Source: Gammaproteobacteria bacterium (GTDB lineage: Bacteria > Pseudomonadota > Gammaproteobacteria > JAJPIJ01). Taken from it: a DNA stretch of 64,000 nt. The stretch's first letter is position 1. Every line of letters begins with the position of its first letter. The stretch spans positions 20,245 to 84,244 of the forward strand of contig JAJPIJ010000044.1 in NCBI GenBank assembly GCA_021324815.1. The letters are read 5' to 3'. The notes beneath the pieces are model-generated. The model did no database searches and had not been told where the DNA came from. It saw nothing but the letters and a program-made list of their open reading frames with translations. Below are positions 1 through 64,000 of this stretch, piece by piece. The position numbers and the translations under genes are program-made.

Positions 1-1
1 C

Positions 2-916
2 GTGTTCGCCGGCTTGTATCCCACCGATCCGGCCGACTATGAATCGCTGCGCGAGGCGCTGGCCAGGCTGCGGCTCAACGATTCCGCCCTGCATTACGAG
101 CCGGAGAATTCGCAATCGCTGGGGTTCGGGTTCCGCTGCGGTTTTCTGGGCAAACTGCACATGGAAATCGTGCAGGAGCGTCTGGAGCGGGAATACAACC
201 TGCAATTGATCACGACGGCGCCGACCGTGGTGTACGAGGTGCTGACCACGAAGGGAGAGGTGATGTATGTGGACAATCCCGCCCGGCTGCCGCCGCAGGG
301 CGGCATCGCCGAGATCCGCGAGCCCATCATCCGCGCCGACATCCTGGTGCCGCAGCAATACCTGGGGCAGGTCATCACCCTGTGCATCGAGCGTCGCGGC
401 GTGCAGAAAAAACTGCTGTACCTGGGCGGACAGGTGGCGGTGAGTTACGAGCTGCCGCTCTCCGAAATGGTGCTGGATTTCTTCGACCGCCTGAAATCGG
501 TGAGCCGCGGCTATGCCTCGCTGGATTACAGTTTCGTCGGCTACCGGCACGCGCGGCTGGTCAAGCTGGACATCCTGATCAACGGCGACCGCGTGGATGC
601 GCTGTCCACCATCGTGCACCAGGAGCAGGCGGCGCGCCGCGGGCGCGAGGTGGCGGGAAAAATGAAGACGCTCATACCCCGCCAGATGTTCGAGATCGCC
701 ATCCAGGCCGCCATCGGGTCGCAGATCGTGGCGCGCGAAACCGTCAAGGCATTGCGAAAAAACGTGCTGGCGAAATGCTACGGCGGTGACGTCACCCGCA
801 AGCGCAAGCTGCTGGAGAAGCAGAAGGAGGGCAAGCGCCGCATGAAGCAGTTCGGTACGGTGGAAATTCCGCAGGAGGCCTTCCTGGCCGTGTTGGATAT
901 TGGAAAGGACGGATGA
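2..916 (+). CDS. lepA: Elongation factor 4 (LepA), C-terminal part, truncated by window edge
   Basis: ORF protein ...[26 protein letters not shown]...[44 protein letters not shown] is a characteristic LepA C-terminus. Confidence 0.97.
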
Positions 917-1701
917 CAATGCACTCAAGCATGGATTTTGGACTGGTGCTGACGGTATTGACCCTGGTCAGCGGCGGCCTGTGGGCGGTGGATGCGTGGG
1001 TGTTCGCCCCCCGTCGCGGCAGGCTGCGCCGGCCGGATGGCGCGACGCCCGCGCGACCGTGGTGGGCGGACTACGCGCAATCCTTCTTCCCCGTGTTTCT
1101 GGTGGTGTTGCTGCTGCGGTCGTTCCTGGTGGAACCCTTCCGCATCCCCTCCGGCTCGATGATGCCCACGCTGCTGGACGGCGATTTCATCCTGGTGAAT
1201 AAATATGTCTACGGCCTGCGCCTGCCGGTCGTGAACTGGAAGGTGCTCGATTTGGGCAGGCCGCATCGCGGCGACGTGATTGTGTTCAGGTATCCCGTGG
1301 ACGGCAAAACACCCTTCATCAAGCGGGTCATCGGCCTGCCCGGTGATCACGTGGTCTACCAGGACAGGACGCTGTATATCAACAATGAAAAAATCGCGGT
1401 CGAGGAAACCGGAATATACGAAGGCAGGGGGCGCTATGTCAGCCACACCGGCGCCTCGGTATGTCTTGAGCACTTGGACGGCGTCGATCACAGCATTCTG
1501 CTGTTCCCCGAGCGGCCGCCGCGGAACGCGGATATAATCGTTCCGCCGGACAGTTACTTCGTCATGGGCGACAATCGCGACAACAGCATGGACAGCCGTT
1601 TTTGGGGCGAGGTTCCCGACGCCAACATTGTCGGCAAGGCCATCCTGATCTGGATGAACCTGGACTGGGAATGGAGCCGCCTTGGCAGTCGCATCAAGTA
1701 A
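913..1701 (+). CDS. lepB: Signal peptidase I
   Basis: PSGSMMPTL catalytic Ser motif, [27 protein letters not shown]; directly downstream of lepA. Confidence 0.96.
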
Positions 1702-1729
1702 AACCACGACCGGACTCAGAGGAGGGTTT

Positions 1730-2125
1730 ATGTCAGCACATCGTCATCAGCAAGGTTTCACCTTCATCGGCTTCCTCATGGTGGCAATCCTGGTTGCCTT
1801 TTTCGCCTTTGTGGCGCTGCGGCTTTTCCCCATTTACTCGGAAAAATTCGCGGTGATACAGTCCATGAAGTCCGTGGCCAACATGCCCAACATCGGCGCG
1901 GCCTCGCCTTCGGAAATCCAGAAGGACCTGATGAATAATTTTGTCATCCAGGGCATCGATGAAAAATTCATCAAGACCCTCAAGGATGAACTGACCATAG
2001 ACAAGGACGAGGACGGCAATCGCACCATGACGCTGGAATACGAGATACGAAACAACTTCTACGGCGATTTGGATCTGGCGCTGAATTTCAGCTACACCGT
2101 CATCCTGCCGGTGAAGGATCAATAA
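1730..2125 (+). CDS. DUF4845 family protein with N-terminal transmembrane segment
   Basis: MSAHRHQQGFTFIGFLMVAILVAFFAFVALRLFPIYSEKF; located between lepB and rnc as is usual for this family. Confidence 0.8.
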   Translation: MSAHRHQQGFTFIGFLMVAILVAFFAFVALRLFPIYSEKFAVIQSMKSVANMPNIGAASPSEIQKDLMNNFVIQGIDEKFIKTLKDELTIDKDEDGNRTMTLEYEIRNNFYGDLDLALNFSYTVILPVKDQ

Positions 2126-2134
2126 CCGCCCTTG

Positions 2135-2816
2135 ATGCTGACGGATCCGCAACGACTGCAGCAGTGCGCCGACAGAATCGGCCATCGATTTGGAAATGTC
2201 GAATTGCTGCGCTCGGCGCTGACTCACCGCAGCGCCGGCGCCGGCCACAATGAACGCCTGGAATTCCTGGGTGACGCCGTTTTGAATCTTTTCATCACCC
2301 AGGAGCTTTACGATCGCTTCCCGGACCGACGAGGGCCGTCTGACCCGCCGCCGGGCCGCGCTGGTGAGGCGCGAAACCCTGGCGCAGATCGCCCGGCGAC
2401 TCGACCTGGGTGAATTCCTCAGGCTGGGCGGGGGTGAGCTGAAGAGCGGCGGCGGCCGTCGCGCATCCATTCTCGCCGATGCGCTGGAGGCCGTCATCGG
2501 CGCCGTTTATCTCGACGCCGGTTTTGATTCCTGCGCCCGGACCCTGCGGCGGCTGTATGGCGCCATGATCGCCGACGCGACCCTCGAGGCCGCCGCCAAG
2601 GATCCCAAGACCCGGCTGCAGGAATACCTGCAGGCCAGACGTCTGCCGCTGCCCGTGTATCATCTGAAGGCCACGGAGGGCGGGGCGCACCAGCAGTGGT
2701 TCATTGTGGAATGCGAAACCTCGGCGCTCCCGGGGACGTGGCAGGGTCGCGGCGGCAGCCGTCGCGCGGCGGAGCAGGCGGCGGCGGAACTGGTGTTGAC
2801 GCGGCTTGGAGCCTGA
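2135..2816 (+). pseudogene. rnc: Ribonuclease III, interrupted by a frameshift (two ORFs 2132-2413 and 2364-2816)
   Basis: Upstream frame has [25 protein letters not shown]; the downstream frame resumes [45 protein letters not shown]...KDPKTRLQEYLQ...RRAAEQAAAELVL; frame changes near 2328. Confidence 0.85.
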
Positions 2817-3741
2817 GCGGACGTTGGCGGCTTCCCCCCGGGAGGACGCGGCGGCGGCGCAGCGCTGCGGCTACGTCGTCATCGTCGGGCGTCCGAACGT
2901 CGGCAAATCCACCCTGTTGAACAGACTCGTCGGGCACAAGCTCAGCATCACCTCGCGCAAGCCGCAGACCACCCGCCACGCCCTGCTCGGGATCAAGACC
3001 CGCGCGGAAAACCAGATTCTCTACGTGGATACGCCGGGACTGCATCGCGGTCCCGAAAGGCAGCTGGGCCACTGCCTCAACCGCGAAGCCCTGCGGGTGC
3101 TGCGCGATGTCGACGTGGTCCTGTTTCTCATCGAGGCGGCGGGCTGGCACAAGGGGGATGACCATGTGCAGGAGCAACTGCGGGACGTTCATGCGCCGGT
3201 GCTGCTGTTGCCGAACAAGGTGGATAAACTGAAGCGGAAGGGCGAGTTGCTGCCGCTGCTGAAGCAGGTGGAGACGCGCGGCGCGTGGGCGGAAATCATC
3301 CCCGTCTCCGCCCGCCGGGGGGACAATCTGGATCGCCTGGAGGAGGCGATCTGCCGCCACCTGCCGCGGCAGACATGGCTGTATCCCCCGGATCAGCTCA
3401 GCGATCGTCCGGAGCGGTTTTTCGCCGCGGAAATCGTCCGCGAGAAGCTGGTGCGCAACCTGGAGCAGGAACTGCCATACCACACCGCCGTCGTCGTGGA
3501 CAAATACGAGGAGTCCGCCCGCGGCGTGCGCGTGGACGCCACCATCTGGGTGGAGCGGCCGGGGCAGAAGGCGATCGTGATCGGCAGGCGGGGCGCCATG
3601 CTCAAGCTCATCGGCGAGCGCGCCCGGCGCGACATTGAAGCCCTGGTCGGCAGGCGCGTTCACCTCAAGACGTGGGTCAAGGTGCGCAGCGGCTGGACCG
3701 ATGACGCCCGCAGGCTGCGCGAACTTGGATTGTCCCGATGA
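2806..3741 (+). CDS. era: GTPase Era
   Basis: GRPNVGKSTLLNRLVGHKLSITSRKPQTTRH, DTPGLH, NKVDK, C-terminal KH domain IVIGRRGAMLKLIGERAR. Confidence 0.96.
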   Translation: MEPERTLAASPREDAAAAQRCGYVVIVGRPNVGKSTLLNRLVGHKLSITSRKPQTTRHALLGIKTRAENQILYVDTPGLHRGPERQLGHCLNREALRVLRDVDVVLFLIEAAGWHKGDDHVQEQLRDVHAPVLLLPNKVDKLKRKGELLPLLKQVETRGAWAEIIPVSARRGDNLDRLEEAICRHLPRQTWLYPPDQLSDRPERFFAAEIVREKLVRNLEQELPYHTAVVVDKYEESARGVRVDATIWVERPGQKAIVIGRRGAMLKLIGERARRDIEALVGRRVHLKTWVKVRSGWTDDARRLRELGLSR

Positions 3742-3768
3742 AGCGCCGGCCATGAGGGGTGTCTCATA

Positions 3769-4473
3769 ATGCGGACAGACTGGCATCCGGCCTTCCTGCT
3801 GCACCGGCGGAACTACCAGGAAAGCAGCTATATCGTGGAGATGCTGTCCTCCAGGCATGGACGCGTGGCGCTGATCGCCAAGGGAGCGGCCCGTCCGCCG
3901 ACCAAGGGGGGCGGAGGCAGGGCTGCCGCCCTGCAACCTTTTCAAATGCTCAACGTGGCCTGGGCTGGCAGGGGCGAACTGCCGGTGCTGACGGGGGTGG
4001 AGTCCGTGGGGCCCGTGCATCTGGGCGCGTCCAGACTGCTGAACGGGTTTTACATGAATGAACTGCTGCTGCGGCTGCTGCATCGTTCCGATCCGCAGCC
4101 GGAGTTGTTCGAGATCTACCACCAGGCGCTGCGCGAACTCGGCGTCGAGGAGCGGCCGGAATGGCCGCTGCGGCGGTTTGAAGTCCGGCTGCTGCGCGCC
4201 ATCGGCTATGCGCCGATCCTGGATCGCGACGCGGTGACGGGTCTCCCCGTGCAAAACGACAGGCGTTACGGTTACCGCGTAAGCCAGGGGCCGAGCACCG
4301 CGTGGGAGCATGACGACGATGCCATTGCCGTCAGCGGTGCGGGCTTGCGGGCCCTGGCGGGCGGCGAGCCGCCGGCGCGCGAGCTGTGGCCCGAACTCAA
4401 GCGGCTTTTGCGCGGCCTGCTCGCCGTGCATCTGGGTGACAGGCCGCTGACCACCCGCGCCTGGGTGCGCTGA
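3769..4473 (+). CDS. recO: DNA repair protein RecO
   Basis: HPAFLLHRRNYQESSYIVEMLSSRHGRVALIAKGAARP; era-recO-pdxJ order. Confidence 0.93.
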   Translation: MRTDWHPAFLLHRRNYQESSYIVEMLSSRHGRVALIAKGAARPPTKGGGGRAAALQPFQMLNVAWAGRGELPVLTGVESVGPVHLGASRLLNGFYMNELLLRLLHRSDPQPELFEIYHQALRELGVEERPEWPLRRFEVRLLRAIGYAPILDRDAVTGLPVQNDRRYGYRVSQGPSTAWEHDDDAIAVSGAGLRALAGGEPPARELWPELKRLLRGLLAVHLGDRPLTTRAWVR

Positions 4474-4580
4474 CCACCGGCTGGCAAGCTGTTGCGAAAG
4501 CCGCCCGTGTCGTTGCTGTTCACGTGTAAAGACTCACTGTAGAATGCACGCCTTTTTGAACCAACCCCAATTCAATACGC

Positions 4581-5318
4581 ATGCCCTCAACGGCGCCATT
4601 GCTGGGTGTAAACATTGATCACGTCGCCACGCTGCGGCAGGCGCGGCGCACGTCCTATCCCTCGCCGCTGGACGCCGCGTTGCTGGCCGAGGAGGCCGGC
4701 GCGGATCTCATCACGGTGCATTTGCGCGAGGATCGACGCCACATTCAGGAGGATGACGTGCATCGATTGATGGCGGCGCTGAGGATTCGATTGAACCTGG
4801 AAATGGCGATGACCGAGGACATGATCGTATTCGTCACGCGGCTGAAGCCCGCGGATTGCTGCCTGGTGCCGGAGCGCCGCGAGGAGCTGACCACCGAGGG
4901 CGGCCTGGACGTGGCCGGCCGGGTCGATCAAGTGCGGCCGGCCTGTGATCGGATCACCGCGGCCGGCGTGCGGCTGTCGCTGTTCATCGATCCCGATCCA
5001 GCGCAGGTGGAGGCGGCCCGCGAGACCGGCGCGCCGGTGGTCGAGCTGCACACCGGACATTATGCCAATGCCGCCACGCCGGGGGAGCGGGAGCGGGAAT
5101 TGAATCGCATTCGTGAGGCCGCGCGCCGGGCGCGGGCCATCGGCCTGCAGGTCAATGCCGGCCACGGCCTGCATTATGAAAACGTCTCGCCCATCGCCGC
5201 CCTGCCGGAGATCCGCGAATTGAACATCGGCCACTCGATCATTTCCCGCGCCGTGATGAGCGGGCTGCCCGCGGCGGTGCGCGAGATGAAACTGTGCTTG
5301 CGGCGGGCGCGCGCATGA
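4581..5318 (+). CDS. pdxJ: Pyridoxine 5'-phosphate synthase
   Basis: [53 protein letters not shown]. Confidence 0.97.
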
Positions 5319-5695
5319 TCTTCGGCGTCGGCGTGGATATGGTGGAGGTGGCGCGCATCGAGTCGGCGCGGAGGCGCTTTGGACGGCGCCTGGCGCGGCG
5401 CCTGCTCGCGCCCGAGGAAATGCGTGAATACATGCGTTCCAACCGGCCATCGCGGTTTCTCGCCAAGCGGTTTGCCGCCAAGGAGGCGCTGGTCAAGGCG
5501 CTGGGCAGCGGCATCGGACGCGTGCTTTCCTGGCGGTCCATCCGCATCGCGCACGACCGGCGGGGACGGCCGTATTTCGACCCCGGCGCCCATTTGGGCC
5601 GCGTGCTGGATCGTCATCGGATCGCGGCGAGCCATTTGAGCATTGCCGACGAGCGCGGCTACGCGCTGGCCTTCGTCATTCTGGAGCGCGCCTAG
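5315..5695 (+). CDS. acpS: Holo-[acyl-carrier-protein] synthase
   Basis: [23 protein letters not shown]...[16 protein letters not shown]. Confidence 0.95.
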
Positions 5696-7324
5696 TTGAG
5701 CATCCGCGCATCCCCCATCCGCCGGCCCGCGCCGGCGACGCCGGCGGAGGCCATCCGCGCCGAGATCAGCCGGCGGCGCACGTTCGCCATCATCTCGCAT
5801 CCGGACGCCGGCAAGACCACGCTGACGGAGAAGCTGCTGCTGCTCGGCGGCGCCATCCAGATCGCCGGCACCGTCAAGGGCCGCAAGAGCTCGCGCCACG
5901 CCACCTCGGACTGGATGGAGATCGAAAAACAACGCGGCATCTCCGTGACTTCCTCGGTGATGCAGTTCCACTATCGCGATTGCGTCATCAATCTGCTGGA
6001 CACGCCGGGCCACGGGGATTTTTCCGAGGACACCTATCGCACGCTGACGGCGGTGGACTCGGCGCTGATGGTCATCGACGCCGCCAAGGGCGTGGAGGAG
6101 CGGACCATCAAGCTGCTGGAGGTGTGCCGGCTGCGCGACACCCCCATCATCACCTTCATCAACAAGCTGGATCGCGAGAGCCGCGACCCGCTGGAATTGC
6201 TGGACGAGATCGAACGTATTCTGCGCATCCAGTGCGCGCCGGTGACCTGGCCGCTGGGCTCGGGCAGGGACTTCCGCGGCGTCGTTCATCTCCAGGATCA
6301 TCGCGTGCGGCTCATCCGCTCGCGCGGGGGCGGCGAGGCGGGCGAGGGCTGTCTGGTGGACGGCCTGGAGCATCCCGAAGTACAGGCCGCCCTCGCCTGG
6401 CAGGGTGACGGCGTGAAGGAGGCGCTGGAACTGGCCCGCGCGGCCGCCACCGCGCCGGACGAGGCCGCCTTCCTCGCCGGCAAACAGACGCCGGTGCTGT
6501 TCGGCTCGGCCCTGAACAGCTTCGGCGTGCGGGAGTTGCTGGATTATTTCGTGGCCCACGCGCCGCCGCCGCGCCACCGCGGCACCCTGACTCGCGTCGT
6601 GGATCCCATGGAGGAGAAATTCAGCGGCTTCGTGTTCAAAATCCAGGCCAACATGGATCCGGCGCACCACGATCGCATCGCCTTCGTTCGCATCTGCTCC
6701 GGCCGCTATCACGACGGGATGCGCGTGCGTCAGGTGCGCACCGGCAGGGACATGGCGTTGCAGGGGGCGCTGCGCTTCATGGCCCGGGATCGCGACGCGA
6801 CGGAGACCGCCTGGGCCGGCGACATCATCGGCCTGCACAATCACGGCACGATTCAGATCGGCGACACCTTCACCCAGGGCGAAAATCTGAAATTCACCGG
6901 CATTCCCCATTTTGCGCCGGAATTGTTCCGACGCGTCGTGCTGCGGGACCCCCTGCGCATGAAGGCGCTGCAAAAAGGCCTCACGCAGCTGAGCGAGGAG
7001 GGCACCACCCAGATGTTCCGCCCGCTGGCGGGCAACGAGTTGATTCTAGGCGCGGTGGGGATGTTGCAATTTGAAGTCGTCGCCTGGCGGTTGCAACATG
7101 AATACGGCGTGCAGTGCGGCTTCGAGCAGGTCCCCATCGCCGCGGCACGATGGGTGGGATGCGTCGACAGCGGCCGCTTGAAACAGTTTGAGGAAAAACT
7201 GTACGCGCATCTGGCGCGAGACGCCACCGGCAGTCTGGCCTATCTCGCGCCCAGCCGCGTGCATCTGGAATTGACCCTGGAACGCTGGCCGGAGGTACGG
7301 TTCCACACCTCCCGCGAACACTGA
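5696..7324 (+). CDS. prfC: Peptide chain release factor 3
   Basis: [68 protein letters not shown] start in supplied ORF. Confidence 0.96.
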
Positions 7325-7334
7325 AGCCGGCGCG

Positions 7335-9626
7335 CTACGCCCCCGCGGAGGGATCCCGGGGGCGGTTGGGATTGATTTCCGTGATTTCCTCCTCCGGACC
7401 GCGATCATCGGCGGGCACGGAGCGCTCCTGGTAGGAATCATCCGCAAGGGATGGGGATTCGTCTTCCCGCGCGGCCTGAGGTTCCGCCGACTCCGTCCGG
7501 AAACGCGGATGCACCTCCGTGATCGCCTCGGCGTCATGTTCCGCATCCATTCCGGCTTGAGCCGGTCCTTCGCCGGCTGTGGCGGATTCTGATTCATGCA
7601 GGGGGATGGCGCGATCCCCGCCCTGACGTTCCGTGTGCATCTGCGGCCCCCGGTCCGCCTCGCGACGGCGCCGACGCCCCCCGCGGCCGCCACGCCGGCG
7701 GCGGCCGCCGCGTCGATGTTCCGAAACCTCCTCTTCTTCCGCCGCCCGTTCCGCCCGGACCTCGGAAGAGGGGGCGGGTGCGGCGGCTTGTTCCGCCGCC
7801 TTGGCGGTTTCGGGGCGGTGGCCTCCGCCACGATGCCTGCCGTCGCGGCCCGCCTTCGACGCGGCCGCGCGAGGCGGCCGGGAGGGGCGGGGGCGGCCCT
7901 CGGCCGGTGCAGTCTCGTGGTAACCCGCGTCATTGGCGGGCGCCAGGCCGAACAGCCGCGAGAAGAAGCGCTTGGTCGTTCCCCAGAGCCCTGCATCGAC
8001 GGCGGCCGTCGGCAGGGTTCGCGGCGGCAGCCGTTTGTGCACATCCTTGACCGCCGGCTCCTCGTGGAGCGGCTTCAAGGGTTGCGGCAACTCCGGCTGC
8101 TCAAGCGCGGGCGCGGCCACCAGCTTGTAGCTGCTTTCGCTGTGCGCCGAATGGCCGGTATCCTGTTCCCGCAGGCGTTCCAGCTTGAAGTGCGGCGTCT
8201 CCAGGTTGATGTTGGGCACCAGCACCACGCCAATCTTGTGCCGCTCCTCGATGCGGTGGATCTCGCGGCGCTTTTCGTTGAGCAGAAACGTGGCGGCGTC
8301 CACCGGCACCTGCGCCACCACCTTGACAGTGGACTCCTTCATGGCCTCCTCCTCGATGAGGCGGAGGATGGACAGCGACAGGGATTCCACGCTGCGGATG
8401 GCGCCGTTGCCGCTGCAGCGTGGGCAGACGATGTGGCTGAATTCCGCGAGCGAGGGACGCAGCCGCTGTCGCGACATCTCGAGCAGGCCAAAGCGCGAAA
8501 TCTTGCCGATCTGCACCCGCGCCCGATCGACCTTCAGGCATTCGCGCAGCCGGTTTTCCACGTTGCGCTGGTTGCGCGGGTTCATCATGTCGATGAAATC
8601 GATCACGATCAGCCCGCCGAGGTCGCGCAGGCGCAACTGCAGGGCAATCTCCTCGGCGGCCTCGAGATTGGTGTTGGTGGCGGTCTCCTCGATGTCGCCG
8701 CCGCGGGTGGCGCGCGCCGAATTGATGTCGATGGTGATCAGCGCCTCGGTCGGCTCGATGACGATGGAGCCGCCGGAGGGCAGGGTGACCTCGCGGTCAA
8801 ACGCCGATTCGATCTGGCTTTCGATCTGATAGCGCGTGAACAGCGGAACACTGTCGCTGTAGAGCTTGAGCTTTTTCAGGTTGTGCGGCATGACGTGCTG
8901 CATGAAGTCCGCCGCCTTCTCATACAGCGACTGGTCGTCGATGAGGATCTCGCCGATGTCGCTGCGCAGGTAATCCCGGATGGCGCGGATGATGACGTCG
9001 CGATCCTGGTAGATCAGGAACGGGGCGGGACGCTCGCGCGCCGCCTCCTCGATGGCCTGCCACAGCTTGAGCAGGTAATCGAAGTCCCACTGCAAATCCT
9101 CCGGCCCCTTGCCGACGCCGGCCGTGCGCAGGATGAGACTCATGCCCTCGGGGACGTTGAGGGCATTCAGGCTGTCGCGCGCCTCGTCGCGATCAGCGCC
9201 CTCGATCTGGCGGGAGACGCCGCCGCCGCGGGGGTTGTTGGGCATCAGCACCAGGTATCGCCCCGGCAGGCTGATGAAGGTGGTGAGCGCGGCGCCCTTG
9301 CTGCCGCGTTCGTCCTTTTCGACCTGGACGATCAGCTCCTGGCCTTCGCGCAGCAGATCGCGGATGTTCTGGCGGCCGCCGGCGGACTCGGAGAAATAGG
9401 CGCGGGAAACCTCCTTGAGCGGCAGAAAGCCGTGACGTTCGGCGCCATAATCGACGAACGCGGCCTCAAGGCTGGGCTCGATGTGGACAATGCGGCCTTT
9501 ATAGACATTGGACTTTCTCTGCTCCCGGCCGGTCGATTCGATATCCAGGTCGTAGAGCTTCTGTCCGTCCACCAATGCCACCCGCAACTCTTCCCGTTGA
9601 GTCGCGTTAATCAACATTCTTTTCAT
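7335..9626 (-). CDS. rne: Ribonuclease E
   Basis: [31 protein letters not shown]...[27 protein letters not shown] Zn-link; charged low-complexity C-terminal region; divergent to rluC. Confidence 0.95.
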
Positions 9627-9982
9627 TATCGCAATCCTGTCGCGTCTGCGTCCGGCATCCGGCGGGCGTCACTCTGGACTGCCGCGCATTGGAATTCGGA
9701 TGGCCGCCGCCGTCGCCGCTGTGCGACAGCGCCGCGGCCATCGCGCACGCTCATCAAATCCCACCACCCCGGGGGTGTGGAGTAAAGTAGTTTAAGAGCG
9801 GTATCCGGTGCCCTGCGTCCATGGTGCAGGCGCCCGTGGCCCACTATCATGTGAGTGGTGTCCACCGCTCAAACGGCCGCCGGCGGGTGCCAGGCCCCAG
9901 GCCCGCACACGCGAGAATGTTTTTAAAATCTGCAACTTAGCGCAAAAATCCCGCTAACCGGCGGTCGTCTAATATATCAGCG

Positions 9983-10978
9983 ATGAATAATTACGGCAAT
10001 AAAAAGGGATCCGGGAGCGGAAGACCGGCTTTGGAACCAGGTTTGCCGGCGGTCCGGCATGTCCGCGTGGACGACGAACAAGCCGGAAGGCGCGTGGATA
10101 ATTTCCTTTTCGGCCTGCTCAAAGATGTGCCCAAAAGCCGCGTATACCGCATGCTGCGGACCGGCGAGGTGCGAATCAATGGACGGCGGGCCAGGCCGGA
10201 GACGCGCCTGGCGGCGGCTGACCTGGTACGCATTCCGCCCGTTCACGTGGCAGGCAGGGCGGCTCAGTCCCCCGACGGGGCCTCGATGCCGGTTGCCGTG
10301 CTGCATGAGGATGAGGGGCTGCTGGTGATCGACAAACCCGGCGGCATGGCGGTGCATGGCGGCTCCGGCATCCGGCTGGGCGTCATCGAGTTGCTGCGGC
10401 GCCAGCGCCCGGAGTGTGTGTATCTTGAACTCGTGCACCGGCTGGATCGCGATACCTCGGGGTGTTTGATGATCGCCAAGAAGCCGTCAATCCTGCGGCG
10501 ATTGCATCAACAATTGCGCACCGGGCAGATCAAAAAACGCTATGTGGCGCTGGTGCGCGGCGCCTGGCGCGGCGGCGCGCGGACCGTGCGTGCGCCGCTG
10601 CTCAAGAATATCCTCGCCGGCGGCGAGCGGCGCGTGAGCGTCAGCCGTTCCGGCAAGGAATCGGTATCGCATTTCGCGCCGCTGGAGGTCTATCCGCAGG
10701 CCAGCCTGATGGAGGTGTGGCTGGAGACGGGACGCACCCACCAAATTCGCGTCCATGCCGCGCATGTCGGCCATCCCATCGCGGGCGATGAGAAGTACGG
10801 CGATGCCGGATTCAATCGCGCCATGAAAAAACATGGCTTGCGGCGCCTGTTCCTGCACGCCGAGCAGTTGCATCTGCCGTCACCGGAGCCGGAAGCAGCG
10901 CCATGGGTGTTTCAAGCCCCGTTGCCGGCGGCATTGAACTCCGTGCTCGATGAACTTAAAACCGGGGTACAATTCTAA
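9983..10978 (+). CDS. rluC: 23S rRNA pseudouridine synthase RluC
   Basis: S4 domain plus HRLDRDTSGCLMIAKK and TGRTHQIRVHAAHVGHPIAGDEKYG. Confidence 0.94.
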   Translation: MNNYGNKKGSGSGRPALEPGLPAVRHVRVDDEQAGRRVDNFLFGLLKDVPKSRVYRMLRTGEVRINGRRARPETRLAAADLVRIPPVHVAGRAAQSPDGASMPVAVLHEDEGLLVIDKPGGMAVHGGSGIRLGVIELLRRQRPECVYLELVHRLDRDTSGCLMIAKKPSILRRLHQQLRTGQIKKRYVALVRGAWRGGARTVRAPLLKNILAGGERRVSVSRSGKESVSHFAPLEVYPQASLMEVWLETGRTHQIRVHAAHVGHPIAGDEKYGDAGFNRAMKKHGLRRLFLHAEQLHLPSPEPEAAPWVFQAPLPAALNSVLDELKTGVQF

Positions 10979-11016
10979 TATCCGGGCACTCGCCCGCCAC
11001 GCGAAGGAAGCCATGC

Positions 11017-11982
11017 ATGTCTGAATCCGTTCCACCACCCCCCGCAGGCGGCAATGACTGGCAACGCCGCCTGATTGATCGCTTCGCCTTCGAGGTGCTG
11101 GCCGAGCAACGGCGCAGCCGGCGTTGGGGGATTTTTTTCAAACTGCTCGGGTTCGTCTATCTATTCCTGCTGCTGGCGGCCTACAGCGGTTCCAGTTGGA
11201 GGACCGGTGTCATCACCGCCGGGCGCCACACTTCGCTCATCAACATTCAAGGCATCATCAGCGATGACGCCGACGCCAGCGCGGACAACATCATCGGCAG
11301 CCTGCGCGAAGCCTTTGAAGACAAAAACACGGCCGCCGTCATTCTGCGCATCAACAGCCCCGGCGGCAGCCCGGTGCAGGCGGGCTACATCAATGATGAA
11401 ATCTACCGCCTGCGCCAGAAACATCCGGACATCAAGGTCTATGCGGTGATCACCGACATCTGCGCCTCGGGCGGCTATTACATCGCCTCGGCGGCGGATG
11501 AAATTTACGCCGACAAGGCCAGCATCGTGGGCTCCATAGGCGTGCTCATGGACGGCTTCGGCTTTGTCGGCACGCTGCAAAAGCTGGGCATCGAGCGGCG
11601 CCTGCTGACCGCCGGGGAGCACAAGGGATTTCTCGATCCCTTCTCGCCGGAGAAGCCCGACGAAGTGGCGCACATTCAGAAGCTGCTCAACGAAATCCAC
11701 GAACAATTCATCAACACCGTCAAGAAAGGCCGCCGCGACAGGCTCAAGCTTGACGACCCGCAGTTGTTTTCCGGGCTGGTGTGGACCGGCGTGGAGGCTT
11801 TGGAGCTGGGTCTCGTGGACGGGCTGGGCAGCAGCAGCTACGTCGCCCGCGAGGTGATCAAGGAGGAGAAAATCGTCGATTACACCCACAAACAGGATTA
11901 TTTCGAACGCTTCACCAACCGCATGGGTGCGACACTGCTAAACGCCTTCAACCGCCTCGGGGAGTCCACTTTACTGCGCTGA
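11017..11982 (+). CDS. sppA: Signal peptide peptidase SppA-like (S49 family)
   Basis: ILRINSPGGSPVQAGYINDEIYRL, ICASGGYYIASAADEIYADKASIVGSIGV. Confidence 0.92.
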   Translation: MSESVPPPPAGGNDWQRRLIDRFAFEVLAEQRRSRRWGIFFKLLGFVYLFLLLAAYSGSSWRTGVITAGRHTSLINIQGIISDDADASADNIIGSLREAFEDKNTAAVILRINSPGGSPVQAGYINDEIYRLRQKHPDIKVYAVITDICASGGYYIASAADEIYADKASIVGSIGVLMDGFGFVGTLQKLGIERRLLTAGEHKGFLDPFSPEKPDEVAHIQKLLNEIHEQFINTVKKGRRDRLKLDDPQLFSGLVWTGVEALELGLVDGLGSSSYVAREVIKEEKIVDYTHKQDYFERFTNRMGATLLNAFNRLGESTLLR

Positions 11983-12588
11983 GGAATGGGAGACGGGGGC
12001 AAAAACGTTGATCCCCGCGCGGGCCAGCATGCGTGTCACGGCAATGAGCGGCAGCCCGATGAGCGCCGTGGGATCATCCCCCGACATCTTCTCAATCAAC
12101 GCGATGCCGAGTCCTTCGGATTTGAAACTGCCGGCGCAGTCGTAAGGCTGCTCGCGCAGCAAATAGGATTGCAGTTCCTCGTCCGTGTAATTACGCATAT
12201 GCACGGTATAGGGCACGCACTCCGTCTGCTCGCCGCCTTGCGTCGCATCCAGCACGCAGATCCCGGTGAGAAACGTCACCGGCCGGCCCCGCATCAATGT
12301 CAGTTGCTCCGCCGCGCGCAGGAAATCGCCCGGCTTGCCGAGTGTCTGCGATCCCAGCGTGGCCGCTTGATCCGACCCGATGATCACGGCCGCCGGGAAG
12401 CGCGCCGCCACGGCCCGCGCCTTCTCCCGTGCCAGGCGCATGACCATGTCGGCCGCCGCCTCCCCGGCGCGTCGCGATTCGTCCACCACCGGCGCGAACG
12501 TGGTGAACGGCAACCCCAGGCGCTGCAAAAGTGCCTTGCGATAGGGGGAGGAGGAGGCCAGCACCAGCCGAGGCGGTGGTAAGGACAT
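11971..12588 (-). CDS. Maf-like nucleotide pyrophosphatase (YceF type)
   Basis: MSLPPPRLVLASSSPYRKALLQRLGLPFTTFAPVVDES...IIGSDQ; start set at internal ATG (12588) of the longer ORF. Confidence 0.92.
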   Translation of the reverse strand: MSLPPPRLVLASSSPYRKALLQRLGLPFTTFAPVVDESRRAGEAAADMVMRLAREKARAVAARFPAAVIIGSDQAATLGSQTLGKPGDFLRAAEQLTLMRGRPVTFLTGICVLDATQGGEQTECVPYTVHMRNYTDEELQSYLLREQPYDCAGSFKSEGLGIALIEKMSGDDPTALIGLPLIAVTRMLARAGINVFAPVSHSSAQ

Positions 12589-12642
12589 GTGCCCGATTAG
12601 ATTAGCTTTTAAGTTTGTCCGCCATATATAATAACCGCCCTT

Positions 12643-13155
12643 ATGGGTGGGGTATTGCCCGATTATATTGAGCCCCTGCGCCTCGCCGAAGCCGGGGCGC
12701 GCCTCGGCGGGACGCTGGCCGTGGGATGCATGCCCAGACTGGCGTCCATGTTGATCAAGGGCGCGGCGGTGGATGCCGTTTGCATCGATTTTCGTTTTGG
12801 TGAGGATGGCAAGGGCCATCCGGCGCTGACGGGCCGGGTGAGCGCCGCCCTGCCGGTCGCCTGCCAGCGCTGCCTGCAGGCCATGACCATACCGATCGAT
12901 GCGCCGGTGCGATTGCGGCTGATCCGGCGTGAAGACGAGGCGCCGGCCGAGGCGGATGTACTGTTGGTCACGGCAGAGCCCATGTCGCTGGCTCATATTG
13001 TGGAGGAAGAGCTGTTGCTGGGCATGCCGATGGCGGCCATGCATCCGGAGGCTGACTGTCCGGTGAAACTGCCCCGGGGGGCCAATGTCGCGAAGGAGCA
13101 TCCTTTTGCCGCCCTGGCGTCGCTCCAGGACGGCGGTCAGGCAAAACATTCATAG
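12643..13155 (+). CDS. yceD: DUF177 family protein (YceD, 23S rRNA accumulation protein)
   Basis: LPVACQRCLQAMTIPID; immediately upstream of rpmF. Confidence 0.88.
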   Translation: MGGVLPDYIEPLRLAEAGARLGGTLAVGCMPRLASMLIKGAAVDAVCIDFRFGEDGKGHPALTGRVSAALPVACQRCLQAMTIPIDAPVRLRLIRREDEAPAEADVLLVTAEPMSLAHIVEEELLLGMPMAAMHPEADCPVKLPRGANVAKEHPFAALASLQDGGQAKHS

Positions 13156-13197
13156 GTCAAGTGACACCACCATTTGTTTTTGGTAAGGAGATCCATC

Positions 13198-13377
13198 ATG
13201 GCAGTACAACAAAATCGCAAAACATCCTCACGGCGCGGCATGCATCGCTCGCACGATGCGCTGAAGGCGGCCACGCTGTCCATTGAACCCACCAGCGGCG
13301 AAGTCCATCGCCGGCATCACGTGAGCCCGGACGGGTTTTACAAGGGTAAAAAGGTCATTCACAACGCGGGCGAGTAG
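13198..13377 (+). CDS. rpmF: 50S ribosomal protein L32
   Basis: [63 protein letters not shown] upstream. Confidence 0.97.
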
Positions 13378-13411
13378 TCCGCCCGCCCATACACGCAGTC
13401 AGACCTGCCTC

Positions 13412-14428
13412 GTGCATACTCGAATCGCGGTGGACGCGATGGGCGGGGACTTCGGCCCGCGCGTCACGGTGCCCGCGGCGCTCGCCGCCATTCGCAAACA
13501 CCCCGATCTGGCCCTGATCCTCGTCGGCGACGGCGACCTGCTGCGCCGGACGCTGGCGACGCAGGGCGCCGCGGAGGGCGGGCGGCTGATCGTGCGGCAC
13601 GCCTCCCAGCAGGTGGAGATGCATGATTTGCCGTCGCAGGTGCTGCGCAAGAAGAAGGATTCCTCGATGCGCGTGGCCATCGATCTCATCAAGGAGGGAC
13701 TGGTGCAGGCCGCCGTTTCCGCCGGCAACACGGGGGCGCTCATGGCCATCGCCAGCTTTGTTTTGAAAACCCTGCCCGGCATCGATCGCCCCGCGATATG
13801 CACCGCCCTTCCCGGCGTGCACGGCCACACTCATGTGCTGGATTTGGGCGCCAACGTGGATTCCAGTTCGGAGGAGCTCTTTCAATTCGCCGTCATGGGC
13901 AGCGTGCTCACCAGCGCCGTCGAGAACAAGGAGCGGCCCTCGATTGCGCTGCTCAACATCGGCGAGGAGGAAACCAAGGGCAATGACCGTGTCAAACAGA
14001 CGGCGGCCCTCCTGGACGCCAGCCCGCTGAACTATGTCGGCTACGTCGAGGGCGATGATATCTTCGAAGGCAAGGTGGACGTCATCGTCTGCGACGGCTT
14101 CCTCGGCAATGTCGCCCTGAAAACCGCCGAGGGCGTGGCCCGCGCCCTCATGCAGTTCGCGCGCGAGGAGTTCACGCGCTCCCCGTTCACCAGAATGGCC
14201 GCGCTGTTCAGCCGGCCGGTGCTGCGCGCGATCAAGAAACGGCTGGATCCGCGCGAATACAACGGCGCCAGCCTCCTCGGCCTGCGCGGCATCGTCATCA
14301 AGAGCCACGGCAGCGCGGATGTCCTGTCCTTTCTGCGCGCCATCGAGGAGGCGCGGCTCGAGGTTGAGAAAAACGTGCCGGAGCTGATCTCCCGCCAGCT
14401 CAGTGCCTATTTGGGAACACCCCAGTGA
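13412..14428 (+). CDS. plsX: Phosphate acyltransferase PlsX
   Basis: [49 protein letters not shown]. Confidence 0.96.
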
Positions 14429-15399
14429 GCGCCGTTTATTCGAGGATTGCGGGCACCGGTGGTTATCTGCCCGAGCAGGTGTTGACCAACGCCGATCTGG
14501 AGAAGCGGATCGACACGACGGACGCATGGATCAGCGAGCGCACGGGCATCAAGAAACGCCATATCGCCGCCGCCGGGGAGACCACCTGCGATCTAGCCGA
14601 GCATGCCGCCCGCCGGGCGCTGGCGGCGGCGCAGATCACCGCCGGCATGCTCGATTTGATCATCGTCGCCACCACCACCCCGGACGTGATTTTCCCCAGC
14701 ACGGCCTGCTTGTTGCAGGCGCGGCTGGGCATCGGCGGCTGTCCGGCGTTCGACGTCCAGGCGGTCTGCACCGGATTCATCTACGCGCTGGCCATCGCCG
14801 ATCAATTCATCCGCAGCGGCACGTCGCGACGGGTGCTGGTGGTGGGGGCCGAAACGCTGTCGCGCATCATCGACTGGACCGATCGCGGCACCTGCGTGCT
14901 GTTCGGCGACGGCGCCGGCGCGGTGGTGCTGGAGGCCGCCGATCAGCCCGGCATCTACAGCACCCATCTGCATGCCGACGGTCAGTATCAATCCCTGCTG
15001 CATGTGCCCGCCGGCGTATCGAAGGGCTACGACCGGCTGCGCAACGGCGAGGCCTACATGCAGATGGAGGGCAAGGAGGTCTTCAAGGTCGCCGTGAACA
15101 CACTCGGCCGCATCGTGGATGAGACCCTGGCGTACAACCACATGGATCGATCCCAGATCGACTGGCTGGTGCCGCATCAGGCCAATCATCGAATCATCGC
15201 CGCCACGGCGGACAGGCTGAAACTACCCATGTCGCAGGTGGTGGTGACGGTGGCCGAGCACGGCAACACTTCCGCGGCCTCGGTGCCGCTGGCGCTGGAT
15301 GTCGCGGTGCGCGACGGCCGCATCAAGCGCGGTGAAACCCTGTTACTGGAGGCCTTCGGCGGCGGCTTCACCTGGGGCTCCGCGCTGCTCCGCTACTGA
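14425..15399 (+). CDS. fabH: 3-oxoacyl-ACP synthase III
   Basis: [23 protein letters not shown]...[14 protein letters not shown]...[12 protein letters not shown]...[14 protein letters not shown]. Confidence 0.97.
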
Positions 15400-15410
15400 T
15401 ACACCCCCGC

Positions 15411-16352
15411 ATGTCATTCGCCTTTGTCTTTCCCGGCCAGGGATCGCAGTCCGTCGGCATGCTGGATGCGCTCGCCAGGCGCTATCCGATCGTCGAGGCC
15501 ACTTATGCGGAGGCTTCCGGGGTGCTGGATTACGACCTGTGGCGGGTGGTGCGTGATGGACCGGAGGAAAAATTGAACGGCACGGTGATCACGCAGCCGG
15601 CGATGCTGGCCGCCGGCGTCGCCATCTGGCGGCTGTGGCTGGAGCGCGGCGGCGGCGCGCCTGGGATCATGGCCGGACACAGCCTTGGAGAATACACCGC
15701 CCTGGTGTGCGCCGGCGCGCTGGATTTCGGCGCCGCCGTCGCCCTGGTCGCCGAGCGCGGGCGTTGCATGCAGGACGCGGTGCCGGAGGGCGGCGGCGCG
15801 ATGGCCGCGATCCTGGGCCTCGAGCCGGAACCACTGCGGCAGATCTGCGATCGCGCCGCGCAGGGACAGGTGGTTGCCTGCGCCAATCTGAACGCCCCCG
15901 GACAGATAGTCATTGCCGGCCACCGCGCGGCGGTGGAGCGGGCGATGAAGGCCGCCGCGGAGGCGGGCGCGAAGCGCGCGGTGTTGCTGCCGGTCAGCGT
16001 GCCGTCGCATTGCGAATTGATGCGATCAGCCGCGGAGCGCTTTTCCACCGCCTTGAACAGGCTGAATATGCGGCCGCCGCGCATTGGCATCCTGCACAAC
16101 AGCGACGTGGAATCGCATGACTCACCCGCGGACATCATGGAAGTCCTGCGCCGGCAGCTTTACAGTCCCGTGCGCTGGGTGGAGACTACGCAGAAAATCG
16201 CCGCCGGCGGAATTCGCATTCTGATCGAGGCGGGGCCGGGACGGGTGTTGAGCGGGCTGGGCAGGCGCATCGACAGGACATTGCAATGCCTGCCGGTTTT
16301 CGATCCGGAAACGCTGGAGTCGGCGCTGGCCGCAACCGCGGGAGGACGGTGA
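15411..16352 (+). CDS. fabD: Malonyl-CoA:ACP transacylase
   Basis: SFAFVFPGQGSQSVGML; MAGHSLGEYTALVCAGAL. Confidence 0.97.
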   Translation: MSFAFVFPGQGSQSVGMLDALARRYPIVEATYAEASGVLDYDLWRVVRDGPEEKLNGTVITQPAMLAAGVAIWRLWLERGGGAPGIMAGHSLGEYTALVCAGALDFGAAVALVAERGRCMQDAVPEGGGAMAAILGLEPEPLRQICDRAAQGQVVACANLNAPGQIVIAGHRAAVERAMKAAAEAGAKRAVLLPVSVPSHCELMRSAAERFSTALNRLNMRPPRIGILHNSDVESHDSPADIMEVLRRQLYSPVRWVETTQKIAAGGIRILIEAGPGRVLSGLGRRIDRTLQCLPVFDPETLESALAATAGGR

Positions 16353-17096
16353 ATGGAATTCGCAGGGGAAATCGCGCTTGTGACCGGCGCCAGCCGTGGC
16401 ATTGGCGCCGCGATTGCCAGGGCCCTGGCGCAGGAAGGCGCCACGGTGGTCGGCACGTCGACCTCCCCCGACGGCGCGGCGGCAATCGGCGAGGCGCTGG
16501 CCGGAAACGAGCCACCGGGACGAGGCATGGTGCTGGATGTGACCCAGCCGGTTTCCATCGAGACGCTCATGAGGACGCTGGAGGAACAGAAGCTCATGCC
16601 CTCCATCCTGGTCAACAACGCCGCCATCACCCGCGACAATCTGCTGATGCGCATGAAGGACGAGGAGTGGGAGGCCGTCGTGAATGCGAACCTCACCGCC
16701 GTCTACCGCCTGTGCAAGGCGGCGTTGCGCGGCATGATCAAGGCGCGTCATGGACGCATCATCAACATCACCTCCGTGGTGGGGCTGACGGGCAATCCCG
16801 GGCAGTGCAATTACGCCGCCGCCAAGGCCGGCCTGACAGGGTTCACCAAATCGCTGGCCCGCGAAGTGGCCAGCCGCGGCGTCACCGTCAACGCGGTGGC
16901 GCCGGGTTTCATCGACACGGACATGACCCGCGCGCTCAGCGACGCCCAGCGCGAATCGCTGCTGTCGCAGATCCCCGTCAACCGGCTCGGCAGCCCCGGC
17001 GATGTCGCCGGGGCCGTGGTCTTTCTGGCATCGCGGGCGGCGGCCTACATCACCGGTGAAACACTCAATGTCAATGGCGGGATGTACATGCCATAA
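16353..17096 (+). CDS. fabG: 3-oxoacyl-ACP reductase
   Basis: EIALVTGASRGIGAAIARALAQEGA; NYAAAKAGLTGFTKSLAREVASRGVTVNAVAPGFIDTDMT. Confidence 0.97.
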   Translation: MEFAGEIALVTGASRGIGAAIARALAQEGATVVGTSTSPDGAAAIGEALAGNEPPGRGMVLDVTQPVSIETLMRTLEEQKLMPSILVNNAAITRDNLLMRMKDEEWEAVVNANLTAVYRLCKAALRGMIKARHGRIINITSVVGLTGNPGQCNYAAAKAGLTGFTKSLAREVASRGVTVNAVAPGFIDTDMTRALSDAQRESLLSQIPVNRLGSPGDVAGAVVFLASRAAAYITGETLNVNGGMYMP

Positions 17097-17168
17097 AGTT
17101 GATATATGACATCATTAAAATGCAATATCTATTTGATTATTAATGATTTAATAAAATAAAAATATTGC

Positions 17169-17196
17169 TTGCAAGTTGAAAGGGTTCCACTAAACT
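17169..17196 (+). promoter_or_regulatory. Candidate sigma70 promoter for acpP (TTGCAA - 16 bp - TAAACT)
   Basis: Lies in the only strongly AT-rich island (17097-17200) of the fab cluster, upstream of acpP. Confidence 0.4.
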
Positions 17197-17244
17197 AACG
17201 CCGCCGCAGAGATGGCGGCCAAAACGCAAGAGGAGTCATCCGCT

Positions 17245-17481
17245 ATGAGCAGCATCGAAGAACGGGTCAAAAAGATCGTGATTGAACAACTGGGGGTGAA
17301 GGAAGAAGAAGTGAGCAATGAGTCCTCTTTCGTGGACGATCTGGGCGCGGATTCCCTGGACACGGTGGAACTGGTGATGGCATTGGAGGAGGAATTCAAA
17401 ACGGAAATTCCGGATGAGGAGGCCGAGAAGATCACCACCGTTCAGCAGGCCATCGATTACATCAAGGCTCATCAGGGTTAA
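17245..17481 (+). CDS. acpP: Acyl carrier protein
   Basis: [23 protein letters not shown]...[23 protein letters not shown]. Confidence 0.98.
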
Positions 17482-17497
17482 TGCCTTCTCGATAGAC

Positions 17498-17538
17498 GCA
17501 AAGGCCGCCGATCATGAGGCGATGATCGCGGCCTTTCG
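17498..17538 (+). terminator. Stem-loop between acpP and fabF (possible attenuator/processing hairpin)
   Basis: GCAAAGGCCGCCGATCAT ... ATGATCGCGGCCTTTCGC near-perfect inverted repeat; no clear U-tract. Confidence 0.4.
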
Positions 17539-17583
17539 CATTCATGGACGGCGTGGATCGATAATGCCGGTGTCACAGGAGGA

Positions 17584-18834
17584 GTGTCAGACGTGACGAG
17601 AAGACGCATCGTGGTCACGGGACTGGGGATGGTCAGCCCGGTCGGCAACACGGTTGCCGAATCGTGGGCCGCCATACTGGCGGGTCGGAGCGGCATCGGG
17701 CCCATCACCGCTTTTGACGCCGCCGCGTTCTCCGTCCGCATCAGCGGCGCCGTCAAGAATTTCGACCCGACGCAGTACATCAGCCCCAAGGACGTGCGCA
17801 AGATGGACACGTTCATCCATTACGGCATGGCCGCCGGCATCCAGGCCATTACGGACTCCGGCCTGCAAATCACCGAGGAAAACGCGGAGCGGATCGGCGT
17901 CATCATCGGCTCCGGCATCGGCGGGCTGCCGGGCATCGAGGAGAGCCACAGCGAATATCTGCGCGGCGGTCCGCGCAAAATTTCGCCCTTCTTCGTGCCC
18001 AAAAACATCATCAACATGATTTCCGGGAACCTGTCCATCAAATACGGCATCAAGGGGCCCAGTTACGCCATCGTCTCGGCCTGCGCCACCGGGGCGCACA
18101 GCATCGGCGACGCCGCCCGGTTGATCGAGCGCGGCGATGCCGACGTCATGGTCGCCGGCGGCGCCGAAATGGCGACCACGCCCACCGGCATCGGCGGATT
18201 CGCCTCGGCCAAGGCGCTGTCCACCCGCAACGACGAGCCGGAGCGCGCCAGCCGGCCGTGGGACCGGGACCGCGACGGCTTCGTGCTGGCCGACGGCGCC
18301 GGCGTCATGGTGCTGGAGGAATATGAACACGCGCGCCGCCGCGGCGCGCGCATCTACGCCGAACTCACCGGCTACGCCGCCAACAGCGACGCCCATCACA
18401 TGACTGCGCCGTCGCCGGGCGGCGAGGGGGCGGCGCGCTGCATGCGCATCGCCTTGAAGGACGCCGGCCTGAACGCCGATCAGGTGCAGTACATCAACGC
18501 CCACGGCACCTCCACGCCGTTCGGCGACAAGGCCGAGACCGACGCCGTCAAGAGCGTGTTCGGCGCACACGCCTACAAACTGGCCATGAGTTCCACCAAA
18601 TCGATGGTGGGCCACATGCTGGGCGCGGCCGGCGGGGTGGAGGCCATCTTCACCATCCTGGCCATCCGCGATCAAGTGGCGCCGCCGACCATCAATCTGG
18701 ACACGCCGGATCCGGAATGCGATCTGGACTACGTGCCCAATCAGGCGCGGCCGATGAAGATCGATTCGGCGCTGTCCAATTCCTTCGGCTTCGGCGGCAC
18801 CAACGCCACGCTGATCTTTTCGCGCCCGACTTGA
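17584..18834 (+). CDS. fabF: 3-oxoacyl-ACP synthase II
   Basis: [22 protein letters not shown]...[17 protein letters not shown]...[14 protein letters not shown]...[12 protein letters not shown]. Confidence 0.97.
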
Positions 18835-18862
18835 TCTCGCGGACCTGACCCGCCGGGAACAA

Positions 18863-19720
18863 GTGCCGCTGACGGCCGCGCTCATGTTCCTGATCAACGG
18901 CGAACACCGCGATTCCCTTCCGGCCGGCGATCGGGGGCTGCATTACGGCGACGGCCTGTTCGAAACCGTGGCCGTCATCGACGGCAGGCCGCAGCACTGG
19001 CAGGCGCACCTGCGGCGGATGGAAGACGGCTGTGTCCGGCTCAAGATTCCATTTCCAGGGGCGGCGATGCTTGAGGACGAGTTCGGCCGACTGCCGTCGC
19101 CGGCCGGGCGCTGGGTGCTGAAAATCATCGTCACCCGCGGCGGCGGCGGCCGCGGCTACCGTCCACCGCCGGTCGTGCAGCCCGCGCGCCTGCTCTGCCA
19201 GTATCCGTGGCCCGATTATCCGGATGACCGGGCCGTGCAGGGCGTGCGCGTGCGTCTCTGCACCACCCGGCTGGGGAGCAATCCGCTGCTTGCCGGCATC
19301 AAGCACCTCAACCGCCTGGAGCAGGTGATGGCCCGCAGTGAATGGAATGATCCGGCCATCGCCGAGGGTCTCATGCTTGGCCTTGACGGCAATCTCGTCT
19401 CCGGCACCATGAGCAATCTGTTCCTGGTGTCGCAAGGGCGGGTGCGCACACCGGGCTTGTCGCAGGCGGGGGTTGCCGGCGTCATGCGCGATCAAGTCAT
19501 CGAGGCCTGCCGCCGGTTGAACCTGCCCGTCGAAACCGGCGCATTTGGAGTAAAGGAACTGCAGCGCGCCGAGGAGATATTTCTCACCAACAGCCTCATC
19601 GGCATCTGGCCGGTGATTGAGATTGCCGGCGCGAGTGGCGGGGAAATGCAGCCCGGCCCCATCACCCGCACCTTGCGAACGCACATGCTGGAATTGGAGG
19701 CCCTGCCGCAACATGGCTAG
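18863..19720 (+). CDS. pabC: Aminodeoxychorismate lyase
   Basis: DRGLHYGDGLFETVAVIDG; GLMLGLDGNLVSGTMSNLFLV; fabF-pabC-mltG-tmk-holB synteny. Confidence 0.92.
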   Translation: MPLTAALMFLINGEHRDSLPAGDRGLHYGDGLFETVAVIDGRPQHWQAHLRRMEDGCVRLKIPFPGAAMLEDEFGRLPSPAGRWVLKIIVTRGGGGRGYRPPPVVQPARLLCQYPWPDYPDDRAVQGVRVRLCTTRLGSNPLLAGIKHLNRLEQVMARSEWNDPAIAEGLMLGLDGNLVSGTMSNLFLVSQGRVRTPGLSQAGVAGVMRDQVIEACRRLNLPVETGAFGVKELQRAEEIFLTNSLIGIWPVIEIAGASGGEMQPGPITRTLRTHMLELEALPQHG

Positions 19721-20744
19721 GCGTCTCGGCATCCTGGTTTCCCTGCTGGCGGTTCTGGCCGCTGCGGGGTGGGGCGCCTTCCTTTGGCTGCAGAAAGATT
19801 ACGAACGCTGGCAGGCCACGCCATTGGCCGTGCTTGGCGACAGGGTGCTGTACGAAATCCGCCCGGGCATGAGCGTGCGGGCCGTGGCGGAGGATTTGCA
19901 GGCGCGCGGTTACCTGTCGCAGCCGCTGTACTTCCGCCTGCTGGCATACCGGAGCGCGCTGGCCGGGAAACTCAAGAGCGGTGAATACGCCATCGAACCT
20001 GGCCTGACGCCGCTCTCGTTGCTGGAGCGCTTCGCCGCCGGGCGGACGGTGGAATATTCCATCACCCTGGTCGAGGGCTGGACGTTCGCGCAGGTGCGGG
20101 CGGCGCTGGAACAGCATCCGGTGCTCATCAACACCTTCAAGGGCCTGGATGACGCCGCCGTCATGCGACGCCTCGGCCATCCCGGCGAGCATCCGGAGGG
20201 GCGTTTCTTTCCCGACACATATCGCATCAAAAAGGGCGGCACCGACGCCGAGGTGCTGAGCCGCGCGTACGATCGGATGAATAAATTGCTGAATGAATAT
20301 TGGAGCGCGCGGGCGGCGGATCTCCCTTATCATGCGCCCTACGAGGCGCTGATCATGGCCTCCCTGATCGAAAAGGAAACCGCGGTGCCCGAGGAACGCC
20401 CGCTGATAGCCGCCGTGTTTCTGCACCGGCTGCGCGTCGGCATGAAGTTGCAGACCGATCCCGCCGTCATCTACGGCCTGGGGCCGGCCTATGATGGCAA
20501 TCTGCACAAACGCGATCTGGAGACGGACACGCCGTACAATACCTACACCCGCGCCGGACTGCCCCCCAGCCCCATCGCCATGCCGGGCAGGAAATCCATC
20601 GAGGCGGCGCTGCACCCGGCGCCGTCGGGCGCACTTTATTTCGTGGCCCGCGGCGACGGCAGCCATCAGTTTTCAAACACCCTGGAGGAGCACAACCGCG
20701 CCGTGGCCCGTTATCAACTTTCGCAGAAGAACGCCTCCCCGTGA
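19713..20744 (+). CDS. mltG: Endolytic murein transglycosylase MltG
   Basis: EGRFFPDTYRIKKG; ALIMASLIEKETAVPEERPLIAAVFLHRLRVGMKLQTDPAVIYG. Confidence 0.94.
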   Translation: MARRLGILVSLLAVLAAAGWGAFLWLQKDYERWQATPLAVLGDRVLYEIRPGMSVRAVAEDLQARGYLSQPLYFRLLAYRSALAGKLKSGEYAIEPGLTPLSLLERFAAGRTVEYSITLVEGWTFAQVRAALEQHPVLINTFKGLDDAAVMRRLGHPGEHPEGRFFPDTYRIKKGGTDAEVLSRAYDRMNKLLNEYWSARAADLPYHAPYEALIMASLIEKETAVPEERPLIAAVFLHRLRVGMKLQTDPAVIYGLGPAYDGNLHKRDLETDTPYNTYTRAGLPPSPIAMPGRKSIEAALHPAPSGALYFVARGDGSHQFSNTLEEHNRAVARYQLSQKNASP

Positions 20745-21364
20745 GCGTCCTGTTCATCACCCTGGAAGGGATCGAGGGCTCGGGCAAAAGCACGCACCTG
20801 CCCTTTGTCGCCGACTGGCTCCGACGGCACGGTCGCCAGGTGGTCATTACGCGTGAACCGGGCGGCACACCGCTGGGCGAGCAGGTGCGCGGCATCCTGC
20901 TCGACAACCGCCATCGGGACATGTCCGCCGATACCGAACTCCTGCTCATGTTCGCCGCCCGCGCGGAACACCTGCACGAGGTGATCATGCCGGCGCTGGC
21001 GAAGGGCTCGGACGTGGTCTGCGACCGCTTCACCGACGCCACCTACGCCTACCAGGGCGGCGGCCGTGGGCTGCCGGCGACACGCATCGCGCAACTGGAG
21101 CAGATGGTGCAGGGGGATCTGCGTCCGCATTTCACCCTGTTGTTCGACGCGCCGCTGGAACTCACGATCGAACGCACGCGGTCGCGCGCGCAGCCGGATC
21201 GCTTCGAGAGCGAGCGGCTGGCCTTCCACCGGCGGGTGCAGGACGTCTACCGCAGCCGGGCGGCGGCCGAGCCGCGGCGGTTTCTCATCATCGACAGCAG
21301 CGGCACGGTCGAGGCTACGCAGAGTTTGCTGGCTCGAAAGCTCGCGGAACGGATGCCATGTTGA
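20741..21364 (+). CDS. tmk: Thymidylate kinase
   Basis: FITLEGIEGSGKSTHLPFVADWLRRHGRQVVITREPGGTPLGE; CDRFTDATYAYQGGGRGL. Confidence 0.96.
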   Translation: MSVLFITLEGIEGSGKSTHLPFVADWLRRHGRQVVITREPGGTPLGEQVRGILLDNRHRDMSADTELLLMFAARAEHLHEVIMPALAKGSDVVCDRFTDATYAYQGGGRGLPATRIAQLEQMVQGDLRPHFTLLFDAPLELTIERTRSRAQPDRFESERLAFHRRVQDVYRSRAAAEPRRFLIIDSSGTVEATQSLLARKLAERMPC

Positions 21365-22365
21365 TGCCCTATCCATGGCAGGCGCAGGCCTGGCGGCGCC
21401 TCCAGGCCTGGCGGCGCGGCGGAACACTGCCGCATGGCCTGTTGCTGCACGGGCCGCCGGGCGGCGGCAAGGTCGATCTGGCGCGCGCCTTCGCGCAAGG
21501 TTTGCTGTGCAGCGCCGCCGGTGGGGAAGGGGAGGCGTGCGGGAAATGCCGGAGTTGCGGCTGGGTGGAGGCGGGGACGCATCCCGATCTTTGTCTCGTC
21601 ACCTTTGAAGTGGATGAGAAAACCGGCAGGGTGGCGAAAGAGATCAAGATCGCCCAGATCCGCGAATTGATCGAGTTCACGCGGCTTAAAAGCCATGGCG
21701 TCCTGCTTCGTATCGCCATCGTGCATCCGGCCGAATATATGAACCGCAACGCCGCCAACAGCCTGTTGAAGACTTTGGAGGAGCCGCCGGCCGGCGTGCA
21801 TCTCATTCTGGTTGCCCATCAGGCCGCGCGCCTGCCGGTGACCGTGCGCAGCCGCTGCCAGAACTTGTACCTGCCGGCGCGCGCGAGCGACGCCGCCGTG
21901 GACTGGCTGCGCCGGCAGCCGGCCTGCCGGGGCATCGACCCCGCGCCGCTGCTGCGGGAATGCGGGCCCCTGGAGGCCCTGCGGTTGCTGGAAAGCGGGG
22001 AGTGGGGCGCGCGCGCCACTGTGCTGCAACAAGCCGCGGAACTGCTGCGTGGCCGGGCCGACCCGATCGAAATCGCGTCGCAGTGGCTGCGCCTCAACGC
22101 CGTCTCCCTGCTGACCTGTCTTGAATCCCTGCTGACGGATGTCGGCCGGCTCAAGGCCGCGGGGCGCGAGGGGATGCCGGTTCACGGCGATTTATTACCC
22201 GGTTTGCTTGAGCTCGCAAAAGCGCTAGACTTTTCAAGGCTCTTCAGCACGCAGGCGCTCATCAGGGAATCGCGGCAGTTGCTGGAAAGGGGCGCCAACC
22301 TGCGCCAACAGGACGTGCTGGAGGAAATCGCGCTACACTTGGCGTTGAATCCAACGGGAACATGA
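21358..22365 (+). CDS. holB: DNA polymerase III subunit delta'
   Basis: LPHGLLLHGPPGGGKVDLARAFAQGLLC; NAANSLLKTLEEPPAGVHLILV. Confidence 0.93.
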   Translation: MLMPYPWQAQAWRRLQAWRRGGTLPHGLLLHGPPGGGKVDLARAFAQGLLCSAAGGEGEACGKCRSCGWVEAGTHPDLCLVTFEVDEKTGRVAKEIKIAQIRELIEFTRLKSHGVLLRIAIVHPAEYMNRNAANSLLKTLEEPPAGVHLILVAHQAARLPVTVRSRCQNLYLPARASDAAVDWLRRQPACRGIDPAPLLRECGPLEALRLLESGEWGARATVLQQAAELLRGRADPIEIASQWLRLNAVSLLTCLESLLTDVGRLKAAGREGMPVHGDLLPGLLELAKALDFSRLFSTQALIRESRQLLERGANLRQQDVLEEIALHLALNPTGT

Positions 22366-22369
22366 AGAC

Positions 22370-22726
22370 ATGGGCACACCGGCAAGCAACCCCCGCAAGG
22401 GCATTTTGTCCCTGACCATCAAGGAAAAGGGGGCGCTGTATGCGTCCTACATGCCGTTTGTAAAGAACGGCGGCCTGTTCGTGCCGACCAACAACGCCTA
22501 CAAGCTGGGCGAGGAGGTGTTCATGCTGCTGACGCTGCCCGACAGCAAGGACCGCCTGCCGGTGGCCGGACGCGTCGTGTGGATCACGCCCAAGGGCGCC
22601 CACGGCAACAAGAGCGCCGGCATCGGGGTGCAGTTCAGCGAACTGGACAAGGGCACCACCCGCAGCAACATCGAGAAGCAGCTGGCCGGCGTATTGAAGT
22701 CGGATCGCCAGACCCACACGATGTAA
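22370..22726 (+). CDS. pilZ: PilZ domain protein
   Basis: GILSLTIKEKGALYASYMPFVKNGGLFVPTNNAYKLGEEVFMLLTLPDSKDRLPVAGRVVWITP. Confidence 0.92.
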   Translation: MGTPASNPRKGILSLTIKEKGALYASYMPFVKNGGLFVPTNNAYKLGEEVFMLLTLPDSKDRLPVAGRVVWITPKGAHGNKSAGIGVQFSELDKGTTRSNIEKQLAGVLKSDRQTHTM

Positions 22727-22735
22727 TCCACAAGG

Positions 22736-22760
22736 CCCGCGGGAGAACCTCGCGGGTATT
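22736..22760 (+). terminator. Weak terminator-like stem-loop after pilZ
   Basis: CCCGCG-GGAGAACCT-CGCGGG followed by TATTTCCTT. Confidence 0.3.
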
Positions 22761-22779
22761 TCCTTGCAAGATGGCGGTC

Positions 22780-23586
22780 ATGCTCGTCGATTCGCACTGC
22801 CACATCCCCCTCATCCTGCAGCAGTCGCCCGGAAGCAATTTGCCGGAGTTGCTTGCCGCCGCCCGCGCGGCGGAGGTCGCCGGCATGCTCTGCGTCGCCG
22901 TGGACCTCGAAGGCGTGCCGGCCCTGCTGGGGCTGGCGCGGCGATATCCGAACATAGTCATCTCCGTCGGCGTGCACCCCAACGCGCACCCGGAACATGA
23001 GCCGGACGTGGACACCCTGCTGGCCTACGCCCGCGATCCGCGCGTCATCGCCATCGGCGAGACCGGGCTTGATTACTATCGCAGCCGCGGTGATCTGGGC
23101 TGGCAGCACGAACGCTTTCGCCGCCACATCCGTGTCGCACGGATTGCGAAAAAACCGCTCATTGTGCATTCGCGCGAGGCGAGGGGGAATGTCATCAAAA
23201 TTTTGTCAGAAGAGAAAGCAGGTGAAGCAGGTGGAATAATGCATTGTTTCACCGATGATTATGAAACCGCACTTAAAGCATTACATTTGAATTTTCTCAT
23301 CTCGTTTTCCGGCATTCTGACGTTCAAAAACGCAACGGCCTTGCAGGAGGTCGCGAGAAAACTGCCCCTGGAGCGGCTGCTGGTGGAGACCGATTCCCCC
23401 TATCTCGCGCCCGTTCCCTATCGCGGTAAAAGCAACCAGCCCGCCTATGTGCGTCATGTTGCGGAGTTTCTGGCCTCGCTCAAGGGGACGACGTTTGAGC
23501 AGGTCGCGAAACAGACCACTCGCAACTTCCTCGATTTGTTTCCATCAACCCGCGCGGGCATGTGCCCCGAAGCCGCGCCAGGTTGA
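22780..23586 (+). CDS. tatD: TatD family hydrolase
   Basis: MLVDSHCHIPLI...IAIGETGLDYYRSRGDLGWQHERFRRHIRVARIAKKPLIVHSREA...LVETDSPYLAPVPYRGKSNQP. Confidence 0.94.
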   Translation: MLVDSHCHIPLILQQSPGSNLPELLAAARAAEVAGMLCVAVDLEGVPALLGLARRYPNIVISVGVHPNAHPEHEPDVDTLLAYARDPRVIAIGETGLDYYRSRGDLGWQHERFRRHIRVARIAKKPLIVHSREARGNVIKILSEEKAGEAGGIMHCFTDDYETALKALHLNFLISFSGILTFKNATALQEVARKLPLERLLVETDSPYLAPVPYRGKSNQPAYVRHVAEFLASLKGTTFEQVAKQTTRNFLDLFPSTRAGMCPEAAPG

Positions 23587-23637
23587 GTGCGGGAAGTCCA
23601 CCTCTCCGCCTTGAAACACGCGGTTTGAACGCGCAGC

Positions 23638-24015
23638 TCAGGGTTGCGGCTGGCCTTCCTTCACCTGATCGGCGTATTTGGCCAGTATTTCGCCCACCTT
23701 CTGCATGATTTCGGCCTGCATCTGCAACTGCAGCCTGGCATTGCCCGGCGGCAGTTCCGGGATCACCAGCTGACGCTGCATCATGGGGCATCCCATCATT
23801 CCTTCGCCCATCATGCCGCGCATCATGTCACCGCCCATCATCATTCCTCGCTGCATGCCTCCACCCGGCATTTCCCTGGAAGGGCCTTGTCCGGCGGCTT
23901 CGGCGGGTGGCTTGCCGGGATGATGAGTCTCATGTTCTTCGGCAAGGGCGTAACCGCCCGCCATCAACAGCATCGATGAGACTGCCACGATGATGGAAAG
24001 TCCGGGTTTGCGCAT
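23638..24015 (-). CDS. Exported methionine-rich protein, putative periplasmic copper-binding
   Basis: Signal-like MRKPGLSIIVAVSSMLLMAGGYALA, then MPGGGMQRGMMMGGDMMRGMMGEGMMGCPMMQRQ. Confidence 0.7.
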   Translation of the reverse strand: MRKPGLSIIVAVSSMLLMAGGYALAEEHETHHPGKPPAEAAGQGPSREMPGGGMQRGMMMGGDMMRGMMGEGMMGCPMMQRQLVIPELPPGNARLQLQMQAEIMQKVGEILAKYADQVKEGQPQP

Positions 24016-24080
24016 ATCGATCGCCTCGCTGTGTGGTTGATGCCAACGATTCAAGAATACCGCCCGGACGTTGATCCACA

Positions 24081-24094
24081 TTGATTTGGATCAT
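24081..24094 (-). promoter_or_regulatory. FNR/ANR-type box upstream of the Met-rich protein gene
   Basis: TTGATTTGGATCAT, 13/14 match to TTGAT-N4-ATCAA; TATTCT -10 candidate (complement 24054-24059) centred 31 bp downstream. Confidence 0.6.
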
Positions 24095-24119
24095 GTCCTG
24101 CAAGGATATTTGCCGGCGT

Positions 24120-24616
24120 TTAAGGGGTCGAAAAATAATGATGTTCGCCGGATGCTGATGGCGTAACCGGCACGGCCTGAACACCGAGGCCGTAATGATA
24201 GACGAGCTCCCCGCCGCGCCAGGCCGTGGCCGCCAGCATCAATGCGGGCACCAACAGCGCCAGCAGGAATAACGCGCTGACGGGCGCATTTCTACGGGCA
24301 TGCCCGACGCTCCAGAGGACGGCCGGCAGATAAAGCAGGATCGTGGCGAGGGCCGAATTGCGATGCACCTCCATGGAGGCATGCGCCTCCTCCGCGTGCG
24401 CCACCGTGTTGAATGCGATCCAGCCGGCGATGGCCGTGACGATGGCGGCCAGGAAGCCCAGCCAGAGGTTCCAGCAAGCGACGCTCAGGAGTTGCATCTG
24501 TAATGCGGATCCCTGCCGCAGCAGGCCCGCGACGATGAACAGAGCGGTGCCGTTTAGAGCAGGGCGACCGCGAAGTGCACAAAAATGGGGTGCCAGTTCG
24601 GGACAATCTCAATCAT
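24120..24616 (-). pseudogene. DUF2231-like membrane protein, frameshifted
   Basis: ATG at 24616 gives MIEIVPNWHPIFVHFAVALL*; the adjacent frame continues NGTALFIVAGLLRQGSALQMQLLSVACWNLWLGFLAAIVTAIAGWIAFNTVAH..., so a 1-nt loss near 24556 splits the gene. Confidence 0.65.
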
Positions 24617-24714
24617 TGCGGATACCCCGCCGCCGGGTAACTGCCGGGATGTTACCCCATTTTATCGCCTTAAAAAGCGGAATCATGCCCCTGCCATGTC
24701 TACCGGTTCACAAG

Positions 24715-25365
24715 CTACGTCGGGTGGGTTTGACGCATGAATGATGGTAGAAATGCCGGGGTGCGGCGCATGTATTCACGATAGGCTTCGCCGAATGTAA
24801 TGAGCGCATCCTGTTCCTCGCGGCGCGCCAGTCGCACGTACATGTAAACAAGCACGGGAAACATCACCAGCGTCGGCAATGTCGGCCATTGCAGCAGGAA
24901 ACCCATCATGATCATGATGAAAGCCAGATATTGCGGATGACGCACACGCGCATAAACACCGCTGCAGGCCAGCGTCCCCGCGCGTTGCGCCTGGTAGAGG
25001 ACGCCCCAGGCCGAAGAAAGAAGCCAGAAGCCGGCGAAGATCAGGATATTGCTGAGCAGATGCAAAACATCGAAGTGTGGGTTGCCTTTGAGCCCGAGCA
25101 GCGTGTGCCAGAGGTGGCCGGTATCATGCGAGAACAAGTCGATCTCCGGATACCGTTTGGCAAGCCAGCCCGACAACAGATAAATCGTCAGTGGAAATCC
25201 ATACATCTCGGTGAACAGGGCGATGATAAACGCGGAGAAGGCGCCGAAACTGCGCCAATCGCGGCGCGTGCGCGGCCGGGCGAAACTGAATGCGAAAAAG
25301 ATGAAAAAAAGGGAATTGACCGCCACCAATCCCCACAGGCCGTAGGCGGATGTTTCGTGATTCAT
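24715..25365 (-). CDS. Isoprenylcysteine carboxyl methyltransferase-like membrane protein
   Basis: VYARVRHPQYLAFIMIMMGFLLQWPTLPTLVMFPVLVYMYVRLARREEQDALITFGEAYREYMRRTPAFLP, typical ICMT/PEMT C-terminal motif. Confidence 0.8.
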   Translation of the reverse strand: MNHETSAYGLWGLVAVNSLFFIFFAFSFARPRTRRDWRSFGAFSAFIIALFTEMYGFPLTIYLLSGWLAKRYPEIDLFSHDTGHLWHTLLGLKGNPHFDVLHLLSNILIFAGFWLLSSAWGVLYQAQRAGTLACSGVYARVRHPQYLAFIMIMMGFLLQWPTLPTLVMFPVLVYMYVRLARREEQDALITFGEAYREYMRRTPAFLPSFMRQTHPT

Positions 25366-25616
25366 GGTTGCTTCTCTTCACGCTTTTCGCCGCCGGCATT
25401 GTCGTGACGATCCTCGCCATGAGAATGGCGACCGTGGCCACGGCGCATAAAGAGATGCATCAGCGGGCAGGCGAGAAGCAGGAGATAAGGCAGCGCGCCC
25501 AGGAAATGGGCGCGGTGCTCCGTCAGTAGGTAAAAGAGCGCAAGCGCCATCAACACCCAGAAACCGACGCGGAAGCGCTGCTGTTGTTGACGAGAATCTT
25601 CAGGTTGCAGATTCAT
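25362..25616 (-). CDS. DUF2933-like small membrane protein
   Basis: GFWVLMALALFYLLTEHRAHFLGALPYLLLLACPLMHLFMRRGHGRHSHGE. Confidence 0.75.
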   Translation of the reverse strand: MNLQPEDSRQQQQRFRVGFWVLMALALFYLLTEHRAHFLGALPYLLLLACPLMHLFMRRGHGRHSHGEDRHDNAGGEKREEKQP

Positions 25617-25625
25617 TCACACGGC

Positions 25626-26366
25626 TCACGACGTGGCAGCTCCGGTCATTGGGCCGCATTCCGCATGCCCCTGGGCCTGCATGCGATGCCAGGTGAAATG
25701 CTCGTAGACCCCCGCCCAATAGGCGCCGAATGCAAAAGCGAAGAGCATCTCTTCCAACGGAATCGAATCGAGCACGACGCCGCTCAACGCCTTCAGGTTC
25801 CACACGGCCTCGATATATCCCGGCACCAGCCATTTCAGCGCCAGCATGAACACCAGGTAATAGCCAAGGAAGATCACGCTACCCACCAGCGTTTTGATCT
25901 TGAGGTCGGGTCGGCACAAGATGGTTGTCAACGCTCCTGCGAGCATGGCCGCAATCCCCGGGTAAATTGGATTCCATGGCAGAAAGAAAAGAAGAGGGAA
26001 GATCAGCACAGGGGTCGCAAGCGCGAGTCTGTGCAGGCGGTGGCGGCGGCGGTGCATTTCCCTTGAATCCACCGATTGTTCATGTTGTCTCGTCAGGACG
26101 TTGTACAGCACCGACCCGATGCCGCCGATCCCAAAGCAGAAGATCAGGCTCTCGACATCAAAACCCGTCGTCTGGGCGAGATTGAACAAGCTCGGGGGAT
26201 TCCAGTATTGGGGCACGAACAATGGTTCGGTGAGGCCGAAGGGCGTTGTAAATACACTGGTCCGGAACATCTGGCGCCGATACTCGGGAAACAGCCAGTA
26301 CAGCGCCAGCCACGGGATCAGGAAGGCGCCGGACCAAATCAACCAGACGTAGTGATACTTTGACAC
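25626..26366 (-). CDS. Lycopene cyclase domain-like integral membrane protein
   Basis: Multi-pass protein with WLIWSGAFLIPWLALYW and VVLDSIPLEEMLFAFAFGAYWAGVYEHFTW; the IPLEEMLF motif resembles CrtYcd-type cyclase domains. Confidence 0.6.
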   Translation of the reverse strand: MSKYHYVWLIWSGAFLIPWLALYWLFPEYRRQMFRTSVFTTPFGLTEPLFVPQYWNPPSLFNLAQTTGFDVESLIFCFGIGGIGSVLYNVLTRQHEQSVDSREMHRRRHRLHRLALATPVLIFPLLFFLPWNPIYPGIAAMLAGALTTILCRPDLKIKTLVGSVIFLGYYLVFMLALKWLVPGYIEAVWNLKALSGVVLDSIPLEEMLFAFAFGAYWAGVYEHFTWHRMQAQGHAECGPMTGAATS

Positions 26367-26372
26367 GGCGGC

Positions 26373-28724
<2,352 letters not shown>

Positions 28725-28758
28725 GGAATCAATATAATGCAAAAGTCAACCTACGTGA

Positions 28759-28772
28759 TTGACGCAAATCAT
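28759..28772 (-). promoter_or_regulatory. FNR/ANR-type box upstream of the copper ATPase
   Basis: TTGACGCAAATCAT, near match to TTGAT-N4-ATCAA; TATATT -10 candidate (complement 28731-28736) centred 32 bp downstream. Confidence 0.45.
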
Positions 28773-28819
28773 GGTTTTTTATCCTCGCTGCTTGAGAGCA
28801 GCTTATCATAGATACTTCG

Positions 28820-28835
28820 CATAATGTATATTATG
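28820..28835. repeat. AT-rich palindrome CATAAT-GTAT-ATTATG, possible operator
   Basis: Perfect 6-bp inverted repeat with 4-bp spacer in the copA/thioredoxin gap. Confidence 0.4.
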
Positions 28836-28888
28836 TTAAATAATGTCTGGTTTCACACCCGGACGAATTAGAGCAACACGACATACAT

Positions 28889-29155
28889 CTAAATCGCCTG
28901 GCCGACGCCGGCCGCCCGCAGTATGGCCTCCTCCGGCCCGCGTCCAGCGCAGCAATCGGCCAGCTTGCCGTTGATCACGACCGCGGGCACGGTACGGATG
29001 CCCAGGCTCTTCGCCCGCCTGGCTACTGCGGGTTCGTTCATGTCAAGGATCGTCACCTCGCACGACGGACACGCAATCCGGTTGACGAGTTGGATGGTCT
29101 CCTCGCACGCGGGGCACCCCGCGCTGAACACTTCTATCTTTCTCTTGGTAGACAT
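28889..29155 (-). CDS. Small thioredoxin/glutaredoxin-like protein with CPAC, CPSC and CC motifs
   Basis: MSTKRKIEVFSAGCPACEETIQLVNRIACPSCEVTILDMN...GIRTVPAVVINGKLADCCAGRG. Confidence 0.8.
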   Translation of the reverse strand: MSTKRKIEVFSAGCPACEETIQLVNRIACPSCEVTILDMNEPAVARRAKSLGIRTVPAVVINGKLADCCAGRGPEEAILRAAGVGQAI

Positions 29156-29168
29156 CTTGACGTCTCCT

Positions 29169-29933
29169 TTACGATGCGTTTGTCGTTTCAATCGGCTGTT
29201 GTTGCTGAGCGCATTTGGGGCAGGAGCCGATCTGACCTGCCCTCTTTGGCCACGCGTTCCACACGGACGCGGCCACAAGTCCCAAAAGCCCCGCATACAC
29301 GAATGGGGCGGATGCGTATGCGAACTTGAAGGTCAGGATGAGGCCAACGGATGCCATCCCCAGCATGAGCGGCCCGTAGCCACGGCGCGTCCTCGCGCGG
29401 AAGGCAAGGGCAAAAAGCGCGAGCCCGAGGAAACCCATGGTGACCGGCAACAGGAACGTTGAATTAAGCAGGAAACCGAGGCCGAGCGACCCGAGGACGC
29501 CCGCATAGGCCGGCCAGCATGCGGGGCAGGTACCGACAGGCAGAAATGCGGCGCCCACGCCCGGCACAAAGGCCAGGAAATGCCGCCAACCGCGCCCTCC
29601 CTCCGCTGGGCGGGCGGACGCAAACACCCCCTTCCCGAAGGCGGAGACGATGCTATGAACCGGCGGCACGCCCTTGAGACCCTCGGCGTGGTGGTCGTAG
29701 ATGCGGCAGGAATCGTGACCCTCGTTCGGTCCGGCTCCTGTCACGTCACGGCCATCCACGAGAATGGTTGGAGATCCATACTGTCGAACATAGGCCGGGA
29801 TCCCGGGCGACTTCCGGTCCCATTCCGTCCAGGACGGTGGCAACCCGGCCTCGCTGAATCCTCTGAGCAGGGCTTCTCTGGCGCGCTCCGCGTTGGGACA
29901 GTCCATGTCGTAGATCAGCTCGACGCGCGGCAT
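29169..29933 (-). CDS. Fusion protein: N-terminal thioredoxin-like domain + MerC/MerT-like membrane domain
   Basis: MPRVELIYDMDCPNAERARE...GSPTILVDGRDVTG, then VGTCPACWPAYAGVLGSLGLGFLLNSTFLLPVTMGFLGLALFALAFRAR. Confidence 0.7.
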   Translation of the reverse strand: MPRVELIYDMDCPNAERAREALLRGFSEAGLPPSWTEWDRKSPGIPAYVRQYGSPTILVDGRDVTGAGPNEGHDSCRIYDHHAEGLKGVPPVHSIVSAFGKGVFASARPAEGGRGWRHFLAFVPGVGAAFLPVGTCPACWPAYAGVLGSLGLGFLLNSTFLLPVTMGFLGLALFALAFRARTRRGYGPLMLGMASVGLILTFKFAYASAPFVYAGLLGLVAASVWNAWPKRAGQIGSCPKCAQQQQPIETTNAS

Positions 29934-30343
29934 GATTCTTCCTTTTCACAATCGAAGGCCTCAAGAATCGGGCACTGGCTGACGGGCCCCCTGCCCGGGC
30001 ATTCGTCGATGAGATTGATCAAAACCTTGCGCATCGCCTGAAGCGCTCTGACCTTGTCATCGATGTCAAGCACCTTGGCCTCCGCGCGGCGGCGGACATC
30101 CGCGCATTGGATTCCGGGCGTGGTCCGCAGCGCAAGCAGGCCCTTGATCTCTTTCAGGGTGAATCCAAGTCCCTGCGCGCGCTTGATGAAGCGCACGCGC
30201 AGCACCGCGTCGCCGGGGTACGCCCGGTAGTTCGACTCGGTGCGGGGTGGCTTGGGCAGCAGGCCCCGGCGCTCGTAGTAATGAATCGTCTGCAGGTTCA
30301 CGCCCGCCCGTCTGGCGACCTCACTGACCTTGAGACTTGTCAT
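29915..30343 (-). CDS. merR: MerR family heavy-metal-responsive regulator
   Basis: LKVSEVARRAGVNLQTIHYYERRGLLPKPPRTESNYRAYPGDAVLRVRFIKRAQGLGFTLKEIKGLL; Cys residues GIQCADV and CPGRGPVSQCP. Confidence 0.85.
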   Translation of the reverse strand: MTSLKVSEVARRAGVNLQTIHYYERRGLLPKPPRTESNYRAYPGDAVLRVRFIKRAQGLGFTLKEIKGLLALRTTPGIQCADVRRRAEAKVLDIDDKVRALQAMRKVLINLIDECPGRGPVSQCPILEAFDCEKEESCRASS

Positions 30344-30363
30344 TGGCTCATCTCCGAAATGCA

Positions 30364-30394
30364 ATCTGCACCCTATACCAAAGTATAGAGTCAA
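30364..30394 (-). promoter_or_regulatory. mer-type operator/promoter
   Basis: Minus strand TTGACTC-TATACTTTGGTATAG-GGTGCAGATT: -35 TTGACT, 6-bp dyad CTATAC/GTATAG in a 19-bp spacer, weak -10 GCAGAT; ends about 20 bp before the merR ATG. Confidence 0.7.
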
Positions 30395-30548
30395 GAGTCC
30401 TCTGGAATGTTTCGCGCAGAAAGCCCGTCACCGGCTTTTCAATGTCGAACTGCAAGCGTCCCAGCCACTTGGGTTTCCCCGCGGATGAGAGAGTTGGTGC
30501 GGAAATCCGCTCACACCTGCCCGGCTGTTATGATGGCAGGTGTTACAG

Positions 30549-30590
30549 AGTACCGACCTCAGAACCATCCCTGGTTTTGAGGTCGGTACT
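30549..30590. repeat. Long stem-loop, 18-bp arms (one mismatch), 6-nt loop
   Basis: AGTACCGACCTCAGAACC-ATCCCT-GGTTTTGAGGTCGGTACT. Confidence 0.8.
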
Positions 30591-30599
30591 GCTGCCTAC

Positions 30600-30803
30600 T
30601 TACTTGGACTGGCAGCGCCAGTTGCTGAGCTTGGGCGGCCCCTGCCAGGAGCAGTTTTGCGCCGCCTTCTCCTCGAACCTCGCCATGCTCACCCTGTCTG
30701 GTTTCGTCCCCGCGGTGGAGCTTGCGCAGCCCGCGGTCAGGGCAACGGCGCCGAGCGCGATTGCCACAATGAATGATTTGTAAAGTGTATTCGTGTTTTT
30801 CAT
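30600..30803 (-). CDS. Small putative lipoprotein
   Basis: MKNTNTLYKSFIVAIALGAVALTAGCASSTAG, lipobox LTAGC. Confidence 0.55.
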   Translation of the reverse strand: MKNTNTLYKSFIVAIALGAVALTAGCASSTAGTKPDRVSMARFEEKAAQNCSWQGPPKLSNWRCQSK

Positions 30804-30891
30804 GACCATGTCCTCCAGTATCCAGGAATCAAATGAGTACAGTGCAACTTTAGAAACCGGGATGGCCGGTTTCACAATGGAGGAAAATGAT

Positions 30892-31329
30892 TTACAAACG
30901 CAGACGTCCGGTCAGGAGATATATCCAATAGCCTTCATGGAAATGAAGGGAAGCGGCAAAGGCGGATGCCTTATTTCCCCGTGACGGCAAATCGAATATC
31001 GACGCAGGAAATGGAAAGCCTGTGGCCGGTGATGATTGCAGCGGCTTTTGTTTGCCGGCGGTATTAAAGGCCGCAATTGTTTGAACTGAACATCCCTGCA
31101 ACGACGATGCTGTACAACAACCGGATGGGGCGCTACCCATATAAGCAGCGCAATGGCCGGACATTTTGCAATTGGCTGTTGCCTGCGACGCACAGCAGCA
31201 GTTTGCAGTGAGGTCCTTAATGGCATCGCAGGAATACGCCACCTGCTCAAAGGGCAATTGCACAACCATGACGAAGGCGGCAACCCACCCCAAGGTCCGA
31301 TGCGCAATTTTAAGCCGTTTGCTCATCAT
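30892..31329 (-). CDS. Cys-rich exported hypothetical protein
   Basis: MSKRLKIAHRTLGWVAAFVMVVQLPFEQVAYSCDAIKDLTANCCCASQATANCKMSGHCAAYMGSAPSGCCTASSLQGCS. Confidence 0.5.
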   Translation of the reverse strand: MMSKRLKIAHRTLGWVAAFVMVVQLPFEQVAYSCDAIKDLTANCCCASQATANCKMSGHCAAYMGSAPSGCCTASSLQGCSVQTIAAFNTAGKQKPLQSSPATGFPFPASIFDLPSRGNKASAFAASLHFHEGYWIYLLTGRLRL

Positions 31330-31382
31330 AAAACTCAGGCGCATGGGCCAAATTAAATATGGCACTTCGCGCCGGTGATCGT

Positions 31383-31396
31383 TTGATCCAGATCAA
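31383..31396 (-). promoter_or_regulatory. Perfect FNR/ANR-type box upstream of the Cys-rich ORF
   Basis: TTGAT-CCAG-ATCAA embedded in a longer palindrome CCGGTGATCGTTTGATC...GATCAACGATCACCGG. Confidence 0.65.
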
Positions 31397-31795
31397 CGAT
31401 CACCGGTAAAGTCTCTCTCCTGGGTTGGATGAATTGCCATTTCATACGTTCCGTCTTCTGTATCCGGCTCTATATCGCCACGCCAACTTGACTCGGTCTC
31501 AATAAAATTCTTTGCAATCAAGGGATTCATTTTGAATGCCTGATCGCGGACTCCCCAGCTTCTCAAGATTTGCCCGCGACAATTTGTGGAAGCCGCAAAT
31601 TATTGCAAACGCATCCGCAGGGAATTCATGCATCGAAAGTGTGCAATGCTGCATGGTGGTGCACCACGCTGATGCGCTGAAACTCCAGCTTGTTGATGCT
31701 GGATGGCGTAACACAAAGTAAATAAAAGAGAATTTTTATTGGCATGGCATCTGCTGGGTTTAGGACATCGGATTCAACTATCGGGGCCTCCATCA

Positions 31796-32293
31796 ATGTT
31801 GCGTGCCAGTCTAACTGCCTCCGCTTGCCTGCTGGCGTCGTTTGCCACCACTGCTGCGCTCTCCGCGGAGTTCGATACTGCGGTTCCCTTGCAGGAGAAG
31901 GGCGTGGCGACCTATTACGTCTCCGCTGACTTCGACGGCCGGGCGCTGGATGATTTTCTGGTGGACACCGGCTCGGGCTACGTCAGTATCAGCGAGAAGA
32001 CCTTGAAAACTCTCAGAGACCTCGGGCGCGTCGAGTATTTGCGCAAAAGCACGGGCGTCATGGCGGACGGAACGGAAATATCGGTGCCGGTTTATCGCAT
32101 CGCCAGCATGCGCATCGGCAGCTGCGACGTCCGCGATGTCGAGGCCGTGGTCTTCGCGGGCGCCGATCATCAGATCCTCGGCCTGAGCGCGCTCAAGAAG
32201 GTGGCCCCCTTCGCGCTGTCCGTCGAACCGCCCAAGCTGATGCTCAGCCATTGCCAGGACGCCCCCGCCTCACTGGTGATGCAAGCCAATTGA
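31796..32293 (+). CDS. Retropepsin-like aspartyl protease family protein, exported
   Basis: Signal-like N-terminus; FDGRALDDFLVDTGSGYVSISEKTL (DTG motif) and QILGLSALKKV. Confidence 0.65.
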   Translation: MLRASLTASACLLASFATTAALSAEFDTAVPLQEKGVATYYVSADFDGRALDDFLVDTGSGYVSISEKTLKTLRDLGRVEYLRKSTGVMADGTEISVPVYRIASMRIGSCDVRDVEAVVFAGADHQILGLSALKKVAPFALSVEPPKLMLSHCQDAPASLVMQAN

Positions 32294-32302
32294 TGGCGTA
32301 GT

Positions 32303-35300
32303 TCATTGCGATTTCAATCCCCGGCCGCGGGTCAGGAAGTAGGCCGCCGGGAGCACGAACATCGACAGCAGCGGCGCCGTCACCATGCCGCCGACCATCG
32401 GCGCGGCGATGCGTTGCATCACCTCCGACCCCGTGCCCTGCCCCCAGAACAACGGCAACAGGCCGGCGATGACCACCGCCACGGTCATGGCCAGCGGCCG
32501 CACGCGCAGCGCGGCGCCCTCCATGATCGCCTGCGCCAGATCGGCCACGCTGTTCAGGCGCCCTTCATCCTTGCGCCGCTGCACGGCCTGGTCCACGTAA
32601 ATCAGCATCACCACGCCGAACTCCGCCGCCACGCCGGCCAGGGCGATGAAGCCCACCGCCGAGGCGATGGACATGTTGAATCCCAGGAGATAAATCAGCC
32701 ACAGCCCGCCGACGAGCGCGAACGGCAGGGTCGTCATGATCAGCAGCGCCTCGGTCAGCCTGCGGAAGATGAGGTACAGCAGCACGAGGATGATGCCGAG
32801 CGTGAACGGCACCACCACCTCCAGGCGCTTGGTGGCGCGCTCAAGATATTCATACTGGCCAGACCAGGATATGGAATAGCCCGGCGGCAGCTTGATGTGT
32901 TCGGCAACCGCGCGCTGCGCGTCGCGCACGTAGGAGCCCAGATCCCGGTCGCGGATGTCCACGTAAATCCAGCCGTTCGGGCGCGCGTTCTCGCTTTTGA
33001 TCATGGACGGGCCGTCGGTGACGACGAGTTGCGCCACGGCGCCCAGCGGTACGGTCGCGCCGGCCATCGTCACCAGCGGCAGTTCCTTCAACTTTTCCAC
33101 CGAGTCCCGCAGTTCTCGCGGATAGCGGATGTTGACCGGGAAGCGCTGCAGGCCCTCGATGGTCTGCGTCACGTTCTCGCCGCCGATGGCGTACGTCACC
33201 ACGTCCTGCACGTCCTCGACGTTGAGGCCGTAGCGCGCCGCCGCCGCCCGGTCTATCTTCACCTCGACGTAACGGCCGCCGGTGACGCGTTCGGAGAAGG
33301 CCGAGGACGTTCCGGGAACGGCCTTGATCAACTGCTCGATCTGCGCGCCGATGCGCTCGATGACCTTCAGGTCCGGGCCCGCCACCTTGATGCCCACCGG
33401 GCTCTTGATGCCGGTGGCGAGCATGTCGATGCGGTTGCGGATGGGCTGCACCCAGATGTTAGCGTAGCCGGGAATGCGCAGCGCCGCGTCGAGTTCCGCC
33501 GTCAGCTTGTCGATGGTCATGCCCGGCCGCCACTGGTTTTCGGGTTTGAATTCGATGGTGGTCTCGGACATCTCCAGCGGCGCGGGATCGGTGGCGGTCT
33601 CGGCGCGGCCCGCCTTGCCGAATACGCTCTTCACCTCCGGGAATTGCTTGATCATTCGATCCGTCTGCTGCAGCAGTTCCGCCGCCTTGCCCGCGGACAG
33701 GCCCGGCAGCGCGGTGGGCATGTACAGCAATGTCCCTTCGTTCAGCGGCGGCATGAATTCGCTGCCGACGTTCCGGATCGAGTACGCCGTTCCCGCCAGC
33801 AGCAGGATGGCTCCGCCCAGGGTGAGCCACGGCCACCGCAGGACCCAGCCGATGACCGGACGGTAAATTGCGATCAGCGCCCGGTTCAGCGGATTTTTTG
33901 ACTCATCGAGGATGCGGCCGCGGATGAAGGCGACCATGAGCACCGGGACGAGGGTCACCGACAGGCCCGCGGCCCCCGCCATCGCGTAGGTCTTGGTGTA
34001 GGCCAGCGGCGAGAACAGCCTCCCCTCCTGCGCCTCCAGGGTGAACACCGGCACGAATGAGAGGGTGATGATCAGCAGGCAGAAGAACAATGCCGGACCC
34101 ACCTGCGCGGCGGCCGTGCCGATCAACTCCATTCGGGTTGCCGCATCCGGTTCCGCGACTGAAATCCCCCCTCGCCCCCCTTTCCCAAAGGGGGGAACCG
34201 AACCGCGCCCCCTTAGCAAAAGAGCTTGTCCTGAGCTTGTCGAAGGAGGGCCGCCCGACAGGGCGGGGGGATTTTTGTGCCGCCACGCCTCCAGATGCTT
34301 GTGGGCGTTCTCGATCATGACGATGGCCGCGTCCACCATGGCGCCGATGGCAATCGCGATGCCGCCCAACGACATGATGTTGGCGTTGACGCCCTGATGG
34401 CGCATGACGATGAAGGACATCAGTACGCCGAGCGGCAGCGTGATGATGGCGACGAGGGACGAGCGCAGGTGGAACAGGAAGACCATGCACACCAGCGCGA
34501 CGACGATGAATTCCTCGATCAGCTTGTGCTTGAGATTATCCACGGCCCGCAGGATCAGATCGGAGCGATCGTAGGTCGGCACGATCTGCACGCCTTCCGG
34601 CAGGCCCTTCTTGAGTGACTCCAGTCTGGCCTTGACGGCGTCTATGGTTTCCAACGCGTTCTTGCCAAAGCGCATCACGATGATGCCGCCCACGACCTCG
34701 CCCTCACCGTCCAGCTCGGAGATGCCGCGGCGGATCTCCGGCCCGCGCTGCACCCAGGCCACGTCCTTGAGCAGGATGGGCGTACCGTCGGGTCCCAGTC
34801 CCACCGGCACGGCGCGGAAATCATCGAGCGTCTTCAAATAGCCGGTGGCGCGCACCATGTACTCGGCCTCGCCCAGTTCCAATACCGAGCCGCCGGTCTC
34901 GCTGTTGGCCTTTTGCACGGCCTCGACGATGCGGCTTTGCGGGATGCGGAAGGCGCGCAGGCGATCGGGGTTGAGCACGATCTGGTAGGCCGGCACGAAG
35001 CCGCCGACGCTGGCGACCTCGGCCACATTGGGAACGGTCTTGAGTTCGTACTTCAGGAACCAGTCCTGCAAGGCGCGCAACTCGGCGATGCTGTGCTTGC
35101 CGGTCTTGTCCACCAGCGCGTATTCATAGACCCAGCCGACGCCGGTGGCGTCCGGGCCCAGTGATGCCTTCGCGCTGGGCGGCAGCCTTCCTTGCACCTG
35201 CGAGAGGTATTCCAGCACGCGCGAGCGCGCCCAGTAAAGGTCGGTGCCGTCTTCGAACAGCACGTACACGAAGGAGTCGCCGAACATGGAATAGCCGCGC

Positions 35301-35545
35301 ACGACCTTGGCGCCGGGCACCGACAACATGGTCGTGGCCAGCGGATACGTGACCTGGTCCTCCACCACCTGCGGCGCCTGTCCCGGATAGCTGGTCTTGA
35401 TGATCACCTGCACGTCGGAGAGATCAGGAATGGCGTCCAGCGGCGTGTTCAGCATGCTGTACACGCCCCAGGCGCTGATCATGACCGTGGCCATCAGCAC
35501 CAGGAAGCGGTTGTGGATGGACCAGCGGATGAGCGCGGCGATCAT
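32303..35545 (-). CDS. cusA: Heavy-metal RND efflux pump (CusA/CzcA family) with repeat-derived in-frame insert
   Basis: [69 protein letters not shown]; overlaps cusB. Confidence 0.95.
34162..34274. repeat. Palindromic repeat element inside cusA (AAATCCCCC...GGGGGATTT termini)
   Basis: 9-bp inverted termini, internal CCCCCCTTTCCCAAAGGGGGG and TCCTGAGCTTGTCGAAGG; translated in frame as [36 protein letters not shown]. Confidence 0.75.
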
Positions 35546-37026
35546 TGCTGCGCCCCCTCTCCCTGACCCTCTCCCGCGAGGGGAGAGGGGACATTATTTG
35601 TTGAGGCTCCGCGTCCTTCCCCCTCCCCCACACCGGGAGAGGAGACTCCATTCTGTGGCGCACCGTGTCCTTCTCCTTCTCGCCCACCGGGAGAGGGAAC
35701 TCCATCTCCCTCCCCCCTTGTGGGGGAGGCCTGTCCTGAGTCCCGTCGAAGGGGCTGGGGAGAGGGGGCCATGCGCGACAATGCGCCGCGCAGGTTGGCT
35801 TCGGAATCAATCAAAAATTGCCCCGAGGCCACGACTTGCTGACCCTCTTGCAGCCCCTTGCGGATTTCAATCCTGCCTCCGGCCTCATCTCCGGTCGTCA
35901 CCTCCTGCGGGCGGAAACGCCCCTGCCCTTCGGCGACGATGATCACGCTGCGCGTCCCGGTCTTGATCAGGGCCTCGCTGGGTACCAGCAGTACCTCGCG
36001 CTGTTCACCGCCGGCGATGACCACCGAGGCATACATGCCGGGCTTGAGCTCCAATCCGGGATTGTCGAGCACGATGCGCGCCTTCAGCGTGCGGGTCTCG
36101 GCCGTCATCTCCGGGTAGACGTAATCCACGCGGCCCCTGAAGATCCGGCCCGGCAATGCCTGAACGCCCGCCTCGGCCGGCTGACCCCGGGCCACCCAGG
36201 CCGCCTGCGCCTCGGTGATCTGCGCCGTGACCCAGACCCGCGACAGATCCACCACTTTAAACAGGCTCATGCCGGGACTCACCTGCGCGCCTTCGCGCAC
36301 GCCGAGTTCGGCAATCACGCCGTCGATCGGGGAGTAAAAATCCACGCGGCGCTGGGCCTTGCCGGCTTTTTCAATCCGCGCAATCTGCCCATTGCTCAAG
36401 CCCAGGAAGGACAATCGCTCGCGCGAGGCCTGCGCCAGGGTGTCCGTGTCGGGATGCTCGCGCGCCGCCTGCAACGCCAGCAGGAATTCCTGCTGCGCCG
36501 CCAGCAGATCCGGGGAATAGACCTCGGCCAGCAATTGCCCCCTGCGCACCGGGTCGTTGACCGCGCGGACATGCAGCTTCTCCACCCAGCCGGCGGCGCG
36601 CGACTGCACCACCTCGATGCGGTTCTCATCGATCGCCACATTGCCGGTGGTGCGCACCTCCCGCGCGATGGTCCCGCGCTCAACGGCGGCGGTGCGGATG
36701 CCGAGATTCTGCAGCATGCGTGGGTTGATCGTGATGGTGCTCTCCTGTTTTCCGCCATCCTCCTCCGCGTACATGGGCACCAGCTGCATGTCCATGAAAG
36801 GCGATTTGCCGGGTTTGTCGAAGTGCTGATCGGGGTGCATCGGGTCGTACCAGTACAATGCTTTTTTCGGTTCACCCCGCCCGGCATTCGTTTCCCCGCC
36901 GCCTTCCTTCCAGAAAGAAAACCACCTGCTCCAAGAGGGGGCCCAATTCTCCGGAAGAGGCGCAAACCAAAGGCCTGCGGCCGCAATGCCCATGATGAGA
37001 AGCGCAATGACAACGGGCCTTTTCAC
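35542..37026 (-). CDS. cusB: RND efflux periplasmic adaptor (CusB family) with repeat-encoded C-terminal tail
   Basis: [53 protein letters not shown]-terminus [41 protein letters not shown]... Confidence 0.93.
35548..35770. repeat. Cluster of about four degenerate G/C-rich palindromic units at the 3' end of cusB
   Basis: CCTCTCCCGCGAGGGGAGAGG; CCTCCCCCACACCGGGAGAGG; TCTCGCCCACCGGGAGAGGGA; CCTCCCCCCTTGTGGGGGAGG; the last is followed by GTCCTGAGTCCCGTCGAAGG. Confidence 0.75.
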
Positions 37027-38330
37027 GATTGATCTCCGGCGAAGTAATCCAGATTCACACGATTCATCGCCGCGTCCCTGATCAAGTCCAGCCGTTTCAT
37101 GCGGTTTTCCAGGTCCACGCGGCGCGCATCCAATACCGCGCCGAGCGCCCCCTGGCCGGCCTGCCAGGCCAGGCGCGCGGCCTCGATGCGTTGCGCGCCA
37201 TGCGGCAGAATTTCCCGGTCATAGCGCGTGATGCGTTCCTGCAGGTGCCGCCAGTTGACGAGACTCTGGCGCGCCTGCGCCTCCTCCCGCCGCCACAAAT
37301 CCTCGCGCTCCTGTTCGGCGCGATCCTGCTCCTGGAGCCTGGCGGCGAGGCCGCGATCCTGGCGGTTGGCGGTGAAAATCGGCAGGTCCATGGTAAATTG
37401 CACGCCGACGAAGTCGGAAAACTCCGGACGGTTGGCGTAATACATCTCCACGCTCCAGTCCGGCTTGTAATCCGCCCGCGCCAGGCGGACCTCGGAGCGC
37501 GCCACGTCGGAGCGCTTGGCCGCGGCGTTGAGCAGCGGATGCGAGCGCAGGCGGGCAAGCAGTTCATCGATGCCGGGCGGCGATCCCGACACCGGCGGAT
37601 CGGCGCTGAGCGGGCGGGAGGCCGCATCGGCGCCGATCCAGCGTGACAGCGCATTGCGCGCCTGGTCCGCTTCCTGTTCCAGATCGGCGATCCGATCATG
37701 CGCCAGCTGCGCGTCGACGCGCGCGGCGAGCAGCTCGGCCTGGGTGGCCCGGGCCGTGCGGTAGGCGATCTCCACCTCCTGCGCCTGCAAGTCCGTTTCG
37801 CGGGCGGCGGCGCGCGCCAATTCCTCCGCGCGTTCCGCGCGCCACACCTCCAGCCAGGCGAGCGCCGTGTCGCGCCGCACCGACAGCCGGGACGCGGCCA
37901 GTTCCTGCTCGGCCACTTCCGATTCGAGTTCGCCGCGTTCACCGCGCAGCCGGCGCTTCTCGGCGCGGGGAAAATCCTGCATCACGCCGATCTTGTACAT
38001 GGTGAAATCATCCCTGCTGAGCGAGAAGGCCTCCCTCGTATCGACGGGAAGGTCCTGGACACCGACGGAAAGTTTGGGATCGGGAAGCTGGGCGGCGGCT
38101 ATCGCGTTCTCGCGGGCCGCTGACACCGCGTCGGTTTGCGCGCGCAGCAAGGGCTGGTGTTCCAGCGCGAGATCGATCGCCTCCTCCATGCCGAGGGGCC
38201 GGCCGACGGGTCCCGTGTTCGACGCCGCGACTGCCGTCGCCGGGAAGTCAGGCGCCGCCTGTGACGGCGGCTGCCACAGAACCAGACAGATGAAGCAAAA
38301 ACCGGTGATGAACCGGAAAAATCTGACCAT
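37023..38330 (-). CDS. cusC: TolC-family outer membrane efflux protein (CusC-like)
   Basis: EEAIDLALEHQPLLRAQTDAVSAARENAIAAAQLPDPKLSVGVQDLP; overlaps cusB. Confidence 0.9.
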   Translation of the reverse strand: MVRFFRFITGFCFICLVLWQPPSQAAPDFPATAVAASNTGPVGRPLGMEEAIDLALEHQPLLRAQTDAVSAARENAIAAAQLPDPKLSVGVQDLPVDTREAFSLSRDDFTMYKIGVMQDFPRAEKRRLRGERGELESEVAEQELAASRLSVRRDTALAWLEVWRAERAEELARAAARETDLQAQEVEIAYRTARATQAELLAARVDAQLAHDRIADLEQEADQARNALSRWIGADAASRPLSADPPVSGSPPGIDELLARLRSHPLLNAAAKRSDVARSEVRLARADYKPDWSVEMYYANRPEFSDFVGVQFTMDLPIFTANRQDRGLAARLQEQDRAEQEREDLWRREEAQARQSLVNWRHLQERITRYDREILPHGAQRIEAARLAWQAGQGALGAVLDARRVDLENRMKRLDLIRDAAMNRVNLDYFAGDQS

Positions 38331-38385
38331 GACTGCTCTCCTCGAAAAAAAGAAAAAAACAAGCTGGGTCTTCGAGGGGCAGTGT

Positions 38386-38835
38386 TTAGATCAGCAGTAC
38401 GCGATTGGCGAGTATGGACTCCAGTGGTGTGGGAGGCGATGCATCATAGGCAACGAGGGAACCCGGCTGGGTCGCCGGGAGTTCCCAAAGCGCGGCCATT
38501 GCAGAGACTGGCGCCGCAGCCGCAGATGGCGCGGACGTCATCTGCACCACCGCCGGCGAAACATCCGTACAGCCACAGGCCTGCGCGGTCACCTCGTGGC
38601 ATGCGGGCCGGGGCGCGGACAGGCCGGCGTTCTTCAGGGGTTGATGCTGGCAATGCGACGATGCGGGGGCGGTGTTGGATGTGAACGTGCAAGACAGCAC
38701 CGTAGCGGGCAGCCATGCCGCCGCCACGGCCACCAGCAATGGCATGACCACCCACCTTCTGTTACGCAGTAAACGACGCCACATGTGGGAAAGTATACCG
38801 GTGGGGATCATCACGGGCAAATGCTCGTTTGACAT
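38386..38835 (-). CDS. Exported Cys-containing hypothetical protein upstream of cusC
   Basis: WVVMPLLVAVAAAWLPATVLSCTFTSNTAPASSHCQHQPLKNAGLSAPRPACHEVTAQACGCTDVSP; start uncertain. Confidence 0.45.
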   Translation of the reverse strand: MSNEHLPVMIPTGILSHMWRRLLRNRRWVVMPLLVAVAAAWLPATVLSCTFTSNTAPASSHCQHQPLKNAGLSAPRPACHEVTAQACGCTDVSPAVVQMTSAPSAAAAPVSAMAALWELPATQPGSLVAYDASPPTPLESILANRVLLI

Positions 38836-38861
38836 GAAGAGCGGAAAGCCATCGGAAAAGT

Positions 38862-39953
38862 TCAATTGCCGTGACTGCCGGCCGCGGCCTTTCGCGACCA
38901 TGGGGATTTGTGTTCCAGATACAAAATGAGCGCCAACAGCAGCAGATGCACCCACCACAGGCCGATATAAGGGGACAACTCGCCGCGCTTGATGATGCCG
39001 CGCGAAATGCCAAGAAGGTTGCTGTAGGTGAAGTAAAGCAGGATGCCCGTGAGCATCACCCCGTAGCGGTTTTCCCGTCCGCCGCGCCTGGCCAGCGCGA
39101 CCGCCAGCATGGACAGCAGCATGACGATGATCGGCGTGGAGAAGCGCCATTCCAATTCCGCCTGGTAGGCGAGATTGTCCGTGCCGGCCAGCAAGTCCGC
39201 CGTCGCCACCGCCTTGCTGCTCTCCACCTCCTGATCCCGGTCGTCGCGTTCTATCCGGACGCCGAATTTGTCATACCGCGTCACTTCGTAGTCGGCGCGA
39301 CCGGGCACGCCTTCATAACGGCTGCCGCTGTTGAAGATCACGAAACGGTTGCCGGTCTTGTTTTCGACCGCGAGGTAGGCGCGATCGGCGGCGAGCACGG
39401 CCTCCTTGTTCTGAGCGCGGTTCTGCAGAAAGACGTTCTCCATGGTCTGCTTGTCGCCGGACAGCTTTTCGACATACAGCACGCGGTCGCCTTCGCTGAA
39501 TTCCTTGAAGCGGCCGGGGGTGATGCCGGTGATGTCGGACTCCTCCTGCGCCTTCGCCTCCATTGCCTTCATCTTGCGCGTGGCCCAAGGGTTGCTCAGC
39601 AATGACATGGCCGCCAGCACCAGCGCCAGGACGATGGCGGAGCGGCGCACGGTGTCCCGCAGAAACGAAGCGCCGAGGCCGGCGCCGGCCATGGCGACAA
39701 TTTCATTGTCCCGCTGCATGCGGCCCAGGGCCATGAGGATGGCCACGAAAAAGCACAGCGGCGCCAGCAGCGTCAGGGATTGAAGGACAATCAGCGCCAC
39801 CAGGGTCAGAATGGCGTCGGCGGTGATTTTCCCCGCCGCCGCCTGGGAGAGATAATTGACCAGGCTGCGGCTGATGAAGATGAGCAGCAGCAGCGAGAAT
39901 ATTGCCGCAAAGACATGCAGGATTTCGCGGGTCAGGTAACGTCGCAGGATCAC
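38862..39953 (-). CDS. lptF: LPS export permease LptF
   Basis: MILRRYLTREILHVFAAIFSLLLLIFISRSLVNYLSQAAAGKI...APLCFFVAILMALGRMQRDNEIVAMAGAG. Confidence 0.92.
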   Translation of the reverse strand: MILRRYLTREILHVFAAIFSLLLLIFISRSLVNYLSQAAAGKITADAILTLVALIVLQSLTLLAPLCFFVAILMALGRMQRDNEIVAMAGAGLGASFLRDTVRRSAIVLALVLAAMSLLSNPWATRKMKAMEAKAQEESDITGITPGRFKEFSEGDRVLYVEKLSGDKQTMENVFLQNRAQNKEAVLAADRAYLAVENKTGNRFVIFNSGSRYEGVPGRADYEVTRYDKFGVRIERDDRDQEVESSKAVATADLLAGTDNLAYQAELEWRFSTPIIVMLLSMLAVALARRGGRENRYGVMLTGILLYFTYSNLLGISRGIIKRGELSPYIGLWWVHLLLLALILYLEHKSPWSRKAAAGSHGN

Positions 39954-40037
39954 GAGTCGGCCGGCGTTCGATGAGCGGTGCGGGTGGGATTTCGTTTAGA
40001 ATAGCATTTTTTGAGCAGAGAAAGTCCCGCAATCCGC

Positions 40038-40781
40038 ATGGTCGAACCCTCCCAATCCCGCGCCCAGCCGCTGAGCGTGGTGATCCCCGTACACAACGAG
40101 GCGGAATGCATCGGCACGTTGATCGGCGAAATAGAGCGCGCCCTCCCCGCCTCAGGGGGGGAAATCATCGTGGTGGACGACGCCAGCGACGACGCGACGC
40201 CGGACACACTGGAGCGATTGCGGCGGGACACGGCCGGCCGCGTGCGCGTGTTGCGCCATGACCGCCGGTACGGCCAGAGCGCGGCATTGCGCACCGGCAT
40301 CACCGCCGCGCGCTACAATTTGATCGCGACGCTGGATGGCGACGGACAGAACGATCCCGCGGACATCCCCCGGCTGTTGTCGGCGTACGCGGCCGCGGCC
40401 GGGGGGGACGTCATGGTCTGCGGCCAGCGGCGGCGGCGACGGGATTCCTGGATCAAAAGATTCGCCTCGCGCGTCGCCAACGGCGTCCGCTCCAGGCTGC
40501 TGGGTGACGGCGTGCCGGACACCGGCTGCGGATTGAAGGTGTTTCCGCGCGATCTTTTTCTGCGCCTGCCCTGGTTTGACCACATGCACCGCTTCCTGCC
40601 GGCGCTGGTGCTGCGGGAGGGCGGCCGCGTGGAGAAGGTGGAGGTGAATCACCGGCCGCGGGCGGGCGGGCGCACCAAGTACGGCATACACAACAGGCTG
40701 TGGGCGGGGATTGTCGATTTGCTCGGCGTGCTGTGGTTGCAACGCCGCGGCAAGGCCACGCGCAGCCGGGAAATGGAGTGA
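40038..40781 (+). CDS. Family 2 glycosyltransferase (dolichol-phosphate mannosyltransferase-like)
   Basis: LSVVIPVHNEAECIGTLIGEIERAL...IIVVDDASDDATPDTL...ATLDGDGQNDPADIPRLL. Confidence 0.9.
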   Translation: MVEPSQSRAQPLSVVIPVHNEAECIGTLIGEIERALPASGGEIIVVDDASDDATPDTLERLRRDTAGRVRVLRHDRRYGQSAALRTGITAARYNLIATLDGDGQNDPADIPRLLSAYAAAAGGDVMVCGQRRRRRDSWIKRFASRVANGVRSRLLGDGVPDTGCGLKVFPRDLFLRLPWFDHMHRFLPALVLREGGRVEKVEVNHRPRAGGRTKYGIHNRLWAGIVDLLGVLWLQRRGKATRSREME

Positions 40782-40785
40782 CATC

Positions 40786-41121
40786 ATGAGCATGGACTAC
40801 ATCCTGGGGGTTCTGGGATTGCTGCATGACAAGTGCGGCAATCTTCTCACGGCGCGCGAGATCGCCTGGATCGTGATCGGTTTCGCGGGCCAGGCCTTCT
40901 TTTTCGCGCGCTTTCTGATTCAATGGCTGGTGAGCGAAAAGGCGAAGCGCAGCGTCGTGCCGACGGCGTTCTGGTATTTCAGCATCGGCGGCAGCGTCGT
41001 CCTGGTGGCCTATGCCCTGCATCGCGCCGATCCGGTGTTCATCCTCGGCCAGTCGCTGGGCTGTTTCATTTACCTGCGCAATCTGCAGCTCATCCATCGA
41101 CAGCAGACGGCCGCCGGTTGA
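40786..41121 (+). CDS. Lipid-A-disaccharide synthase N-terminal-like domain protein
   Basis: WIVIGFAGQAFFFARFLIQWLVSEKAKRSVVPTAFWYFSIGGSVVLVAYALHRADPVFILGQSLGCFIYLRNL. Confidence 0.85.
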   Translation: MSMDYILGVLGLLHDKCGNLLTAREIAWIVIGFAGQAFFFARFLIQWLVSEKAKRSVVPTAFWYFSIGGSVVLVAYALHRADPVFILGQSLGCFIYLRNLQLIHRQQTAAG

Positions 41122-41128
41122 AAACATC

Positions 41129-42753
41129 ATGTCCCGTCCCGCCCTCATCCGTCCCGAACGCCGTCGTTGGATCGGCATGGCATTGTTGCTGCTGCTGGCG
41201 GCGCTGATCGGCGGCTCCTACAGCCTCAGCCCGCCGCCGGAAGGCCATGAAGCCTATGTGCTGCAGACCACGCGTGAGATGGCGATGCGCCATGACTGGA
41301 TCGTGCCCTATTTCAACGGCGCGCCGCGGCTCAACAAGCCGCCGCTCAATTACTGGCTGACCGGCGCCGCGATGACGCTCACCGGCGCCGTCGATGTCGC
41401 GCCGATCCACGGCCGCATCCCGTCCATCCTCGCCGGCGTGGGCCTCTGTCTGGTGACCTTCTGGCTGGCGCGGACGCTTTTTGATCGGCGCACGGCGCTC
41501 CTGGCGTTTGTGATCATGGCCACCAGCGCCGGCTTTTATTCCTATGCACACGATGCCCGGCCGGACATGGTGTACGCGTTTTTCTGCGCACTCGGCTTTG
41601 CCAGCTTTCTGCATGCGCTTTATTCCCGTGACGATGCCGGCCGCTGGCCGTGGCTCATGTGGCTGAGCTACGCGCTGGCCACCCTGTCCAAGGGTCCGCA
41701 TGTGCCGGCCATGCTGTTGCTGGGACAGTTCTTGATTGCCCGCCGGCATGGCCTCGGCTGGCGGCAGGCGTCTTCGGCATTGAGGTTTTTCCCGGGCCTG
41801 CTGCTGTTGCTGTTGCTGACCGTCCCGTGGTGGTGGGTGCTGCATCACCGGCTGGGGGGGGCCGGACTGCGCGGCACGCAGCTGGGCGGCTCGCTGCTCG
41901 CGATTCACCCCCTGAACATGTTCGGGTTTTACTACTTCTACCGCACCTGGCAGTTGTGCCTGCCCTGGGTGGCGCTGTGGCCTTCCCTTCTCGCCCTCAT
42001 GGCGTCATACAGGAACTGGACCGCGCCGGTGCGCGATTTGATGATATTAATCTTGATCCCCGCGGTCCTGCTCGGCCTGGGCGCGCAGGCGCGCTGGTTT
42101 TACATGCTGCCCGTTTTCCCGGCCGTCATCACGCTCATGGCCCTGGCCGCGCAAAGGAGCTTCACCGCCGGCTGGCTGTGGAACCGTCATCAGTGGCTGG
42201 TGCCGGTGCACGCCGGATTCCTCGTGCTCGCGATGGCGGCGGCCTGGCGATATTCGCCGCTGATAAAGGCGCCGGACCAGCTGCCATTGTTAATCAACAT
42301 CGGCGTGATCACGGGATTGGCGGCGTTGTGGCCGGCGCTTCGCCGCCGCTGCGCCGATCCGCTGCTGGGCGTGCTCATCTGTGCGTTGATGTTCGCGAGC
42401 ATCTATCTCAACCCCGGCCTGCAGCGGGTACTGTGGAGCCAGGAACGCTACGAGCGTGCGGAGCTGGCGCAGACCGCCGCCGCCGATGCCGCCGGTCACT
42501 ATGTTCCGCTCATTTTCTGGGGGACCAATCCGGACGTTTATTCCTATTACTCGAAGAACGGCCCGGTGAAACTGGTGGGATCGGTGGAGGAAATCGGGCG
42601 ATTCCTGTCTGAACGCAATCTGCGCGGCGCGGTGCTCATCCTGCTGACCGGCGACCTTGCCAAACTGCCGCCGCAATGGCATCCGCGCATCATCGCCGCC
42701 ATTCCGGGCAAGCCCACCTATGCCACCACCGTGGTGCGTCTGCAGCCGCAACC

Positions 42754-42757
<4 letters not shown>
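41129..42757 (+). CDS. Family 39 (ArnT-like) glycosyltransferase
   Basis: [44 protein letters not shown] plus multiple TM segments. Confidence 0.85.
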
Positions 42758-46514
<3,757 letters not shown>

Positions 46515-46530
<16 letters not shown>

Positions 46531-47183
46531 TCGCCGGTGATTTTGCGAAGGAAAACCACGGCGAGCACGCAACCGGCGAGCTGGGCGATGATGAACCCGG
46601 GCGCGTCAAGGGGCCGGATGCCGGTGAAAGTGTCGGTCAGCGAGCGGGCGATCGTCACCGCGGGATTGGCGAACGAGGTTGACGACGTAAACCAGTACCC
46701 CGCGGTGATATAGGCGCCCACCGCCGCCGGGACCGCGGCCGGCTTGTGTTTCGAGCAGCAGAAAATCACCGTCAGCAATCCAAAGGATGCCGCTGCTTCA
46801 CTGAACCATTGCGCCACGCCGGTCCGGGCATGGCGCGAGGCGGAATACAGCGGCAGTTCGAACATGAAGTGGGCGGCGATGACGCCGGCGATCGCGCCCA
46901 GACACTGCGCCGCGATATAGGGCAACACCAGTTTCCCCGGCATCCGGCGCAGCCAGGCCCCGGACAAGGTCACGATCGGATTGAAGTGCGCCCCGGAAAT
47001 GCCCGCGAACGCGGAGATCAGCGCGTACAGGCCGGCGCCGGTTGCGAGCGAATTGGCCAGCAACGCGACGGCGGCATTGCCGGCGGACAGCCGCTCGCCC
47101 ATGATCCCGGAGCCCACGATCACGGCCAGCAACAAGGCCGTGCCGGTGAATTCGGCCGTTGCCCGCGCCGCGGCCGTATTCAC
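46515..47183 (-). CDS. MIP/aquaporin family channel, AqpS-like by context
   Basis: [15 protein letters not shown] and [17 protein letters not shown] (two NPx repeats); adjacent to arsC and arsR. Confidence 0.85.
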
Positions 47184-47683
47184 TTTATGCTGCCGATTTC
47201 AGTGATTTTGTTCTGCAACGACAGACTGTCTATGCTCTCAAGCGGCAGGCTGGCAAAAAGTTCTATGCGCCTTCGCAGGACGAGCAGTGTGTCCGTGAAG
47301 GCATTGCGTTTCTGACTTTCCGGCCCTTCGACTTCAACGGGGTCGGCCACCCCCCAGTGCGCGGTCATGGGCTGGCCGGGCCAGTAGGGACACTTCTCCC
47401 CCGCCGCCTTGTCACAGACGGTAAATACAAAATCCAACGCCGGCGCGCCAGGAGTGGCAAATTCATTCCAATCCTTGCTGCGCAATCCCGCGGTCGAAAG
47501 ACCGGCCTTTTGCAGCACCTCCAGCGCCAGGGGATGCACATGTTCCCTGGGATGGCTGCCCGCGCTGTATGCCTTGAATCTGCTTTTGCTGATCGCGAGG
47601 TTGTTCATCAGGGCCTCCGCGATGATGGAACGCGCGGAATTGCCCGTGCACAGAAACAGGACGTTATAGACTTTGCCGGCCAT
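47180..47683 (-). CDS. arsC: Arsenate reductase, low-MW phosphatase type
   Basis: VLFLCTGNSARSIIAEALMNNL; AYSAGSHPREHVHPLALEVL; FVFTVCDKAAGEKCPYWPG. Confidence 0.92.
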   Translation of the reverse strand: MAGKVYNVLFLCTGNSARSIIAEALMNNLAISKSRFKAYSAGSHPREHVHPLALEVLQKAGLSTAGLRSKDWNEFATPGAPALDFVFTVCDKAAGEKCPYWPGQPMTAHWGVADPVEVEGPESQKRNAFTDTLLVLRRRIELFASLPLESIDSLSLQNKITEIGSIK

Positions 47684-48017
47684 TCTGTTTTCTCCGTGAT
47701 TTCGCGGTGGGTGCGTCGCCGATTCCGCAATCCCGGCCGCCACAGCAGTTGTCGGTCAGATACCGGATCAGCGCGTTCATTTGCTCGTAATTCGCCGAGT
47801 AATGGATGAAACGACCGTCCTGCCGTGCCCCGACGAGGCCGGCATGGAGCAATTCCTTCAAGTGAAATGAGAGCGTGGCGTTGGGCACGCCCAGCTTCTC
47901 CGCGATGGCGCCAGGCGCTAGCCCCGCCCTCCCTTTCTGGACCAGCAGGCGGAAAACGTTCAGGCGCGTATCCTGTGCGAGCGCGGCCAGCGAGGCGACC
48001 GCATCCAACGATTTCAT
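47664..48017 (-). CDS. arsR: ArsR/SmtB family repressor
   Basis: SLAALAQDTRLNVFRLLVQKGRAGLAPGAIAEKLGVPNATLSFHLKELLHAGLV. Confidence 0.9.
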   Translation of the reverse strand: MKSLDAVASLAALAQDTRLNVFRLLVQKGRAGLAPGAIAEKLGVPNATLSFHLKELLHAGLVGARQDGRFIHYSANYEQMNALIRYLTDNCCGGRDCGIGDAPTAKSRRKQNGRQSL

Positions 48018-48056
48018 ATTTCCACAATAATGGAAACATGTGACAAAAATATGAAA
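48012..48056. promoter_or_regulatory. Nested inverted repeats at arsR start, candidate ArsR operator
   Basis: Outer TTTCATATTT/AAATATGAAA (48012-48021/48047-48056), inner TTTCCA-CAATAA-TGGAAA (48019-48036). Confidence 0.55.
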
Positions 48057-48094
48057 AGATCGGCGGATGACGTTTGCCGACAGGCCATCAAACA

Positions 48095-49234
48095 TCAAGC
48101 AAGCAATGCGGCGCGGGCGGCAGTGACGATGCGCAGTGCCTCCTCCGGTGAATTGGCGACGGCGTTGATGTGGCCCATCTTGCGGCCGGGACGGGCCTCG
48201 GCCTTGCCGTAGAGATGCAGCTTGGCCTCCGGGATGGCGCAAAGCCTGTCCCAGCGCGGCTCGCCTTTTTTCCACAAATCACCGAGCAGGTTCGCCATCG
48301 CCGCCGCGGGCTTGAGCAACGCCGGTGAGCCGAGCGGCAGGCCGCAGACGCTGCGCACCTGCTGTTCGAACTGGCAGGTCAGGTGGCCGTTGATGGTGAG
48401 ATGTCCCGAGTTGTGCGGCCGTGGAGCCAGCTCGTTGACCATGAGTTCGCCGGCGTGGGTTAGAAAAAATTCCACGCACAGGACGCCGATGACGTCCAGA
48501 CCCTCCATCACCGCGCGGGCGATATCGTACGCTTCCCTGACGATGCCTGGAGACAGGTTGCCGGGCGTCACCGAGGTGTCGAGGATGTGGTTGCTGTGGG
48601 TGTTGATCATCGGGCCGTAAAAAACCATCCGCCTGTCCAGTCCGCGCGCCGCGATGACCGAGCATTCATGCTCGAAATCGACCCAGGCCTCGAGGATGCA
48701 TTCCTGACCTTTCAGGGCCTGCCACGCGGCATTGGCTTCCGTCAGTTTGCGGATGACGACCTGACCTTTTCCGTCGTAGCCAAAGGCCGCGGTCTTGAGC
48801 ACGGCGGGCGTGCCCAGGCGTTTCACGGCAATGGAGAGCTCCTCTGCGCTTCGCGCCGGCTCGAACGGCGTCATCGGTATGCCGTGATCTCTCAGCCACG
48901 TCTTCTCGCGCCGGCGGTTCTGCGTGGTGTGCAGCACCTGCCCCGCCGGGCGCACCGGCGCATGGCGTGCCGCCGTCTCCGCGGTCGCCGAGGGCACGTT
49001 CTCGAATTCAAACGTGACCACATCCACGCCGCGGGCAAAATGCGCGATGGCATCGAGGTCTTCGTAGGCCGCGCGGATTTCGACGTCAGCCACCTGCCCC
49101 GTCGGCGTGTCGGAGACGGGCGAGAGCACGTTCACGCGATAGCCCATGCGCCGCGCGGCAATGGCGAACATGCGTCCCAACTGGCCGCTTCCGAGCACGC
49201 CGAGAGTGGCGCCCGGAAAAATGGGTTTGATCAT
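48095..49234 (-). CDS. purK: 5-(carboxyamino)imidazole ribonucleotide synthase
   Basis: [58 protein letters not shown]. Confidence 0.96.
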
Positions 49235-49746
49235 GGAAGAGTTGTTTTGCGGACGCGTTTGGTCTGCGCGTCACGATATTTCTGAAGCTTCTTTTGCAGC
49301 GTCGCGTCCCCGATGGCCAGTATGCCGACGGCGAGCAGCCCGGCGTTTTTGGCGCCCGCCTCCCCTATCGCCACGGCCGCCACCGGAATGCCGGCGGGCA
49401 TCTGCGCGATCGACAGCAGCGCATCGAGGCCGTTCAGGCTCGGGCTGCGCACCGGGACGCCGATCACCGGCAGCAGGGTCTGCGCCGCCACCATGCCGGG
49501 CAGATGTGCCGCGCCGCCGGCGCCCGCGATAATCAGCCTCAAACCACGGCGTTGGGCGGTGGCGGCGTATTCCGCCATCCAGCCCGGCGTGCGATGCGCG
49601 GAGACGATCTGCCTTTCATGGGCGACGCCGAATTCCTTCAGCACCTCGGAGGTGAGTTTCATGGTCTCCCAGTCCGAACGGCTGCCCATGATGATCCCAA
49701 CCAGGGGGCGGGCGCGGTTTTTCTTTGTCTTTTTCTGCTGGCTCAT
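49231..49746 (-). CDS. purE: N5-carboxyaminoimidazole ribonucleotide mutase
   Basis: [58 protein letters not shown]. Confidence 0.96.
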
Positions 49747-49812
49747 AGAGGAGCGCCATTATCCCAAATTGACGGACGGATTTCGAACCCGCCGATGCCA
49801 TCGCCGGCTGAT

Positions 49813-49826
49813 TTGATCTGGATCAA
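49813..49826 (+). promoter_or_regulatory. Perfect FNR/ANR-type box with class II geometry
   Basis: TTGAT-CTGG-ATCAA centred 31 bp upstream of TATTAT (49848-49853). Confidence 0.75.
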
Positions 49827-49884
49827 GGCGATTCCTCCGGCGGCCGGTATTATTGAAACAATAAATCACCAGCCGGAGGTTGCC

Positions 49885-50466
49885 GTGACACGGTCCGGGG
49901 AAAATACCGTCTACGTGTGGGACAAATTCGTGCGTGTCTTCCACTGGTCGCTGGTGATTGCGTTCTTCACCGCCTATTTTCTCGACGAGGAGGAAGTGCT
50001 GGGCATTCACGTGAACGCCGGCTATGTCGTTCTGGCGCTGGTCGTCATGCGGATCATCTGGGGGTTCATCGGCACGCATTATGCGCGTTTTTCAGATTTC
50101 GTTTATTCACCGGCGCGTATCGCCGCCTTTCTGCGCGGCATACTGCGGGGCCGGCCCGAGCGCTTTCTGGGACACAACCCCGCCGGCGGCTTGATGATAC
50201 TGCTGCTTCTGGCCTCCCTGCTGGCCACGACGATCACCGGCGTGGCGCTGTACGGCGCCGATCAGCACGCCGGCCCGCTCGCGGCAATGTTCACCGGCGT
50301 GTCCGAGCACGATCCGGTCGAGCATGCACTCGAGGAGATTCACGAGTTCTTCGCCAATTTCACCGTGTTCCTCGTGGTCATCCACATCCTCGGCGTGTTT
50401 GTGGAGGGCAGGCTGCACGGGGAGAACCTGGTCAAGGCCATGTTCACCGGCTACAAGCGCGCCTGA
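49885..50466 (+). CDS. b-type cytochrome (cytochrome b561/hydrogenase-type), GTG start preferred
   Basis: VYVWDKFVRVFHWSLVIAFFTAYFLDEEEVLGIHVNAGYVVLALVVMRIIWGFIGTHYARF; in-frame ATG at 49795 would place the promoter inside the gene. Confidence 0.85.
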   Translation: MTRSGENTVYVWDKFVRVFHWSLVIAFFTAYFLDEEEVLGIHVNAGYVVLALVVMRIIWGFIGTHYARFSDFVYSPARIAAFLRGILRGRPERFLGHNPAGGLMILLLLASLLATTITGVALYGADQHAGPLAAMFTGVSEHDPVEHALEEIHEFFANFTVFLVVIHILGVFVEGRLHGENLVKAMFTGYKRA

Positions 50467-50699
50467 GGGAGCCGGCCGGGCCGGTTTGATTTGCGCAGTT
50501 GCCAGCGCCGAAATGCAACCAGCGCCCAGATGGCCTCGACCACGCCGAACGGCCAGGCCCCCTGCAGGAATCCATAGATCGAGCCCAGAACGCACGCGCC
50601 CGCGAATCCAAGGATGAACCACGCGCTTTTCTGCTCCAGCGCGTAACAGATCACCATTGCGGTCACCGCGAACAGGCCGAATATTGTCAGGGCATCCAT
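50451..50699 (-). CDS. Small membrane protein of unknown function
   Basis: MDALTIFGLFAVTAMVICYALEQKSAWFILGFAGACVLGSIYGFLQGAWPFGVVEAIWALVAFRRW. Confidence 0.65.
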   Translation of the reverse strand: MDALTIFGLFAVTAMVICYALEQKSAWFILGFAGACVLGSIYGFLQGAWPFGVVEAIWALVAFRRWQLRKSNRPGRLPQARL

Positions 50700-50744
50700 A
50701 TTTGAATTGCGGGATTCCTCGTCGCACTCGGAATGACAGGATGG

Positions 50745-51797
50745 TCAGTTTTCACCAGTGTAGAATCCCGTCACTTCCTCACGGTCATGATAGAGCTGCT
50801 TGAAGCGCAGTGAATAAACGCGGCCCCGCAGGCCGGCTTCAATCAGGGTGCGGCAGCGCTGAAATTCCTCCTGGCGGCGCTTCATCGGCAGTTTGAGATT
50901 GAAAATCGCGCGCCGGCAGTCGCCGCGCTTGAACCAGGCCGCCATCAATTGTGCGATCCGCGACGGCTGCTCCACTATGTCGCACAGCAGCCAGTCGACG
51001 CGGCGCCGCGGCTTGAACGCAAAACCGTCGGCGCGCAGATGTTCCACGTCGCCGCTGCCCGGCACCCGCCGATCCAGTGCGCCGTTGTCCACGGCGATGA
51101 CCCGCAGGCCGCGACGCGCCATCCACCAGGTCCAGCCGCCCGGGGCGGCACCTAAATCCACCACGGTCATGCCGGGCTTCAGCAATCTCTTGCGTTCTTC
51201 CCCGCCGAGGAAGATGTGCAACGCCTCTTCCAGCTTGAGTATCGAGCGGCTTGGCGCCGCAGCCGGCATTTTGAGTCGCAGAATGCCCAACGGCCATGGC
51301 GCGGATGCCGCCACCAATCCCACACCCAGCCATGCGCTGGCGGAGGTGTCAAAAAAGACATGCAGACGCAAGGCGGAATCGCCGTCCAGACGCCGCGCAT
51401 CAACCAAATGCTGATGCAGCGGCCCGGCGAGGGCCCGTGCGAGGGGTGACAGCGCCCGGCCCGCCTGACTGTCTGGATGCTCAACCCAGACCCCGCAAAA
51501 TCGTTCCCCGGCCGGCAGGGCGCGGAGCAAGGGGGCAAGACGATCGCCGCGCGGCAATCCGGCCAATCGCGCCGTGGCATGCCACAACTGGCGCGCGAAA
51601 ACCAAACTCCGCCAGTGGACGGCCGCAAGCGACTGCCGCCATGACGTCGCGGCATCCAGCTTCAAGGTGACAAAAGCGCTTCCGGCCTGCCCCCGTATTT
51701 CACCGATGGGCAGGCCCGCATGGCGCGATTGCTCCGCCAGTTCCTGCGCGCATTCTTTTTCGAAACCGGCGCGGCAGTAGGCGATCAGATGTCCCAC
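50745..51797 (-). CDS. rlmM: 23S rRNA 2'-O-ribose methyltransferase RlmM
   Basis: [51 protein letters not shown]. Confidence 0.93.
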
Positions 51798-51840
51798 GTT
51801 GGCTTAAAATGACTTTCCGTCCGCCACATACAATAATCGA

Positions 51841-52542
51841 ATGCGCACCTTTCTGACACGCCTCTGCCGCTACGCCGTCCTGGTTCTGGCGCTGCTGATG
51901 GGGCTGTCGGTGCTGGCGGTGTATGCGTTGCGTCAATGTCCGCCGCCCACCAGCGCCTTCATGCTGCGCGCGGCGGTGCTGGCCGTCATGAAGGGCCGCA
52001 ACGATTACGCCACGCATTATCAATGGATCGACATGGATCGCCTGCCGCAGGTGGCGGGCCTGGCGATGGTGGCCGCCGAGGATCAGCTTTTCCTGGAACA
52101 TCATGGCTTCGACGTCGAGGCCATGGAGAAGGCCATGGAGCGCAACGTGGAGGGCCGCCGCCTGCGGGGCGCCAGCACCATCAGCCAGCAGGTGGCCAAG
52201 AATCTGTTTCTGTGGCCGGGCAAAAGTTTCGTGCGCAAGGGCCTGGAGGCCTGGTTCACCGTGTTGCTGGAATGGCTGCTGCCGAAGCGGCGCATCCTGG
52301 AAATCTATCTCAACATCGCCCAGTTCGGTGACGGCATCTACGGCGTCACGGCGGCGGCGCAGCACTACTTTCACAAGTCGCCGCTGGAGCTGGGGCCCGC
52401 GGATTACGCCCTGCTGGCCGCGGTATTGCCCAACCCCATTCGTTTGCGGGTGGACAAGCCCTCCATTTACGTGCGCACGCGGCAGGTCTGGATCCTGGGC
52501 CAGATGCGGCACCTCGCGCCGGACTATCTCGGCAAACTTTGA
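51841..52542 (+). CDS. mtgA: Monofunctional biosynthetic peptidoglycan transglycosylase
   Basis: AEDQLFLEHHGFDVEAMEKAMERN...RGASTISQQVAKNLFLWPGKSFVRKGLEAWFTVLLEW. Confidence 0.94.
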   Translation: MRTFLTRLCRYAVLVLALLMGLSVLAVYALRQCPPPTSAFMLRAAVLAVMKGRNDYATHYQWIDMDRLPQVAGLAMVAAEDQLFLEHHGFDVEAMEKAMERNVEGRRLRGASTISQQVAKNLFLWPGKSFVRKGLEAWFTVLLEWLLPKRRILEIYLNIAQFGDGIYGVTAAAQHYFHKSPLELGPADYALLAAVLPNPIRLRVDKPSIYVRTRQVWILGQMRHLAPDYLGKL

Positions 52543-54056
52543 TTCCCCGCCAGTCCGCTGTGACGAATTGAATAGGTGAAATAAATCACCAGTCCAATGA
52601 CGAGCCAGACGCCGAAGCGCTCCCATGTCAGCCGTGGCAACGTCAGCATCATCAGCAGGCAGGTGACGGCGCCCAGAATGGGCACCAGCGGCGAATAAGG
52701 CGTGCGAAACGGCCGCGGCATGTGCGGACGGTTGATGCGCAGCGCGATGACGCCGCCGCACACCATCACGAAGGCGGCGAGCGTGCCGATGTTGACCAGT
52801 TCAGCAAGCTCGCCCAGCGGCATGACGCCGGCGATGAAGGCCATCACCAGACCGCAGATCACGATGACCCGCAGCGGCGTCCGCGTCGCCGGCGAGATCG
52901 CGGCGAAGAACGGCGACAGCAGGCCGTCTCGCGACATGGCGAAGATGATGCGCGTGAGGCCGTAATAAAGCACCAGCATCACGGACAGGAGACCGACAAT
53001 GACGCCGGCGGACACAAACGCCGCCGCCGTGTTCATGCCCAGGCTGATCAAGGCGTGCGACGCCGGCGAGGATACGTTCAGTTCCCTGTAGGAGATGATG
53101 CCGGTCATCAGCGCCGAGACGAGGATGTAAAGCACGGTGCAGACCCCCAGCGAATAGATGATGCCCCTCGGCAGGTCGCGCTGCGGATTGCCGGTCTCCT
53201 CCGCCGCGGTCGTCACCGCGTCGAAGCCGATGTAGGCGAAAAACACGATGGATGCCCCGGCGATGGCGCCGACGGCCTTGCGCTCCACGCCCTCCCCCGT
53301 CCAGCTCAGCCACCCGTAGGGCAGAAACGGCGACCAGTTGCCGGCGTTGATGTGGAAAGCCGCCACGCCGACAAAAACTGCGATCGTCGCGAATTTGATC
53401 AGCACCATGACGGTGTTGGTGCGCGCGCTCTGCTTGACGCCGATGGCCAGCAACACCATCAACACCAGAATGACACCGGCGGCGGGCAGATTCATGATCG
53501 CGCCCCGGCACACCTCGGTCTCGGGATGCACCGGCAGGCCCAGGCCTATTCCCGAAAATGTGCCATTGAACGCCCGGACCCAACCCGGCGGAATGACGTG
53601 GCAGGGCGCCGAGGTGAGCGAGTGCGGCAGCCCCAGGCCGACGGCCGTCAAGCCGTCCTTGAAATAGCCCGACCAGCCGTTGGCCACCGCCGCGACCGAA
53701 AAACCATATTCGAGGATGAGGTCCCAGCCGATTATCCAGGCGAACAGCTCGCCGAAGGCGGCGTAGCTGTAGCCATACGCGCTGCCGCAGCCGCCGACCG
53801 CCGAGGCGAGTTCGGCGTAGGCGAGCGCGGCGAACACGCAGGCGACGCCGGCGATGACGTAGGACAGCACCACGCCGGGCCCGGCCTGCGTGGCGGCGGT
53901 GATTCCGGTGAGCACGAAGATGCCGGTGCCGATGATCGCGCCGATGCCGAGCATGGTCAGATCGAACACCGACAGGCAGCGATGCAGGCCGCTGTCGGCG
54001 TAGTCCTCGTGGCTCAGGGTCTTGGTGCGGAACAGGGCTGGCAGCATCGTCATCAC
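52524..54056 (-). CDS. APC family amino acid permease
   Basis: FDLTMLGIGAIIGTGIFVLTGITAATQAGPGVVLSYVIAGVACVFAALAYAELAS. Confidence 0.92.
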   Translation of the reverse strand: MMTMLPALFRTKTLSHEDYADSGLHRCLSVFDLTMLGIGAIIGTGIFVLTGITAATQAGPGVVLSYVIAGVACVFAALAYAELASAVGGCGSAYGYSYAAFGELFAWIIGWDLILEYGFSVAAVANGWSGYFKDGLTAVGLGLPHSLTSAPCHVIPPGWVRAFNGTFSGIGLGLPVHPETEVCRGAIMNLPAAGVILVLMVLLAIGVKQSARTNTVMVLIKFATIAVFVGVAAFHINAGNWSPFLPYGWLSWTGEGVERKAVGAIAGASIVFFAYIGFDAVTTAAEETGNPQRDLPRGIIYSLGVCTVLYILVSALMTGIISYRELNVSSPASHALISLGMNTAAAFVSAGVIVGLLSVMLVLYYGLTRIIFAMSRDGLLSPFFAAISPATRTPLRVIVICGLVMAFIAGVMPLGELAELVNIGTLAAFVMVCGGVIALRINRPHMPRPFRTPYSPLVPILGAVTCLLMMLTLPRLTWERFGVWLVIGLVIYFTYSIRHSGLAGNQSLPR

Positions 54057-54066
54057 CTCGTATGGT

Positions 54067-55968
54067 TCAAATCTCCACTTGATAGCCGACTTCCACCACG
54101 CGTCCCGGCGGCAGACGGAAGAACCGCGCCGCGCTCAGCGCGTTGCGCGTCATCACCGCGAACAACTGGCGGCGCCAGAGCGGCAGCGGGGAGGGCCCGG
54201 CGCTGATGAGCACGTTTTCGCGGCCGAGGAAGAAGGTGGTGTCCATGGGATCGCAGCGGAAATGCCGGCTGACCGTTTCCTCCAGCACGCGCGGCAGATC
54301 GGGCCGTTCATGGAAACCGTAGTTGACGGTGATCCGGATCAGTCCGCCGCTCACCGGCTCGATCTCGATGCGCTCCTCCGGCGGCACGTAGGGAATGCGT
54401 TCGGTGTCCACCGTCAGCAGGATGACGGTCTCATGCAGCACCTTGTTGTGCTTGAGGTTGTGCAGCAACGCCCGTGGCACGCCCGTGTTCCTGGCCGTCA
54501 GAAACACCGCCGTGCCCGGGACACGCACCGGCGCGTCTGCACCTTCCAGGCTGCTCAGAAACACGTCGAGACTCAATTGTTCCTCGGCGAGCTTGTGAAA
54601 CAGAATATCCCTGCCCTTTTTCCAGGTATCCATGAGCGTGTAGATCAGCACGCCGACGACCACGGGCATCCAGCCGCCGGCTGGAATCTTGAGCAGGTTG
54701 GATGTGAAGAAGGTTGTATCGATGCAGAGAAAGGGCGCGGTCAGCATGACGGCCCGCCATTGCGGCCAGCGCCAGACGCGCACGGCGACGAAATACAGGA
54801 ACATCGTGGTCGCCAGCATGGTCGTGGACACGGCCACGCCATACGCCGCCGCCAGGTTGCTGGAACTGTGAAATCCCACGACCAGCGCCGCGGTGCCAAG
54901 CATGAACGTCCAATTCACAAGTGGAACATAAATCTGGCCGATGGATTTCTCCGAGGTCTGGCGCACTTCCAGCCGCGGGAAATATCCCAGTTGTATCGCC
55001 GTGTTGGCCAGTGAAAACGTCCCCGAGATGGTCGCCTGCGAGGCGATAATCGTCGCGATGGTCGCCAGCAGCACCAGCGGCAGCACGCCCCACGGCGGCA
55101 CGGTCTGGTAAAACAGGTTGTCCAGCGCCTCCGGCGCGCGCAGCAGCAGCGCGCCCTGCCCGAAATAATTGAGCAGCAGCCCCGGCAGCGCCACAAAGGT
55201 CCATGCCTGCTGTATGGGCACGCGGCCGAAGTGCCCCATGTCCGCGTAAAGAGCCTCGCCGCCGGTCACCACCAGGAATACCGAGCCCATCACCATGAAC
55301 GCCAGCCAGCCGTTGTCAAAGAAGAACGCCATGGCATGAACGGGATTGATTGCCCGCAATACCGACGGCGTCTGCAATATGGATTGCACGCCGACCACCG
55401 CCAGCACCACGAACCAGAGCAATATGACGGGCCCGAAGATGCCGCCGATGCGCGAGGTGCCGAAGTGCTGGCCGAAGTAGAGCAGCACCAGGATGATCAA
55501 GGACAGTGGAATAATCAGCGGATGAAACAGCGCGCTTTCCACCTGCAGGCCCTCGACGGCGCTCAACACGGAAATGGCCGGCGTGATCATCGCGTCGGCG
55601 AACAGCAGCGAGGTGCCCACGAGTCCCAGAAAAATGAACAGGGGCCGGATGGGGGCGCGCTTGCGCGTGCGGCCGACGACCAACGCCATCAACGCGAGGT
55701 TGCCGCCTTCGCCGCGGTTGTCGGCGCGCAATATGAAGGCGACGTATTTCACCGAGATGATCAGAATGAGCGCCCAGAAGATCAGCGACAAAATACCCAG
55801 CACGTTTTCATGCGTGATGGGCAGTTTCTGCGCCAGAAAGCATTCGCGCACCGCGTACAGCGGGCTGGTGCCGATGTCGCCGAAGACGACGCCGAGGGCG
55901 CCCAGCAGCAGATGGCGGCCATGGCCGGCGGTGTGCTCGCCCGTCATCTGCGATAGCGGTCTAGACAT
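54067..55968 (-). CDS. kup: Potassium uptake protein Kup
   Basis: LGALGVVFGDIGTSPLYAVRECF; GGEALYADMGHFGRVPIQQAW. Confidence 0.95.
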   Translation of the reverse strand: MSRPLSQMTGEHTAGHGRHLLLGALGVVFGDIGTSPLYAVRECFLAQKLPITHENVLGILSLIFWALILIISVKYVAFILRADNRGEGGNLALMALVVGRTRKRAPIRPLFIFLGLVGTSLLFADAMITPAISVLSAVEGLQVESALFHPLIIPLSLIILVLLYFGQHFGTSRIGGIFGPVILLWFVVLAVVGVQSILQTPSVLRAINPVHAMAFFFDNGWLAFMVMGSVFLVVTGGEALYADMGHFGRVPIQQAWTFVALPGLLLNYFGQGALLLRAPEALDNLFYQTVPPWGVLPLVLLATIATIIASQATISGTFSLANTAIQLGYFPRLEVRQTSEKSIGQIYVPLVNWTFMLGTAALVVGFHSSSNLAAAYGVAVSTTMLATTMFLYFVAVRVWRWPQWRAVMLTAPFLCIDTTFFTSNLLKIPAGGWMPVVVGVLIYTLMDTWKKGRDILFHKLAEEQLSLDVFLSSLEGADAPVRVPGTAVFLTARNTGVPRALLHNLKHNKVLHETVILLTVDTERIPYVPPEERIEIEPVSGGLIRITVNYGFHERPDLPRVLEETVSRHFRCDPMDTTFFLGRENVLISAGPSPLPLWRRQLFAVMTRNALSAARFFRLPPGRVVEVGYQVEI

Positions 55969-56056
55969 GATGAAAGCCCGGAGGCGGCCGCACGACGCAC
56001 GGTGAAAGGCAATCGACCGGAACGACTGGGGATTTCATCGATGCTGATTCGTGAGG

Positions 56057-57286
56057 TTATGAAATCGGGTAGGGACGATGCGGGATGTCCCAGTCGTATC
56101 CTTTGAGCATGTAGTCCCAATACAACGGCGGCAGGCCGTACTTCTTGAGCAGCCACCACACCCGGCGTTCGCGATCGGGTTGCAGCGGAAACGTTGGCGT
56201 CACCTTCCCATCATAGCCGAACTCGGCCAGCATGACCGTATTGAGCGAAGTCGTCAGCGGACAGGAGGTGTAACCGTCGTAAGCCGGCGACGGTTGACGG
56301 CCGGCCATCAACCCCAGGAGATTGTTCACCACCACCGGCGCCTGTTTGCGCACCGCCGCGGCGGTTTTTGACGTTGGCGCCGAACTGGCGTCGCCCAGGC
56401 TGAATACATTCGGATACTTCACGTGCTGCAGGGTGTGGGGATTCACGTCCACCCAGCCGCCGGCGCCGGCGAACGGGCTTTGCTTGATGAAATCCGGCGC
56501 GCTCTGCGGCGGCGTGGCGTGCAACATCTCGAATTCCATCTCCAGCCGCGTCTTCGCGCCGTCCTTGCCGGTGCACTCAAAGGTGGCGATGCGTTTCGAA
56601 CCGTTCACCGCCATCAGATTGTGCTGCAGATGGATCTCGATGCCGTGGCGGGCGGCGACCTTCTCCAGCGCCTTCGAGAAATACGGCACGCTGAAGAGCG
56701 CGCCGGCGGCGCTCAGAAAATGCAGCCGCGCGTGCGCCGAAACGCCGCGCCCACGCCAGTAGTCGGCGGCCAGATAGGCGATCTTCTGCGGCGCGCCCGC
56801 GCACTTGATGGGCGCCGGCGGCTGGGTGAAGAGCGCGGTGCCGCCGCCGAAATTCCGCAGGCAGTCCCACGTGTACGTGACATGTTCCGGCGAATAGTTG
56901 CTGCAAACGCCGTTCCTTCCCAGCGACTCGCGCAGGCCGGCGATCCTGTCCCAATCGAGTTGAATGCCGGGACACAGCACGAGGTAGTCGTAGTGCACCT
57001 GCGGCCCGGAGGCCAGCGTCACGGTTTGCTGTTCCGGCAGGAAGCCCGTCACGCGGTCCTGAAGCCATTCGGCGCCCGGTGGAATGAGCGAGGATTGCGC
57101 GCGCTGCGTGCGGGCAAAATCGAATTCACCGGCGCCGACCAGGGTGAAGGCGGGCTGGTAATAATGCGTGGTGGCCGGATCGATCAGGGTCACCAACAGC
57201 GCCGGCTGTTTGCGCCGCAGGCTCGCGGCCACCGTGATTCCCGCGGCGCCGGCGCCGACAATGACGACTGTCGTGGCCCGATTCAT
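56057..57286 (-). CDS. sqr: Sulfide:quinone oxidoreductase-like FAD protein
   Basis: VIVGAGAAGITVAASLRRKQPALLVTLIDPATTHYYQPAFTLVGAG; FTQPPAPIKCAGAPQKIAYLAADYWR; SLGDASSAPTSKTAAAVRKQAPVVVNNL. Confidence 0.85.
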   Translation of the reverse strand: MNRATTVVIVGAGAAGITVAASLRRKQPALLVTLIDPATTHYYQPAFTLVGAGEFDFARTQRAQSSLIPPGAEWLQDRVTGFLPEQQTVTLASGPQVHYDYLVLCPGIQLDWDRIAGLRESLGRNGVCSNYSPEHVTYTWDCLRNFGGGTALFTQPPAPIKCAGAPQKIAYLAADYWRGRGVSAHARLHFLSAAGALFSVPYFSKALEKVAARHGIEIHLQHNLMAVNGSKRIATFECTGKDGAKTRLEMEFEMLHATPPQSAPDFIKQSPFAGAGGWVDVNPHTLQHVKYPNVFSLGDASSAPTSKTAAAVRKQAPVVVNNLLGLMAGRQPSPAYDGYTSCPLTTSLNTVMLAEFGYDGKVTPTFPLQPDRERRVWWLLKKYGLPPLYWDYMLKGYDWDIPHRPYPIS

Positions 57287-57316
57287 GTTTTGTCCCCCGA
57301 CTCCCCGGAAGTTATT

Positions 57317-58051
57317 TTACAGCATGCGCTCCAATTCCAGCAGGTATTCCCCGGCCTGCAGATAATGGCTGTCGGAACGTTCGACGCGCGTGGATTTGAC
57401 CAAACCGACGCCCGGCGCATACCAGTCGAAATTTTCGACGACGACGTCGGCGAAGTGGTTGCCGCGATCGACGCGGATCGTCGCCCCGCCGGTGGCCCGC
57501 GTCTTCAAGCAGTGGGCGTAATGGCCGGCGGGCACATCCACGGCCTCATCGAGGCTCACGATTTCATATTGCAGGGACAGCCTGGTGGTGCCCCGTGTGA
57601 CACGGTCGGCGGGCTCGTAGCTGCGCGCCTGGATCAAAGACAGATGGCTTGGCAGCGACCAGCGCGTGCCGACGGCATAAGGCAGGCGCAACAGATAATG
57701 TCCCGGCTTGTCCTCCTCGCCGACCTCCTCCCCCCGGCCGCGGATCGCCAGGCGCTCGATGCCTCCGGCGGTGCGCCGGTAATAGGAAAGCCTGTTGCCG
57801 GATTGTTCCTGAACATAGACCGTCTCCCCCCCGCTGCGGCTTTCCCCGAGATTGCGCACGATCTGCTTCTGCTGGAAAACGCCGTCGAACGTGCTGGTCT
57901 TGAGCGAATACTCCCACATCAGCCCCGGTCGCAACGGATAATAATCCACATCGCCGGAACCGCAGGCGCCCAGGAGCAGCAGTGGCGCCAGCGCGAAAGG
58001 CGCCACTCTCACCCGTCGTGCCATCGAGGTGCCCGTGCGAAAGATGATCAA
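57317..58051 (-). CDS. Putative lipoprotein of unknown function
   Basis: APFALAPLLLLGACGSGDVDYYPLRPGLMWEYSLKTST, lipobox LLGAC. Confidence 0.6.
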   Translation of the reverse strand: MIIFRTGTSMARRVRVAPFALAPLLLLGACGSGDVDYYPLRPGLMWEYSLKTSTFDGVFQQKQIVRNLGESRSGGETVYVQEQSGNRLSYYRRTAGGIERLAIRGRGEEVGEEDKPGHYLLRLPYAVGTRWSLPSHLSLIQARSYEPADRVTRGTTRLSLQYEIVSLDEAVDVPAGHYAHCLKTRATGGATIRVDRGNHFADVVVENFDWYAPGVGLVKSTRVERSDSHYLQAGEYLLELERML

Positions 58052-58914
58052 TTCAGCGCTGAGTACAACAGCGATCGGTATTGTTTCACCAACGGCCCGC
58101 CGCCCAGAAGCGTGAAGATGTCCAGCATGGCCTTGCGGGCGCCATCGTCGGCATGCTTGCGATCCCGTCTGACCAGCTCCAGCAAGACCGCGAGCGCCTC
58201 TTCATGGCGTCCCGCCAGTGCCAGCCGCAGGCCGTAGCCATAGCGCGCGGCGCTGTCCGCGTCGGCGGCCGCCATGCGTGTCGCAAGCGCGTCGAAATCG
58301 GGCATGCCCGAGGCGCAGTTGTACAATCGCACCGCCGCCCACGCCGGCGCCGCCGCCTTGTCCTGCCGGAGCTCCTCGGGCAGCCGGTTCAATATGCTCT
58401 CCACCTCGGCGAATTCGCCGTGCGTCACCAGCAGGCGCGCCAGTTCCAGTTGCAGCCGGTGATCGTCGGGATTCCTCTCGATCTGCCGGCGCAAGGCGTC
58501 GACGGCCGTTCTGGGATCCACGTTTGCCTGCTCTGGCGTCGCCGTCTCCTGTCCGGCCACCGGCAGATGGCGTTTCAACATCTCACGTATGGCCGATTCG
58601 GGCTGCAATCCCACGAAGCCATCGACCACGCGCCCGTTCTTGAACAGCATCACCGTCGGCAAGCTTTGAATGCCGCATTGCATGGCCAGCATTTGCTGGC
58701 GATCCGTGTCGATTTTCACCAGCGCGAAACGGCCGGCGAATTCCCGCGCGAGCTTGTCCAGGATCGGCGAGAGATTCTTGCAGGGGGCGCACCACGACGC
58801 CCAGAAGTCCACCAGCACCGGCGTCTTCGCCGAGCGCAGCAACACTTCCTGCTCGAAATTCCGCTCATCCACGTCCATGGATGGCGCGGAGGCTGTTATC
58901 TTGTCAGTCGCCAT
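58048..58914 (-). CDS. CnoX/YbbN-type thioredoxin-TPR protein
   Basis: PVLVDFWASWCAPCKNLSPILDKLAREFAGRFALVKIDTDRQQMLAMQCGIQSLPTVMLF followed by a helical C-terminal region. Confidence 0.88.
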   Translation of the reverse strand: MATDKITASAPSMDVDERNFEQEVLLRSAKTPVLVDFWASWCAPCKNLSPILDKLAREFAGRFALVKIDTDRQQMLAMQCGIQSLPTVMLFKNGRVVDGFVGLQPESAIREMLKRHLPVAGQETATPEQANVDPRTAVDALRRQIERNPDDHRLQLELARLLVTHGEFAEVESILNRLPEELRQDKAAAPAWAAVRLYNCASGMPDFDALATRMAAADADSAARYGYGLRLALAGRHEEALAVLLELVRRDRKHADDGARKAMLDIFTLLGGGPLVKQYRSLLYSALN

Positions 58915-59020
58915 GTGCGAGAATTATAAACCAGGCGCCGTGATTTGCGGACGCATCCCGGGAAAAATCCAGCGAAGACCCCCCGCCCCCATTTGTCACC
59001 GATCATCCAGGAAATTCATC

Positions 59021-59893
59021 GTGCGCATGGAACGACTGCCGCTGCTGGCGCTGATTGCCCTGTCGATCATCTGGGGCTACAGCTGGATTGTCATGAAGGT
59101 CGCCCTGCGCCATGCCGGCGTGTTCGACTTCAGCCTGCTGCGGGTCGCGCTGGGCGGACTGTGCCTGTTCATCGTCTTGCTCTTCAGCGGGCGTCCGGTG
59201 CTGCCCCCGCGGGGACGATGGCGGGAAATCTTCGCGCTCGGCATGGTGCAGACGGGAGCTTATATCGCGCTCAGCATGTGGGCGCTCAAGGAGGGCGCCG
59301 TGGGGCGCACCGCCGTGCTCATCTTCACCATGCCGTTCTGGACACTGGTGCTGGCGCGGCTGTTCCTGCACGAGCGCCTGCGCCGGACCCAGTGGCTGGC
59401 CGTGGTGCTCTCCGCCGTGGGACTGGCGATCATCATCCAGCCGTGGAACCTGTCGGGATCGCTTGCGGGCAAATTACTCGCCATCGCCGCCAGCATCGAC
59501 TGGGCCGTCAGTTCCGTGATGGTCAAGCGCTTGCAGGCGCGCGGCCGCATGGAACTGATGTGCCTGAATGCCTGGCAGTTCCTGTTCGGCGCCCTGCCGT
59601 TGCTCGTCATTGCCGCCCTCGTCCCCGCCCCACCGATCGATTGGTCGAAGGAATTCATTCTCGCATTGGCCTTCAGTGGCATCGCCACCACCGCCATGGG
59701 CTGGTGGCTCTGGCTTTATATTCTGAAGCACCTGCCCGCCGGCATCGCCAGCTTGTGCACGTTGACGATCCCGGTCATTGCCCTGCTCTCCTCCTCCATG
59801 CAGCTGGGTGAACGCCCACAGCCAGATGAGATGATTGGCATGGCGCTCATCGGGCTGGCGCTGCTGATGCTCCCATTTCGATGGGCGGATTAA
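59021..59893 (+). CDS. EamA/DMT family transporter
   Basis: LLALIALSIIWGYSWIVMKVALRHAGVFDFSLLRVALGGLCLFIVLLF; duplicated TM architecture. Confidence 0.88.
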   Translation: MRMERLPLLALIALSIIWGYSWIVMKVALRHAGVFDFSLLRVALGGLCLFIVLLFSGRPVLPPRGRWREIFALGMVQTGAYIALSMWALKEGAVGRTAVLIFTMPFWTLVLARLFLHERLRRTQWLAVVLSAVGLAIIIQPWNLSGSLAGKLLAIAASIDWAVSSVMVKRLQARGRMELMCLNAWQFLFGALPLLVIAALVPAPPIDWSKEFILALAFSGIATTAMGWWLWLYILKHLPAGIASLCTLTIPVIALLSSSMQLGERPQPDEMIGMALIGLALLMLPFRWAD

Positions 59894-59900
59894 TGTCACG

Positions 59901-59981
59901 AAATCCCCCGACTGCCGCTGCGCGTCTGTCCGCCCCCTTTATCAAAGGGGGCGGCGAGTAGTGCTCGCGAGCGGGGGATTT
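59901..59981. repeat. Palindromic repeat element, related to that inside cusA
   Basis: AAATCCCCC...CCCCCTTTATCAAAGGGGG...GGGGGATTT. Confidence 0.7.
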
Positions 59982-60009
59982 TACAGTTGGTTTCGATTTC
60001 AGAGTCTTC

Positions 60010-61905
<1,896 letters not shown>

Positions 61906-62892
61906 TTACAGCCCGTCCAGCGGGCTTACTACGCCCTTGCCGCCGCGATTGAGGACATGAGTATAAATCATCGTTGTACTGACATCAGAGTGACCCAACA
62001 ACTCCTGTACCGTGCGGATATCGTAGCCACTGCGCAACAAATGCGTGGCGAAGGAATGTCGCAGCGCGTGCGTAGTCACCGCTTTTGCAATACCGGCCTC
62101 CTGTGCTGCGCGTTTCACCGCCCGTTGAAACGCCTGTTCGTGTGTATGATGCCGCCGCCGTATCCGGCTGCGGGGATCAACAGACAATACCCTTGAAGGG
62201 AATACCCATTGCCAGGCCCATTCCGTGCCCGCCTTGGGATATTTTCTGCTCAATGCCTCGGGAAGATGCACGCCAGGAAGGCCGGAATCACGATCGCTTT
62301 CGAATAAAGTGCGCACATGTCGCAGATGTTCGCGCAAAGTGGAAACCAACACTTCAGGCAGCATGGTCACGCGATCCTTGCCGCCCTTGCCATCGCGGAC
62401 GATGAACTCGCGGCGATCAAAATCCACATCCTTGACGCGCAACCGGACACACTCCATCAACCGCATGCCCGTGCCATACATCATCTGCGCCATGAGCGCG
62501 TGCGTGCCTTCCATGCATGCCAACAGCCGGGCCACCTCCCGGTCGCTCAGGACCACCGGCAACCGTCTTGGTTTCTGCGCCCTTTCAATCTCACTCAACC
62601 AAGGCATCTCCTGCCTGAGCACCTCTTTATAAAGAAACAACAATGCGGACAAGGCCTGGTTTTGCGTTCCCGCGGATACATTCTTGTGTACCGCCAGATC
62701 ACTCAGAAACGCCGTGACTTCAGCCGCACCCATATCTTTGGGATGCCTCTTGCCATGAAACAGGATGTAACGCCTGATCCAATCGAGGTAACTGCGTTCC
62801 GTTCGCAAACTGTAATGCTTGAAGCGAATACGGGCCCTGACCTCATCCAGAAAACGGAGTTTGGGGGGATTTTGTAAGGGCGATATTTGCAC
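61906..62892 (-). CDS. intI: Integron-type tyrosine recombinase (IntI-like integrase)
   Basis: RTERSYLDWIRRYILFHGKRHP; GTGMRLMECVRLRVKDVDF; IntI-type insert ALSRKYPKAGTEWAWQWVFPS; HALRHSFATHLLRSGYDIRTVQELLGHSDVSTTMIYTHVLNRGGKGVVSPLDGL. Confidence 0.9.
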   Translation of the reverse strand: MQISPLQNPPKLRFLDEVRARIRFKHYSLRTERSYLDWIRRYILFHGKRHPKDMGAAEVTAFLSDLAVHKNVSAGTQNQALSALLFLYKEVLRQEMPWLSEIERAQKPRRLPVVLSDREVARLLACMEGTHALMAQMMYGTGMRLMECVRLRVKDVDFDRREFIVRDGKGGKDRVTMLPEVLVSTLREHLRHVRTLFESDRDSGLPGVHLPEALSRKYPKAGTEWAWQWVFPSRVLSVDPRSRIRRRHHTHEQAFQRAVKRAAQEAGIAKAVTTHALRHSFATHLLRSGYDIRTVQELLGHSDVSTTMIYTHVLNRGGKGVVSPLDGL

Positions 62893-63003
62893 GCGCCGTG
62901 TTTATATTTACAAAGGCTTATTATTCATACAATTACGATTGATGTGCCAGATTATGCGGCGTACAATGCCAGATTATATGTCAGAAGTGAAATCCAATTT
63001 ATA

Positions 63004-63297
63004 GATGGCGCGGCGCGTGCGCCTGGGTCCGCTACGCGGACATACGGCGCACGAGCGTAGCGGAGGGGCTTTCGATGCACGTCTGCGATAAGTTCAAGGA
63101 GGCCGCCTTGGCCAACCCCAGTACGCGCCGCGCCATCGGAACGGAGTTGAGCCCCTCACTCGGGAGGCCGGCGCACGCGCCGGCCATCCCTGCGTTCGAG
63201 TCGGCACCGCGGGCTGCGCCCGCGGCTGCGGCCCGTGCGGCTTCGTGGCCAAGCCAGCTTGCCACTTCGCCGCAGGGCTGCCGCTCAACTCCGTTCC
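63004..63297. repeat. Dense palindrome field between intI and the HTH/GIY-YIG ORF, possible att-like region
   Basis: 15-bp IR 63004-63018/63123-63137; 15-bp IR 63138-63152/63283-63297 with GTTGAGC/GCTCAAC core-like ends; hairpins 63016-63053, 63166-63185, 63207-63225. Confidence 0.65.
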
Positions 63298-63307
63298 GTT
63301 CGGCGTC

Positions 63308-63916
63308 ATGAGGCTTGGCGTGGCAAGCGACGATTACGTCTCGATCAAGGAGCTCGCGCAGCGTTTGGGGATGGATCGTTCCCATGCGCGGCGTTACGTC
63401 TTGAGGTTGGGCTACTCGTTCCACAAGCGGCGCACGGCAGACTCTGGTAGCCAATTAACCCTCTGCGTAACTGGCGCGGAGGCCGATGCAATCGCGTCCC
63501 AGCGAGCGGAGAAGGGCTTCATTGCGTCGACGGTGGTCACCGTATCCGATGTCGGCGTCTTCTATGTCATCCAGCTCGTGCCCGACCTTGATCCGAAGCG
63601 GCTGAAGCTCGGATTCGCAGAGAGTTTGGAACAGAGGCTTTCGCAACACCGGACTGCTGCACCAACTGCACGCGTGCTGCGGGCGTGGCCTTGCAAGCGC
63701 TCCTGGGAACTGACCGCGATGGATGCTCTGACGCGCCAAGGGTGTCGGCTCATACTCAATGAAGTCTTTGAGTGTGATGAACCTGAGGCGTTGATTAGGC
63801 GCGGCGACGCTTTCTTCAGCATGCTTCCGGCACCTGACGTTCGTGCACCGCTTGCAAGCGTCTCGCCGTTGAACTCAGTAGCACATGATCGCGTGAGCGG
63901 CCGGACACATCGGTAA
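63308..63916 (+). CDS. HTH + GIY-YIG-like domain protein
   Basis: YVSIKELAQRLGMDRSHARRYVLRLGYS (HTH) and VGVFYVIQLVPDLDPKRLKLGFAESLEQRLSQHRTAAPTARVLRAWPCKRSWELTAMDAL...NEVFEC (GIY-YIG-like spacing). Confidence 0.6.
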   Translation: MRLGVASDDYVSIKELAQRLGMDRSHARRYVLRLGYSFHKRRTADSGSQLTLCVTGAEADAIASQRAEKGFIASTVVTVSDVGVFYVIQLVPDLDPKRLKLGFAESLEQRLSQHRTAAPTARVLRAWPCKRSWELTAMDALTRQGCRLILNEVFECDEPEALIRRGDAFFSMLPAPDVRAPLASVSPLNSVAHDRVSGRTHR

Positions 63917-63938
63917 CAAAATAGTCCGGAGACATGGG

Positions 63939-64000
63939 TTACACCTTGTGGCGCTTCAATCTGCCATATTCGTCCTCAATACGCATGTGTCGTTCGTGCA
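63939..64000 (-). mobile_element. Possible IS481-like element end with transposase C-terminus, truncated by window edge
   Basis: Minus-strand reading HERHMRIEDEYGRLKRHKV* followed by TGTAACCCATGTCTCCGGACTATTTTGTTACCGATGTG, resembling termini recalled from IS481 elements. Confidence 0.35.

Follow-up and report, generated by a model that had tools for sequence, protein, structure and literature searches.

A putative gene-less integron cassette with two nested left arms in its recombination site, adjacent to intI in a gammaproteobacterial contig

Within the 64,000-nucleotide stretch of DNA analysed here (the window), positions 63005-63298 quite probably form one complete integron cassette without a convincing gene, standing at attI beside a full-length intI and consisting mostly of its own recombination site, which has two nested left arms. 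The boundaries of this unit (cassette 1), both of its arms, a layout that is conserved and covaries, and relatives inserted at matching boundaries, in arrays as well as outside them, can be read from the sequence itself. The dependence of these insertions on IntI, the strand used, the role of the outer arm as a competing fold and the activity of the GAT core are what we infer. The cassette with a composite attC is novel as a variant and not as a kind of system. The features are collected in Table 1, where, as in the text, an arrow marks the crossover.

Table 1. Features of the integron locus in the window
Feature	Position	Strand	Basis
intI, integron integrase, 328 aa, full length	61906-62892	-	TIGR02249 and 2A3V matches
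attI, 3' part, ending at crossover G 63004; outer limit undefined	62950-63004	+	conserved block, attI ends of relatives
Core site at attI/cassette junction, G↓ATGGCG; cassette start complementary to both R'' sites	63004-63018	+	
Cassette 1, mobile unit, 294 bp, no credible gene	63005-63298	+	joined ends exactly reverse-complementary to 63123-63152; homologous G031 cassette; relatives with the same boundaries
Outer left arm of composite attC	63123-63152	+	30/30 pairs with circular joint; covariation in 8 family members
Central palindrome GGCCGGCGC-AC-GCGCCGGCC	63166-63185	+	indel unit within family
Inner left arm	63182-63206	+	17 Watson-Crick pairs with L' and circular R'
Hairpin CCGCGGGC-TGC-GCCCGCGG, in loop between L'' and L'	63207-63225	+	
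Shared right arm: L' TGCCGCTCAAC (63279-63289), spacer TCCGTTCC, R' G↓TTCGGC (63298-63304)	63279-63304	+	
Cassette 2 ORF, ATG at 63308, helix-turn-helix-like N-terminus	63308-63916	+	39% identical G172 homologue; weak Pfam matches
Repeat end, probably IS; contig break	63899-64000		identical copies at ends of C4 and C50

The integrase gene and attI

The first-pass annotation had placed the palindromes beside an integron integrase gene, and the adjacent gene indeed encodes a full-length member of the IntI family. Its product scores 487 bits against TIGR02249 (cut-off 265) and 322 bits against 2A3V across residues 13-326, and it is the sole gene above the family cut-off in the source genome. Directly downstream of intI, in the same direction and after a gap of 6 bp, lies a gene that is ParE/GyrB-like by sequence only (topoisomerase, 60010-61899, minus strand).

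The attI site adjoining intI is recognised from a conserved block and from the attI ends of relatives. Window positions 62950-63012 have relatives at about 79% identity in three other genomes, in which the attI-like block is followed by GTTGGGC, GTTAGCA or GTTAGCG and then by an ORF; in G166 the block is followed by cassettes with attC matches. The attI of intI-bearing relatives ends in a TCTAYTTNTAG↓TTRGRC-like sequence. From these block ends and attI ends the crossover G is therefore placed at 63004, where it is followed by ATGGCG in place of TTRRRY. Blocks resembling 62950-63012 and followed by an ORF were noted at L120 (G001:C15:102980), L119/L134 (G166:C41:39543) and L121 (G116:C23:18166). 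They have no adjacent intI where this was checked, and no intI was detected in G001 and G166 at E<=1e-25. Three attC matches lie downstream of the block in G166.

Limits and content of cassette 1

On the right, cassette 1 ends at G63298, after which cassette 2 starts. The right half, CTCAAC-TCCGTTCC ahead of GTTCGGC (63298-63304), is of the same type as CTCAAC-TCCATTAC-GTTAGGG in G172, and three bases beyond GTTCGGC stands the ATG of the cassette 2 ORF. The limits 63005-63298 thus follow from the attI crossover together with the right half and cassette 2. The core sites are accordingly G↓ATGGCG at attI (63004-63010) and G↓TTCGGC (63298-63304), with candidate R'' sites at 63131-63137 and 63182-63188.

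The cassette 2 ORF has weak Pfam matches, all below the cut-off, and its homologue in G172 lies among attC matches in an attC-bearing array; neither similar DNA nor the cassette 2 protein was found among plasmids. Its final codons fall within the IS-like repeat end, which truncates cassette 2 and closes the contig. Up to position 64000 the window shows cassette 1 in full and the beginning of cassette 2, and the array is unreadable further on because the window stops at the contig end inside the repeat. The same genome has an attC match of 25.7 bits (L131, G000:C13:572-664) close to the beginning of a different contig, which opens with an apparent IS3-type transposase gene; this match may be a detached piece of the array.

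As to protein genes, cassette 1 holds just ORFs running through the attC, one of which was tested and gave no family match; a very small gene could still lie within it. Some gene-less cassettes are known to carry promoters or regulatory RNAs (PMC8876359), and the palindromes might act in transcription or as RNA (terminator, promoter or small RNA) on a gene-less cassette, which would be compatible with the explanation favoured here. We think such a role very improbable, since an Rfam search gave no match, since the single promoter-like match in 62800-63400 lies in attI and no terminator-like site lies inside the cassette, and since the conserved parts are the recombination arms.

The palindromes as two nested arms

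At least five inverted repeats had been reported within these 294 bp, and all of them are present. They go beyond chance expectation: in 62800-64000 the longest inverted repeat without a mismatch measures 16 nt, compared with at most 13 and usually 9-10 in 200 dinucleotide-preserving shuffles. In addition to the central palindrome and the loop hairpin there are GATGGCGCGGCGCGT (63004-63018 with 63123-63137, 15/15 paired), GGAACGGAGTTGAGC (63138-63152 with 63283-63297, 16/16 once extended to 63137 and 63298) and an imperfect nested palindrome at 63016-63053. The two 15-bp pairs abut at 63137/63138. When the cassette is made circular, joining 63283-63298 to 63005-63018, the joint GCTCAACTCCGTTCC-G↓ATGGCGCGGCGCGT, also written GCTCAACTCCGTTCCG↓ATGGCGCGGCGCGT, forms an uninterrupted 30-bp inverted repeat with 63123-63152, with 30/30 pairs. 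The two pairs are best described as halves of one predicted 30-bp stem, opened at the crossover.

GTTGAGC and GCTCAAC, which terminate one repeat, had been taken for inverted core-site halves in outward order. They correspond instead to L'' and L' boxes, since in related attCs L'' reads GTTcGAG.. and L' reads ..CTCAAC, in the same order, and this match rules them out as R boxes. The outward order is explained because any integrated cassette reads G↓TTRRRY ... RYYYAAC-spacer-L'' ... L'-spacer-G↓. An inverted cassette remnant becomes unnecessary with this reading, and a degraded cassette junction is not indicated either, as the same layout is conserved in other genomes and is therefore not decay. 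Apart from the resemblance of the two heptamers to outward core sites, decay or inversion would account for the failure of the generic attC model at cassette 1; against the order of L'' and L' in related attCs, a conserved and covarying layout and intact boundaries on both sides, we regard it as hardly credible.

In its sequence the attC is composite, with two nested left arms and one shared right arm, for which the left arms would compete. The outer arm comprises R'' CGCCATC (63131-63137), spacer GGAACGGA and L'' GTTGAGC (63146-63152), and has neither extrahelical bases nor unpaired spacers. The inner arm comprises R'' GGCCATC, spacer CCTGC and L'' GTTcGAGtCGGCA, and aligns with GTCCAAC-TCTC-GTTCGAGCGGCA of G031; its pairing of GTTcGAGtCGGCA with TGCCGCTCAAC leaves two extrahelical bases and unpaired spacers, as in an attC. 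Every pair in both arms is Watson-Crick. Calculated ssDNA energies for the bottom strand of the circular form, without protein, are -95 kcal/mol for the outer stem and -70 kcal/mol for the inner stem. Of the earlier interpretation, the IntI locus and the attC-like palindromes hold, and a non-canonical ssDNA hairpin substrate for the integrase is likely.

The site departs from the consensus R'' RYYYAAC and R' GTTRRRY: the integrated R' GTTCGGC has one mismatch, the inner R'' GGCCATC is two positions off, and the core at attI is G↓ATGGCG. A covariance search for attC at the locus had been proposed. The model R1, built from 25 textbook attCs in related intI loci, finds 201 sites among 100 related loci, and in the window its best match (4.2 bits) lies elsewhere, so that the attC of cassette 1 is missed. 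In a simple attC profile the shared right arm is the top-scoring right half of the window and the inner site ranks second with 29.5; the profile alone is not decisive because a chance site reaches 30.4. A split-joint scan of the loci gave many matches at two mismatches, and the order of elements that it detects is common to any cassette; near-exact arms on both sides occurred only in the window, in G031 and in an ordinary attC array (L052).

Related cassettes in other genomes

Comparison of the locus in relatives, also suggested at first pass, uncovered a family of such cassettes. The integrase of G031 is 63% identical, and the locus there is split over two contigs that share a 99-base overlap. 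The attI-proximal cassette of G031 aligns with cassette 1 from end to end (start, outer arm, central palindrome, inner arm and right arm), and its arm sequences differ from those of the window and yet stay complementary. The distance from outer arm to right arm is 148 nt in both.

A second model, R2, was built from four family members with the window left out. On the 64 kb it finds cassette 1 at 34.2 bits (E 8.8e-6), the next best match scoring 14.4. Searches of 369 genomes with the G031 cassette and with R2 matched the window, G031 (three contigs), G176, G071 (three contigs), G313, G029 and, weakly, G252 (28.5 bits); a phylum-wide draw of 399 genomes with R2 added no member. Two further genomes, G215 and G022, gave weak R2 matches that resemble coding sequence; these were set aside. 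In G029 and G313, both with a family copy, no intI was found at E<=1e-25, one of these genomes being just 78% complete.

Eight members from seven genomes retain the outer arm, with changes that are paired. In the alignment of these eight related sequences 94.5% of cells are paired and four pairs have changed on both sides; the covariation score of 0.242 compares with 0.142 for shuffled alignments (reached in 2/500) and at most 0.107 when slid. The left arm of the window fits its own right arm best, with 16 against at most 11 for the others. Covariation in eight related sequences is support for a conserved pairing, short of proof. These data bear on the possibility that cassette 1 is an ordinary gene-less cassette in which the inner attC alone works, and that the outer arm is a by-product, without a role, of template switching that perfected a quasi-palindrome. 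Hallmarks of an attC are confined to the inner arm, the outer stem is a copy without any mismatch, and some family copies have lost the loop or the central palindrome (the latter is missing from the G031 C71 copy), and we take this as a serious possibility, although one we hold for less than probable; the paired changes and the constant 148-nt distance speak against it.

Two minor features of the G031 copies may be mentioned. The copies L172 (G031:C71:7253-7304) and L133 differ by a stretch of 31 nt that includes the central palindrome (GTTGTCCGGCGCTACGCGCCGTCCAACTCTC): one copy has it and the other lacks it. This stretch is bounded by two GTT triplets and looks as though it had been excised there. 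In L133 the first cassette has a small ORF (MSIDRITGFDSRNRDGAKRA..) similar to the final part of a different gene of that array, at about 8020-8084 on the minus strand.

Copies outside arrays and the core triplet

Besides the window, one genome has a relative of cassette 1 at attI. Two have relatives in arrays, where the G031 C71 copy immediately follows a canonical attC and the G252 copy follows an attC, and G071, a genome that carries intI, has two relatives outside arrays. One of the G071 copies interrupts an IS200-type tnpA at G↓TT. Across the flanks CAGCGG and GTTCGGGAGCTG the reading frame continues as GDVGQR-VRELVQQ, and the product of the joined parts scores 71 bits against PF01797 (66 for the right part alone). 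The other lies at AACTGAGC↓GATGGG, i.e. at G↓AT, and six uninterrupted homologues of its target, from G071 and relatives, align over the junction without a gap there. Both copies have the ends predicted for the window cassette, after the G of GTT or GAT, which is in accord with the GWT pattern at secondary sites of integron integrases (PMC4618277), and we infer that IntI made these insertions. The two G071 copies, outside arrays and after the G of GTT and of GAT, recall the secondary sites used by integron integrases (GWT pattern in PMC4618277; attG in PMC12901181 and PMC12444791); those sites are targets, while in cassette 1 GAT sits in the cassette's own core.

Strong palindromes, copies outside arrays, one of them inside an IS200-type tnpA, and some host genomes without a detected intI could also suggest a non-integron hairpin element, e.g. 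of IS200/IS605 type or REP-like, that landed beside intI. We consider this very improbable, as the ends are cassette boundaries at attI (window and G031) and after attCs (G031 C71 and G252), insertion is after the G of GTT or GAT, the right and inner arms are attC-like, and the tnpA is a target, interrupted in frame.

In cassette 1 GAT stands at 63004-63006 and ATC at 63135-63137 and 63186-63188, where GTT and AAC are expected. A base-calling error is unlikely because the change is concordant at three places. The weaker relative G252 likewise has a GAT core (G↓ATGGGC after an attC, R'' GTCCATC). Conservation of attC has been described as confined to AAC and GTT (PMC2727003); among our model-aligned attCs AAC occurs in 148/150 and GTT in 145/150, the other five having GTT one to three bases off, and these rates are biased in that the aligning model was trained on these triplets. 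On the reading given here, the GAT core of cassette 1 would be recombinationally active.

Proposed mechanism and comparison with known sites

In the mechanism that we propose for cassette 1 as a mobile integron cassette, the joined cassette ends would pair with either the outer arm, perfectly over 30 bp, or the inner arm. The inner fold would have the extrahelical bases and unpaired spacers of working attC sites, IntI would bind the folded bottom strand in this conformer, and strand exchange after the core G would join the cassette to attI. The bulge-less outer conformer would compete with the inner fold and would itself recombine poorly or lack polarity. An attC lacking both extrahelical bases and unpaired spacers was found to be drastically impaired for both strands (PMC2727003), and since the outer fold has neither, the outer arm may damp or depolarise recombination. 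Alternatively, it may aid extrusion of the hairpin from double-stranded DNA.

With integron attC sites (RYYYAAC-L''...L'-GTTRRRY, folded bottom strand; PMC2727003, PMC12901181) cassette 1 shares the order R''-spacer-L''...L'-spacer-R', the extrahelical bases of the inner L'', the unpaired inner spacers and the adjacent intI and attI. It is unlike them in having two nested left arms per right arm, a stem that runs past the R boxes into the cassette start, and a GAT/ATC core, and in being missed by a generic attC model. ORF-less cassettes have been described (PMC6557892, PMC11014356, PMC8876359), and cassette 1 is similar in having no convincing gene and in standing first at attI; those are said to bear a classical attC and are discussed as carriers of promoters or RNAs, whereas cassette 1 is mostly a recombination hairpin with a composite attC.

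It is possible, in a broader reading that we offer tentatively and find rather doubtful, that gene-less, nearly all-hairpin cassettes moved by IntI are a miniature mobile element, that the mutually exclusive left arms act as its switch, one fold recombining with polarity and the other being inert or non-polar, and that one lineage uses GAT/ATC for the near-invariant GTT/AAC and still inserts. Judging from the family, there may be cassettes that survive as little more than recombination sites and can also land outside arrays. Recognition of attC sites goes by their fold. The family's nested arms, and in one member the GAT core, escape R1 and may escape similar tools too, and its members are natural variants for testing the effect of competing folds and of the core triplet on cassette mobility.

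A repeat of about 145 nt, resembling the region before the attI core of G071 (AGGGGG..AACAAGTTAG), occurs at scattered positions in G071 and in related genomes (G071:C2:17288, C40:193-462, G201 and other relatives). One copy of it is the target of a family cassette.
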